Shown piece after piece: positions 1 to 64,000 of a DNA stretch of 64,000 nucleotides (its first letter is position 1; each line of letters starts with the position of its first letter). Position numbers and translations under genes: made by a program. Source of the DNA: Terebella lapidaria (taxonomy: Eukaryota > Annelida > Polychaeta > Terebellida > Terebellidae); assembly GCA_949152475.1 (NCBI GenBank), contig OX424568.1, forward strand, positions 25,271,667-25,335,666, given 5' to 3'. The notes under the pieces were generated by a model. The model worked only from the letters and a program-made list of their open reading frames with translations, had not been told where the DNA came from and did not search any database.

Positions 1-107
1 AGACGGCGCTGCGGGTCAAGTGGTCACATTGCGAATGAGAAACTGAAGACTCCCGGATGAAGGAAAGACCTTGCTTTGATGGACCGCTGGTCCGGTGCTG
101 TATTTTT

Positions 108-260
108 AGCTTACCGGCACATGGCCCGATAAGCTATTGGCGTGGTTTTTCGTCCGTCCGGGAAAACTTCCGGGGTTTAGGGGCTTGAAAAAGCTAAAGA
201 TAGCCCCAAAACTCACTTTTTATGAGCAGACGTGTATTTAGGGGATTAATTTGGGGATAC
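108..260 (+). mobile_element. Family B 5' end fragment with terminal hairpin
   Basis: The stretch at 108-135 folds as AGCTTACCGG...CCCGATAAGCT and is followed by a TATTGGCGTGG and CGTCCGTCCG stretch. The same layout (hairpin, TATTGGC, then CGTCCGTCC repeats) begins the complete-looking copy at 58,997. No transposase is visible, so this is a non-autonomous relic. The downstream boundary is not clear; similarity to other copies fades after about 260. Confidence 0.55.
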
Positions 261-474
261 GGGGCTCACACGGGAGAGGAAATTTAAAGTCTAACTAGAG
301 TGTATAATTTTTATGTTCTTATACCGTTGAGATGGTTTCCCTGATCATTCTGTTTTTTTACAGAACTTGAAAATCTCAACCACAACCGGAGATATTTCTA
401 TTTTTGTGAATTACTTTTTTCCAATCTATCAGCATTTTGCAGGACCTCATTATTTATTATAATTAGATATTCAT

Positions 475-989
475 GACGTCATATGAGTCAAGTACCATAA
501 TTAGCTATCTAAACCTCATTTATGCAAGGGTTATGATGTAAATAAAGGTTCCTATAGAAACTGATAGGTTTTGTGGTAAAACATAGTCAGTCTTTTGTTA
601 TGCCATCATGTTGTCAAGGCTACACATTCAGAGCTAGCGCCCCTTAGCAACCAGTTGTTGGATGGGTTGCTATGGACAATTGAACTGTTAGGACATGTGA
701 AGGTGCTACTTTCTTTCAACATTTTGACAAAGGATCATAATGTAACAAAACTTGAGGTCTTAATGATGTGGAATCATCAGTGGGTATCAACAAAATCTCC
801 ATAGCAACGTGGTTGCTATGGGCCATATTCCGGCTTTGGTTGCCATGACACCAACAAAATTCATTTAAAATTTGAATATTTTCTGTATGGACTCATTATG
901 TAGAACAAAAATTATTTTCATGTTCTTTAATATTATGCAGTACTGGTTTCAATGAGCTCATTATCTTTCAGTGACTCATATGACGTCAT
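475..989. repeat. Inverted repeat pair with CRE and AP-1 core motifs
   Basis: The 18-base word ATGACGTCATATGAGTCA occurs at 473-490 and in exact inverted form at 972-989. Each contains a CRE core (TGACGTCA) next to an AP-1 core (TGAGTCA). The 480 bp between them holds no convincing gene, only several GGTTGCTATGG-like words. It may be a small foldback element or a paired regulatory motif. An octamer-like ATTTGCAT lies just outside near 1000. Confidence 0.5.
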
Positions 990-1199
990 CATTGCTCATT
1001 TGCATATGACCCCGAAAGGTAAATAGGACTTGTCATAAACAAACCGCCATAAAATAGTGACTATTCGAGATATTTCAATTTTGTAAAAACAGAAATGATC
1101 CCCAGACTTCCGTCTTTGATATTGACACTAAACTAAAAAAAGTTATTTTTTCACTCTAGTTAGGCTTTAACATGGTGAAAGCTCTTTAATCTAAACATT

Positions 1200-2010
1200 T
1201 GGTACGTTCGTCCGTCCGGCAAATAACTTTTTTTGCCTTGATGAATTTTTCTGAAAATTTATTAGAACATTCCTTGGGCTAATACACTGAAACTGTGTTT
1301 TTTTTTTCGTTTTTTTTTCATTCGATCCTGTTTGAAGATTTGACAGCCATTTTTTTATGAAAAGTGGCTAATTTTGGACTTTGATGGCCTTTTATCTCGA
1401 AAACTGTCTGATCAGTTTGAGATTTTTGTTTCAAGACATCTCCCTCATGTACATCAATGGCAAGTTTCATTGCCCTTGAATTGCCAGTCTGCATGTGGCA
1501 GCGATTTTGATTTTTTCACGTGTCGGCGAAAAAAATATTTTTTGTCCCCAATCGAGCCACTATTCGTTCTGAGACGTTTCCAGCAATTTTTTTTTTTGGC
1601 CATTAAAAAAAAAATTTGGGACTTTTTGGGGAAAATTTTTGGGGAAATTTCACCCAATCATCTTTCATAATGGGAGCTTTGCGGGAGTAAACTCCTAGAA
1701 CTTTTCAAGATAGAGCCTAAGTATTGGCACATTCAAATGGGAAATCAGATATTGCGGTTTGAATGATGGATGACCTTGAATTTGACCTTGAATGACTTTG
1801 GAAGGTCAAAACGGCCTTATTTTGTCGAAAGAAACGATGATTTTTGTCTTTGGCTGTCATTTTCTCAAAAACTTTGACAGTTTTCCTCAAAATGCATGAG
1901 ATTCTCCCTATGTACCTTTGTGATGTGTATAAGATTTGTTGCCTTTGAATTGACGGCCTGTGAATATATTTGACCATCACCATGTCTGGTGCATAAGAAC
2001 CTCAGAACAG
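1200..2010 (+). mobile_element. Family B internal region
   Basis: This segment repeats, in order, blocks found at 59,040-60,120: CGTCCGTCCGG, a CTAATTTTGGACTTTGA block, AAAACTGTCTGATCAG, a CATAATGGGAGCT block, and the GACCTTGAATTTGACC block. No coding capacity stands out; short frames on both strands differ between copies. It is a degraded non-autonomous element. Confidence 0.6.
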
Positions 2011-2074
2011 CCTTAGAATGGTGGGACTATTAGACCTTCCTTTCTTTGAAAATCTATCCTTCATTTACAACAGA

Positions 2075-2500
2075 ACTAAGCAGACTTCTAAAGTAAAATT
2101 CTACTCATTGATTTCACAAGGTACAGTTGTAAAATACACCTTAGAAACCATCTCAGAGACACTAAATTAAAAAAAATATCTCGGGGGCGTACAGTGCCCC
2201 CGAACCCCCAGACCGCATAAGGCTTCACTCGCTAGTCAGTGATGTATCCTCTATTCACAACAAAAACAGACTCCTAAAGTGAAAATCTACTTAGTGATTC
2301 CACAAGGTACAGTTGTAAATACACCTTAGAAACCATCTCAGAGACACTAAATTCCAAAAATTTATCGGCGGGCTTACGGCGCTCCCCAACCCCCCAGACA
2401 GCATAAGGCTTCGCTCGCTCACACTATTCCAAGATTACGTACATTTAAGAAGAGCACCCCCCCTATTCAAAAATCCTGGATCCGCCCCTGCAATGTGTCT
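2075..2500. repeat. Two-unit tandem repeat with GGGGGC hairpin
   Basis: Two units about 183 bp apart share CACAAGGTACAGTTGTAAA, CACCTTAGAAACCATCTCAG and GCATAAGGCTTCNCTCGCT. The first carries GGGGGC and GCCCCC arms around GTACAGT. The segment ends with AAATCCTGGATCCGCCCCTG, a word I recall at the ends of invertebrate repeats. It is probably a transposon tail; the family is not identified. Confidence 0.5.
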
Positions 2501-2589
2501 ACGTCAGAGAAGAAAAGAGAAACCGCTCGCAACAGCAGAAGAACCTTCACCTACACATACCGCATGACGAGTATGGATGGATCATCCCA

Positions 2590-3120
2590 CGATGTCTGTA
2601 AGAAATTTTTCCTGTAAACATTAGGGTTAAAGCCCAACAACGATCGCATCGTCATGTCGGTGAAAAAGGGGAGCACTGGGGCAGTGACTGCGACAAAAGA
2701 TAGGCGTGGTAGACATCGTCCGGCCAACAAGATGGAAAAAAGTTCCATCACTGATCACATCGAATCTTTCAACCCATCCATCAGCCACTACCGTCGGGAG
2801 CATGCTCCTAATCGCCGCTACATCCAGTCAGACATCACAATAAAGTTCATGTATGCCGACTTAAAAACCAAGTCAAACCAAGCATGCTCATACCCAACCT
2901 ATCGCAAGGTCCTGCATGGTATGAACATCAGCTTTGCCAAGCTCGGGGAGGAGGAGTGTGAACGTTGTTGTCAACGGCAACTGCACATCAAGGCTGTCAA
3001 CCCCGTTGGTGGCTGACTCACCGTGTCAGCTGCAAATGAACACGATGCCAGCAGTTGCTCTCTCTGTGAAAACTGGGAAAAACCTCGCGACCGCTCAGTC
3101 TCAGATCGACAGCACTACTT
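2590..3120 (+). pseudogene. Transposase-like protein, N-terminal part
   Basis: The best frame reads MSVKKGSTGAV, then RRGRH, HIESFNPSISHYRREHAPN, and MNISFAKLGEEECERC. I recall this series from a large, mostly unnamed family in aphids, Hydra and molluscs whose later part carries a DNCSxQNKNW motif typical of transposase-like catalytic cores. The frame can be read upstream of the ATG at 2654 (FFL, stop, TLGLKPNND), so the ATG is probably internal and an in-frame stop lies near 2618. Near 3016 the frame closes and the following CSLCENW lies in another frame, so the copy is broken. The catalytic half is absent here; a possible piece lies at 21.5 kb. Confidence 0.5.
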
Positions 3121-3235
3121 ATTTCTGCGTATTTACCATCTGGTGGCCAGCAGGGGAGAGTACGAAGACAGTCTAGATTGTGTTTCCGATTTCTTAATAG
3201 TAGTAGATCTATATTCAAGTTCAACACAAAACTTT

Positions 3236-3725
3236 ATATGATTTTTGGCCATAACTGGCCATAAGGCCTGGTCGGATCATTTGAATTTTTTTTGTTTCCA
3301 TTTGACACAAAACCATATTTCTATCTTGAAAACTGAAAAAGTTGGCAATCAACCGTAACCCCAATATTAAATGTTGGACACAAATCAAATCACAGGAATC
3401 CAAGCAAGTCCACGGTTTTCATGATCTTTATTCGCTAAGAAATTTAATACATCTAGATCTATGAGGAAAGTTTTTGAGCAGGAAAAATCATAGAAGTGTA
3501 TTCTTATAAAATATCATTTTTACAAAGTACCGTGCAATGCGAACGTCAAACAATATGCCAAATTCGGTTCAGACCCGCAAATGACATGTTTGATGTGAAC
3601 TTTTTAAATTTTCAAGATAAAATTCCGAAATTTGGTGAAAAAATACGGTTTTATGCCAAATGGAAACGAACAAACTTTCAAATTGATCAAACAATCTTAA
3701 ACAAAGTTAAGGCCAAAAATCATAT
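3236..3725. mobile_element. Foldback element with 15-bp perfect terminal inverted repeats
   Basis: ATATGATTTTTGGCC at 3236-3250 is matched exactly by its reverse complement at 3711-3725. Further inside, GTTTCCATTTG and TCTTGAAAA on the left pair with TTTTCAAGA and CAAATGGAAAC on the right, so most of the 490 bp folds back on itself. The middle carries the words GAAAAAGTTGGCAATC and AATATTAAATG, also seen near 25.8, 29.6 and 49.1 kb. No coding frame is supported. Confidence 0.7.
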
Positions 3726-4190
3726 CAGGTTTTGATTTGAATTTGGCTTTAGTAATCGAATTCGTGATTTAGTTTCTAGATCTACTCAGAAATGGTACAG
3801 ACGGGACAGAACAACTGGACCAACCGCATGAGACATGCCGGTGAGACATAAGCCAACACCGATGCCGGTGGTACATTTTAGTGGTCGCTCTGCGACTGAC
3901 ACATGCTTGATTAGACTGGTGTTGGTAGTCTTTCTCATTTGTGTATTCTTCCTTTTTTCTGGGAATGTCTATAATTCACCAATAAACTTATTGAAATATG
4001 TATGAAGCTTGCCTAAGCATTCACTCATTTTTATCATGACATGAATGGTAAAAGCAGAACCATACTCTATTTGGTTCTTGTCTAAATTAAATTAAAATGT
4101 AATCAAATATAGGTTCAAATTAACCTAAATCCTTTAGATCTATGTTGAAATTGTACTTGTTGGATGTTGCATCCAACATGTAAACAAACC

Positions 4191-4387
4191 TTTTTAATTT
4201 GGAAGATATTGTACATTTCAGAAAATATTGTGCATTTTTTTTTTTTTCTATATATATATATATTTATTTCGCATCACTAGTGCGCACAATACTCACATAG
4301 GTTCATACACAAATAGACACATAAACATACCAAAAAAAAAAAAAATGCACAATATTTTCTGAAATGTACAATATCTTCCAAATTAAA
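4191..4387. repeat. Near-perfect inverted repeat, about 50-bp arms
   Basis: AATTTGGAAGATATTGTACA followed by TTTCAGAAAATATTGTGCAT and a T-run on the left arm is repeated in inverted form on the right arm, which begins with an A-run. The loop of about 90 bp holds a TA run and ACACAAATAGACACATAAAC. It lies directly downstream of the minus-strand LINE fragment, so it could be that element's 3' region joined to an inverted copy. Confidence 0.75.
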
Positions 4388-4393
4388 TCGGTT

Positions 4394-4798
4394 TTACATA
4401 GGTTTCAGGTCCCTCCATTTTTCTAAATACAGATCTAACTTCAGGTTTTTTCTTGCTGTTTCTTCTTCAATTCTACGATAATTATTGATACAATTAATAA
4501 CGCCTTTTCCTAAGGGTAAACAGTTATTTAATTTGCAAGTGTAGATATATCTTTTGGCAATTAAGTATAATAAATCATAAATTGTCGAAGGGGATCGTAT
4601 TTGACCTAGTAATATTTCTCTACAATTACATTCGTGAAAATCATTACCAAATTTAGATAAAATACTATGAAATTCAAACCAAAATTTTACAACGCAGTTA
4701 CATTCTAAAAACAAGTGTAATAATGTATCATCTTCTTTTTTACAAAACGAACATTTTGGCGTAAGTACAATACCTATTTTTTTTAAATAGGAAGGCAT
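4394..4798 (-). CDS. LINE reverse transcriptase C-terminal zinc-binding tail (fragment)
   Basis: The 134-residue frame has CSFCKKEDDTLLHLFLEC followed by a hydrophobic stretch and IAKRYIYTCKLNN, then YRRIEEETARKN and LEKWRDL. This cysteine-rich motif plus an AKxYIYxCR-like helix is known from the C-terminus of L1/Tx1-type LINE polyproteins. No reverse transcriptase core lies upstream (higher coordinates), so the copy is 5'-truncated, as usual for target-primed insertion. The annotated start is arbitrary. The clade call is from memory. Confidence 0.65.
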   Translation of the reverse strand: MPSYLKKIGIVLTPKCSFCKKEDDTLLHLFLECNCVVKFWFEFHSILSKFGNDFHECNCREILLGQIRSPSTIYDLLYLIAKRYIYTCKLNNCLPLGKGVINCINNYRRIEEETARKNLKLDLYLEKWRDLKPM

Positions 4799-4933
4799 TT
4801 ACAGGCAAAATGTTGTGTAATAGTCTATACTGTAAATATAGTAGATTTGTTGAAACAGTGAGAGTATATAACTTCCTAAAATACCTTTGTTATGTTTGTC
4901 ACCGGCATGTCGAACATAACGTCTTCTACAAGT

Positions 4934-5191
4934 TCACGAGTAACCAAACCTTTTCCATAACAACATTTCTGGACACAGTGTCTGGGCTGGTTGCAGTTGA
5001 TCCGTCAAGTTCATACATACGTCGGGATTTCTCATAGTTGTCTTTGTGGTCAGTGTGCTTCTTGCAGAGATCTCAAGGGTTTGAATACTTTGTGTTCTCA
5101 GTTGACAATGGATGATTGTGCTTGTGTTTGTTCTTTTTTTACACTCGTCACACTTCTCACATTGCTCTCCTCCCAGTTCAGCATAGCTCAT
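4934..5191 (-). pseudogene. Second fragment of the transposase-like family
   Basis: The minus-strand frame begins MSYAELGGEQCEKCDECKKR, closely parallel to MNISFAKLGEEECERC at about 2930 on the plus strand. Beyond that point the similarity is not visible, and no catalytic motif follows. It is probably a small relic of the same family in inverted orientation. Chance similarity of a short stretch is possible. Confidence 0.3.
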
Positions 5192-5344
5192 GTTCAGGGA
5201 TTACATGCAACTATGGTATGACTGACAAAATACTTGTTATTCAAACTGTGTACTTCATGAGTATTTAAGTTTAGTAGTAATACATCGAGCAACGAGACAA
5301 TCAGAGATTGCAGACCCTCGCCCTTCAGATTTAGTCACTAAAAT

Positions 5345-6683
5345 TAGGCGATAATTGAGAGTTTTGGTCTTAAGACCATCTGTTGTACGCCATACGATTG
5401 GGAATTGGCCAAAGAAAAATACAAAAATAGGTTGAAGATTTAATATTGATTAGAACCGGAGTTATAGCCAATTATGTGATTTTCTTTTTTCCGTTGCCAT
5501 GGCAACCGTTTTCTGAGCCACTACCATAGCACTCCAGCCCTATAAATTTCAAATCGATCGGACCGTTTGCATTTGAGTTATGACCGCAGACATTTGCACT
5601 GAAACGTCGCTGGCCAAAAATAACGGAAATCCCCCAATTTTTCGACAACGGGCGATAATAGAGTTTTCGTCGTACGACCATCGGTCGTACACCAAACGAT
5701 CGGGAATTGGCCAAAGAAAAATACAAAAATAGTTGGAAAAAATAATATCAAGTAAAACCGGAGTTAGAGCCAATGATGTGAATTTCTTTTTTCCGTTGCC
5801 ATGGCAACCGTTTCCATCCGATTTTGGTAACATTTTAAAGGGACTGAGCCACCACCATAGCACTCTTGCCCTATAAGTTTCAAATCGATCGGACCGTTTG
5901 CCTTTGAGTTATGAGCGCGGACATTTGCACTGAAATGTCACTGGCCAAAAATAACCGAAATCGTGACCCCCAATTTTTCGACATCGGGCGATAATAGAGT
6001 TTTCGTCGTACGAGGATCGGTCGTACACCAAACGATCGGGAATTGGCCAAAGAACAATACAAAAATAGTTGGAAAAATTAATATCAGGTAGAACCGGAGT
6101 TAGAGCCAATTATGTGATTTTCGTTTTTTTCCGTTGCCATGGCAACCGTTTTCATCCGATTTTGGCAAAAATTTGAAGGGACTGAGCCAGCACCATAGCA
6201 CTCTTGTTCTATAGATTTCAAATCGATCGGGCCGTTTGCCTTTGAGTTATGAGCGCAGACATTTGCACTGAAACGTCGCTGGCCAAAAAAAAATCGAAAC
6301 CGTGACCCCCAATTTTTCGACATCGGGCGATAATGGAGAGTTTTGGTCGTACGACCACGGGCCATATATCAGATGATCAGGAATTGGCCATAAAAAATGC
6401 AAAAATAGTTAGAAAAATTTATCTTGAATAGAACCGGAGTTATGGTCAATTATTGATTTTTACATTTTCCGTTGCCATGGCAACAGTTTTTGTCCGATTT
6501 TGACCAGATTCGAGGAGGACCGAGTCACTGAGATACCGCTTCATCCCTATAAGTTTCATGTTGATCGGACCATTCTCCTTTGAGATATGCGCGCGGACAG
6601 ACATACAAACAAACATACAAACAAACAAACATACAAACGGACAGACCCAATTGCAATACCCTCTGCCCCTATCGGGGCGAGGG
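5345..6683. mobile_element. Family D element: four tandem units ending in a tail and hairpin
   Basis: GGCGATAAT followed by GAGTTTT recurs at about 5347, 5651, 5987 and 6326, giving units of 304, 336 and 339 bp. Each holds GGAATTGGCCA, AGAACCGGAGTTA, GTTGCCATGGCAAC and TCAAATCGATCGGACCGTTTG-like words. The last unit leads into an ACAAACATAC run (6600-6640) and a hairpin at 6659-6683 with arms CCCTC-GCCCC and GGGGC-GAGGG. Conserved minus-strand frames exist in every unit but only because the units are similar; I do not call them genes. Confidence 0.75.
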
Positions 6684-6798
6684 TAATTATGCAATGTTGT
6701 TGTACCTGTCAACTTATTGCTTCCCTGCAACTAATTCAATCAGACTCCGATGTCGTGCGCATCAAGGCTGTGATGGCCTTGTCATTTTTTGGGTGAAA

Positions 6799-7464
6799 GT
6801 AGGTATCAATCTATCACCACAAATACAGTAGATTTTGATGATGCCAATAACAAACGTAAAATACAACATTTTACAATAGAAACAAAGCCCGACCAAATAG
6901 TTTATCCAAAGACACACTGGCGTCATCAGGGGCAGACAGTGTGTTAAATGTAGTTGTTTCTACTGTACACCTGATGAAATTAGTATACAACTGCCCAACA
7001 ACCTATGAAAATATTTTAGAAATCCGAAACAAACCCCATGGAACAGATATATGACAAGTACATAAGTACCTAATCAATAGCCAGAAGGCTACTGAGTTGA
7101 TGGTATCCTCGGGGACAGATTTAACGTCCGCCAGCAGTGACACCGACTCAGTGGTATGAATGTAGGTATCAATTTATTACCACAAATACAGTAGATTTTG
7201 AAGATGCCAATAACAAACATAAAGTACAACATTTTGCAATAGAAACAAAGCCCGACCAAATAGTTTATCCAAAGACACACTGGCGTCATCAGGGGCAGAC
7301 AGTGTGTTAAATGTAGTTGTTTCTACTGTACACCTGATGAAATTAGTATACAACTGCCCAACAACCTATGGAAATATGTTAGAAATCCGAAACAAACCCC
7401 ATGGAACAGATATATGACAAGTACATAAGTACCTAATCAATAGCCAGAAGGCTACTGAGTTGAT
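6799..7464. mobile_element. Family A repeat, tandem dimer (363-bp unit)
   Basis: GTAGGTATCAATCTAT at 6799 and again at 7162 starts two near-identical units. Each includes ACACACTGGCGTCATCAGG, GTAGTTGTTTCTACTGTACA, a CAGATATATGACAAGTACAT block and CTACTGAGTTGATG. Other copies lie near 15.0, 17.1, 19.5, 25.0, 38.1, 48.4 and 57.3 kb in both orientations. Inside each unit ACACACTG and CAGTGTGT can pair. Confidence 0.85.
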
Positions 7465-7779
7465 GTACACACAAGTTAAAGTACACACAATCTGCTCCTG
7501 ATTGTTGGAATCGAACATCTCACACACCTTTATGCTGGTCGACCTTCATCTTCTCTTGTCTTTTTCTGGACTTCAATTCTTTTGACTTGATGAAAGAGCC
7601 AGACGTTCCGGTCATTATACTTCATTGACCAAAACGCTTTCGTTTAAGGGATAAAAACTGGTTTGCCATGATGTTTGTTACGATTAGAAACGCTCGAGGG
7701 ACTGTGTCGCAGAGCCCTATCGTTTGGCCAATAGTCATCACTTGATCATTATAATATATCTAGTCTACTACTAGCTTGT

Positions 7780-8065
7780 TGTGGATATTTCTCGGATTGT
7801 TTGGAGTTTTTCCATCAGTTCCGGTTCTTTCTTTGTTTTCGATGTCCTTCAACGTTTTCTTTATGACTTTGTTTCTTTTCTGTAATACTAAGATTCCGTG
7901 TTCATTCAGATAATTATCTTTCATGAGATTTCTCGCGGTTGTGCAGGTTTGGCGGACATCAAGTGTTGAGAGGATGTTCGTGATATTTTGAATTCTAGTT
8001 TTCTTGGGGCTTGGGCCGTCGTGTGGGGAGGGGGTTTGCGTGGTAACCGGGTCTCTTACTTGAAT
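7780..8065 (-). CDS. Open coding-like segment downstream of the RecQ fragment
   Basis: A continuous minus-strand frame reads RIQNITNILSTLDVRQTC, ARNLMKDNYLNEHG, VLQKRNKVIKKTLKDIENK and ends near TPNNPRNIHNK. Composition is protein-like and unlike the nearby low-complexity frames. It lies immediately 3' of the RecQ-like fragment on the same strand but in another frame. I do not recognise the family with certainty; a helicase C-terminus or the N-terminus of a retroelement protein are both possible. Confidence 0.35.
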
Positions 8066-8442
8066 GAATCACCTCTATTGTTTCGTTGTGGTCTGAACTA
8101 TTGACCGTTGGGGAAAGATTCTGCCCAGGCAAGAAGGGGCCTTCACATAATTTGGGTATCAGAATTTGTTGTTTATGACTGTTGTCCGGGGTAGGTTTCG
8201 GCATGTCTGGTCTTGCTGGATTCAATGGGACATAAGGACATGATGATGGTAGTGAGGTGGTAGAGTAGCCAATGTCGACGAAGGCCACTGATTCGACTGG
8301 ATACTTCCTCGGCAGTCATGTATGAGGCAGGGCTTTGAGGGAGGAAGCGATGATGGGGCGACGACAGGTGAGATGGGTGGTTCTTTGGTGGTGGCGGCGA
8401 ATGAATCTACTGGTGGGGACTTGAATTGGAGCATGTCTTCTC

Positions 8443-8712
8443 CTAAGAGGTCTTCAGTGAAGAGGTCTGGCCCTGGCACATCCAGCGACTTTCTGCCAGG
8501 TCGCATCTGCCAGTCTCCTGGAGGTAGTATAGTATGGTTTTAGGAGCACCCCAGCGGATAACATACTTAATGTCCGGGACCTGGATCCCCATGCCAAATG
8601 CAATAGTAGTGAAGGGGCATGCAATGTTACTGTCAATAGTTGCGAAGGTCCGTGGGATTTCGACTTCCGATGTGTTGTTGACTTTGCTGTGAAACATTTT
8701 CACAACTCCCAT
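8443..8712 (-). pseudogene. RecQ-family helicase fragment (motifs V and VI region)
   Basis: The frame contains MFHSKVNN, then TTIAFGMGIQVPDIKYVIRW and GAPKTILYYLQETGRCD. RecQ helicases carry ATIAFGMGIDxPDVRxVIHW and a downstream QExGRAGRDG motif VI in the second RecA-like lobe, which couples ATP hydrolysis to DNA unwinding. Here the arginine-finger part is changed to ETGRCDLAE and the frame then runs into a serine/proline-rich stretch, so the copy is damaged. The ATPase lobe with Walker A and DExH is absent. It could be a host gene relic or one captured by a mobile element. Confidence 0.6.
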
Positions 8713-8719
8713 CGTCTCC

Positions 8720-9437
8720 CATCTCTTCCGTCATAACTATCTCACCAAAAAATTATCGTACAGAATCAATTGTACTGAAAATATGTGCAGCATACTTGTA
8801 GCGCAAAAGCGACAATAAGTCAGGATGTAGATAAACTACGTTTTTCATGGATGATTCCAGATTATACATGTGATACAAACCTGCAGAATATAACTGTTTT
8901 CGGGGTGCTAATTTTTAGGTCGATCAAAATGCCGATGAATCACATAAGTTCCTTCATTGTGGCCATCCCATCCCTTTTGACTATATGTAATCGGCCTTAA
9001 TGACAAATGGAGCTACACATATAAACACTTCGTCTGGTGGGAAACACTTGAGTTCAGAAACACCTGGTTGAGCCTATTTCATAACATGTCTGGAACCGCA
9101 AAACTTTCTTTGAAAGAGACCACCCATGGTGCTCCGACATCTTCCACATTCGCAAATGTTGCTGTGAAACACAGTGAGGGTATTTGATCCAGAAGCACGA
9201 TTGAAAATTCGTTAATGTCTACCTTTGTTTTTCCTCTATCATGGCCTTGGCATATTTTTTTTGTCATGTATTAATAATTCAGAGAATAGAAAGACAAGTT
9301 GCATGCACAAGATTCCACTATTGGTCTTTATATTTGATCGTTATGATAAAACTTATCAGTACTATGTGGGTACGTTGTGATATTTCGGTGGGCAAAAAAT
9401 GTGGCATTGTAAAGCAGGTTCCATGGTAAACACACCT

Positions 9438-9440
<3 letters not shown>
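8720..9440. other. No supported feature
   Basis: Scattered short frames only; none has recognisable motifs, splice context or similarity to other parts of the window. Confidence 0.5.

Positions 9441-9442
<2 letters not shown>

Positions 9443-9507
<65 letters not shown>
9443..9507. repeat. (CA)n microsatellite
   Basis: An almost pure CA dinucleotide run of about 32 units, preceded by CACCTACACG. It is likely length-polymorphic and can form Z-DNA. Confidence 0.95.
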
Positions 9508-9509
<2 letters not shown>

Positions 9510-9510
<1 letters not shown>

Positions 9511-11150
9511 CAAAGACTTACATGATTATTTGAAAATGTCATCTCAATCTCCTGCGGAAGAATATGAAATTTGATCAATTTCATTTAAAAGAAGAATGGA
9601 TATCACTAAAAATATATAAATATTGGAATACCATAAAATAGCAGATAAATCTAATCATTGACGTCTTACTCATCTCCTCTTCTCCCTCTCCTGTATATTG
9701 TCATGATAATGGAATAAATGGTGAAAATCATGATTAATATAAAATATTCCATAATGATAATGCTAATGTTCGATGGTTATTGGTTTCTGGGTGATGGAGC
9801 AAAGGGGTGTTTGGCCAGTGAGTAAGTCTGCTCAGGTGGTTGCCAGGGTCGGAAAAGTCCTAAGATACAGGCTTAGACTCATTTTTCTTGACAGCCAGTT
9901 TCTAAAATTAGAAATTGAAAGGTAAAGCCTCATGCCAATACAATTTTGAGATTTGCAATTTCAACCAAAAACAACTGAAATAAACCAAATATTTTGGGGT
10001 AGATCATTGCAGTCCTGGCCATGAACGTCAACGTAAAAAAATAGGCAGGGTATTCTCAGGTAATTTCTTTCAACTGATTTAGATCCAGTGTGAGGGATTT
10101 CCTCTCAGATCAATATGTGCGTTTTGGAAACGTGATTTGCTAATGGTCAAGCCCAAATCTTTGCAATCCATGTAAAAAGACCCAATACTGAGACAGAGTG
10201 TACATGTATAAGCAGCAGCCATGGTTACATGTGTTGTCTAAGATTATGGGATGCAACTATTGACAACGGAGTTATATTTTCTAAGGGGTCATTCTTAACC
10301 ATTACCTAAATCAAAAGTTTGATTTTTTAAACAATGAAATATTAATGTTATTCATGCACGATGTTATCAACCGTAAATTACCGTGCTCTTCCATTATATG
10401 TTCAATCTCAAAAGTGATATCCAAGGGATATATAGAACCAGACAATCTCAAATGTTGAATATTCCGAAATCAAAATTTGTCGATAAACTTTTGTGGCAGG
10501 AGGGGAAACGTTCTCTGAGGGACCACTGTATATTATTTTATAGATACCGGATAGTAGCTCGAACTACTTTTCCATTTTTCATCAGAATCGCATGTAATGC
10601 TTCGCAGAAGGTGTATAGTCTGTCTTTGCAGCTTTTCAGGAACTGACTGTTTTCGAAATCTAAGTATCTTCTTAATACTTCAAGCATCTACCAAAATTAT
10701 TAAGAAAGATGTCAACTGATATGATGCAAGCTTTCAGGCAGCACCACTTCGAGTCAAGATTCATATACATATTCAATCTAATCCCATCAAATAGTTCAGC
10801 CTTGGACAATGATACAAATGGTGAACAAAGTAAAGCACAATGATGTTCTGTGAAAACTATGTTTTTGTTGGTCACTTGAAACTGCACAAATGAACACCAG
10901 AACAGAGAGTTGAAACGAGAAATTATCGTAGAATACTACGTACATGCACCATCGTGGATAAGTATGGATATGCGTTCAATACAGTAATTTACACAATCTG
11001 TATGTTAAGGTTGGACAAAAATTCTAAATTGGTGATCAAGGTCCGAGCAATTTGAATATCACAGACATGTGAGATCAGGTGTACCAGTAAGAGTAAGCTT
11101 CTCTTGCCTCGCATGCGACACCCACTGTGATATCCAAAATAAATGCCATC
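9510..11150. other. No supported feature
   Basis: The 1.6 kb has only short frames. The frame at 10,383-10,646 has a mixed composition but no motif I could hold to. Nothing matches other repeats in the window. Confidence 0.5.
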
Positions 11151-11159
11151 GAGATGAAG

Positions 11160-12454
11160 GACATAGTTAGGCTATTATAATGACTCTACAAGTACCAATC
11201 AACATGATGTGATAATATCTCCCATCATCTGAGTTACAGACAGACCGAAATGGTCTATTAATTCCTGATGACGACCATAAAACTTCTTAAAGGTCGACTG
11301 CAATCTAGGTCTCAAATAGCCCTGCTTTAATAACGTATTAGTTAGCATTTTGGCTCTGGCTAGAAAATCTTGGTAATTGGAACATGCTCTAGCATATTGA
11401 ATGAGTTGAGACACATACGCAGGAGCTGCTGGTATGTTACTACTCAGTACTGGGAAATTTATGATGGGAAAATTGAAGTCATCACGTTTGTCATATAATC
11501 TGGTACATAGATTGTCATTTTTGTCTATTTCGAGGTATAGGTCAAGATATGCTGCCGACTTGGAGGAGTCCGTGGTGTCTTTAATTTCCAGTCCATCCGG
11601 ATATATGAGATGTAAATAATCACTGAACTTTGGATTGTTCAATGACAATACATCGTCAATGTACCTGTATGTGAAATTGAACGAACTGGCTAGTTTCTTT
11701 TCTCCTCTCTTCAGAAGCGATTGTATGAACTCTGCTTCGTATGAATATAAAAACAAATCTGCCAACAATGGAGCACAATTAGTCCCCATTGGAATTCCAA
11801 TAGTTTGTTGGAATATTTCACCACCAAACTCTACGAAAATGTTGTCGATTAGAAATTCCAGCATACCAACAACATCGGTTTCTGTATATTTAGTGTCTGA
11901 TGCTGAATGTTCTTGAACGAAATAAACAGATTTATAATTAACTACCAGGTACTTATAACGTCTCTTCCCATTCTTATGGAAAAAGCATTGTAATATGAGA
12001 TTTTTCAACCTTTCTCTAACTTTAGAGTGAGGTATGGTTGTGTAAAGGGTAGAAAAGTCAAAAGTTTTGATACTGGTTATTGTGGAAAATGAGCGTGATT
12101 TGAGATTTTCAATAAGCTCTTTTGAATTCTTCAAAATCCACATCTGATTAATTCCACTTCTGGAATAAGCAGTGTCACAATACTTCTGAAGTCCTTCCTT
12201 TACAGCAGATAATAATTTAGTCAACGATATTGATAATGGTTTGGTGGAGCACACAGCTGACCCTGCAATATAGCGTTGCTTGTAAGGACATTTGTGTAAT
12301 TTTGGAGTCCAGTACACAGCAGGAAGGTCAAGTTCTTTCTGAGTAGTTGCAATGACATAGTTAGGCTATAACAACGACTCTACAAGTACCAATCAACATG
12401 ATGTGATAATATCTCCCATCATCTGAGTTACAGACAGACCGAAATGGTCTATTA
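11160..12454 (-). mobile_element. Penelope-like retroelement copy with 101-bp direct terminal repeats
   Basis: A 101-bp segment at 11,160-11,260 recurs at 12,354-12,454 with three mismatches. The repeat holds the end of the reverse transcriptase frame and a short 3' region. The upstream repeat is joined straight to an internal part of the frame. This matches the partial head-to-tail arrangement known for Penelope-like elements (so-called pseudo-LTRs). The copy is 5'-truncated. Three differences in 101 bp suggest a fairly recent origin. Confidence 0.8.
11199..12317 (-). CDS. Penelope-like reverse transcriptase
   Basis: A 372-residue open frame has YWTPKLHKCPYKQRYIAGS near the start, FDFSTLYTTIPH, then IGIPMGTNCAPLLADLFLYS, the catalytic FRYIDDVL-type motif as YRYIDDVLSLNN, and the C-terminal RLQSTFKKFYGRHQELIDH. 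These are the hallmark blocks of Penelope-like reverse transcriptases, which copy element RNA into DNA. The two aspartates of YIDD are present. The open frame continues upstream of the first ATG to the repeat junction near 12,361, so the ATG is not the natural start. No GIY-YIG endonuclease follows. Close relatives are common in bivalves and cnidarians as I recall. Confidence 0.9.
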   Translation of the reverse strand: MYWTPKLHKCPYKQRYIAGSAVCSTKPLSISLTKLLSAVKEGLQKYCDTAYSRSGINQMWILKNSKELIENLKSRSFSTITSIKTFDFSTLYTTIPHSKVRERLKNLILQCFFHKNGKRRYKYLVVNYKSVYFVQEHSASDTKYTETDVVGMLEFLIDNIFVEFGGEIFQQTIGIPMGTNCAPLLADLFLYSYEAEFIQSLLKRGEKKLASSFNFTYRYIDDVLSLNNPKFSDYLHLIYPDGLEIKDTTDSSKSAAYLDLYLEIDKNDNLCTRLYDKRDDFNFPIINFPVLSSNIPAAPAYVSQLIQYARACSNYQDFLARAKMLTNTLLKQGYLRPRLQSTFKKFYGRHQELIDHFGLSVTQMMGDIITSC

Positions 12455-12459
12455 AATGG

Positions 12460-13140
12460 TCTAGCAATATATATAATTTAACTTACAAAATATATAAAAA
12501 AAATCATCACATGTTGTTGGGATAGATCACACGCTACAAGCATTTGACCGTTAACTGCTGACACCTGACGAAAACTCACAAAAAGGGCCGGTTTGTTTAT
12601 ATGTATTCATGCGCACAGTAACAGCTCCATTCAACATGAAAATTCACATGTGCATAGAAGAATGCCCCTAATACAACTATACAAACCAAAACAGAGACAT
12701 ATTACATGTGCATTTGGAGGAGAAACTGGGAGTTTTTAAATAATATAGTAATTTGATGCGCCATTTTGACCATATAAGGAAACCGATTCCGGTCCGTAAC
12801 GTTAAGCATGGATCGAGCGACCGCCATGTGTGTATCTGTGGCGCGCGCGGAGGGGGGAGGGCGGATAGTAACTCAGAACATGCATGATCGGGATTACTAG
12901 TATGACACGAACAACTCTGCCTGGATCCGACTCCAAATTATCTCGAATCAATTGGTATACTAATTATTTAAGATATATATTTAGGTCCCTATATACAAAT
13001 ACATGTATGAGCTTTAATTCGGTTGATAAATACAGGTAAATTGAGTAAATATTCCTTTAATTACCTCATCCGTGCTGACCATCATGCAGGCTGTCTCTGA
13101 TTGTTATGAGTAGGAGGGAATACCGAATGACCAAGCATTG
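12460..13140. other. No supported gene; short GC-rich patch
   Basis: No coding signal. A GCGCGCGCGG run followed by GGGGGGAGGGCGG at 12,841-12,866 is the only compositional outlier and might be a promoter-like or quadruplex-prone patch. Confidence 0.4.
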
Positions 13141-13146
13141 CACGAA

Positions 13147-13466
13147 TGATTGTTTCCGCGCAAAGAATACTTCTTTGCACGAGAAGAAATATTGTTGTCG
13201 CGCAAACAATATTGTTTTCCCGCAAACTATAGCACATTGATTTCCCATAAAGAATACTTGTTTGAACGGAAAGAAATATTGTTGTTGCGCAAACAAATAT
13301 TGTTTTCCCGCAAAGAATAGTTGTTTTTGGGCAAAGAACATTGTTTTCCCGTAAAGAATAGTTGTTTGCACGGAAAGAAATATTGTTGTCGCACAAACAA
13401 TATTGTTTTCTCGCAAAAAATAGTTGTTTGCCTGCAAATAAATGCATATAATGTCGCGCAAAGAAT
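13147..13466. repeat. Short-palindrome minisatellite, array 1 (CGCG cores)
   Basis: About fifteen diverged units of 20-22 bp follow the pattern ATTGTT, a CGCGC-like core, then AAACAAT or AAAGAAT. The best unit at 13,188-13,213 has perfect 9-bp arms AATATTGTT and AACAATATT around GTCGCGC. Minus-strand frames through the array repeat FFAxKQ and are artefacts of the repeat. The array abuts the 3' end of the Tc1 relic. Confidence 0.8.
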
Positions 13467-13504
13467 ACGATCTGAAGAAAAGAATGCCTGGCAGAAAAAA
13501 AAGC

Positions 13505-13940
13505 CACCGTAGTTTCTGGATATCTTGTTGAGGAATAAGACCCCATTCGGCACTAAGTGATGTTGCAAGTTCATCAAGATTGCGCACTGGTGAGTCGATT
13601 TTCCTGATGCGTCTACCCAACATGTCCCATACATGTTCGATGACGTTCGGGAGATTTAGCAGGCCACAGCATGTGTAAGCAGTCTTCCCGGTTCTCCCAG
13701 AAGTCGTTCACAATTCTGGCTCGGTGTTGAGTTTCGTTGTCATCTTGGTATATGAATCCACGTCCTATGGTGGCAAGGCCAAAAGGAATGGCGACTGGTC
13801 CCAGGATATCACGCAGTTAACAGTGGGCTGTGAGTGTTCCGGGAATGACCACGAGTGCTGATTTGCGGTTGTAGCTGATCGCTCCCCACACCATCACGCT
13901 TCCACCTCCGAATCGGTCTGTCGACTTGATGAAACAGGAC
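13505..13940 (-). pseudogene. Tc1-like transposase, C-terminal half
   Basis: In minus-strand frames one reads GGGSVMVWGAISYN, VIPGTLTAHC, then QDDNETQHRARIVNDFW, WPAKSPE and IEHVWDMLGRRIRK, ending IPQQDIQKLR. Tc1 transposases have GGGSVMVWGGIS, a second catalytic aspartate in QDNARPHxAR and a DDE glutamate in SPDLNPIEHVWD. Here the aspartate side is kept as DDNETQHRAR, a stop follows LTAHC, and a frame change lies between SPE and IEHVWD. The N-terminal helix-turn-helix and the left inverted repeat are not visible. It is an old inactive copy. Confidence 0.8.
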
Positions 13941-13949
13941 ATCAACTAA

Positions 13950-14555
13950 AACGTGCGGCAACAATTTGTCGTCTGACAGGAACCCTTCTTATGGGTTTCT
14001 GCTTCTGACCAACTATCCCGACACACCACCTGACTAGTCCCAGCAATGGTCATCTTAAACCTAAAAATCGGTGGAGTGGTTAAGAAAACCATATGTCAGC
14101 CTTAGTTTCAAATCCGGTACTGAACCTGCCTATTGCTTTAAAACATGGGGCTTCGTTTTAAAGCGAACTTAATATTCCAAATTGATTTATTCCTCATCTG
14201 GACATACATGTAGGCTTATTTACCTAGAGTATTATGTTTTGGCATCGATTCAAAATAATTATTCATAAGAAATAATATCACTAACATTCACACATCTAAC
14301 ATTTGTGAGTGATATATACAGCCTACTCGCTTTAAAGAGAATCCCACGATTGAAGAGAGGCGGGTTCAGTACCATTCCCCCCCCCCCCCCTTCTAGGTTG
14401 GCGAGGGCCAAGTGTGATATGACATACACATACAAAAGGTTTTTGGACATAGAAAATTACAAAATTAGTTTGACGTTGACATCTCAAATATAATCTTATA
14501 GTTATAGTGATTTTCCGTATTTGACCTTTTATGTGAAGTTGATCTTATTATTCGA
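13950..14555. other. No supported gene; C-run at 14,377-14,390
   Basis: Only a 14-base C homopolymer stands out. Adjacent frames change frame across it and are not credible genes. Confidence 0.4.
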
Positions 14556-14559
14556 CCTT

Positions 14560-14905
14560 GACCTTAAATTTTATTTTGGTAATTTTCTATGTGATAATGC
14601 ACATCCCTGATCAAAATTTCATAGAAAAAAATATTCCTTATTGAAGGCACAGGCTTAGATAGAATATTTGCCCATGTTAAAGGATAGGGAAAAATCTGAT
14701 TTTCAAATGGTTGCCATGGCAATAATTTTCATCCGATGTCGCCCAAAATTCAATGGGTTCTTTAGAAGATCTATATGAATGTTTTTGATTTGAAATAATC
14801 GGATCAAAGCCCTGGATGCTAGGCTGCTAACAGACACACAAACAGACATACAAAATATATGCAGGTCGTATATAATAATTACCTTTACATAGGGAAGCAA
14901 TGTCG
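14560..14905. mobile_element. Family D related fragment
   Basis: The words GGTTGCCATGGCAATAATTT, TTCATCCGAT, and a terminal ACAGACACACAAACAGACAT run match the last unit of the 5.3-6.7 kb element. The strong terminal hairpin is not retained here. Upstream GACCTTGACCTTAAATTTT is shared with families B and C. Confidence 0.5.
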
Positions 14906-15308
14906 TAAATTGTCCCTTTCTTGGTGTGTACCTTGGCAGTCAATTTCAGTTGTATACTAATTCCTCCATCAGGTGTACAGTAGAAACAACTACATTTAAC
15001 ACACTGTCTGCCCCTGATGACGGGCAGGTAAATATAATAATTACCTTACATAGGGAAGCAATGTCGTAAATTGTCCCTTTCTTGGTGTGTACCTTGGCAG
15101 TCAATTTCAGTTGTATACTAATTCCTCCATCAGGTGTACAGTAGAAACAACTACATTTAACACACTGTCTGCCCCTGATGACGCCAGTGTGTCTTTGGAT
15201 ATACTATTTGGTCGGGCTTTGTTTCTAATGCAAAATGTTTTATTTTATGTTTCTTATTGGCATCATCAAAATCTGATTGTATTGGTGGTAATAGATTGAT
15301 ACTTACAT
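14872..15308. mobile_element. Family A copy, inverted, with a 158-bp tandem duplication
   Basis: A block running from ATAATAATTACC through GGGAAGCAATGTCGTAAATT to CTGCCCCTGATGACG occurs twice, offset by about 158 bp. It joins unrelated flank to the inner end of family A. The second copy runs on to the family-A terminus GATTGATACTTACATT. The duplication therefore happened after insertion. Confidence 0.75.
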
Positions 15309-15366
15309 TGGACATAGTTGACAGACTTCTTCTGGAGGTATTTTGGATGTCATGTGATCTACGGAG

Positions 15367-15590
15367 CTATTTATATATTTTGTCCACATTAACTGGGATT
15401 ATCTTGGATGTGTACAAATACTCTAAATACTCATGCTGAAGGTTCACATTTGTTTCAGGACCAGTGCAGCTGTCGTTCAATTGATCTTCACTCTCATCTT
15501 CTGGTCTTTCGGGAACATTGCGCTGTGAGGGGTAATTGACAAAAATGTGCACTTTTGCCAACTTCTTTTGCACACACTGTGATATGCCCT
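15367..15590 (-). CDS. Putative 3' exon of the minus-strand zinc-finger gene
   Basis: A frame reading GISQCVQKKLAKVHIFVNYP, then RPEDESEDQLNDSC begins right after a TGTGTGCAG acceptor on the minus strand. It lies 180 bp downstream of the zinc-finger exon. The domain is not recognised. It may equally belong to another gene. Confidence 0.35.
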
Positions 15591-15771
15591 GCACACATGG
15601 ACAGTCATATTAAGTTTTTCATTGGCATCATCAAAATTTGGTTATCAGCGGTAATAGGTTGATACATATATTCCCCTGACATCAAATTTTACCGCACAAC
15701 TACTCGTCCTAATATGGCGTAACTTTTCGCCCTCGTGGTATCTACAGATAAATAAACGTAGTTAGAAGAAT

Positions 15772-16660
15772 TTAGATGTGGCTGCCATGATGAAACCAAT
15801 GGGATTCCACGTCCTTGACACGACAGGATACGTCCAGACAGTTCGCCAAGAGACTTCTTAGTATATGGTTATCCACCATGTCTTGCACATCGTTCACTGT
15901 TATTGAGACACTGGTAGATGAACAAATCTTACTTTGTTGAGCTGCAATAACATGGTTACAAGTGAACGAAGACACTTTCCTTCGTCCATAGGCTTTCCCA
16001 ACCTCTGTACATGTGTCTGATTCACAGACAATGGATTGAACTGAGTGGCTGCTGTGTATCTGGACATGTAGAGGACGCTGGTTCCCTTGAGAACTTTTGC
16101 TCACCATGTAAATTCCTTCTGAAGGTGACACAAGAACTGCTTCCAGTTTGGAGGGTGTCTGATTTGTATGGTGCACATCCCGCATATGCCTGGCAATGTT
16201 CCTCTTGAGCATGACTGTTCCACAGATACAACATACAGTGGCCAATGGACCAATGATTGTCTTTGGTGTCTGTTGAACTGCAGCAAGTCTTCGATGGTAA
16301 CCGTCTTGCTCTTGTATCCGGATCATAAACTGGGTGCAGATTTGGCACTCGTGCTTCTGTTGGTGGAAGATGTATTCCATCACCACAGTTGGACGTTAGA
16401 TGATCGGACTGCATGCTGTGCGTCGAGTGGTAATTCATGTGCTGTTTCCTCGAGAGAACTGTGCCACAAACACAATGATGGTGGCCATAGCGCATGGCCG
16501 ATGGAGTGGAACAGTCCGGGTTACACTTAACGACAGATATCCCTTGAACTTCGACTGCATGCTTCATGTGTGACAGCCGCATGTGAACAACAACTTTTCC
16601 ATGCCTTGCCGGTTTGAACTTTTCATCAGAGCAGATCAGACAGGACAGTAGACCTATCTG
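15772..16660 (-). pseudogene. Multi-C2H2 zinc-finger protein with an IYMVSKS module
   Basis: Reading down the minus strand: CLICSDEKFKP...HMRLSHMKH, then CVCGTVLSRKQHMNYHSTH, then in another frame CQICTQFMIR, CCICGTVMLKRNIARHMRDVHH, followed by EGIYMVSKSSQGNQRPLHVQ and IVCESDTC. At least two complete C2H2 fingers are visible. The last module resembles a cysteine-containing domain that I recall from HMGXB3-like and SWIM-containing proteins of fish and invertebrates. The two frames overlap between 16,022 and 16,582, with a shift near 16,390, so the gene is broken or has an unseen intron. No SWIM motif CxC...CxH was found downstream. Confidence 0.5.
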
Positions 16661-16769
16661 ATGTGGGAGAATGTTGGAAATCCAGTCAATCTCTCTGCCT
16701 GAGGGAATATGTGTTTATATGCTGCGATCCATCCATCTTGCTATTCTTCTGGGGTAAGCCTCGCGATTC

Positions 16770-16950
16770 CTCAGGTTATGTCCTTCGACGTCAGCTGCGG
16801 TAAGCCGCCTACATCAAAATCGACAACACCATCATCGCCACACCTGCTTCTCTTCCAGTCTTGGCACTTCGGGTTAGCATGGTCAGCGGGTTATGTCCTT
16901 CGACGTCAGCTGCGGCAAGCCTCCTACATCGAAGTCGACAACACCAACAT
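16770..16950. repeat. Tandem duplication, 110-bp period
   Basis: GTTATGTCCTTCGACGTCAG with CTGCGG and AAGCC, CCTACATC and TCGACAACACCA follows at about 16,777 and again at about 16,887. The match is more than 90 percent over about 55 bp. No gene call. Confidence 0.8.
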
Positions 16951-17092
16951 AACATCAGCAGAAAACTTTTAGGCTGAGGTCAAAGTTCATCCATCATACC
17001 ACCTAGACATGTTAGCCTAAAAATAACCGCCGTTTCGCTCTATGACGCACCGTTTCCTGAGATATTGACGATTTTTAGGCCGAGGTCGAATG

Positions 17093-17285
17093 TAAGTATC
17101 AATCTATTACCACCGATACAGCCAAATTTTGATGATTCCAATAACAAACGTAAAATACAACATTTCGAAATAGAAACGAAGCCCGACCAAATACTTTATC
17201 AAAAGACACACTGGCGTCATCAGGTGCAGACAGTGTGGTAAATGTAGTTGTTTCTACTGTACACCTGATGGAATTAGTATATGAT
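17093..17285. mobile_element. Family A copy, short form
   Basis: It runs from AATGTAAGTATCAATC to CACCTGATGGAATTAGTATA. The copy at 48.4 kb stops at the same word, GATGGAATT, so the 190-bp short form is a repeated unit and not a random truncation. Confidence 0.8.
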
Positions 17286-17539
17286 AAAGTGATAAATGTG
17301 ATGAAAAAAGTGGCATTTACACCAAAATAAACTATCAAGTGTAAACTATCAATTTGATCCGAATCACTGGGCAATATTAAAACCATTGAAGGTCTGAACT
17401 CAGATATACATCTATAGATATGTTCAGCTTTGTTTATTATATGGAGAATAATGGGCAATTTAATCCACTAAATTAAGGTTATTAATCACACTAACTTTCC
17501 CATCCCAACATATCTCCGCTGGCCACAAAATAATTCTCT

Positions 17540-17877
17540 CCACTTTAGGTTACTTGTTCTATTTGTATCAAAGTGTACCGTGGCACATAGCTACGTTTCC
17601 TGACAGAGTGAGGAGCAAATATGTTGCTGAGTTCCTGCCGGAATGTTGAAGGGCCCGGCTGCCGAGTCGAATAGGTGAGGGAACACTGGGAAATGGTCGT
17701 GGGGTACTGGTGCCAATATATAAGAATATAATTTAAGAAAATAATGACAACTAAAACGTCAAAATGTGTTTGCAAAATCAATGCTGAAAAATATTTTAGA
17801 CTCTCACCTCCAATGAGCAGATCGGCTGCCCTTTTCAAACATTCTTCAGCCTCCTTGTTGCTGTTCCCTTGAGACAT
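17540..17877 (-). CDS. Hypothetical two-exon gene start
   Basis: The minus-strand ATG at 17,877 opens MSQGNSNKEAEECLKRAADL and LIGG, ending at a GGAG|GTGAGA donor near 17,808. A TTTCCCAG acceptor near 17,690 precedes CSLTYSTRQPGPSTFRQELS and NIFAPHSVRKRSYVPRYT. Read unspliced, the intron happens to stay open. The product is not recognised. It is divergent from the THAP gene 380 bp away, so the interval between may hold promoters for both. Confidence 0.4.
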
Positions 17878-17984
17878 GATGAACCTGAATGTGAAAAGGA
17901 TAGATATAAATATTTCATTACCAGAATTAACTGTATTTCACTGTTCTATTGTTTATAGCGAGACAAATATAGTCAGCAAAGGCG

Positions 17985-18040
17985 AGCATGGTTACTGTTG
18001 TAACCAGAACCAACAGATTAATATCCTGGGTCTACAGTGT
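17985..18040 (+). repeat. Leader repeat shared with 58.6 kb
   Basis: TACTGTTGTAACCAGAACCA, then ATATCCTGGGTCTACAGTGT recurs at 58,588-58,640. Both copies lie upstream of an ATG-starting coding exon on the same strand (18,260 and 58,669). It could be a transposon end or shared promoter leader. The two halves are imperfectly inverted (ACTGTTG...CCAG against CTGGGTCTACAGT). Confidence 0.6.
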
Positions 18041-18259
18041 GAATTGACCTATCGCCGACTCCGCCCACTAATTACGTATGCAATAATATTGACCGATAGC
18101 GTGACGTTTTTTTGTGGGCGCTGTCCGTGTAAAACCACCCGAGAAAAACTCGGACAAAGTTCGCAACGTGCGCGTGTTGACAAACAGACGATCGTTTGTG
18201 TCATGCACATATCTATAGACAAATGATCGATTCGATAACAAATCAATGATGCGAAGACA

Positions 18260-19520
18260 ATGGTTAAAGCATGCTGTTGCGGTACATGCAAATCTAGATA
18301 TCCCAGTAATGTAGACGACGGCGTTGTTTTTATTCCTTTCATTAAACCTTCGAAAGACATCGATCGATGCCGACTATGGATCAAACTCTGTGGACGGCCA
18401 CATTCCCATCTCAATGTACAAAAAATCAACAAAGATCGATATATATTGTTCAATATTCGTTGAGCAAACAACTTGCAAAATAGCGATACAACAATGCAAA
18501 TCTTCCGCATTTTAATCTTAGTCACCATCAGCTGCTACGATATCTTAACTTTTTTTGCAGAAGGCCATGTTCCTACCACCCGATTTGATCCATCACAGCA
18601 AGATGATATACAGGCTTCCGACAAGGTATGTACAACTTAGTCACTATTGGGCCGATGAGCTATTGTCATGGTTCTCGTCCATCGTCGGTCTATTGTTTGT
18701 CCTCTTTCAACACGTGACCAATTAAATCCAAGTATTACAAAGTGGGCTCTGCTTGATAATATCAGAAATGGATGTTTGACTTGCCAGCATTCATGAAAAG
18801 ATGATAATCACATTCCTAAGTACAGTAACATGCAATAAATTATTAGTAAAAATGTCAAATTTTCAGAACAATCACGAGGAAAGATTCGAGATTTTCTCAG
18901 CTGGTGGTGAGTAAAATTTCAAAGTACATGCATCCTTACACACACATTTTCCGAATAATTGACACTTACATTGTTACATGCTTCTATGAATTACTTGCAA
19001 ACATCGTTATATTTACGAAAATGGGCACACAGTTCGTGACAACACATGCCAGCTTGCGACTCGTTTGTGAAATATCATCGGTTATCAATTGAAACCAACG
19101 AAGTGCAAGTTGGTAAATCATAGAATGCTCGGAGAAATCTTTATTTATTGTTACACCATTCAACCAATTGTTTAAATTCAGTATTTTATGATTTAAGAAG
19201 GTTTTGGTGGTTTACGCGTATCAGCCTGAGGGAGAAAACCTGCACACGCGTTACAGCCTGAGGAAACATGTGAGCGTTGTCGGGGATGGTAGAAGTGGAT
19301 ATATGGATGTTTTTAAAGAATGATTTGAGGCTCCACGTACTGACGATACTCCTCATTTATCATTAAGTTCTTCCCAATCTTCATAAATCTGAACTTGTCA
19401 ATACTAAGATTTTTTCGTGTTTTTACACAGAAGCTCACCAAGTGAAAACATTATCTCTTGAACTTGAATTTATTTCACCAATTGAGCAGTTAAAACTGGA
19501 GAAAGAAAAAGCAGTAAAAA
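18260..19520 (+). pseudogene. THAP-domain transposase-like gene, 5' exons
   Basis: Exon 1 (from the ATG at 18,260) reads MVKACCCGTCKSRYP, FIPFIKPSKDIDRCRLWIKL, CGRPHSHLNV and KINKDRYI. THAP zinc fingers use C-x2/4-C then C-x2-H and bind DNA; this subgroup heads transposase-like proteins in cnidarians, molluscs and fish. The expected CSKHF end appears only in another frame as CSIFVE, so a frameshift and a small deletion remove the zinc-binding histidine. Three further exons fit splice rules: TTTTTGCAG|AAGGCC to GACAAG|GTATGT (18,561-18,624, GHVPTTRFDPSQQDDIQASD), about 18,868-18,907, and from ACACAG near 19,430 (VKTLSLELEFISPIEQLKLE). The last is cut by a family A insertion. Confidence 0.6.
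18640..18705 (+). mobile_element. Family B end fragment in a THAP-gene intron
   Basis: TATTGGGCCGATGAGCTATT followed by GTCATGG and CGTCCATCGTCGG resembles the first 60 bp of family B. Only this end is seen. Low sequence identity suggests an old insertion. Confidence 0.4.
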
Positions 19521-19890
19521 CTTACATTCATACCACTGAGTCGGTGTCACTGCTGGCGGACGTTAAATCTGTCCCCGAGGATACCATCAACTCAGTAGCC
19601 TCCTGGCTTGTGATTAGGTACTTATGTACTTGTCATATATCTATTCCATGGGGTTTGTTTCAGATTTCTAAACTATATTCATAGGTTGTTGGGCAGTTGT
19701 ATACTAATTCCATCATGTGTACAGTAGAAACAACTACATTTAACACACTGTCTGCCCCTGATGACGCCAGTGTGTGTTTGGATAACTATTTGGTCGGGCT
19801 TTGTTTCTATTGCAAAATTTTATATATTATGTTTGTTATTGGCATCATCAAAATCTGACTATGGTTGGTAATAGATTGATTCTTACATTC
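19520..19890. mobile_element. Family A copy interrupting the THAP gene
   Basis: The unit begins at ACTTACATTCATACCACTGA and ends GATTGATTCTTACATTC. It sits inside an open reading frame (after KLEKEKAVK), changing the downstream protein. The frame 19,442-19,684 is therefore a chimera of host-like exon and repeat. Confidence 0.75.
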
Positions 19891-20405
19891 GCAATAAAAA
19901 AAAGAATTATCCCAACCTCAACAAAATATTTACTCATACACATACGCATAGTGCCCTCAGGCAAACCTCATAAAGTATTATTTGTTAAGTGTATTTGTTA
20001 AAAAGCATGTGGGTGTATGTATGAAAATAAACAACTTTGATATATGAAGTTATATTAGTAATATATTAGACATAATATATACAGGTGTTGGGGAAATGTG
20101 AAAATAGTTATTTAAAAAATCCTTTCCCACTGACGAATCGCAAAGTTTATGTCTGTTAGTTCAAAATTCAATAGTGCAAAAGTTCCAAATCCTAAATGCG
20201 TGCGCTGACGAATGCCGTATGAAAGTGAAGTCTCTTATGAGGGCATGTGTTCCCGTCCATGTCTTTGGGCTATTCGGGGTGGGGGGGGGGCCCATCATTT
20301 TGTGGTAGCGGGGCCGATGTCTAGGGTCGATTGCGTTAAGGAATTCAGCCTAGTAGAGGTTGACATACGGTTGAAGGGGGGCTAAGCCCTGTTGGTGGGT
20401 TGATA

Positions 20406-20852
20406 TTAGGTTAATACGTGGTCTGGGTGAAGAATGGTCGGATGCATCCCTTGGGGATTGCGGGGAGGGGTAGGAGGCGGTACTCGTACCTCATTAAATA
20501 TGAGTCTGAGGGTCCGTTTGTTGTATCCCCGTTGGAGGAAAAATAATGTCATTTGTTTTGAGATTTCCAGGAAGTCATCCTCTAACGAGCAGATTCTTTT
20601 TATCCTTGTGTACATGCCTTTAATGAGGTCCTTTTTGCACTGGTGAGGGTGGGCTGAGGTGGCTTCTAAATACAGGTCGTGTTCTGTAGGTTTAAAATAC
20701 ACCTTAGTTACACAGAATGCACTGAGGGGGGGGGGGGGGGGGGGGGGGCTGGGGTACTCTTCAACCTGGGTGCCGGTACCCTCCTTGGCTGTGAAGAGCG
20801 ATGGTGGTGTCTGAAGTGATTCTGAAGTCTGAAGTGATTGTATGCTGGTCAT
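20406..20852 (-). pseudogene. Penelope-like retroelement fragment
   Basis: The minus-strand frame includes VYFKPTEHDLYLEATSAHPH, then KRICSLEDDFLEISKQM and LFFLQRGYNKRTLRL. KPTxxHxYL...SxHPxH and RxRRICSxxxDF...RGY blocks are typical of the region after the catalytic core in Penelope-like reverse transcriptases. Upstream of it the frame runs into a proline stretch encoded by the G-run, so only about 70 residues are element-derived. The copy is a short broken fossil of a different lineage from the one at 11 kb. Confidence 0.6.
20726..20748. repeat. G homopolymer, 23 bases
   Basis: An uninterrupted G-run at the edge of the Penelope fragment. Similar G-runs occur at 23,027-23,041 and 52,277-52,294. 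Confidence 0.95.
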
Positions 20853-21030
20853 ATAGACGTGGAATCAATGCTCAGTATTAAGTATTATTTTATAATGCGA
20901 AAACACGAACATTAGCTAGACATGGTATTCGACCAATACTTCCGTCATCAGAATGCACTGTCGGGTACTCTTCAACCTGGGTGCCGTTACCCTCCCTGGC
21001 TGTGAAGAGCCTTGGTGGTGTCAGGTTCCC
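20757..21030. repeat. Direct repeat beside the G-run
   Basis: TCTTCAACCTGGGTGCCG plus TACCCTCC and GGCTGTGAAGAGC occurs at about 20,757 and 20,969. A second word, TAGACGTGGAATCAAT with CAGTATTAAGTATT, near 20,857 recurs at 50,150. These may mark the ends of a retroelement related to the adjacent fragment. Confidence 0.55.
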
Positions 21031-21159
21031 TGGGAATTACAAAGATTCTGACGACAGCCTGGAAGTCACCAATAGCTGTGCTATATACGATCATTAGCTG
21101 TGCCATATAGGAGTTCCTATATAATCACAACGCAAACATAAGCTCTATCTACAAGTATT

Positions 21160-21345
21160 TCGTTTGTAGAGGCGAATTTGGCAAAAATGGCTGTTTTCAC
21201 ATTTTAAGTCATCTAAGGTCAAATTCAGGTCACCATACAAATCACCAGATATGACTTCCCATTTGAAAGTGCCAATATCTAAGCCCTATCGTCAAGCCTT
21301 CTTTCAGTACAGTTGTGGCAGCTCCCATTATGAAGGAAAAATTCA
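21160..21345 (-). mobile_element. Family B fragment, inverted
   Basis: Reverse-complement of the family-B block: TCATAATGGGAGCT, then the GATAGAGCTTAG-like word, TTTCAAATGGGAAGTCATAT and GACCTTGAATTTGACC-like segment. A shorter inverted piece lies at 26,390-26,455. Confidence 0.65.
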
Positions 21346-21504
21346 CACGCGGTACATCGTTTGCACCACCAAGTGTATGATGCCTCCATTTAGGATTAAT
21401 ATGCCTGGCTCATATGTAGAATAGTGGCAAGTGCTGGGAAACAAGTGCTGGTGCCCGCTCTGCACAGATTCATCTCTTGTATTGGACTCCCACCCGTGAG
21501 AAAG

Positions 21505-21700
21505 TCAACAATCGATGTTACCTGGCCTGGGTTCTGGCCAGAACAAAAACTGGTTCATGTTATGGTATCTGGTCTGGATAGTTATGAACAACTTGCACAA
21601 ACACATCAGTCTGAACTTTCTGATTACACGGCACACTGGAATAGTTACCAAATTGCATGTTTTCACGATGACATGTAATGTGTTTTCGGCAGATATTTCT
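21505..21700 (+). pseudogene. Possible catalytic fragment of the transposase-like family
   Basis: One frame reads SGQNKNWFMLWYLVWIVMN and SLNFLITRHTG. The family begun at 2.6 kb carries DNCSxQNKNWxL and a later LKxLExGHT motif. Here the leading DNC is missing, an adjacent frame carries parts of the match, and identity is low, so this is a tentative relic. Confidence 0.3.
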
Positions 21701-22844
21701 GAACACGTCAAATGTGTTTGTCGTGTGATTGTTGACATCATCACTGTTGTATAATGAAACGTGAATACTTTCTATAATGTATTTTAAAACATCCTGTACT
21801 TGTATATTTACGAATGTGTCATGTGAGACAGGGTCATGAAGTTCAAAAAATGCAAAAGGCTTTTTCTGTTCTATTATTGTATGATTACCGAACTTGGTGG
21901 TTTATACATTTTTTACCTGAATATGTTTTTCAAATTTTGGTATTATGGTATTCAAATTTTTGTTTGTTGTTCATTTAATGTTAAATTGTTGTTATTACAG
22001 TTGAACTCTACATTTATTCATTCATTCATTTATTCAAAAACTAGTCGAACTTGATGTCAAATATTGATGGCACCAATTTGAATGCTTACTGTACTTAACA
22101 CATTGATTTTGCATGTTTCGTTATTTATTGGCATCTTTTGTCGCATTTTCACAATGTTGTATTTCATTGCATGTTATTATGTGTCTATTCACTGTATAGT
22201 GCAATGATATTTTTTATCAATATTATATTGTTTTCTCTATTGAATGTATTTAAAGTCAGTTGTTGAGATGTTGCGGATGGTGTGTATTCATTCGGGGGAG
22301 TTAATAAATTGTTGAATCTGTAGAGTGAAGAATGTTTTTGGTAATCCGCAAAGTAGTTTGTTCAATTCAATATAGTTATTCGATTTTTTTTTTGCATTCA
22401 GCTAATCCAGATTTTATTTATTTATGTACTAGTGGTATGTATTATAGACTTTATTGTTTATCAAAACATCAAAAGGAAGTATGAAGTTATTTCGGCCAAG
22501 GAATGCAGTGTTGTATTACACTTTCCGAGCAAAATATTTAAATGCGATTTTCTCACAATATTCATTCTGTGAATATCCAGAAGTGTTGAATACAGTTACA
22601 ACTGTTATATTCAATGACATTATGGATCTTAGTACAAAGTACTAGTGGTATATGTTGAGGCTTTATCAAAGTAGCAAATAAAGAAATTGATTCATGATTG
22701 ACCATTTAATCATAAATGTATTGTAGACGAATTAGAGCAAAAATAGATCGATCCAGGATGTATGTGTAACGCAGAGTCGAGTGCGACTGCACATAGCTTA
22801 ACAGTAGCAGGCAACGTTGCTGTCTTGTTAATATGGAGACTGGT

Positions 22845-23170
22845 ATTGCAGTGCCGACTGTGCCCAGAGCAAGCGCTACATCTACTGCTATTGCAAGAAG
22901 AGGGTTGGGGTAGACCAACAAAAAGGAATGGTCCAGTGTGCACATGGAGAAGACTGCAAGAGACATGAGTGGTACCACCTGGCATGTCTCAATCTTAGAA
23001 GAATAACTCGTGGGGAATGGTGGAGAGGGGGGGGGGGGGGGCGTAAGATTATTGTTTACAGTATTAATAATAAGAATGTGTATTTATGAGCTTATGAGCA
23101 TAAGTTTCCAATATGAATGTATGCATATGTGTGGTACTGCTGTGATGTCTGTGCGAGTGATAATGCAGAC
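22845..23170 (+). pseudogene. PHD-finger coding segment (two exons)
   Basis: One frame gives GDWYCSADCAQSKR, then YIYCYCKKRVGVDQQKGMVQ followed by CAHGEDCKRHEWYHLACLN. After about 130 bp comes VWYCCDVCASDN. Together these place C-x-C, C, C, H, C and W-x-C-x2-C as in a C4HC3 PHD finger split by an intron; the leading DWYCSADC looks like the end of a preceding finger. PHD fingers bind histone tails, and in invertebrate mobile elements they often accompany Ulp1 or OTU proteases. A G-run sits in the presumed intron. Splice sites are not unambiguous. Confidence 0.5.
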
Positions 23171-23359
23171 CTGGACCGTGTGTTGGAGCACTCACATGAG
23201 CTTTTGAGCCAAGGGCTGAACATGCTGGCTCGAAGGGATGCTGTGCGAGAAGGAGATGGGCCTGCGATGTTGGACCACTGGATGCTAGATCTCCTGACGT
23301 TTTGGCCACTTTCCCTGTTTATCATCAACATTCCGGTATTCAAAACAATACACGATGGT

Positions 23360-23600
23360 CTAGCTATGTTATAAATAGTAGTGAAATGCATCTTCACATT
23401 TCGGACGAGGAAGACAGATATGGAGACCAAATAGTTATGCAGGCGATTTCAGAAATGTTTAATTGTGAAATAGTCATATATTCGACTTTGAAGCAAAGCG
23501 CTACCCTGATTCGCCCAGAAGGTGAAGGAACTTTACTGAAGCCATGCCATTTATTGTCCTAGGACATTTTCCCGAAGGTCAAGGAAAGGTCATGTAGAAA
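23360..23600 (+). pseudogene. OTU-like cysteine protease, C-terminal half
   Basis: Frames read MHLHISDEEDRYGDQIVMQA, ISEMFNCEIVIYST, LIRPEGE and, in the next frame, PFIVLGHFPEGQGKV. OTU proteases, which cleave ubiquitin chains, have YGDxxxLQAxxxxFxxxIxV and a C-terminal LGHxxEGxGEHY catalytic histidine. The expected HY pair is absent, replaced by KVM and a stop. The catalytic DGNC motif is not found upstream, where GDGPAMLDH may be its remnant. It lies downstream of the PHD segment on the same strand. Confidence 0.4.
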
Positions 23601-23609
23601 CTCCTAGAC

Positions 23610-24950
23610 ATGGAGTTTGGTGCCCGCAAAAACTTTGTGGCTTCTTCGAGTGGCAAAATGACCGTAATTGCTAAATATTAACTGAATATCAAAATATTAT
23701 GTAAGATAGACCTGGATCCATTGTATTTATTGTAAACCACTTGAAGTTGTAGCATACAGGGCCATAAATACTGGTATTTTATAAAAAAAAAACCCTAGTA
23801 GTTCACTGTAGTTCACAGATTCTTAGCAGTTCGTATCCAACCGATGTGACAGATAAAGGCAATTTGAAGGATATATAGACTATGGATTGCATCGATAAAC
23901 TTTTAGACACTGGTCTATGTTCATATTTATATTTTATCTTTTCTTCTATCATTTTTCCTGAACAAAACTCCGTGCAGGAGATCGCTGTCCCCTCACAATC
24001 ACAGCGGTAGGACCAAGTTGTATTTACCAGTTGAGCTACCGGTATTCACGCGTATGGTGTTACCTTTGTATTTTCCATACCTGTATTCACGTTCCATGGC
24101 GTATTTATACTCGTACCCGTAAACGGGTATCTCGAACTGCCAACAGAAGTGTCGTCATGCATACTTACTGTGAAGTTTTTTTTTTCTGTAACCTGGTAAC
24201 GCAAGTGCAAATTACTGAATGTATACAAAGCTCATAATGCCCTAGGTCCGATTGTAAAGAAATAAGACACCTTTCGGAATGATTGCAATGCTAAGAACTT
24301 GGTGTGACATAACCATGTTAAATTGTCATTTTAAGTTTTTCTTTATCACTGACTATAGCACAGCTTTTTCACATGAAAATGCATATTAATTATGTATTCA
24401 AGTATTTCATAGGCACTTATGAAGTAGACGTAGCAATGTTTATATTTTAGGAGATGTGGGGACTATTTAGAAGCTACGAGAGTATGAAAAACATCTGTAA
24501 TAAGATTAGACTGCAACATCATGAGATAATAACAAGTGTCAATCTGAGGAAGTGCACGGCTACATTGACACAAGTAATCATACATTATTTTTTTTTATAG
24601 GCGTTGCTGCGTCCAGGGTCGTGGTAGGGCAAGAGAGGTATGGATAAATGATCATTAAGAAAACAAGAATCATATATATATAGTTCAATTTTGTTTTTTT
24701 ATTTTCATTTATTCACTTATTCATTATTAGTTAGATTTTTTATATATATTAAAAATACACTATTTAGTAGTCCGCTCCAAACATTGAAGGAAGGGGGTCA
24801 CAAAGCGTTTTTTTTAAAAATAAATACCTGTATCAACATAATCTAGAGCTTCAAAATGATATATTCTATAGAGTAATTGTTCAGCATTCTAAAACTGAAA
24901 AGAAAATAGGGGGTCACCGTATCCGTTCGCATGGAAAACACGATGCAAGA
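23610..24950. other. No supported feature
   Basis: AT-rich sequence with short frames only. No family match inside the window. A T-run and AT-rich tract lie at 24,585-24,745. Confidence 0.5.
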
Positions 24951-24957
24951 TGTGAAT

Positions 24958-25452
24958 GTAAGTATCAATCTGTTGCCACCAATGCAGTCAGATTTTGATG
25001 ATGCCAATAACAAACGTAAAATACAACATTTTGCAATAGAAACAAAGCCCGACCAAATAGTTTATCCAAAGACACACTGGCGTCATCAGGGGCAGACAGT
25101 GTGTTAAATGTAGTTGTTTCTACTATACACCTGATGGAATTAGTATACAACTGCCCAACAACCTATGAAAATAATTTAGAAATCCGAAACAAACCCCATG
25201 AAACAGATATATGACAAGTACATAAGTACCTAATCACAAGCCCGAAGGCTACTGAGTTGATGGTATCCTCGGGGACAGATTTAACGTCCGCCAGCAGTGA
25301 CACCGACTCAGTGGTATGAATGTAAGTATCAATCTGTTACCACCAATACAGTCAGATTTTGATGATGCCAATAACAAACGTAAAATACAACATTTTGCAA
25401 TAGAAACAAAGCCCGACCAAATAGTTTATCCAAAGACACACTGGCGTCATCA
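24958..25452. mobile_element. Family A copy, one and a third units
   Basis: GTAAGTATCAATCTGTT at 24,958 and again at 25,322 gives a 364-bp period. The second unit breaks off within the GGCGTCATCA word. Identity to the 6.8-kb dimer is high. Confidence 0.85.
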
Positions 25453-25539
25453 TATAATATGGACAAAAAAATGTGCGAAAATGCCAGAATTTATGTCATT
25501 TTAGGTAAATATGTGTGATTTTGATTGTGTGAAAATGGG

Positions 25540-25860
25540 CGGTGTCATTCTGGACATTACAGACTCACTATCAACTCTCTTTTTGTATTAGGAATCTACA
25601 AACCATCTCTACAAAGCATCCCATCAAAAACGGCACCAAACCTCATTCAGACTTGTCCCGAACCTCATTCAGACCTATACTGGGATTGTTCTAACTCGTT
25701 TACACTGTTTTTCGCTAATATTTTTGTGATGCTTAACGCTATCTTTCTATAACTTGACATAATTCACCTGTGAGTCAAACGGCAATTTTCTACCAAATTT
25801 CAGACAGCTAACGCGAAAATTGAAAAAGTTGGCAATATTCAATGAATAATCTAACCTTAA
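25540..25860. repeat. Degenerate repeat family E
   Basis: A sequence of loosely ordered words (TTCACCTG, TAACGG, ATTTCA, GAAAAAGTTGGCAAT, and AATGTTAAATTTC in other copies) is shared with 3,290-3,370, 29,480-29,640 and 49,030-49,150. Identity is weak. No coding. Confidence 0.45.
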
Positions 25861-26127
25861 CGCGATGTCACAAAAATGTGAAATATAAACACTAAAAGTT
25901 ACAAAACAAATGTGCCAAGTCCGACGGCCTCATGAAACTTAGGTAGTTTCCATGTGATGGTGGGAGAATAAAGAACCATGGTCCTTATGGTATCTCACAG
26001 AGACGTTCTCTGTATAATGATGAGGACGGCAGAAACGTAGTAGTTTTTTCCCACGTAAGGAATGAACACGACTGTATAAACATAGCACCAATGGTGGTGT
26101 ACTCGGCAGACCATGAGAGTTGCATAT

Positions 26128-26800
26128 TTTTTTCAAAAAATTCAGTATTGATTTTCCAAAATTTATCATTGTCACATTTATCTTCAACTCTATTGTCAAA
26201 ACATGTTCCTGGATGTTGCCGAACACATGACTTCCGTATTGACTATAATACGAAATTATGTTACATCTTGACAGGCTTCGTCCGTTAATGACATATATAT
26301 TTCAGCACCAAAAATTTGCTCAAGATGCGAGGTGACTGAAACAATGTTATTATGGCCACTGCATATGAGCCGAGCGTAATAAATACTCGAGCTCTATCTT
26401 CAAGCGCCCGAGGAGCTTACTCCATACAGCTCCCATTATGAAGGATAAAGTGGATAAAAATACTTTTGGTGCATGGTATACACGGGTTGGAGGCATCAGG
26501 GTTCCCTTAGCTTTGCAACAGAGCATAGCTGTCAGCCTTGCTTTGCTGAATGTAACTGTCATCTGCGGTTTTTGCTGGGCAACGGACTTATTGCGCCGGA
26601 CTTATTCCCAAACTCGACGCCTGTTTCATCCCCATTTCCAAATTCGATTCGGTTTGGTTGATGATATCTTCGGATGAAAGGAAATCTCGATATGAGTTTT
26701 TCAAAAAATTCAGTATTGATTTTCCAAAATAAAAACCGTCACATTTATCTTCAACTCTATTGTCAAAACATGTTCCTGGATGTTGCCGAACACATGACTT
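26128..26800. repeat. 105-bp direct repeat flanking 460 bp
   Basis: TTTTTCAAAAAATTCAGTAT through TGTTGCCGAACACATGACTT occurs at 26,128-26,232 and 26,696-26,800. The interval holds an inverted family-B piece and a frame without motifs. The layout resembles terminal direct repeats or a local duplication; I cannot tell which. Confidence 0.6.
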
Positions 26801-26944
26801 TATTTTTATTCATCTGTTCTTTGCAAAGCTTGGATCTCGAACTTGCCGCCAAACCTATTTATAGTGCTGTACACTGGTAAACCAAGGTAAGGTTTACCTA
26901 CATATTACACACAAATAAATTATGAATTGTTGATGATTACATCT

Positions 26945-27805
26945 TTTCAGAAATCGTCAACGAAGTCAATGGCCTGTACAAATCGAAAATGGCGGCTATT
27001 GTTGGGCTTCGCAAACTCAACCCTCCATTGTAGGGTTTGTTGCATCGGCAGCAATGGCCAAGGTGCGGGAGTCAACAAACTTACAGTCCTCAATCAAGCG
27101 CCAAACCTTGGTTTCTCGGGGAATCCAGGCACAGGCATGGAAGATTATGTGTCATAATTTGATTGCATGTTAATTTCAATTGCATGTTAAATTCACAGTT
27201 GCTGATGACATTTCGCAAGATCGGGTGAAGTCATTTCTGCAGTCAGAAGAAGAGGGACGACACAATTGAGTCATCGAAAAGCTCGAAAATATGAGACATA
27301 TCTGGAGAAAATGCATGTGAAGGTGGACAATCTGGCCTCAGTGATCGTGACAACTGGCAGTAGGCAGTCAGACGTGCCAGATCTGCAATTAACACAGGGT
27401 GTGGAGAACCCGGTTAAAGAGCCAGAATTATCCAAGCCAGAATCACTACTACGTACCATGGACTTCATCTCGTCAGCATCTTCTGATGTCTCCATTGAAA
27501 TGGACTATATGGGGGATTCATTGTCCCTGGAGCCAGCCGCCGTCACCACAGTAAAAGCAGCTCCACCAGGATTTCTCGCAGCCTCTGTGTCCATTCAGTC
27601 GACTTCTACCTCAAAAAAGGTCGGCGCTATGGCAACAGCAGCTCCACCAGGATCTCTCGAAGCCTCTGTGCCCAAGACGCCTGCTGCGTCAGCAACATCT
27701 GACACCAGTGATTTCACGAGTGTCCAAACGGATCAGCAGGTCTGTCATGAACTGTTCAACACCACCGACCACAACAAAATCGTGAGACAAAATCGTGATA
27801 ATTGA
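26945..27805 (+). CDS. Hypothetical multi-exon protein
   Basis: A TTTTCAG acceptor at 26,950 opens IVNEVNGLYKSKMAAIVGLR. After a TTCACAG acceptor near 27,197 comes VADDISQDRVKSFLQSEEEG, and a 179-residue frame to 27,805 reads HRKARKYETYLEKMHVKVDN followed by serine, threonine and proline-rich sequence. Two near-identical segments (AAPPGFLAASV and AAPPGSLEASV) show an internal duplication. The frames do not join simply. No domain is recognised. Confidence 0.35.
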
Positions 27806-27971
27806 TGATATGATTTATGTGAGACGACTGATCACTACGACTACGTCCTTTACATATCATCATGTTGGATGATGTAGGGTCATCTATTTATTCTAAGACA
27901 TAAAAAATGCTAGTGCGAATGAAGATGATGTAATCCAAGACTGTAATGTTTGTAAAAATAGTGTTGTTTAT

Positions 27972-28245
27972 TCACACCATTACATTTTGACAAATCACCT
28001 TTGGGCACTCACTGGTTCTTTCACAGATCAGTTCAGCAGCTTCACAATCTTTTGCTACTATCTTTTTATTCTGTTTCATTATTGCTCTACTGAGTAATGC
28101 AAGTGCAGAGAGACGTTCTTTAAGGGAACAGCTGTTCAAGGCTTGCACTTTTTGTTCATCTTTATGGACTGTGATCAGATGAGCACGAAGATCAGATTTG
28201 AAGACGTCACAAAATGGACAAGGTCTCTCTGGCCTCCTCCTGACT
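27972..28245 (-). CDS. Zinc-finger coding exon
   Basis: A TTTTCAG acceptor near 28,246 on the minus strand opens RRRPERPCPFCDVFKSDLRA followed by HLITVHKDEQKVQ, LKERLSALALLSRA and ICERTSECPK, ending at a stop near 27,972. CPFC...H...HxD followed by a charged helix is the N-terminal finger of a protein family that I associate with tyrosine-recombinase-like transposon genes (compare 42.5 kb). It is the last exon of its gene or a lone remnant. Confidence 0.5.
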
Positions 28246-28439
28246 GAAAATGAAAAAAAAGTACAATACATGACAAAGATAATGCATTGGCCCACTCATA
28301 GACCTCCAGATACTAGTACCTCAGACATGGGAAGATATGTCTCATGACACTCGGTCATTAAATGATAATTTACATGACACTAAAAAACATATACTGGCAG
28401 AATCATTAACCAACAGGAGTATTGCAGCCACGTGCGGAT

Positions 28440-28632
28440 GTTCCGTCTGCTGTCTTTCCATCTTCTCTCTCCATCTGCTCTCTCATTGTCTTTATCCGTT
28501 GCCTTCTCTCCATCTTCTCTACATCTGTCTCTTCTCTCATCATCTCTGTATGTCATTTTCTTTCCATCTTCTCTCCACCTGTCTGGTCTCTCATTATCTC
28601 TCTCTGTCATCTTTCCATCTTCTTTCCGCCTG
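28440..28632. repeat. Pyrimidine-rich minisatellite, about 60-bp unit
   Basis: TCTTTCCATCTTCTCTCC with CTGTCT and CTCTCATTATCTCT-like segments recurs three times. Both strands give spurious open frames (MTERDNERPDRWRED and similar). Confidence 0.8.
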
Positions 28633-28649
28633 TGACAACAGAGCTGTAG

Positions 28650-30020
28650 TTCTGTTGTTATTCAACTGTTGTCATTCAGAGTATCTAACTCTCCTTTGAA
28701 TTTAGAAGATCCCCTTTGAAGAACCTCGTTACCCACTACGTCTTGGGCAGTGAGTTTACCAGCTAGAAGGTCCCCATAATGGTTCCCAAAGCCTGCAGAT
28801 CTCTGTCTAATGCCGAACCGCCTTCTTAGCTATCAATAAAACCAGCAGACTTATTTCCACTAGAACCATCGTCACAGGGTTCTATTTCTTTGTTATCATC
28901 TGGTGACAAAGTTACGTCAACTTAATAGGCTTTTGTTGTCAGGAGAGTGTTCAGGGCTGAATCGACTAAGAGATGACCTCGTGCAAGCATAGGTATAGGC
29001 TAGCATAGGCCTATATGAATAGGCCTACACTGGTAAATCTCAGTGAATCTACAGCGAACTTGGGCAAAGACAGTAGCATTCATAGGCCTACAAGTCTACT
29101 AGATGTAGGTAGCCTACATTGGCCTATCAAAGCAAAGTCGGTAACAACAAAATGAACAATGAAACTCTAATACCATAAAATGTCGAAAGATGGTAATGCG
29201 CAGCACACAACTGTCTAAGCATGCAAACAGTATACAAGGTATAAAGCATTTGTTAAAAAAGGATCTGAATAATGGGGGATGAACTTTCCCAGGAAGGTAA
29301 CCACACAGAAGCATGTGAATTCTCACAGCAATGCCAGGCCATTACATTGTTCCCTGTGTGATAAAAGGTTCAAGGCCAAGGATTATCTACCAGGCATTTA
29401 AAGGTCCGTGTAGGGCCCTAATGCAAACTATACTCTGGTTTTTATGAGTCGTTACACTTTGTTTTGCAGATATTGTTGTGATGCTACATGGTCTCGTTCT
29501 ATAACCTAACATACTTCACCTGGATGTCTAACGGCACTTTTATATTGAATTTCATACTTCTATCGCTGAAATTGAAGAGGTTGGCAATCTACCCCAATGT
29601 TAAATTTCAACCCCCAAACGGGTTCTCGGGAATTAGTCTAGGGTGTATAGTGTTTCACGGGTAAAACTGCAACACTAACAAATCATGTGGAATTGTTTGC
29701 TTTGAAGACATCTAAATAACATACTAAAAGTATTTTAGGTATGGGATGTTTAGTGTAAAGTGGGTAGTCACTGACTATGATTGGAATGATTTGGGTCTCT
29801 TGAAGTCAATGAATAACAAACGTAAAACTTCCATCACAGGTAGAAGCTGTACCTGTACTTCCCAACGCATGCAGTTGATCGGTAGCAAGGGCCTCACAAG
29901 AAATGAAAATCAGTGAACCTGTTCGCCATTTCAAGAGGAAATTTTGAAGCGATTTATAAATGTTGAGAGGGTGGAATCTGTAACGAGCACTAACACTGCT
30001 CTCCGCCGTATGATGGCAGA
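28650..30020. other. No supported gene
   Basis: Contains a cluster of the word AGGCCTA near 28,990-29,120, family E remnants at 29,480-29,640, and no coding evidence. Confidence 0.5.
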
Positions 30021-30137
30021 GCGCCTATGCTCATCGAAACGTCAAATACCATGTTAGGCGGGTGGCCGATATTGTGCGAGGCACTTTCCGTCATAACAAA
30101 TTTCACTTATATTATACGCAGGTATAATGCAGGTATA

Positions 30138-33100
30138 CTCAACATTACGCAGGTATGTTTGCACAATGGCAGATTTGTTTGTGGGCTCAGTGGCAAACTT
30201 AAACTGTGTGTCTTTGAAATTTTTATCAAAGATTATGACACTGTATGTTTGTCTGAAACAAAAACAGACAGCCTAGTGGAAGGCATGATCGATGACTTTA
30301 TTTCTATCCACAAACCGAAGACCAGGTTTAGATTTGGAGGAATACATGGATTATGTATACTTGTCAAGAACATTGTTCAAGTATTGTAAATTAGTTGATA
30401 CTGATATTGATTGTGTTTTATGGTTACTTGTTTCTGTTCCTAATAGCTCGTTCAAATTTATTGTCGGAGCAGTATATGTACCACCCGAAGGGTCCATTCA
30501 TTATGATGCTGATCTTTTTGATGATATGGGTCAAGACATCGTACAACTAAAAGCACTTTATAATGTTCCTGTCATGCTTCTTGGTGATTTCAATGCCCGA
30601 ACAGGGGTTCTGAATGATATATAGACAGTTGATAAAAAATGTACATAATTTGTGTGGTGTCGATACTGCATGTCATAATTTAGATGATGATCTTCTTGAT
30701 TTAGATCAGACTACAATTCCAATTAGATCAAACCAAGATGCTACGGTGAATAACAGTGGCCATCGCTTGGTCGAATTATGTAAATTTGTGAATGTTGTGT
30801 TATTAAATGGTAGGGTTGGTGCCGCCAAAAATATCGGTAAACTCACATGTACCACATCTCGTGGCTCAAGCACGGTGGATTATGCTCTTGTTTCACCTTC
30901 ATTGTTTCCTTATATTGGTAATTTCTATGTTGATGTCTTCGATGCGTGTTTATCTGATGTTCACTCTCCTATATGTGTGTTATTAGATTATTTCACGAAT
31001 CTAACTGTGTCATATGTGGATAATTCACCAGAAGCAAATGTCCAGGTTCTACATAATGTAAGTAATGTACCAGTATTAGCAAAAAAATTGTCTGGAATTC
31101 ACTTTGTAAGCACGATTACAAGAACGAATTTTGCCCACAACTCATGAGCAATCTTGAGATTGCCTTGGACAATCTAAGTTAAGTAACTCAGAATAACATA
31201 GACAATTTGTGTGCAAACTTAAATATCACTTATTTCAATGCTGCGAACGAGATGGATATGGTGAAAGTTTTTTTCTAGCAAAAATGTACCATTAAGAAAT
31301 AAGTCTGGTGTTAATAGTAATAAATGGTTCACAAAAGAGTGTAGGTTAATGCGTAATAAGTACTTCAGCATTAAGCGAAAATTTAGACATGATCCTACCA
31401 AACAATCAGAGTTTAAAGAAATTCAGAGAAAATTTAAGAATCTTGCTAGAAGGTCTAGTAGAGAATATTTCAATAAAATCCACTATAAACTTAAGAACCA
31501 GCATGAGTCAAACCCTAAAGAATTTTGGACAATTTAAAATCAAAAGTGTGGTTTAAACAAGTCTGATAAGTTTAGCGATATTGACCTGGGTTTATTCTAT
31601 GACCATTTTAAGAACTTGAGCTACTCTGAAGACACTGAAACTCTCGAAGAAAGTGCCGACTATTTAGCCCCTAACACTGTTCCGTGTAATCCGAAGGAGC
31701 TTATAAATGGACAAATTACTGTAAATGAAATTATCGACACTGTACGTAAGTTGAAATGTAATAAAGCGCTTGGTCCAGACCTGATTATTAATGAGTTTCT
31801 AAAGTATTGTCCTGACAAGATGCTCTCTATCATCACCAGGTTCTTTAACTTAGTTCTAGATACCGGGGTTATCCCACATGATTGGTGTATTGGTATGATT
31901 AAACCATTGTACAAGGGTAAAGGGGATTCTCGAAATCCCGATAATTACCGTGGAATCACTATATTGAGCTGTATGGGTAAATTGTTCACATCCATATTAA
32001 ATAATTGTGGTAATAAACATGGTATCTAGAGAGCTCTGGAATAATAGGTGTAGAACAGGCAGGTTTTAGACGAGGCTATTCCACTGTGACAGTCGATCAT
32101 ATTTTTGTTTTACACAGTATTCTTGATATCTATTTGCAAAAACATAAACGGCTTTATGTTGTGCATTTATTGATAATAAAAAAAGCATTTGACTTGGTTG
32201 ATAGAGCCTCATTGTGGCTGAAGGTAATAGGCACCAGTATAAATGGCAAAGTCTTCAAAGCTATATATAATATGTAATCTGTGGCTAAATCGTGTGTTAA
32301 AACTCTCTAGAGGCCTGTTGACAGATTATTTCCCTTGTAACATAGGTGTGCATCAGGGTGAAAACCTTTCACCTATCTTATTTGCTATTTTTTTTAATGA
32401 ATTTGAAACATCCCTGTCGAAAGGCTTCAAGGGTCTACATGATTTAGCCACTGATATGAATTCAAAAATTTTGACGAAATCGACCTAGATTTGTTTGTAA
32501 CTATGTATGTTCTTTTGTATGCTGATGACACTATTGTATTGGCCGAAAATGAAAAAGATCTCCAATCTGCTCTTGATGCAACAGAATCATATTGTTATCA
32601 GTGGAAGCTAAAAATATGAATACCAGCAAAACTAAAATTGTTATATTTTATAGATGTAAAGTTCGCAAGAAACCAGTGTTTACATCGAGGTTGTGTCGGT
32701 TTCAACGTATCAAGTTTAATTATAACAATACTTTTCAAAAGGCAATTAGCAAATTGATTGTACAGGCTCAGGGAGCTCTTTGTGCCATGACAGTCAAATG
32801 TAAAAGGTTGAATTTACCTATAGATTTACAGATAAAATTATTTCACCAATTGATTGTACCAGTTTTATTGTACGGAAGTGAAGTTTGGGGTTTTGAAAAA
32901 CTGGAACATGTAAATGTCTTTCACAGAAAATTTCTAAAGCGTATTTTACACCTGAAAAAAGGCACAGTTAATTCTATGATACATGGTGAAACTGGTGAGC
33001 ATGATTTGTCTGTGTTTGTCGAGAACAGAATGATGAGTTTTTGGTTTAGGATAGTAACTGGAATCCAGCATAAATTGTCATACCTCAAGACTAGATATAT

Positions 33101-33957
33101 CTCTTATATACAAGATACTAAAGGATTTCATTTCAAATGGCTAACTGCAGTTAAAACTATTCTAGACAAAAGAGGTTTCTCCTACATGTTGTACCTTGAT
33201 TTTTCACAGATCCGAGTGTCAAAAAATTGGTTTAAAAACAGCTTTAAGTTAAGGGGCCTTGATATGAATGAACAGAACTGGTTTGATACTATGTGGATGC
33301 ATTCGACATACATACATACATGTTACACATTTATACCGCGCTTTTACCAGAAGATTAGGCTCAAAGCGCCTCACAATGTTAAATGTTAAAAGCCTATTAC
33401 CTAGACAAGATAATAATAACTACATGATAATACAGAATGACCTAGACAAAACATTTCCTATATAAGAGAGTTTGTAGATGTCGTTTGTAGACCTCGAGAG
33501 ATTCACAGGTGCGGAGACATGTCTTAACTATAGAATTTTCAAGCAGGATTTAAAACTTGAAAATTATTTAACACTACTGAATTTTGAAGATGCACTTACA
33601 ATTTGTAAATTTAAGTGTCGCAATAGTAAGTTACCAGTCTGTAAAAGTTACACATGTACTGATCAAACCAACAGCCAATTATGTACTCAATGTCAGTCTG
33701 GTGAAGTAGGTGATGAATTTCACTACTTATTTATCTGTGACAAACTAACTGAAGCCCCAAATAGATATATTAGCAAGTACTATCGTGTGAATCCTAACAC
33801 GTTTAAAATGAATGTATTGTTATTGTTGCATTTTTGTCATGCAATCTGTTTATCATGTTTATGTCTCCATATTACTCTGTGTGTTCGGTTGGCCACAATT
33901 ATATTTGTACCGATTGTAGCTCTTTTTCGCACTTGTTTTCTAGTAAGTAAAGTATGA
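30138..33957 (+). pseudogene. Non-LTR retrotransposon (LINE) polyprotein, I/Jockey-like
   Basis: Consecutive frames give an apurinic-type endonuclease (YDTVCLSETKTD, VYVPPEGS, MLLGDFNARTG, STVDYALVS, LSDVHSPI), a reverse transcriptase (NKALGPDLIINEFLK, MIKPLYKGKGDSRNPDNYRG, VEQAGFRRGYSTV, IGVHQGENLSPILFA, LLYADDTIVLAENEKDL), and a C-terminal cysteine region (CTQCQSGEVGDEFHYLFIC). The order endonuclease-RT-zinc knuckle is that of LINEs, which nick DNA and copy RNA at the nick. The YADD box is intact, but the frame is broken by several shifts and stops (for example around 30,620, 31,150, 31,540, 32,030 and 32,490). The clade is uncertain. The 5' UTR and poly-A tail are not obvious. Confidence 0.85.
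33303..33480. mobile_element. Small insertion within the LINE tail
   Basis: LINE protein similarity stops after NWFDTMWM and resumes at LERFTGAETCLNYR. Between them are a CATACATACATACATG run, TTTATACCGCGCTTTTACC and CTCAAAGCGCCTCACAAT. A TATAxCGCGCTT...AAGCGCxTxACAA pairing is a widely seen invertebrate short-repeat motif. Exact borders and target duplication are not resolved. Confidence 0.5.
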
Positions 33958-33959
33958 AA

Positions 33960-35350
33960 ATAGCAATATTTAATTACCACTTCACACCCCTGAGAATGTT
34001 GCTAAGTGAAATATGAATAGCAACTAGATGTAATAGGTTAGAAGACGTTGCGGATATCCACTGACGATGTATGCCTTGGTACTCTCTATATGAAGGCTAA
34101 CACACTAGACTGTTTCCATTCTGATTATTGTATGCAAAATATGACCTAGAGATTCAACAATCAAGGTCAACTAAGGTTAATACTGTAAAAAGACAAATAT
34201 TTGCTTTTTTATGTTCCGACATATGAAAAAAGATTAAATTTTGCGTTTTTATAGCTATCACCATTTGTTGATATTAGTACAAATATTTGCGCTAGATTTG
34301 AATTTGCGGTTCAAAGAAAAATTTTACCCACATATTTCTCTTCTTTTACAGCACTAGTATGTCTTCTGACATGTCTAAAGATGGAAAATACCACTATGGT
34401 CAGTGCATTGGCTGCCAAAGTTAGGACACAAAGTCAATATGTTGCCTGACAAACAATGTGTTGCCCGTCAAACCTTTTTTCACGCACACACAGTTTCTCA
34501 ATTTTGTTATGTGCAAGCACTTCCCATACGGCGAAACATAATATCGATTGACCCTTGAAATGACAAACAATGGTAATACACAGCATTATGATACAAACCT
34601 AAAATTTGTTTCTGTTCTTCTTTTTGAGAAGATCTGGAACAATCAAAATACAGAGGAGTTACACAAATGCGTGAGAAACAGTTATGTAAATTTATTTTAT
34701 AATGTTTTTGTTGGTTCTAACATTTCAACAAATAAAAAAAAATTTATTTCAAAAATTTGACAAGTCGAACCAAGTACTCTTTTCAAAAGATATCTGACTG
34801 TGACTGAAGATGAACAGACCATCATCCATTCTCACTACAGGTTGGGTATGAAGAAGAGAGTAGTATCCTGGACAGGGATTCATACGATATCTCCAAAATT
34901 CATAAAAAAAAAATGCCCAAGGCAAAGATGGCATCGTGGAAAATAAAACCTGGGAAAGGTATAACACGCTCAAATCGGTATGGTTCAATCTCGTATGATC
35001 GTGTACCAAATTGACCAGCAGTTTCTTCACTACCATGACCAGCCCCAGCCCCAAAATCGAGTGATTCAGAAGATCAGATTGCCCAGGAACAGGTCAACAA
35101 AGTCCGTCACCAAGACCGCAGTGTGAATGGTCACGCAGAGGAATCATGGTAGGCACTTTTCAGTATTCACAATACAGCTGGCCAGTCCTTTGGTCCACAG
35201 TATGTCATGTCGATCCGGCTGTCAGTGTGATTTGCTCAGTTTTACTGTCAGTTGGCCACTGTGGCTGTGGGTACAGAACAAAATCATGACCAGATTTATT
35301 CCATTTTTAATACCAAGGATTTAGATTTTTTCTACAAATAAATCAACGAT
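33960..35350. other. No supported gene
   Basis: A degenerate palindromic-looking stretch, AAATATTTGCTTTTT...AAATATTTGCGCTAGATTTG, lies at 34,190-34,330. Remaining frames are short and unrecognised. Confidence 0.4.
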
Positions 35351-35355
35351 ATAGT

Positions 35356-35603
35356 TGTAGAGGTTGGTTGTTCTTGTGGAGGCCCACAGAACAGAATTTT
35401 ATGGAAGCTTCAGTGGACTGATTGAACAAGGGGATCAGGGCACAACACATAAGCAGAAGCTGCTCGGTTGAGAAAAGATATCAGCCGAAATGGCACCCAA
35501 TGGTGCAGTGAAGAGATCAGCCGCCGAACTCAGACGGAAAAAAGAAGTCTGGTTCAGTGATGTTAAAAGAAGAGTAAAGTTCACTGCCTCGGAATACATA
35601 TGA
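35356..35603 (+). pseudogene. Myb/SANT-like (NAIF1-type) DNA-binding domain, copy 1
   Basis: One frame reads VVLVEAHRTEFYGSFSGL; another reads AEMAPNGAVKRSAAELRRKK and FSDVKRRVKF. This is the pattern of the Myb_DNA-bind_5 trihelix family (LVE...LFGxF...W..IA..VN..GxVKRTxxEVRKKW.DLKxxxKRR), frequent in second genes of Harbinger transposons. A frame change separates the halves. It interrupts the minus-strand LINE at 35,604. A second copy lies at 52,199. Confidence 0.6.
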
Positions 35604-37480
35604 AACTTTACTCTTATCACCTTTCTTGTGTACAGGGGACACATTAGCAATTTTCCACTGTTCAGGAACTTTTCCCAGTGCAAATGATTTGTTAAATAAG
35701 ACTGATAGTGACATTGAGAGGGAATCAGCAGTGTTTTAATATTACGTTACTGATATTGTCTGGACCAGACGCATCATTCGTATTCAGTTTGATGAGAATT
35801 TTTTTCACATCAGAGTCGGTGACTTCTATTCGGTCCAATCGATTGACCGTGGGATATTCAATTGGAGGTAAAGTGTGATTATCGGGAATTTTCAACGCTG
35901 TTTGACCAACAAAATAGGCATTAAATATGTCACTTTTATCAACCGCAGTAGTATATGTGTGGTCATCTTCAGATATAGCAGGAATGGATTCGAACTTTTT
36001 CATTCCACTCAGGGATTTTGCGATTTTCCAGTATTGTTTTGGCACCGTATTGGGATCTGCCAGTTTGTTATAAAGTCCGTTGAAATAATTTTGTTTTGCA
36101 TCATTTATTGCAGTCTTCGCACACTGGCGACTCTCTTTCCAAATGCGTTCATCATGAATCGATCTAGATCGTTTAAATTTTTTATGTAACCTATTTCTTA
36201 CTCTTAAGAGCTTCTTTACGTTCATTTTCATCCAAGGTTTGTCTTTGGGTCGGACTATAACAGTGCTAGAGGGCACATATGTATCAATATTTTCTTGTAC
36301 AACTTTATACCATATATGAGTCGCATCTTCAATATCATCAACGCCGCTAGTCAATGTACACGCTGGGGAATTATTAATATCGATGTTTAGCCGGAAGAAG
36401 TCGGCGTTATTATAATGATAAAATAATCGTTTGAACGGTTTTCCGGTTTCATATGAAAAAAATGTTTTACAGAACACCGTGCAGTGGTCAGAATCTGCAA
36501 TTGGCTCAGTTACGCCAAAATCCGTCACGTAACCAGGCGAGTCCGTTATGATCAAATCTAGTAATGACGAACAATGCGTCGTGACACGAGTGGGTTCATC
36601 GATAAGCTGTGAAAAATCATTATTCAAAACAAAATTATACAGTTTGTTTTTGAGTTCACTTTGCGTATGATCAGATTCCCACGATATTCAACGATCATTA
36701 AAGTCTCCGAACAGAAAAACACTATGGGGTTTTCTGTCATATACTTGATTAGTATTATCTTGAAGATGTTCCATGAATGAGTCTGCGCTTTCAACATTTG
36801 AGTTCGGGGGCCTATAGACAACACCTAACAGTATTTTTTATTTGACAACATAATTTCAATCCAGAGAATTTCCAGTTCGGGATGACATAATTCACTAACT
36901 ACATGATGTACAATATTTTTAGTACCAAGTATACAAACCCCACCACCCGACCCACCCTATCACGTCTATATATTTCATAATCATCAAATGGTAATACAGA
37001 AGAATCGATACTTTAATCTAAATGTGTTTCTGTTAAACAAATAAAATCATTTTTATACTTCATGCATAATGTACTATAAAGTTCATCGGCCTTATACAAC
37101 GGGTCAGCCGCTGACTTAACTATGAGGCCCCTTATATTTGAATGACTGAATGACAACCCAACAGGACCTGGATTCGGATGTATATCACCACACATACAAA
37201 GAAAGACGTGCATATAACATGACGACAAATTATTATTTATATTGAAATCAAGCGCAAAGTGCGCAAGATTAGTTGGATTGATTATAACCTCTAATTTAGA
37301 AACAAATATGAACATATGTTACAGAGCGAATACATATAAAAATTTGATGTGAGAAACAGAAACGAAGTACAAAGAAGACGAAAACAGATGTCGACATGAG
37401 CAACCAAGACAGCTGAATCATATTTGACATAAAAGTAGCTCAGAGAAAATATATGTATATACACGTTTGGACCTTTTCAA
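35604..37480 (-). pseudogene. CR1/Jockey-like LINE, 5' part
   Basis: From high to low coordinates: MFIFVSKLEVI, a CGDIHPNPGPVG motif, NDFICLTETHLD, YRPPNSNVESADSF, FLFGDFND, then a 300-residue open frame (LIDEPTRVT, SSLLDLIITDSPG, SDHCTVFC, NASGPDNIS-type DASGPDNISN) and KVPEQWKIANVSPVHKKGDK. These are endonuclease and early RT blocks of CR1/L2-like LINEs. The catalytic YxDD region is absent because a Myb/SANT fragment replaces it at 35,604. Stops lie between 36,630 and 37,010. Confidence 0.8.
37163..37189 (-). other. 2A-like peptide motif in the LINE N-terminus
   Basis: The motif GDIHPNPGP matches the D-V/I-E-x-N-P-G-P core of 2A ribosome-skipping peptides except for H in place of E. 2A-like motifs are known in the N-termini of several APE-type LINEs. 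Preceding residues CYMHVFLCMC are hydrophobic, as for other 2A regions. Activity with H at that position is uncertain. Confidence 0.6.
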
Positions 37481-37509
37481 TGATGATGGATCTGGCAGCT
37501 AGAAAAGGT

Positions 37510-37972
37510 TCACAAGGATATTGCATCGTTGGCTGCTTCAGACACGTGGTTAAAGCGCGCCGATCCAAGTTCAGTACCGCCAAACCAACGAGTCACACAC
37601 AGAAGTGTGTTCGTAATCTCACTGTCGCGTAGCTTGGCCAGGATGCGACGCCCTGCCCCAAACTCGCCGTCGTCATCATAGTACTCGGAGACCCCAGATG
37701 CAGAAAGCAAGTGGTACGCATATATATTGTGTGTAGCAGAGGCAGTACCCGCGTCACGATAGATGGCATGCAAAGCCGGTAGAAGGTCGTCTTGACACGA
37801 GACGTTGACCTTGGAGCCCTGGAAGGTACTTCCATTGTACTCTTTAGGAGGTGTCTTGTATCCATTTCCGCCATGAACTTCTGTCAAACGTTGGTTTGGA
37901 CCCACTTTGTCGCTGGTTGACGGTATCACCGGAAATAAAGGTATTTTCCTAACCTTTAATCTGGCCTAGCGT
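37510..37972 (-). CDS. IMPACT (UPF0029) domain protein fragment
   Basis: The frame holds FQGSKVNVSCQDDLLPALHA, IYRDAGTASATHNIYAYHL, DDDGEFGAGRRILAKL and CVTRWFGGTELGSARFNHV, then EAANDAISL and a stop. Impact_N/YigZ domains share DDGExGAGxRxL and VTRxFGGxxLGxxRF. The host IMPACT proteins modulate GCN1 and the GCN2 stress kinase; whether this copy does is unknown. No ATG opens the frame: it continues upstream to a TAG at about 37,975, which could itself be a splice acceptor (CGCTAG|GCC). The domain is intact over 140 residues, unlike the neighbouring relics, so it may be a real last exon. Confidence 0.75.
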
Positions 37973-38089
37973 AGTACCATGAAATCTGGAAATAGATACA
38001 ATGAGGTGACAGCTGATGTGAACAACATATACACTGTGATGTCGGGGTGGCCTCATAGCCCACACATCACATCAACTCAGTAGCCTTCT

Positions 38090-38376
38090 GGCTTGTGATT
38101 AGGTACTTATGTACTTGTCATATATCTATTCCATGGGGTTTGTTTCGGATTTCTAAATAATTATCATAGGTTGTTGGGCAGTTGTATGCTAATTCCATTG
38201 GGTGTACAGTGGAAAAACTACATTTACCACACTGTCTGCCCCTGATGGCGCCAGTGTGTATTTTGATAGAGTAGTTGGTTGGGCTTTGTTTCTATTGCGG
38301 GATGTTGTATGTTTGTTATTGGAATCATTAGAGTTTGGCTGTGTTGGTGGTGTTGGATCGATGCTTACATTATTTT
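38090..38376. mobile_element. Family A copy, inverted
   Basis: From CAGTAGCCTTCTGGCTTGTG to GATGCTTACATT, with the CCCCTGATGGCGCCAGTGTG hairpin word. More diverged than the 25-kb copy. Confidence 0.8.
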
Positions 38377-38377
38377 C

Positions 38378-39000
38378 ATTTTGTCGGACGCAACGCCATG
38401 CCACCCAAAGGTCTGGTGACCTAAAATGCAGTTTCAGAAATGTCATGAGTATAACGATTTCGTTGTTTAGATTTCCAGGTCTCAAACACTTCGAGGAAAC
38501 GACCTGGCATGTGCATGCGATCGTCACGCTCTTTTTCTTGGCATTCAGCTTGATCCTTTCGCCGTGCGGATGTTTCCTGTTGCTACATGTGAAGCCATTC
38601 CAGGTTTCATGGGACTTCATGCCTTCCTTTTCACCGTTTATAGGTTACCGAACTTTTGGTACAGAGCCTTTCGAACCTTTCGTCCATCCGTGAACAATTT
38701 CATCTTTAAAGTTTACGACCATATTTTTCTGAAATTTTGCACAAAGAATGTTCCAAGAGGGAATTATTTTTTAGTTCTTTTATTGTCACTTTTGTTTTCA
38801 AAATGGCGTCCGTTTTCTGTCGAAAAACAGCTAATTTTGGAGTTTGGCGGTCATACTCTCAAAATTTGTTCAGTAACTTTTTTTTAATTCATGTATAAGA
38901 CTCCTCATATGTCCTTTTTGTGATGCAAGTTTCCTGGCCCTCGAATCGATTGAAGTGGGCCATTTTGGCTCAAACATGGCTCAAATGGGATTTTTACAAG
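38378..39000. mobile_element. Family B ends in head-to-head orientation
   Basis: An inverted 5' end (CGGACGCAACGCCATGCCA, then AAAGGTCTGGTGACC) occupies 38,378-38,424, and a direct 5' end (TAGGTTACCGAACTTTTGGT, CGTCCATCCGTG, TGAAATTTTGCACAAAGAAT) starts at 38,643. The 220 bp between them has no match elsewhere in the window. Confidence 0.6.
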
Positions 39001-39029
39001 TTAAATTCTCCTATGCTTTATGATGGGAC

Positions 39030-41251
39030 ACATTATTGCTTATATCTCACTTAATATTGAGATTAGAGATTAGGAATCATTTATGGACATATAGAAAATG
39101 GTATGCTGATTATACTTGCATGATTTCATCAGAATTGAACGAATTGTGGACACTATATGGACGCCCAATTGTGGACACTATGGCCTTTTTAAATTGTGAA
39201 AAGTTGACGTTTATGACGTCACTGGGACGTCAATAAACATCACATCCAAAAACTAATGGAATAGTAAGTATCTGAGGATCAAGACCTTCCATTTGATATA
39301 CTATACCTGAGAGGTTTTAGTCAGTTTGAAAATTTGACCTTGAAGTTTTGCTCATGTGACCTCATTTTTTCTACCAAGTTCAAGGTCAGTCATGGAAATG
39401 ACATATGTCTGATCGTGATACCTCTTCTGAATGATATGGTTCAAATTTCATGAGCCTATGGCGATTTAAGCATATGTTCTTACCAAAAACGTGTTTTTCC
39501 GGGATTTTGATGACCTTGACCTTTGACTTTTGTACTCCAATTCGTAGACATCAAGGCTGGAAATATGCATATCAAAATTTCAAGTGTTTCTATACAGTAT
39601 TGACGATGTTATGGCCTTTTGAAATTTCAGGAATTTGACGTTTATGACGTCACTGTGACGTCAGTGTACGTCATAGCGCCAAAAATAAAATATCTTTGGA
39701 ATCAGGGACTCAAGGCCTTTCCAACGATATACTACTCGATACGATGACCTTTGTACTTGACCTTGAATTTCACCTTAGGCGAACTTCTCAAGATCAAGGT
39801 CAAATGTCAAGGTCACAGAAGATAGAACTCGAGCTTATCTACAATATGCACTTGATTTGAAGTCTCTACGACGATTAGAACCGGAGTTATGGCCACCTAT
39901 GTGTTTTAGACATTTTGCATGACCTTGACTTTCGTCATTTCTCATCAATATATGCTGCAAACATACTGTGAATGAAGTTTTTGAATATGCATGATAAAAG
40001 CCTGTTTATATATATGTTATATTATCACCGTACAAAGTCGTAATATCTTCAAATAATGAGTTTCTATTGAAATTTCACCGATTTGTTGCCACAAAAACGT
40101 CAATTACGTCAAAACGGATATATCTATTGAGCTAAAAATTGATAGAGACCATCATAGAAAGAATCAGCAGTAAATGTTATAACTTTGCACATCAGCAGTA
40201 AATGTTATAACTTTGCACATCCGACACGCAAAAGCCCTAAATGTCAGTCTGAAATCACATTTGACATCATTATGACGTCAATTGACGTCCGATTCCGAAA
40301 ATGACAACATATTTGGAACGTACTCTCGAAGACCTTTCAAACGAGCTACTACTCGATATTTTTGCAAATGGTCAAGGTCATTTTTGAGGTCAACTTCGAC
40401 CTCAGGCGCTTGCAAAGGCAATCGGTCATACCCTTTAGGTGTAAATGCAAAAGTTGTTAGGCTAAGTGAGTGCAATACTGTGGATTTACTTTCGTGTCTC
40501 TATTTTGCTTACTTCCTGAGATATGGTGACCTACATGATTTTCACTTGAGGGTCAGTATTGACCTTGACTTCCGACCTTTGACCTTGAAATTCGCTGGAA
40601 CGAAAGAACTCGTTCTTGGCTATAAACGGGTGGTATCATTAGATTTTTATGCACATTATTGACGCTTTTATCAGCATGGACAGCTTGAAACATGCAATTT
40701 CGCTTATAATGGGACCAATTTTGTTGCCATAGAAACGTCAATTACGTCATAACGGATTGACCGATCGCTCTAAAAATTGATATTGACCATAAGGGACCGG
40801 TCCCACATCGTTTCCAAGCATCAGATTGAAAATCGGAGGAGGTGACCTCCAAGGTCAAATATTCGACCTCGGGCGAACTTCTCAAGGTCAAAGTCACAAG
40901 AGATAGAACTCGAGCATATCTACAATATACACTTAATTTGAAGTCTGTACGACGAATAGAACTTGAGTTATGAGCACTTATGTGTTTTCGACTGTACGAT
41001 GAATAGAACTTGAGTTATGAGCACTTATGTGTTTTCGACGTTTTGCGTGACCTTGACCTTGACCTTTGACCTAGATTCACCAAAATAGTGCGGTGCCTGC
41101 CCAGTAACCTACCGATATTGAGTATGTAATATGAACGAATTCGACCTAGAACTGTGGACGCTAGAGTGCAAACAAAGACACAAACCCACAAACACATCCA
41201 TCCATCCACGAACAGACCAACATACTTGCCGAAATCGTAGATTCCGGCAAG
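39030..41251. mobile_element. Family C: GACCTTGA-rich element ending in a 27-bp hairpin
   Basis: Repeated blocks of GACGTCA-like words, TGACCTTGA motifs, GAACCGGAGTTATGGCC-like words and ATTGAGTTATGAGC. A 58-bp block is directly duplicated near 40,935-41,040 and a 33-bp block at 40,160-40,225. The end carries ACAAACCCACAAACACATCC and a hairpin at 41,225-41,251 with arms CTTGCCG-AATC and GATT-CGGCAAG. No transposase is present. Family D words (AACCGGAGTTA, tail plus hairpin) suggest a relationship. Confidence 0.65.
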
Positions 41252-41312
41252 TAAAGAACTCCATGCAAGTTAATATTTAGTAATACATGCGGATAATATC
41301 ATGTTACAGCAT

Positions 41313-41866
41313 CTAGTTGTATATTTTGCTTGCCTGGCCCCGTCGGGAGAGCACTGGGTACATTTCCAGAATCTCTTCCGCCGTATCACCCTTCATCACT
41401 TGTGAACGTCTGTCATAGAATGTAAGCTCCATCAACGTGCTGATAAGGTGTTTGTCAGGGCTCCGCTTTCGAAGCTCGTTCTTCAGATACTGAAATGGGA
41501 TAAATATTCAGTGAACATAATTTTAATACAGAGTACAAACTGCAACAATATCACATTAAGACCTGCAGACAAGATTGAAAATGAGAAAAGAAGATATTGA
41601 GAATGCATATGGTGATCCGGGAACATGTGTTTGGCCCCAGAAAGCAGGCCGGATAACCAGCCACTGAGCCACATTGTTCATACATCTTAAGGTGCTATAA
41701 AGTTTGCGACAGTTCATCTTATAACGATGTTGCATGAGAGCACCAGTTTATCCAATACCTGTATGTGGGATGCCACGGTTGCTGGAGTCTCCGATGCAGG
41801 GCGACTCTGGGGGACGTAATCGGAGAACCCAAACAATGTCGTCTTGATGGTCTCATTCTTGCAGAC
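41313..41866 (-). CDS. Two-exon coding segment with TFYDRRSQV...EEILEMYPVL motif
   Basis: Exon 41,759-41,866 (36 codons) reads VCKNETIKTTLFGFSDYVPQ and SRPASETPATVASHIQ, bounded by an AACAG acceptor and a CAG|GTATTG donor. Exon 41,313-41,489 starts after TCCCATTTCAG and reads YLKNELRKRSPDKHLISTLM, ELTFYDRRSQVMKGDTAEEI and LEMYPVLSRRGQ, ending at TAG. Phases match (0/0). The motif TFxxRRxxV...I.E.YP.L is one I recall from SAM-domain (SAMD3-like) and transposon-derived proteins of fish and invertebrates. Further 5' exons are not found. It is divergent from the plus-strand gene at 42,489. Confidence 0.55.
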
Positions 41867-42267
41867 CTGTTAGTCAATTCTGAGTTGTCCGACTGCTGCT
41901 CTGGGCTCTTAGGGAAAAGTTCATTATGTTATTAATTGTTGCTATAAAAATTGTCAGAGGAATCATTACACATACTCAAACATAAGTTGATATTAGTATG
42001 ACTTATTAACAAGAAACAGGACACCAATCATCAAGTGTGGAGCCTGCAGTCACTCTGATGTTACCACTGTATCATATGGTACACAGAACAAACAATGAAA
42101 TAAAACAAAAGAAACTAGACATCAAGGCCTAGAGATGCCTTGGGGCATTTCGTGTGAAGCTCTAATTCCTACCCAGCATATACCTTGTCAAGAATCATGA
42201 TGACTCTGAAAACATCTGTGGTCAAAGTTAAACTGACATACTCTTTAGGTATATATGTGTAGAACGT

Positions 42268-42312
42268 CAGTTCCGGTAACCTTTCTCAGTCCTTGGGCTA
42301 ATTTTTTTGGTT
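42268..42312 (+). mobile_element. Isolated family B 3' end
   Basis: TTCCGGTAACCTTTCTCAGT and CCTTGGGCTAATTTTTTT match the ends at 44,008 and 60,485. No 5' half is visible nearby. Confidence 0.55.
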
Positions 42313-42488
42313 AGTCAGGTTGTTATACATTTATTTCATTCTCAACACCGAAATGCATGTAGAGCATATTTACATGTAGGCCTTGACGTTTACCTTCATG
42401 TTTGAACCCAATGATCATGGCTGTGTATGTATAATATATCTTATTCATATGACACCTCGGAAATTATGAAGCTTTTGTGTATTTTAAG

Positions 42489-44446
42489 ATGAATATTTCA
42501 CAAGCGGTGAAGAAAATTCAGGAGGAGGGTGTGACACGCCGGGTGAGAAGGCGTTTTGATTGCCCCCTTTGTGAGGTGACGGGAATAGTCCACATGCCTC
42601 GTCACTTGAGGCAAATACACAAGCTTCAGAAAGAAAAAACAGCCAAGTGGCTGTCTTTTTTTCCAGTCTTAAAGACAAAACTGAGGAAAAATGGAAGTGT
42701 AAGTTGTTTGAAAAATTCAAGTGTTTTTCTATTCTGGCATACTCGATGAACATGATGAATGGATTATGAGGCTATTTTTGCTTTGATAAATTTGTTAATC
42801 ACAGGACCCGTCCAAGCACCGAAAGCACAAGCGATGCCCGGTGGCAGGTTGTAAGCGACTCATAACAAGGGTGGACCAGCACCTGCGGCACTTTCACTCT
42901 TTTCAACAGGATTCTGAGCATTACTCAGCAATGCTGAGAAGAGCAAAAGTTGTTGGTATGATTGATCTCTGCAGCTAGGTGCACTACATTTGTTTGCATG
43001 TCTGGTTATCAAGTCACCAGTATTGTGTGTCTCATATTATTATCCAATGCTCAATTTTGAAACAAAGAGGTAGCTTTGATTCCTATTGGCCTTTTAACTG
43101 GTGCAGTGGCACTGTCCTGTGATTTATTACATTATCCCTATTTTAGGTTACCGGATCCTATAATCCGATAACCTGTTGGCATGGCATTGCGTCTGTCGTC
43201 ATAGACGTCGTCGTCGGGTTCATCGGTCCACATTTTTAGGTTACCTGACCTATGGTCGGATAACCTATTGCCGTCGCTTTGCATCCGTCGTCCGTCCGTC
43301 GTCTGTCCAAAAGTTTACAGGCGATTTTTTTTCTGAAATTTTGCACAAAAATGCCTGAAAATATTTCAAGAGGGGCTTATTTTTTTAGAATTTTTTCTTT
43401 CCGCATTTTTCTCAAAATGGTGGCCATTTTTTTTTCAGAAAAATGACCAATTTTGGACACTGGTGGCCATTTTCTCAAAAACTAACTGATCAGGAACTTT
43501 ACATCTTGGGAATCCATAGTGAACATATAGCAAATGATATATGATGAATATTCTGGTGACTTTGAATTTGACCTCATTCCCAAGGTCAGAGAAGAAAATG
43601 AGTAATATCTGGCTAATTTTCGACTTCACAGCTTAGGAATCCATAGTTAACATATAGGGATGATATATGCTGAATATTTTGGTGACCATGAATTTGACCT
43701 TAACCTCTTTTTCAAGGTCAGAGAATAAAAAAGGTTGTTAGAAAGAAAAAGTTCAATTGTGAACATATTGGAAATGATATACATGTATGCTGAATATTCT
43801 CATGACCTTGAACTTGAACTTTGACCTCATTTTCAAGGTCCGATCACAAAAAGGCTAATATTTCACTTATTATTGACGTTAGAGCTCTGGAATCAATTTT
43901 GGACATGGTAGAAATGGTATGGGCTGAATTTTGAGTGACTTTGAATTGACCAATGACCTTATTTCCAAGGTCGTGGGACAAATGGCTATTATCTAAAATG
44001 TACATTGTTCGGTAACCTTTATTAGCCCTTGGACTAACTAATTTCTACACTGCCACTGGTCTCCTTCAGACGAACAGGATTCTACCCCCATACTTGTGCC
44101 ATCTGAAGTGTCCGAAGATGATTCCCAGGAGCCAGCTGAAGACCAGACGGAGGTGATGGAGACGCCCACCAACACGTCAACCTTACTGCAAAACTTCACT
44201 GACAATCTCCAAGATTTCGACGGGGGGTCGAAAACGACCAATCAGGCGGCGACAATCAAGAAACAAGTGTTTTCAATTCTCCAGGCAGTGTCTCCTGATG
44301 AAGACATAAATGTTTCTTGTCTGAGATCCCCGACTGCATGCCAGGACATCAAAACTAAATTTATTCTACCTCATCTGGAGGGCACCACAGTTGCCAAGTA
44401 TCAAGCGTCTACAATTCGCAACTATTTATTTTCGTTAGATAAGTAA
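42489..44446 (+). CDS. Three-exon zinc-finger protein with recombinase core-binding-like domain
   Basis: Exon 1 (42,489-42,698, ATG start, 70 codons) reads MNISQAVKKIQEEG and CPLCEVTGIVHMPRHLRQIH; donor GT at 42,699 is GTAAGT. Exon 2 (42,805-42,955) reads CPVAGCKRLITRVDQHLRHF and HSFQQDSEHYSAMLRRAKVV. Exon 3 (44,070-44,446) has an acidic stretch, then LLQNFTDNLQDFDGGSKTTN, SCLRSPTACQDIKTKFILPH and TIRNYLFSLDK before TAA. Phases are 0 and 1 and agree across both introns, giving about 246 residues. The third exon resembles the SAM-like core-binding domain of tyrosine recombinases (Crypton or similar); the catalytic domain with R-H-R-Y is missing here. Intron 2 holds a family-B element. The gene seems undamaged as far as it goes. 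Confidence 0.65.
43143..44036 (+). mobile_element. Family B nested pair inside intron 2
   Basis: A 5' end at 43,143 (TTAGGTTACCGGATCC) is interrupted after about 80 bp by a full-length-looking copy starting at 43,225 (TTAGGTTACCTGACC) and ending with CGGTAACCTTTATTAGCCCT at 44,010-44,030. Inside are the CTAATTTTGGAC-like word and GACCTTGAA blocks. The hairpin is kept in both 5' ends. Confidence 0.75.
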
Positions 44447-44589
44447 TTGACGTGCATGTTACCTTGGCAGTGCTACGCTATTTCTGTCATAGTCAGATAT
44501 CAGATGCCAGTGGCGGGGACTTCGACAGGTCCGGTGGCTGCGACTGGGAGCGGTCTGGGGGCGGGGACTCTGGTGGCAGGGATTTGACT

Positions 44590-44770
44590 TGCAGATATAA
44601 GGACTTTGTTCACCGAAGTCCCCAGCTAGTCTTTCAACTGCTGGGACAAGGACATGTGTCATCAAGACTAACAGTTGTTTTCAAGAAATTTCATGGACGT
44701 CATCACAATCTGGTAGATAAGTACACAAAATCTGTCGCCAATACGCAACAAGACCTGTTTGCATGTTATT
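44590..44770 (+). pseudogene. Penelope-like reverse transcriptase C-terminal fragment
   Basis: YKDFVHRSPQLVFQLLGQGH, then RLTVVFKKFHGRHHNLVDKY and TQQDLF parallel the C-terminal block of the 11-kb element (RLQSTFKKFYGRHQELIDH). Only about 60 residues remain, just after the last exon of the zinc-finger gene. It is a short broken fossil. Confidence 0.65.
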
Positions 44771-45364
44771 GTTTTGGAATTCATGACGTGTGCCGTGTGT
44801 GGGGCAGGAAATGCTCACTCTTTCCGGAACACCTGATTCCACCTACTAATGGTGGTTCATGAAGTTCCTTACAATTTTATCGACATAACCTGACACTGAA
44901 CGTGTCCTAACTAACCTAACTAGCCCTGCTCCACGGCTGAACCTGTATATTTGATCAATATTTTAACTTCCCTGCCTTGTGGAAGATTGAAATAGGGGTT
45001 ACATGCACAATTTAGTGGGCAATTTCATTTTCAGCTATTTTCCCATAGTTGAGATCCGGAATGACAATTGGTTAGGATAGAAAAATGTTTATTAGACATT
45101 AGATTGAATGCAATCGACTGAGTTCAACCAGGTACGTCTCGGTCCAGTACATCCCTGCCGCACGTTATAAAATGGGAATGTGTATTACTATATAATGCTC
45201 TCCCAGGGCTTCCCATAACAGAGGTTATAATACCGCCAGCATCGGCTAGAGCGATAGTAAGCAATATCTCCTGCGAATGCAGTTCAGTTACAGTAATAAT
45301 TAGTAGTAATAAACTTCGTACAATAAGTATAGCCTCTCTAGGCACTGGCTGCCCTACGAGGTGC

Positions 45365-45631
45365 AAAAATGTATATATGTATTGAATGATGAAACGTATA
45401 TGTGTATATGTATTGAATGATGAAACGTATATGTATATATGTATTGAATGTGATGAAACTAAAACACTAAACCAAAATATATACAGAACAAATTGAATAT
45501 CTAAAGATTTAGTATGCACAAAAATAGTAAGTGCCACAAATTACATTATAATTTATTGATGAAACTAAAACACTAAACCAAAATATATACAGAACAAATT
45601 GAATATCTAAAGATTTAGTATGCGCAAAAAT
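45365..45631. repeat. Minisatellite and 74-bp direct duplication
   Basis: GTATTGAATGATGAAACGTA recurs three times at 45,380-45,450. GATGAAACTAAAACACTAAA through TTAGTATGCNCAAAAAT occurs at 45,451-45,524 and 45,558-45,631, 107 bp apart, with one difference. Confidence 0.85.
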
Positions 45632-45768
45632 GAAGTATTTTGATATACCTATTAATTTCCTCACAGCAAGCGACGCACCTGTTTCGCACCAAACTCACGC
45701 TGTCTCCAAAATCTTCACAGCCGATGCGATTCAACAAAGCTGCTTGAGAGATCTGGATGTACTGAAGA

Positions 45769-46038
45769 ATGGCATCTAAAGCAAGACCGATTTCGGGAAG
45801 CACGCGTGGCGACAATAACAACCTCAAAATTGTAATATTGACAAATCCGAAAAAAAAACCAGGTACAGTCAAAAGATTCAACGCTATCACTGAAACAAAT
45901 GAAATTTCAGGAATGATGTCAACAGATGCAAGTGGCGACAAATATGTTACCATGAACAACTTCCTAACCGCGAAAGGGTTCGACTGGAACTTGACGGCTG
46001 CAAACAAGCATTACCTCAAATTGAATGCCAAATCACAG
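45769..46038 (+). CDS. Unknown element protein, exon copy 1
   Basis: The frame opens MASKARPISGSTRG and reads KKKPGTVKRFNAITETNEIS, MMSTDASGDKYVTMNNFLTA and KGFDWNLTAANK, ending at a CACAG|GTAAAC donor. A second copy at 60,540-60,943 preserves the same blocks (MMSTDARGDKYVTINNL, EGFDWNLTE), so selection or recent origin is likely. I do not recognise the domain. Downstream is a Ulp1-type protease on the same strand. Confidence 0.5.
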
Positions 46039-46081
46039 GTAAACCATGCCTAGACTTACCGGGCTTAGACCAAGCCCAGGT

Positions 46082-46123
46082 GGTGCCACTCTCGAGCACG
46101 GGACGCTTCAGAGTGGCGGCACC
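46082..46123. repeat. GC-rich hairpin
   Basis: GGTGCCACTCT pairs with AGAGTGGC...GCACC with a three-base bulge, around a 17-base loop. It lies just past the exon donor. Confidence 0.5.
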
Positions 46124-46372
46124 TGAGTCTAAACCATGCTCGTGAAAAATGTCAATTTATAATATGAAAAAATATGATTGTCACCAGTAATTAAAATACT
46201 TATACAGTATAAACATATTCAGTAAAGTTACTAGTATTTGATCATTGAATTGCTTGCTGAATAATACTTCAGCAAGAAAAAAAATCCTAGATCTGCCAGA
46301 ATCGGTCATGCAATTACTCTATAGGGGAACGGGAAATGGACCAAAGGAAACCTATTAAACACACTACTGGAC

Positions 46373-46710
46373 ATGCTTATCCCTTCATCTTCTGGGGCTC
46401 TCAATCGAGTCCCAGGCCCTTGGTCGTCACCACCTCGCTTCGCGACATTCCCCATGGCAGGAAACCGACCCTCAAGTCTCCTGCTCGATTTCTACCCATC
46501 AATGTACAGGTATATCAAAAGCAAAAACGAATCCGAATGTAATACCCACAAATTATTGCGAACATTACCAGATTCACAGATGGAGAGACCCATGTTTGAT
46601 AATATGTCAAAACCCGAAATAATATCTGCTGTTTTTTGTCAATCATCACACCAAGTTGATATTGTCAACTTCTCGAAGATGTTATCATTCCGCAAATGAA
46701 GTGTCCAAAT
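46373..46710 (+). CDS. Unknown open frame between the element exon and the protease
   Basis: The 108-residue frame includes LLLDFYPSMYRYIKSKNESE, THKLLRTLPDSQMERPMFDN and SKPEIISAVFCQSSHQVDIV. Composition is protein-like. Its start is not a clear ATG context and it may be two exons read through. No recognised domain. Confidence 0.3.
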
Positions 46711-47079
46711 ACGTTCTCTCAATTCTGGAGATATTTTCTCAATATATCTAGTATGAATGACCTGTTGTCTTTCGGTTCATGCCGTATTTTATGTCTGGGT
46801 TTGTGGGTCATCCCCAACTGGAGCGTCTTTCGGCGTTACTGGGCCTTTCTCCAGCAATCACCAGACAATTTCTGCATGTACCTAGCACACAAGCATCCCA
46901 GCCCATTGACCCCATCCCAGTTGTGATCCCTCGCAAAGAGGAATCATCCAGTAATTAATTACCTGATCTTACTGATGATGACTCTACTCTTAAGACTGCA
47001 CGTATATGATAATAGTTAATGATGATATTAATTTACATGTACATATCAATTACTATGCATATTATATTTCAGTATTTCC

Positions 47080-47850
47080 AGGTCAGAAGCGACTCCTGGA
47101 AGACGATGATATTGTCATCGTGGGTCAAATGGCAGCAAAGGCATTCAAGATCGGCCGGATTCCTGTGACTAAGGTGGCCACACGGCTATACATAATCCGC
47201 GACAACTGTGCGAGACAGTAGAAAGAGGGGAATGGCTGACCGCCGAGCACATTGACCACGAACAAAGGATTGCTAAAACAGCAGTATCCTTATGTAACTG
47301 GTTTCCAGTCAGTATGTGTATTTGAAACAAAAGCTTGTCAACAAGTTCGCATCCTTCTGTCCGTTTCGTTCAGATTCTCAATCTAGGTGGAAATCACTGG
47401 ATCACAGTTAGTAATGTTCTTGACCATGACGATAGTACCATTTCTGTGTATGACTCGATCAATTATAAAGTGCCGCGGAGCAGTGCCCCCATGCTGTTCC
47501 AGCGAGTAGCATGTCTTCTTTCGACAGGTGTCAAAAGGATTCAGCTGAGGTGGGTGCATTTTGGCAAGCAGCGAGGCGGTTCTGACTGTGGATTGTACGC
47601 GATTGCTTTTGTGGAGACCCTCGTTCGTGGCCTGTCCCCTGCTGCCTTCACCTTCGAACAGAGCACGATGAGGGCCCACTTGCAGCGCTGCTTCATTGAG
47701 GGATCCATACATCCCAGCCTCGCCGCTCTGCGGACCCTCTGTAATCCACCCTATCAGCATCTACTGCCACTGCAGACAGCCGGATGATGGCAAAATACAG
47801 TGTGACCAGTCTAAGTAGTGGTACCACCGCGGCTGTGAGAAGGGGATTCT
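47080..47850 (+). pseudogene. Ulp1-like cysteine protease followed by a PHD-like finger
   Basis: A first segment has WLTAEHIDHEQ; the main frame 47,335-47,787 reads VRFVQILNLGGNHWITVSNV, STISVYDSINYK and FGKQRGGSDCGLYAIAFVET, then FEQSTMRAHLQRCFIEG. This provides the catalytic H (NHW), D (YDS), Q and C (GGSDCG) of C48 peptidases, which cut SUMO-like modifiers or act on element proteins. Overlapping in another frame, YCHCRQPDDGKIQCDQSK, stop, WYHRGCE is a PHD-like finger. The frame shifts at least twice before 47,335 and a TAG interrupts the finger. Ulp1 plus PHD is a combination seen in invertebrate DNA transposons. Confidence 0.65.
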
Positions 47851-47965
47851 GAGGACCGTATTGGACAATTAGGAGTTTTTTTTTCAATATAAAAAGGTCG
47901 TGCTTCTCGACATGTGCTTATACATGGAAAATCTCGACTGTACAAATCTCTATTACAACCTTAGT

Positions 47966-48092
47966 ATTTTTTTTCCTCTCACTAAAAGAAGAAAAGTTGG
48001 AAACACTGCTGCAGTTTGAGCTGCCCCCCGTCAAACCCAAACAAGGTGTTCGCTATCATGCAGCTGGAGAGGTGCTGGATGCCAGGAACTAG
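47966..48092 (+). CDS. Terminal exon of the protease-element gene, copy 1
   Basis: After a CACTAAAAG acceptor the frame reads EEKLETLLQFELPPV, KPKQGVRYHAAGEVLDARN and stops. An almost identical exon is at 58,340-58,440. Conservation of the reading frame in both copies supports coding. No domain recognised. Confidence 0.5.
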
Positions 48093-48234
48093 AAGTTTCA
48101 GGAACTAGAAGTCTGCGTTACACAATCTCTTATGGAAAATGGAATACTTAATGCCACTCTCCTAAACTGTTTTTTCTAGTAGTGTATTTTATCTCAAACT
48201 GTCTATAACAATATTAAAAAATCAGGTGATGAAT

Positions 48235-48357
48235 TTTTATCAGATTATCTTTTTGGACGACACGAACCAGGTGAAAACCCTCTTCTGCAACATTCGGAAG
48301 CCAAGTCCAATGACGTAAGCGCGGCCATCCTTCAGTTACAGAATGGCGAGTTTTTAA
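48235..48357 (+). pseudogene. Start-exon remnant of the unknown element, copy 1
   Basis: VMNFYQ, LLDDTNQVKTLFCN-like and SAAILQLQNGEF sequences match the exon at 58,669-58,870, but the first 25 codons and ATG are missing and the frame is disrupted. The order terminal exon then start exon suggests tandem copies. Confidence 0.5.
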
Positions 48358-48411
48358 TGGAGTCACCTCCATTCCAATAGCATACCCTTAATCTCTTAGG
48401 TTAGTGATTGT

Positions 48412-48600
48412 AAGTATCAATCTATTACAACCGTTACAGCAAAATTTTGATGATTCCGGTAACAAACGTAAACTACAACATTTTGCAATGGTAACAAAGC
48501 CCGGCCAAATAGTTTATCAAACGACACACTGGCGTCATCAGGGACAGACAGTGTGTGAGACGTAGTTGTTTCTACTGAACACCTGATGGAATTGACAATC
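48412..48600. mobile_element. Family A copy, short form
   Basis: From GATTGTAAGTATCAATC to CACCTGATGGAATT, where it meets family-B sequence. Same inner endpoint as the 17.1-kb copy. Confidence 0.8.
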
Positions 48601-48960
48601 CACGCCATTCAATTGTGCGCATTTAATGATATATGTTGGATATTGCTATGACCTTGAATTTAATCTTTGAACTCATTTCTAAGGTCACAGCACAAAGTGG
48701 CTAATATTTTGCTGATTATCGACTTTTCAGCTCAGGAATCAATTGTGCAAATATAGGGAATGATATATGCCAAATATTTCGATGACCTTGAATTTGACTA
48801 TTGACCTATTTTAGAGGTTATAGGACAAAATTGCTAATATCTTTGTTATTGAATTTATCGCTCGTGGACATATGAGGAATGATATATCATTTAAAATATG
48901 CTCGTGACCTTGAATTGACCAGAATCTTTATTTTCAAAATGGCTAATATCTAAAGTCAAA
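48601..48960. mobile_element. Family B internal fragment
   Basis: Three units of GGAATGATATATGCC-like, GACCTTGAATTTGAC and CAAAATGGCTAATAT correspond to 43,540-43,980. No ends present. Confidence 0.65.
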
Positions 48961-49696
48961 TTCATCTGTCAGTGAAACATGCTTTCTGGAAATGGTTTTG
49001 TTTTGAATAATCGGATCAGAAAAAACTCTGTGTCTTAATTGCGTGTCATGCCGCATTTTTTTACCACATTTCAGAAGTCTAACTAAAAAAATCAACCCAA
49101 GTTGGCAATCCATCCCAATGTTAAATTTCAGTACAGACGTGATCAAATAAATTACACGAAACCTATTGTGATGATTTGTACAGGTTGAGTAAGCGAGCCA
49201 TAACATTTGGGCCTATTCAATGGATTATCCGGCTGAAACATGGAGATATATAATACAGGCATGGGTCACCCGGACCACACTTTTATTCCACAAATTATCA
49301 AATGGGTAGTATTGATTTTAACATCACGCACAACAAATGATGTTTTCATTTGTTTTTATGTTTCAATATGTCTATAATCACACAAATTTTTGTTCAACCT
49401 GTGTGAGGGTGTGCTTGGGAGATCCGGATGAAACATATCCCAATCAACAAATGAGCATGTTCTAGAAATTACCAACTAAAACATGCCCGAACGTTATGAA
49501 TCGCTTATCCACCGTGTTGGAGTCTGCAGGCAAAGTCTGAGTACTCTATTAAGGGAAACCCGGGTGTGCGTGAGACACCTGGCGAGTGAGACATGTGCAA
49601 CGTTATAACGTATTCAGACGAGCGCGTGTTTTGCTTATTTACCAATGACAACCCTCAGCGCTGTGAAAACAATGTCAGTAAATTTCGGGAAGAATC

Positions 49697-50056
49697 ATGG
49701 ATAGCAAAACAAGATGCACAGAATTCGTTGTAAAAAAAGGTTATTTCATCCTCCAAAAAGTAGAAGCGAACCGCAGGATTGATGCTGCTAGATGCAGAGG
49801 ATACGCATTTGTGGATACCGATAAGTCTGGTGTCGCGAGATCCATTTGCAGTGACCCTGACAGTGAAATTGTCTTCCACAGACAACATCAGACTCGGTGT
49901 GAAACTGAAATCCGCTATAATGATGACGACGTCGACGTGCATGCTACCAGCCAGGCAGAGCATGCATCCACAAGCAATCCCAATCACACAAAGGCAGACT
50001 CAGACTCGGGACAAAGTGTCGGTGACAGTGTCAGTGATCATTCATTCAGCAAATAA
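49697..50056 (+). CDS. Hypothetical 119-residue protein
   Basis: An ATG-started frame reads MDSKTRCTEFVVKKGYFILQ, RIDAARCRGYAFVDTDKSGV and ends in a serine- and aspartate-rich tail (SDSGQSVGDSVSDHSFSK). The frame is unbroken and the composition coding-like. No domain recognised and no copy in the window. It may be a small gene or a first exon. Confidence 0.4.
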   Translation: MDSKTRCTEFVVKKGYFILQKVEANRRIDAARCRGYAFVDTDKSGVARSICSDPDSEIVFHRQHQTRCETEIRYNDDDVDVHATSQAEHASTSNPNHTKADSDSGQSVGDSVSDHSFSK

Positions 50057-50332
50057 AAATTGAAGCATGAACTATATTTGCGCAAAAACGATAGAACTAA
50101 AAATGTCAACAACAGCTGAAAGCTAAGGTATAATACAACTGGGAACTGAATAGACGTGGAATCAATACCCAGTATTAAGTATTCCGAGCAAACAAAACAG
50201 GGTCCGTTATCCAATCTCATAGTCCGGGGACAGAAAGTCATATCAGGCATAGAAATGAAAAAAAACCAAAAATTATAGGGAAACTCCTGAACCCCCCAAA
50301 ATGGCCATTAGGAGGTGAAATCAGGTGTTCCG

Positions 50333-51817
50333 GCGCAATACCATAGCCATACACATATGACCAGTATTATCAATGCACTTACAGAGCCTACTGTTTGATG
50401 AGCTTCAGTAAAATGTAGATGCAGGTAAGTTTGTTCCTTCACTTTTAAACCTGTTTATTGTATTTCATTCTACTAACTATGTGATTGGGGGCCTGAGGTT
50501 TCAAGTCAGTAAATACGCTTTACTGGCCCTCAACTTAGTGCCCTGCTACTCTCAGCATTAACGCGGACATGGAATACACTAACAGATACATGATAAGATT
50601 TGAAATTTTTGAAATTGATTGTTTAATTTTGCATCGGGCGTTACTTGATCAACCTCCATCACCATGACGACCCAGATTTCCGTAAGTGCCTGCACCCACG
50701 AATTGCTGCCACTGAGAGAGAACCATGGCTTCAAATTGGTACATCAACTTCATTGTCAATATAGTGTGAAAAATGCTTTGGATATCGACAAGGTGTATGA
50801 AACAAATGCTGGGAATTTTCTTACTATACTCACTGCAGATTCAGAAGATTATCAACAATTATGTAAGATCCTGGATGCTACACTACTCTAGTAGAGACAT
50901 CGGACTGCAGTTTTGGAAGGGTTCCACAATGCGCTGAGCCACTTCGCATCCAAGATGCACCATTTTGGTTACCAAGCCATGAAGTCCAGGTAAGTTCAAG
51001 ACCTTAGTTTAGATGAGATATCGTACATAATATACATGCGCTTACTTTCTGGTTTCAGTTTCTTAAATTTTAATATTAAAATTTCAGACTGCAGCTAGCA
51101 GCACTCCATATGAACCACAATTCGGATATGGGACAGGCAAACAACAAGGAAGACATCCTGGAATTTGCGATGCGATATCCCAAGTTCAGGAAAGTGTCAA
51201 GGAACATGACAGAGGCTTCATATGGTATGATGGAGTTTCATAGTTTATCAGATTATCGGACCTGAGGTCACGGTGTTTCCTAAATGTGTACACTTTCAAA
51301 GGGCATTTGAGGGAGACTATTTTCTATGATGTTAAGTTTAGGAGGATCTCAAATCCAGATTAACTTAATCTCATTCTCATTACCACAGGAAATGATTTAA
51401 TTTTTTTGCTTGTTCTCAATTTCATCCATGTTATTGGTATGTTTGTTACATGTTCAGAGTGTATATCGTGATCTCCTAAAATACTGTATATCCACATCAA
51501 AATGTTTCCAAACCAAAATGAACCCTATTTTGTAGAGTGCCCATGTGCGAAGGTATTTTCATTATTTAAAGTTATTAAATGGTCTCATATCAATGTATGC
51601 AATGTACATGGTAATATGTAGTGTTATCTTATTTGTGCCTGTGTGGTTTGTTGTTACCTTTGCTATAAGCCATGCTGCAGTGAACCGGCTAGTCAGGAAT
51701 ACCATCTTCAACATATTAGTGACACTGCCTCTTCTGCCGACTCGCAACCCTATGCAACACGACGTCCTTGAGGTTGCAATGTCTCTGGTGAATCGGTACA
51801 GTGCGTTGAGAGACTAT
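50333..51817 (+). repeat. Direct duplication, copy 1
   Basis: Begins GCGCAATACCATAGCCATA and ends GTACAGTGCGTTGAGAGAC. It matches 53,505-55,961 at high identity. It lacks about 580 bp present in copy 2 (the exons for SNEVG to NHLYW-type motifs) and lacks the 423-bp TTAA insertion. It keeps the exon KEDILEFAMRYPKFRKVSRN. Copy 1 is therefore a nonfunctional partial gene copy. Confidence 0.85.
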
Positions 51818-51906
51818 TTTTTCTGCGTATTTACCCCATCGACCAAGGGAAAGATAAATGCACGTGCAGGCAGTATTTGGCTAGTATATCACACATGGCA
51901 AAAGTA

Positions 51907-52060
51907 AATAATGTTTTTTCCGCGTAAATAACGTTATTTCCGCGTAAATAACATTATTGCTGCGATTAAAAAGTTTATTTACGCGGAAAAAAACTTACGC
52001 GTAAATAACTTTATGTGTAAATAACTATATTTACGCGGAAATAACATTATTTACGCGTAG
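51907..52060. repeat. Short-palindrome minisatellite, array 2 (CCGCGT cores)
   Basis: GTTATTTCCGCGTAAATAAC at 51,933-51,952 has 7-bp perfect arms around CCGCGT. About seven variants follow in both orientations (TTTACGCGGAAATAAC and TTATTTACGCG). The array starts 90 bp beyond the right edge of duplication copy 1. Confidence 0.85.
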
Positions 52061-52198
52061 ATTATGTTGATTATATATCAGTCAGGATTACTTCGAGAAA
52101 TATATAGCTTTTTTTTTCACAATATCACTTATCAGCCACTGTAGACACCAGAAAAATCAACGAAGACAACAGAGCGACCCCGGTTCATCGGCTTGGAG

Positions 52199-52474
52199 TT
52201 GTAGAGGTTGGTTGATCTCGTGGAGGCCCATAGAACAGAACTATATGGAAGCTTCAGTGGACTGAGTGAACAGGGCGGGGGGGGGGGGGGGGGGAAGGGG
52301 GCAGGGCATAACACATACGCAGAAGCTGCTCGTTTGGGGAAAGATAGCAGCCGAAATGGCAGTCGATGGTGTAGTAAAGAGATCAGCCGCCGAACTTAGA
52401 CGGAAAAAAGAAGTCGGCTTCAGTGATGTTAAAAGAAATGTAAAGTTCATTACCTTAAAATATATACGAAATTT
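52199..52474 (+). pseudogene. Myb/SANT-like (NAIF1-type) domain, copy 2
   Basis: Reads VDLVEAHRTELYGSFSGL, then (other frame) GKIAAEMAVDGVVKRSAAEL and GFSDVKRNVKF. The halves are separated by an 18-base G-run, which probably expanded and shifted the frame. Same family as 35,356. No Harbinger transposase found nearby. Confidence 0.6.
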
Positions 52475-53199
52475 CCCAACATTAGCTGAAATCGATGGGT
52501 GATAATATATGTTAATATATGATCATATATTGTTGTTGGTGGATTCATGGCGATTTATGGTGAACTGTCAAAAAGTTAACCTAAATGGATCAAAACGATA
52601 AAAAATATTACAATATCAATTACACGAAAGAAGGTCCATTCACAATATGTGTATATCACTGGCTAATATTTTTGAGAAACCATGCACTTACATGTATCCT
52701 CAGATAAAATTGCTGGTTGCTGGATCATGTGCAAACTATCTGGTTAGGCCGAAGAAAAAGTATTATGGTTCAGCGCACGTGTCACTTGAAGCCGCGCACG
52801 TCACTCATTTTAAGAGAAAAAAAATCGCGTACTTTTGAGAGCCCATTTATCTTCTTTTCTCTGAAAATTGACATCTCTACACCGATCTCAGTGAAATAAT
52901 GATTGAGTCAAATGGTCCCCAATGTCTCTGACTTTGCAAAATGTGAATGATTGACCAAATCGGCCATGTTCGAGTGGGTCAGTCATCAGCAGGCAATTCT
53001 AGGTGAAAATGGTTAGACATGGCCCAGTTTTGACTGAGTCGGTTATCAGAAGCCAATTTAGGAGTGTTGCATCACTTTTTCGAGCAGCATAATATCCAGA
53101 CACACAATACTTTTTCTTTTTGGCCTTAATTAGGTCCTATTCGGTGAAAAATAAACTTAATTTTTGGTAATTACCAGGGGTATACGTGAAAGTTGCAGT

Positions 53200-55380
53200 A
53201 CCCTTTTTGGTTTCTGCACCAAGTCAATAGGCGAGTGTGGCAGAGAGAGCAGGACTCGGTGCTCAGTGATTTGTCAGATTCTGCGACTCGATGGGGGCAC
53301 TGTGCCAAGTATAGCAGCTACACCAGCGTGGACCTCGACCGCAAGAAAGTTGTCGACGTAGAACTTGTGAGAGTAATGGAAACAACTTTTGTTGTGGATA
53401 CATGTAAGCAGTTGTAATTGTGTTGATCCTACCCGTATTTCCTTGACATATTTGTACACACGTGGAAAATGTATGTACATGTATCATTTGTGTATGCAGC
53501 TTGCGCAATACCATAGCCATAAACATATTACCAGTATTATCAATGCACTTACAGAGCCTACTGTTTGATGAGCTTCAGTAAAATGTAAATGCAGGTAAGA
53601 TGGTTTCTTCACTTTTAAACCTGTTTGTTGTATTTCATTCTACTATGTGATTGGGGGCCTGAGGTTTCAAGTCAGTAAATACGCTTTACTGGCCCTCAAC
53701 TTAGTGCCTTGATACTCTCAGCAGTAACGCGGACATGGAATACACAAACTGATACATGATAAGATGGATTTCTGAAATTGATAGTTTAATTTCAAAACAA
53801 CATTTTATGCATAATATTGGTCTTATTCATGCAGAGTAATGAAGTTGGGGCCACCTATCTCATTGAGTTGGAAGGCCTAAAGCGCATCAAGGCGATGCTG
53901 GAGGCCCGGGATGTTCCAGTGGTGGGTTTATTACATTTATTTGTAATTAATGGAGAAATGGCAGTTTCATCCACTACTATGATATGGCATGTTGCGAAAG
54001 GTATACTTTCTAGAGAACTATGTGATTTGGACTCAAACAATTATTGTTACATCGCTGAATCTGGTGATAGCTTTAATAACTGTAAATATGTGATCATTAT
54101 TATATTGTTATGCTATTTGTAAAAAACAATTCTGCATTGGCTATGGGCACAATTAGCCGAGAATGAGAGAGTGAAAGTCACTACCTAAATCTCAAAACAT
54201 ACATGTTTTTGTCAGCTCTGCTGGAGACACTGGATTCTCTGGCCAAGAAATCCGGTATGAGCCTTGTCGCCAAGTGGGCCGGGAGCATAATAAATTACTT
54301 ATACTGGGTGGCAACATCAAGTGGGGGGAATGGAAAACTGGCACTTTCGAGGTGGACCAGCCTCGGGCGTTATTGGTCAACCTCCATCACCATGACGACC
54401 CAGATTTCCGTAAGTGCCTGCACCCACGAATTGCTGCCACTGAGAGAGAACCATGGCTTCAAATTGGTACATCAACTTTATTGTCAATATAGTGTGAAAA
54501 ATGCTTTGGATATCGACAAGGTGTATGAAACAAATGCTGGGAATTTTCTTACTATACTCACTGCAGATTCAGAAGATTATCAACAATTATGTAAGATCCT
54601 GGAGCTACACTACTCTGTAGAGACATCGGAGTGCAGTTTTGGAAGGGTTCCACAATGTGCTGAGCCACTTCGCATCCAAGATGCACCATTTTGGTTACCA
54701 AGCCATGAAGTCCAGGTAAGTTCAAGACCTTAGTTTAGATGAGATATCGTACATAATATACATGCACTTACTTTCTGGTTTCAGTTTCTTAAAGTAATGT
54801 TGGCAGGAAAACTATTTTTTCCAAATCAATTACATATATGCCTGTGGTCTCAGAATAATAGGTTGCAAAACGAACTTTGCTTGATCAAATGGATAAATCA
54901 AGCATTTGACAGTACTAGCAGCCGCTTTTTTTTGTTTTGTGCGCCACTCAGAGTTACCTCTGATTTAACCTAGTTCACGCTCGATTGGCTCGAACATACA
55001 CGAGTAAGCTGGAATCGCACTGCGTCACGGTATACAAAGCACCGAGAATGGCGGTAATGTAAACAAACTCAAAATATCTCCACCAGAAACTCGCAACGAA
55101 ATCTATTAGAAAGGGGCGTCTGTTTGGGCATACAAGTGCAGATAAATAACTGTTATGTTTCCTTCGTTCGATCAGAAAGATATGGAAAAATCCATAACTT
55201 GCTGCCAATATCACTTTAAATTTTAATATTAAAATTTCAGACTGCAGCTAGCAGCACTCCATATGAACCACAATTCGGACATGAGACAGGCAACAAGGAA
55301 GACATCCTGGAATTTGCGATGCGATATCCCAAGTTCAGGAAAGTGTCAAGGAACATGACAGAGGCTTCATATGGTATGAT
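53200..55380 (+). pseudogene. THAP/Kolobok-like transposase, catalytic exons
   Basis: Exon A near 53,200-53,360 reads VWQREQDSVLSDL and GHCAKYSSYTSVDLDRKKVV with DVELV. Exon B (53,834-53,921) reads SNEVGATYLIELEGLKRIKA. Exon C near 53,962-53,999 gives WHVAKG preceded in another frame by HYYD. Exon D from about 54,210 reads LLETLDSLAKKSGMS, KWAGSIINYLYWVATSS, then VNLHHHDDPDFRKCLHPRIA. Exon E (55,241-55,374) reads ILEFAMRYPKFRKVSRNMTE and ASYG. I recall the series GHxAKYGxY, SNEVGxSxxMELEGLKR, YYDxWHVAKG and NHLYWC from THAP-linked transposases; DxWH would be the D(2)H motif known in Kolobok and related superfamilies. Frame changes occur in exons C and D, so it is inactive. Confidence 0.6.
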
Positions 55381-55961
55381 GGAGTTTCATAGTTTATCAG
55401 ATTATCGGACCTAAGGTCACGATGTTTCTTCAATGTGTACACTTTCAAAGGGCATTTGAGGGAGAATATTTTCTATGATGTTAAGTTTAGGAGGATCTCA
55501 AATCCAGATTAACTTAATCTCATTCTCATTACCACAGGAAATGATTTAGTTTTGCTTGTTCTCATTTTCATCCATGATATTGGTATGTTTGTTACATTAA
55601 TGTTCAGAGTGTATATCGTGATCTCCTAAAATATTGTATATCCACATCAAAATGTATCCAAACCTAATGAACCCTATTTTGTAGAGTGCCCATGTGCGAA
55701 GGTATTTTCATTATTTATGGTTATTAAATGGTCTCATATGAATGTATAAATGTACATGGTAATATGTAGTGTTATCTTATTTGTGCCTGTGTGGTTTGTT
55801 GTTTGTTACCTTTGCTATAAGCCATGCTGCAGTGAACCGACTAGTCAGGAATACCATCTTCAACATATTAGTGACATGCCTCTTCTGCCGACTCGCAACC
55901 CTATGCAACACCACCTGAGGTTGCAGTGTCTCTAGTGAATCGGTACAGTGCGTTGAGAGAC
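53505..55961 (+). repeat. Direct duplication, copy 2
   Basis: Same ends as copy 1 at 50,333-51,817. The left end lies in the intron between exons A and B of the transposase gene, so copy 1 was derived from this locus or a sister locus. Extra length comes from exons missing in copy 1 and the 423-bp insertion. Confidence 0.85.
54793..55215. mobile_element. 423-bp MITE with TTAA target duplication
   Basis: TTAA at 54,789-54,792 and 55,216-55,219 flank the insert. Copy 1 has one TTAA (51,063-51,066) and the same flanks without insert. Ends are AGTAATGTTGGCAG and, inverted, AGTGATATTGGCAG: 12 of 14 match. TTAA targets are used by piggyBac and Kolobok superfamilies. No frame of note inside. Confidence 0.9.
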
Positions 55962-56019
55962 CCTCAACACCTGAACTCTGTTAAGCCATGGGGAAGTTAA
56001 ACCAGTTTTTCATTCTTTC

Positions 56020-56571
56020 TGGCAGCCCTCGGAGGGATCCGGGGCTATGATGCACTCAAGATTGTGTGCAACGAAGCTGCCTTGGATTCACCAGACTGAC
56101 CTCTGTGACTTGAGAAAATACACTGCAACAATGACTCAGGTTAATATCAATTTCATATTGTAAATGTTACCCCCTGCCATAGCAACTTTTATTCCACCCC
56201 ATGGACATATTTTTCTCGTGGCCGAAATATCATGTATTTTTGCAAATATTGATCACTATTTTGATCTTATCCATAAATTGAAAGCCTACGGGCACTTGTG
56301 CACATAATCAGGTCAAGTTTCATTTGGTGCGTAGATTGCAGTCTAATTAATCAATATCATTTTCCAATAGGTTCTCTCCTTGGACGCCCATCAATTGGTA
56401 TGGCTCTGTCGCCATCTAGGTCACTCGAGGGTGTACACGAAGCCCACTTCAGGGCCACATCAGGACTCATCGAACAGGTGGAAATTGCTAAAATGATGAT
56501 GATCCAGCAACGGAACTTGGTGGGACAATACGCTGGAAAGACGTTAAGAGAAATCCAGTTAGAAGGTCGGC
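56020..56571 (+). pseudogene. Tyrosine-recombinase-like C-terminal exons
   Basis: The exon after CTGGCAG near 56,025 reads GGIRGYDALKIVCNEAALDS, with LRKYTATMTQ in another frame before a CAG|GTTAAT donor. The next exon (56,371-56,569) begins VLSLDAHQLVWLCRHLGHSR in one frame and continues HFRATSGLIEQVEIAKMMMI and QRNLVGQYAGKTLREI in another. I recall LRKxxATxxQxLxLxxxELxxLxxHLGHxxxVHxxxYRL from proteins with zinc fingers and recombinase-like domains. The nucleophilic tyrosine region reads EAHFRA, so it seems inactive. It may be the missing C-terminal part of the family at 42.5-44.4 kb, but from another copy. Confidence 0.5.
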
Positions 56572-57312
56572 TCATGTGAATGTTTGAAGGTGCGGGCTCA
56601 TGTTCAATTTAAGACAATGTTATTATGACTTCTCAAGTGAGAGACTGCCACCAGAGACGGCTGAAGCTGTGAGAGACACATCAACGTCTGCAGGTTTGAA
56701 ATCTGTAGTGAGAATTATTACATGGTTTGATGAAATTTAGCATCCATGTTCAAAATTGAGAAAAAGTTATGTATGTTTTAGACGTGACTGTGAAATGCAA
56801 ATACAGTTGTAGGGGAGAGCTGGTGTGAGCCAAAGCCAGAAGCCCACTCTGAAGTACGTAAGTAATAATTTCAAAACCAACCAGATTATCACATGCAGCT
56901 AACTTTACATGCATTTTACCATTGAGAAGGTCAACAGCATCTTGACAAACCATGAACAATATAATACTGTTCAATGAATCAATCTCAAAAGACCTAAACC
57001 AGACCAGTTTAACTGCATGGTACGAAATGGGACATTTGTACAATAAATTTGTGATAGTTTGTAGTAAAATTAAATGTAGTCTGTTATTTTACCAGTTTAT
57101 TTCCAACAGAAACAATATGGAGATAGAGAACTTTCAATGATATAGTGTTCCCGTTGATCTTGTATGAAGACAATGCTAATTGTTTCAGGAAAAAGCAACC
57201 GATTAATGTCGTATCTGATACCCATAGACTACATTGCAACCACAAACACCCTTTGTGACAAAAAACCGTCAGAAATGACCTCGGTATCGACGAAACTAAT
57301 ACCTATATGTAA

Positions 57313-57912
57313 GTAAGTATCAATCTATTACCACCAATACATTAAGATTTTGATGATGCCAATAACAAAAGTAAAATACGACATTTTGCAATAGAAACAA
57401 AGCCCGACCAAATAGTTTATCCAAAGACACACCGGCGTCATCAGGGGCAGACAATGTGTTAAATGTAGTTGTTTCTACTGTACACCTGATGGAATTAGTA
57501 TACAACTGCCCAACAACCTAAGAAAATAATTGAGAAATCCGAAACAAACCCCATGGAACAGACATATGACAAGTACATAAGTACCTAATGACAAGCCAGA
57601 AGGCTTCTGAGTTGATGGTATCCTCCGGGACAGATTCAACGTCCACCAGCAGTGACACCGACTCAGTGATATGAATGTAAGTATCAATCTATTACCACCA
57701 ATACATTAAGATTTTGATGATGCCAATAACAAACATAAAATACGACAATTTGAAATAGAAACAAAGCCCGAACAAACAGTATGACGCCAGTGTGTCTTTG
57801 GATAAACTATTTGGTCAGGCTTTGTTTCTATTGCAAATTTTTGTATTTTACGTTTGAAATTGGCATCATCAAAATCTACTGTATTTGTGGTAATAGATTG
57901 ATACCTACATTG
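57313..57912. mobile_element. Family A copy with direct and inverted units
   Basis: GTAAGTATCAATCTATTACC at 57,313 and 57,677 (364-bp period), then from 57,780 an inverted piece ending GATTGATACCTACATT. The last 235 bp therefore form a near-palindrome with its centre near 57,779. Confidence 0.85.
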
Positions 57913-58339
57913 TGTTATCGGTTGTTTGTTTTTTGTTGTTGCGGAGATACACTTTAAGCTACAGCTTCTAGCATTCTCCCCTTCAACATTCTTTTTATTG
58001 TCAATGTGTATATCCTAGAAAGTCCGTTTCGAAGACAGTCCAGGTAGAGTATTGGTAACAATAATGAAATTTGCTATGTTACATTTTAAGGTACGCACAA
58101 CAACAAAAATTCATATTGAATCCTGAAATATAGTCAATACAGTTGACCAAAACAAAGGACTTGAAGACTATGGACCGGAACTCGAGACCAAGGTAGTCAA
58201 TATGCGACTGTTAAAACAGCAGGAAAATAATGACATATTGTTTTTCAATAGAAATAACCCAAAACTAGCAATGTCGTTAAACATTCCATCAAATCAATCA
58301 GTTACAACCTTAGTATTTTTTTTCCTTTCATTAAAAGAA

Positions 58340-58440
58340 GAAAAGTTGGAAACACTGCTGCAGTTTGAGCCGCCCCCCGTCAAACCCAAACAAGGTGTTC
58401 GCTATCATGTAGGTGGAGAGGTGCTGGATGCCAGGAACTA
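58340..58440 (+). CDS. Terminal exon of the protease-element gene, copy 2
   Basis: Reads EEKLETLLQFEPPPV, KPKQGVRYHVGGEVLDARN, stop. Only a few residues differ from the copy at 47,966. The upstream acceptor CATTAAAAG is kept. The rest of the protease gene is missing here. Confidence 0.5.
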
Positions 58441-58668
58441 GAAGTTTCAGGAACTAGAAGTCTGCGTTACACAATCTCTTATGGAAAGTGGAATACTTAA
58501 TGCCACTCTCCTAAACTGTTTTTTCTCGTAGTGTATTTTATCTCAACCCGTCTTAATCTTCAGAATACCCGGATGGACGCCATTGATAGTACCGTTGTAA
58601 CCAGAACCAAGGGATTCATATCCTGGGTCTACAGTGTAAATTTATAACTAGACTTTGGACTAGACAGG

Positions 58669-58945
58669 ATGGCAGCTTCCACCATGTCCATCGAAGCCCC
58701 AAAAGGATTTACCAGGCTTTTTCTTGTTGAAAATTACACCCAAAAAAATCGGGTGATGAATTTTTATCAGAAAATCCTTTTGGACGACACGAACCAGGTT
58801 AAAACCCTCTTCTGCAACATTCCGGAAGCCAAGTCCAATGACGCCAGCGCGGTCATCCTTCAGTTACAGACTGGTGAGTTTTTTCGGCATAACACATGCC
58901 ATCGTTAGCCAAGAGACAGTACGAACCACGGCTAACACCAAGGTA
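58669..58945 (+). CDS. Start exon of the unknown element, copy 2
   Basis: ATG at 58,669 opens MAASTMSIEAPKGFTRLFLV, ENYTQKNRVMNFYQ, KILLDDTNQVKTLFCNIPEA and ILQLQTG before a CTG|GTGAGT donor near 58,873. A possible second exon, SQETVRTTANTK, ends at AAG|GTAAGC near 58,943. The leader at 58,588 is shared with the THAP gene. Unknown function. Confidence 0.5.
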
Positions 58946-58996
58946 AGCAGTACCTCCTCTACTTTTTCAGGAGGAGCCTATCTGTTTTCACTTTTT

Positions 58997-60515
58997 AGGT
59001 TACCGGACCTTTGGTCCGATAACCTATTGGCATGGCGTTGCGTCCGTCGTCCGTCCGTCCGTCCGTCCGGCGTTAACATTTTTATCTTTAAAGTTAACGA
59101 TCGAATCTTTCTGAAATTTTGCACAAAAATGCCTAAAAATATTTTGAGAAGGAGGTATTTTTTTGTTTTTTGATTTTCGCATTTTTTTCAAAATGGCGGC
59201 CGTTTTTGTCGAAAAACGCTCAATTTTGGACTTTGACGGCCATTTTCTCAAAAACTGTCTGATCAGTTTTGAGTTTTTGGTTTCAAAAGATTCCCCTCAT
59301 ATACCTCTGTGATATGTATAAGTTTGGTTGCCCTAAATCTGCCGGTTTTCGTGTGGCGGCCATTTTGAATTTTTGGCGGGTCGGCGTAAAAAATTTTTTT
59401 CACCCCAAATCGCATTACTATCCATTTTGGGCCATTTCTAGGGCAAAAAAAATTTTCGCCCTTTGAAAAAAATTTTGGACTTAGAAAATTTTCGGCACTT
59501 TTTTCCTTCATAATGGGAGCTGTCCGGACTGTACTCATAGAACGCTTGAAGATAGAGCTTAGAAATTGGCACTTTCAAATGGGAAGTCATATATGGCGAC
59601 TTGTGTGGTGACCTTGAATTTGACCTTGGATGACCTTGAAAGGTCAAAACAGCCATTTTTGGGTCGAAAAATGCTCAAATTTGCACCTAATCTGTATTTT
59701 CTCAAAAACTGTCTGATCAGTTTTGAGATTTTCACTTAAAAAGCTTCCTCTTATATACCTCTGTGACCTGTATAAGTTTTGTTGCCCTTGAATCGCCGAT
59801 CTCCGTGTGGCGGCCATTTTGAATTTTTGACGAGTCGGCGAAAAAAATTTTTTTCGCCCCGAATCGCATTACTATCCATTTTGGGCCATTTCTAGGCAAA
59901 AAAAAATTTTCACCCTTTGAAAAAAAGTTTGGACTTGGAAAATTTTCGCCACTTTTCCCCACTTTTCCCCTTCATAATGGGAGCTGTCATGACTGTAATC
60001 ATAGAATGCTTGAAGATAGAGCTTAGAAATTGGCATTTTCAAATGGGAAGTCATATATGGCGACTTGTGTGGTGACCTTGAATTTGACCTTCGATGACCT
60101 TGAAAGGTCAAAACAGCCATTTTGGGGTCAAAAAATGCCCAGATTTGCCTCTATAGATGAAATGCTTGCAGATAGAGCTCATGTTTGCATTATGAACATA
60201 TAGGAAGACATATATGGCACAACTAATGATGGCCTTGAACTTGACGTCAGATGACCTTGAGTGCCAAATGTCTGACTTGGAATGTGTAAATTGACCTGAG
60301 CGGCCTAAACGATTCCACCCAACATATAGAATATCAAATGCCGCACACATACTTGTAATGGTAACATCGAAGTTCATACGGATGACCTTGATTGGTAAAT
60401 CCCAAGGTCATATGTTTACACTGCTAACCTTGATTGGTAAAAGGTCTGTACCTGCCAATGCTGCCATGGCCAAACCAAAATTGTCCGGTAACCTATCTTA
60501 GCCTTTGGGCTAATT
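58997..60515 (+). mobile_element. Family B, longest copy
   Basis: Starts TTAGGTTACCGG with a hairpin GGTTACCGGACC, TTT, GGTCCGATAACC, then TATTGGC and CGTCCGTCC repeats. Two long internal units (59,600-59,720 and 60,050-60,130) repeat the CATAATGGGAGCT and GACCTTGAATTTGACCTT blocks. Ends TCCGGTAACCTATCTTAGCC and TTTGGGCTAA. Both ends share TAGGTTACCG in inverted orientation. It lies between two exons of the unknown element, so it was inserted into its intron or after decay. Confidence 0.75.
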
Positions 60516-60529
60516 TTTTTTTTCTGGAT

Positions 60530-60943
60530 CTACTGAAGAATGGCATCCAAAGCAGGACCGAGTTCGGGAAGCACGTGTGGATACAAAAAAAAACTCAAAA
60601 TGTTAATATAAACAAATCCGAAAGAAAGACCGGGCACAGTCAAGAGATTCGACGCTATCACTGACAGAAATAAAATGTGTTCAGTAATGATGTCAACAGA
60701 TGCAAGAGGCGACAAATATGTTACCATCAACAACTTAACCGTGGAAGGGTTCGACTGGAACTTGACGGAAATAAAACAAGCATTACCTCAAAATGAATGC
60801 CAAATCACAGGTGAACCATGCCCTAGACTTACCGGGCCTAGACCTAGCATCTTTCAATCACGACTCGTGACTGCACACGGAATTTACGCTCAATATTTAC
60901 GCGGTGTGTCTGTTGAGGAGTTTCAAGTTCAGACAAATATATA
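60530..60943 (+). pseudogene. Unknown element protein, exon copy 2
   Basis: Reads MASKAGPSSGSTCG (with a nearby in-frame stop), KRFDAITDRNKM, MMSTDARGDKYVTINN, GFDWNLTEIKQALPQNECQI, TGEPCPRLTGPRPSIFQSRL, AHGIYAQYLRGVSVEEFQV and a stop. It parallels 45,769-46,038 and extends further. The stop makes it a likely pseudogene. Confidence 0.5.
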
Positions 60944-60997
60944 ATAAGACTCTTTGCAGGCATAAGGCCAGCTCAAATATACTAGTATATATCAATA

Positions 60998-61212
60998 CAC
61001 GTATTTAATATTTTTTTTGTGTATTTAAGATTTTCAATAATAATATTTTTAATAATAAATTATTAAGTACGCATACAAAATATTAAATATGCGTAATAGA
61101 TGATTAAATATGCATATACAGATTCAATACGCATATATAATATAAAATACACAAAATAAATGTTTGAATACGCATATTTAATATTAAATACGCAAAAAAA
61201 ATATTAAATACT
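60998..61212. repeat. Short-palindrome minisatellite, array 3 (CGCA cores)
   Basis: About nine units of the type ATTAAATACGCATA occur in both orientations; ATTTAATATTAAAT (61,166-61,181 region) is a perfect palindrome flanked by CGCAT and ACGC. It starts 55 bp after the end of the unknown element's frame. Confidence 0.75.
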
Positions 61213-61288
61213 TTTAACAAATGATTAATATAATTTCTTACAAATTATATCAGATTCCGTATAACTTCTACCAGTTTTTATTCGGTAC

Positions 61289-61308
61289 AACTTTTGGGCC
61301 CAAAAGTT
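61289..61308. repeat. Perfect 20-bp palindrome within a GTTCTACCAG repeat
   Basis: AACTTTTGGGCCCAAAAGTT is its own reverse complement. It is surrounded by variants of AAGTTCTACCAGATT (61,262-61,350). Confidence 0.9.
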
Positions 61309-62513
61309 CTACCAGATTCCCAAAAGTTCTACTGTTTGATGTTCTACCAGATACATGTTTAAGAAACGCGCTTATGTATAATTATGGAATATATAATTTC
61401 ATGGCACTTAATACCATCTTATTCATATAATGAACCAGAAATGGCAAAACAAAATGCGGAGAGGAGGTTACGCAAAGACATAGAAGCTGGGATATACGAC
61501 GATATTGACGGTGAATAGTACATACTTATTTCCATACCTGTTCGTTAGTTCATGCAATAAACTTTAATGATTTAAGCAATAACTTCAATGTATTTACAAT
61601 AATCAAAGTTATAATTAAAACACTAGATATATTGATACTATTCGTCCAAAAACTGTAGAAGACTAAAAAGATGGACAGAGCAGGATCAGGAGGATGAGGA
61701 TCGTGATGGTGACAAATATGGTGAGAGAGGTAAACATAATCCTACCATAAGTTTTACGATATTATCATGTACATAATGTCATACTTATTCCAGAAAAAAA
61801 TTACCATAGAAATACAGAGGATAATAATACTATATATAAAATTTAATTCAGGACACTGAAATTTGACACATCCAACATTACATACAGAAGTACGTGGTCT
61901 TCACAAGAAAGATGTGTAGAAAGAAATGAAAGACAAATCCAGCAAAACTCAGAAGAAGAATAAGCTCTTCACTGACCTGGACAAATCGTTAAAGGATACC
62001 CCAGGTCAGATGTACATAATACATGTATATATATTTATTTTAATAAATGTATAGAAAATATAAGATTTGTGCTCCTGTATTTCAATTTATATTAAGCCCT
62101 ACAAACCATTTGTTAATTTAAAAAAAAAACATTTCGTTAAAATTCATGTAGTATTTTTAATTTTCAGTCATCCCAATTGAAAATCTGGAGACCTTATGTT
62201 TTTTCTGCCGTTTGGTTTTTAACTATTGAAAGCTTTGAGCAGTCATTCCGAATTCTTCTCAGCTTATCCATAATAGTCTGTTGCAGCCCCCTTTTGTACA
62301 AAAGTTAGGGCGATCCCTAAATCTGAAACATCTGTTTCATATTTTTTACTTGCATGAATAAGTTTTCACCATTTGAAATGATAGGAAAAAATTTGGGGTG
62401 GCCTTTCAGGCTTTTATGTCTAGTTCTATCCCATAAACATGATAAATTCGATGTGTATAAATGTGATAACTCATTACACATCATTTTCCCCCATTTCATT
62501 CAGGTACCGACTC

Positions 62514-62640
62514 ATCAAGAACGGAAACAACAAGTCCGGTGGACGTAGGGGCAAATTTGTGTTCATGGAGGAGATGAATGCTATCTATCGTTACCGGCTA
62601 TACGTAACACAAAGTGTTACCATTGCCAATCAGGATTGCG
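62514..62640 (+). CDS. Myb/SANT-like (trihelix) exon
   Basis: A CCATTTCATTCAG acceptor opens YRLIKNGNNKSGGRRGKFVF and MEEMNAIYRYR. This matches the third-helix region of Myb/SANT-like (Myb_DNA-bind_4) domains, YRxxKDxNxKSGxGRxxWxFFEEMDxIx, common in Harbinger accessory proteins. Weak upstream exons may lie at 61,650-61,730 and 61,890-61,983 (KKDV...EMKDKSSKTQKKNK). Codon phase was not confirmed. Confidence 0.5.
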
Positions 62641-63500
62641 TAGTGACTGCCTATTCTATCACTGTTTGCCTCTGCTGTTCATTTAGGCATACTATATGTT
62701 ATGCATGTGTAACATAAGTTGTATCGATTGATAATCGCTTGTGACCTTATACCAAACACACTGTGTATTGTATGTAATTGTCGTCACAATATAGTAATAA
62801 ATAGAGCAGGTTATTTGTAACATTTTTGAGAGAAAAAAGGTCCAAGTTACCAGATCCAGACAGAAATAGGGATGTAATCACTTGTGTACCAACGAGGACG
62901 ATGATGATGCGTAAGGGGATTGATATACCAGTAATGTGTCCTTGTGTTATCTGTAATTGAACCAAACATATTTTAAAATGCCATAATGATATTGGTGGGG
63001 GTCAGTGTTTGAGCACGCACGTACGCCTGAGCCAGCCCAATCCAGTGCAACACTAAAAACATATCGTTTTAGGTAGAATACCTGATGCATGCACAAGCAA
63101 TCAAGTGATATATTAAGATATGTGGTGGATGTAATCTGACTTTCATGACCAGAATGTAGAAGTAATAACATCTCTTATTTTGATTCATTTTATGATGAAC
63201 ATTGAGGTAAAGTTTGCGTGTGGTTGACATCTTGCTGTGGCGCTGGTTGTGCCTGCAGATGACAACTATGTGTTTCATTCAGTAAGCACAGTCTTGTATG
63301 GTGACATCTGACAATCCGTGAGGTCGAGACTGTTGGCTGTGCAAGCAGGTGCCAAGGGCCTCGTGGACTTTGTGAAGTTTGTATGTATACAAATCGAAAG
63401 ATTAAAATTTCTTTGTTTGTATCTTTCAATGCTTGTTCATTCATTGGTATTTTGGAATAGTTTGCTGATTTTGTAAAAGCTGATTTTCTATTATGCTGAT
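62640..63500. other. No supported feature
   Basis: Short frames only, likely intron of the adjacent Myb/SANT-like gene. AT-rich with no family match. Confidence 0.45.
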
Positions 63501-63530
63501 CTGGACATTGTTTAATCAGGTGAGTAGGCA

Positions 63531-63548
63531 AGGCGATCTTGATCGCCT
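63531..63548. repeat. Perfect short palindrome
   Basis: AGGCGATC, TT-free centre, GATCGCCT: the 18 bases AGGCGATCTTGATCGCCT have 8-bp perfect arms. It lies in a frame VSRQGDLDRLFELDSLDNSD that stays open from about 63,511 to 63,618. Confidence 0.7.
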
Positions 63549-63776
63549 TTTTGAGCTCGATTCACTGGACAACTCAGACGTTGAAATCAGTATTTTGGCA
63601 TGCACAAAGAGGATGTGAAAATATCCATTCCAAAACATTAGTACGTTTAATTCCATAAGGATTCGGAAATTGGAATCAACACAGACTTTCCTAAGATTTT
63701 AACATGACACACATTGACAATAATATGTTTACTTATTATAATACTGTTATAATCAGCTATTCATTCTTTTTGTGCA

Positions 63777-64000
63777 GAACTCCTACACATACTGATGTTG
63801 GCCACAGCGATCAGGAGACAGGTGGTTCAGCACTGCGCATCCACAATCCGTCACAAGGTGCTAATCAACACAGTATTCGCACGCTGCCCACAGCAATGGC
63901 TTCCAGCACCAATCCACGTGCTGTGGGTACCGACACTATTACCAAGAGCCCCTGCAAAATTCATGGTAAAATTCCTCGAAATTTAGTCCCACCAAACTTA
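63777..64000 (+). CDS. Exon open to the window end
   Basis: After a TTTTTGTGCAG acceptor the frame reads TPTHTDVGHSDQETGGSALR, IHNPSQGANQHSIRTLPTAM and TKSPCKIHGKIPRNLVPPNL without a stop. A threonine/serine-rich linker after a Myb/SANT domain is common. It may be a later exon of the gene beginning near 61.6 kb. Confidence 0.4.

Follow-up and report, generated by a model that had tools for sequence, protein, structure and literature searches.

The question raised by this locus is whether a row of short, AT-rich, near-palindromic units in a polychaete genome is an isolated minisatellite or part of something larger. The stretch analyzed here, referred to as the window, comprises 64,000 nucleotides of Terebella lapidaria, and the row in question is designated array 1 (Table 1). 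About fifteen recurring units had been counted here in a preliminary description, and this count is borne out both by TRF, which reports 14.0 copies with a period of 21 at 13149-13443 (further rows over the array have periods of 41, 62, and 104), and by a by-eye reading of 13149-13467, which gives 15. Autocorrelation in array 1 reaches 0.54 at lag 62 and 0.52 at lag 21, compared with a maximum of 0.39 in 100 letter shuffles, and 10 units form a chain under the family-1 position matrix, where 200 letter shuffles yield at most 1. Such arrays are also more frequent than in shuffled sequence, with three TRF repeats of period 18-23 and at least 6 copies in the window (starting at 13149, 51904, and 61052) and none in 20 first-order Markov shuffles. 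The other two, arrays 2 and 3, had been described as following the same plan as array 1, and they indeed represent sister families.

Table 1. Array-associated features in the window
Feature	Position	Strand	Description
Interior of family-1 element	12471..13148	+	~0.7 kb, similar to copy L007
Array 1	13149..13467	+	~15 tandem near-palindromic units of 20-21 bp; family-1 subterminal array
Right terminus of family-1 element	13468..13511	+	ends GCCACCGTA; TA at 13510-13511
Array 2	51904..52059	+	family-2 units, period 20, 8.1 copies
Right end of family-2 element	52060..52143	+	terminus match 52122-52143; TA at 52142-52143
Array 3	61052..61245	+	family-3 units, period 20; relic

A truncated family-1 transposon in the window

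Far from being an isolated minisatellite, array 1 belongs to a truncated family-1 DNA transposon, of which it forms the right-hand subterminal array. In the source assembly (761,603,190 bases, or 761.6 Mb, in 438 contigs), the array-1 query has at least 83 matches (76 candidates, 40 scored), many of which are opposite-strand pairs a few hundred bases apart. The arrays sit as inverted pairs at both ends of elements that start with TACGGTGGCT and finish with AGCCACCGTA. Two complete copies, L008 and L010, are both 837 bp long and consist, in order, of TACGGTGGCTTTTTTCTGCCATG, an array, a spacer, an inverted array, and CATGGCAGAAAAAAGCCACCGTA, and the right terminus of the window copy is identical in type to theirs. 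The left end of the window element was not found by a terminus scan of the window. Within the interior, 12471-13063 is 90% identical to copy L007, and the similarity between the two copies breaks off where the element itself ends, at 13513; the neighbor to the right of 13513 therefore lies outside the element. Three additional copies of array 1 with 99-100% identity occur on the same contig within 0.5 Mb, and window positions 12000-15000 are segmentally duplicated, this region as a whole having three further copies at ~99% identity on C15 near 25.53, 25.64, and 25.75 Mb.

The Tc1 relic said to adjoin array 1 could not be confirmed. At 13510-13816 (-), there are decayed frame pieces of 67 and 66 aa that have no Pfam match at E<=0.1, although their motifs look Tc1-like. 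To the left of the element, at 11502-12365 (-), is a 288-aa open frame with an RVT_1 match (E=1.8e-6; 28.2 bits, cut-off 29.6). The window also contains long-unit tandem repeats at 5513-6502 (338 bp), 6794-7465 (363 bp), 14870-15183 (161 bp), and 59242-60148 (454 bp), each with ~2-3 copies and 87-99% matches, and as far as seen they have no relation to the 20-bp arrays. Families 2 and 3 have complete copies elsewhere in the genome, with related termini and inverted array pairs; at array 3 itself, the terminus scan of the window found no recognizable termini. Arrays 2 and 3 are each found once more, at 98%, near C15 25.58-25.59 Mb.

Ten arm families and a transposase gene

The suggestion of a class of repeats with a common layout and differing arms is upheld by ten arm families with related termini in this one genome, each with a unit of ~20 bp. 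Families 2 and 3 derive from the window arrays, families 4 and 5 and families 6, 7, and 8 from loci picked by terminus, family 9 from a locus picked by gene, and family 10 from a bystander element in L059. The repeat of family 7 is 82 bp (four times 20.5), and that of family 8 is irregular, at around 21 bp. Genome-wide, termini of the family-1 type number 248+252 at up to 3 mismatches (control 0+0), those of family 2 359+388 (control 0+1), and those of family 3 117+119 (control 2+0), both at the same tolerance, while exact matches to the general pattern number 745+780 (control 0+0). Among 13 elements found by terminus, 9 carry arrays by TRF with a ~20-bp unit or a multiple of it (the L059 and L064 bystanders, L071, L072, L073, L088, L089, L092, and L093). 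The remaining 4 (L074, L075, L090, and L091) lack a regular array by TRF, L075 being scored as array-less despite a 2.0-copy 20-bp TRF repeat; family-1 unit chains amount to 3 units in L074 and 1 in L090. As these 4 elements show, a copy can exist in the absence of a regular array by TRF, so the arrays may be of help to an element and yet dispensable.

The complete copies read have TA..TA termini, and some single ends deviate (e.g., CACGG in L023 and the L059 bystander). Most of the termini read fit TAYGG..CCRTA, and those of family 2 are TACAG..CTGTA. The 6 bases outside TA..TA match at 6/6 in 20 of 38 candidate pairs and at 5/6 or better in 27, compared with means of 0.55 (maximum 5) and 1.02 (maximum 6), respectively, for shuffled partners. 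These 38 pairs keep evident mispairings, such as L016, L044, L047, L066 476-2481, and L094 13-3881, and omit L002-L004 (duplicates of L001), repeat views of an element, and the true L094 pair (13-5745). The latter, a full-length pair, has no in-register 6-bp duplication, its flanks being ATACAT vs CATACA, one base off. As the order is NNNNNN-TA..TA-NNNNNN, the TA is part of the element and not of the duplication.

In families 1, 6, and 9, the gene of one transposase family lies just inside the array. The best copy is L095 (family 9), where a 3-kb stretch that does not include the right end runs from the terminus through a 12.4-unit array to an open 399-aa frame. Pfam places the protein in rva_4, an integrase core domain (E=1.3e-35, 123 bits), with a sub-threshold Clr5 match at the N-terminus (16.7 bits against a cut-off of 22.3), no zinc domain at E<=1, and no THAP match. 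By eye, D141, D200, and E242 fit a DDE triad, and a PDB search with the protein returned a single match that is not meaningful (E=1.1). This frame is present in five copies at 99-100% identity, which suggests that family 9 has moved recently.

For family 6, inverted array pairs are ~5.6 to 22 kb apart (40 scored places). L094, a copy of this family that spans 5.7 kb (13 to 5745), carries an array at either end, and just inside one of the two is a short open frame. The protein of this frame, representing family-6 exon 1, has 95 matches in the genome, 24 of which cover residues 1-81 at >=90% identity; a scored family-6 array is at most 2.5 kb away from 15 of these 24 and at most 8.5 kb away from 23, the exception being C7:1450613. 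The varying distances between arrays, together with similarity blocks that are several kb apart in some copies, suggest that family-6 copies contain a long intron and later insertions. In family 1, a relative just inside the array of L006 is 45% identical to the family-6 protein and 51% to that of family 9, and further relatives are located in the interval from L007 to L006, which appear to be opposite ends of a single ~11-kb element. In family 7, L089 has matches to both protein parts 3.3 and 4.8 kb inside the terminus; families 2-5, 8, and 10 yielded no transposase gene.

Unit anatomy and the possible role of the arrays

Mean unit spacing in families 1-6 is 20.70, 20.00, 20.37, 20.49, 20.32, and 20.20 bp, about two helical turns, with steps that are almost always 20 in family 2 and a mix of 20 and 21 in families 1 and 3-6. 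These values, like the covariation data below, come from 19, 16, 18, 3, 1, and 1 loci, respectively, and families 7-10 are outside this set. Amplified multiples of the unit are also present, at 41, 61-62, 82, 101-104, and 122-123 bp. In the six families, a CpG core alternates with a second dyad, AAYRTT, at a distance of ~10 bp, and the arms that separate the two are family-specific. The core is CGCG or a form such as TGCG, CGCA, CACG, CGTG, or TGCA, and in family 1 also CGGG and CCCG; the second dyad is mostly AAYRTT in 20-bp steps, and 7-base forms (e.g., AACTATT, AATAGTT, AATGATT, and AATCATT) are common too. The CGCG center given in the preliminary description holds as a tendency, but exact CGCG occurs only three times in array 1, where CCCG, CACG, CGCA, and similar variants make up the remaining cores, and not at all in window array 3 or the arrays of families 7 and 8. 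Some units may resemble CENP-B boxes and E2F sites, a likeness given no weight here.

Each unit had also been described as a small palindrome, and the units are indeed near-palindromic but imperfectly so: in family 1, the self-complementarity of the 20-mer TRF consensus amounts to 70% for the window copy (p=0.15) and to 80% for the L008 right array (p=0.02). For the other 20-mers, the p-values are 0.0015 and 0.0035 in family 2, whose consensus unit is fully palindromic, 0.40 and 0.09 in family 3, 0.0035 in family 5, and 0.008 in family 6. Multi-unit consensuses give 0.03 and 0.045 in family 4 (41-mer), 0.0005 in family 7 (82-mer), and 0.23 in family 8 (64-mer), values that are too favorable because the multiples contain near copies. 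Self-complementarity is above that of shuffled letters in families 2, 5, 6, and 7 (p 0.0005-0.008), weakly so in families 1 and 4, and not in the family-3 20-mer or in family 8. Palindromicity rests on this consensus test, as the position matrices, for which both strands were used, are symmetric by construction.

The best explanation, to which we would assign a probability of roughly 0.55, is that array 1 is the right-hand array of a truncated IS3EU-type family-1 element and that its units are transposase-dimer sites. Each near-palindromic unit is a predicted dimer site that would be bound through the N-terminal helix-turn-helix-like region of the transposase, and the 20-21 bp repeat would set successive sites on one face of the DNA. 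Because the sites would share one face, each end could act as a platform for cooperative binding, on which the enzyme would more readily locate the two ends and pair them. We infer that the arrays are rows of dimer sites on one helix face; the ~20-bp unit could also be inherited from one ancestral array, independent of helical phase. The arms would differ between families because, as we propose, each transposase changed together with its sites. A broader version, which we put forward tentatively and regard as more probably wrong than right, is a lineage of integrase-type DNA transposons with helically phased dimer-site ends, in which a fixed geometry (two dyads per 20-21 bp) is combined with fast-changing specificity arms of 4-5 bp, a co-evolving transposase, and assembly of a transposase filament along the array. 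If true, the families of this genome would form a naturally occurring set of recognition codes.

An unlikely but serious alternative to dimer sites is that the arrays are transposon ends without a role, expanded by slippage and gap repair, with a 20-bp plan that stems from an ancestral array and arms that have drifted. The multiples of the unit, which show that segments have been amplified repeatedly, would fit, as would the elements whose regular array is slight or missing (L074, L090, and L091) and the many copies of the short L074 type that share one tip. Against it stand the arms, which turn over from family to family on a constant unit length and two constant dyads, and the arrays at both ends of gene-bearing copies.

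Less probable still is a role of the arrays in host-protein binding or chromatin structure that would control the element's expression or silencing, for example through phased YR/CpG steps that wrap on a nucleosome or through a CpG-reading factor. The CpG observed/expected ratio is raised in the arrays (1.35-4.6, against 0.73 in the window), the core variants TGCG, CGCA, CACG, and CGTG resemble CpG decay, and in L094 and L095 the open frame begins just downstream of an array. Yet one host factor would favor one motif, whereas the arms differ by family, and arrays are also present at the gene-distal end.

That the units function as hairpins or cruciforms (the form given to them in the preliminary description), with selection for the pairing itself, is highly improbable: near-palindromic units and a few covarying symmetric positions (F1 pairs 0 and 6, z 7.6 and 3.5; F3 pair 8, 4.5; F6 pair 9, 3.1) favor it, but only these 4 of the 60 positions in six families have z>2, the other 56 fall short, and 10 have z<-2, pairing less than independent letters predict. 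Several pairs are moreover unpaired in 77-91% of distinct units (F1 pairs 3 and 7, F3 pair 3, F4 pair 5, F5 pair 4, and F6 pair 7). With little compensatory change in the arms, hairpins are probably not what is conserved, and the pattern is compatible with a protein that reads two half-sites.

What had appeared to be scattered AT-rich minisatellites is one class of transposon ends, and arrays at transposon ends are also a source of dispersed short satellites. The same genome holds a gene-bearing, apparently recently mobile family. Ten arm variants on one scaffold allow one to ask if subterminal repeats serve as transposase sites and in what way specificity shifts from one sister family to the next.

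Placement among known transposons

IS3EU elements are marked by TA..TA termini, 6-bp target duplications, and an integrase-like DDE transposase without an HHCC domain, according to the available text of PMC10045372, and fungal members end in TAYGG..CCRTA in that of PMC12730594. The present elements share the TA..TA termini and the duplication length, and their transposase is an integrase-like DDE enzyme that lacks an HHCC zinc domain (by Pfam in family 9 and by similarity in families 1 and 6); we therefore provisionally file them by structure as IS3EU under these published criteria and not as Tc1/mariner. For family 2, with its TACAG ends, and for the families that yielded no gene, this structural filing draws solely on termini, duplications, and arrays. 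Tc1/mariner had been our first reading, from the terminal TA, and it is ruled out by the 6-bp direct repeats that flank the TA in place of a 2-bp TA target duplication and by the gene within the array-bearing elements, which is rva_4 and not a Tc1/mariner or pogo transposase.

A pogo-like partner was also considered and rejected. L075 contains a DDE_1-like fragment (E=0.00042; 20.4 bits, under the 22-bit cut-off), and the 12 loci read from its 33 genome matches include no convincing TA-C[AG]GTGGC end with a ~20-bp array, though loose matches to the end, with one mismatch, and short repeats of other kinds do occur at some of them. The fragment is treated as a chance neighborhood. Near the match in the pogo-like DDE_1 relatives L077, L079, and L081-L083, there are GC-richer minisatellites with units of ~30-93 bp.

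The closest likeness is to IS3EU/GingerRoot, with TACGG..CCGTA here and TAYGG..CCRTA in fungi; the ~20-bp palindromic arrays found here are unmentioned in the available parts of these sources (PMC10045372, PMC12730594), and none in IS3EU were found in the accessible text of the open-licence PMC literature. Long terminal inverted repeats composed of tandem repeats, as in Galileo and Foldback, are present here. Galileo, of the P superfamily, has long repetitive terminal inverted repeats with several transposase-bound sites, but its transposase carries a THAP domain, as opposed to rva_4 here, and short palindromic units at ~20-bp spacing are not described in the available portion of the source (PMC3688188). 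Foldback/Tetris elements likewise have long inverted ends of tandem repeats and are mostly gene-less, whereas the Tetris repeats are ~220 bp with target duplications of 8-10 bp, according to the sections available, and the duplications here are 6 bp (PMC4079207). The pearl-family MITEs and satellite-bearing elements of mollusks resemble the present elements in their dispersed, short satellite-like arrays, some with a palindrome; as far as the text at hand describes them, their repeats are internal, whereas those of T. lapidaria, with a unit of ~20 bp, make up the two ends and are oppositely oriented (PMC5139131).
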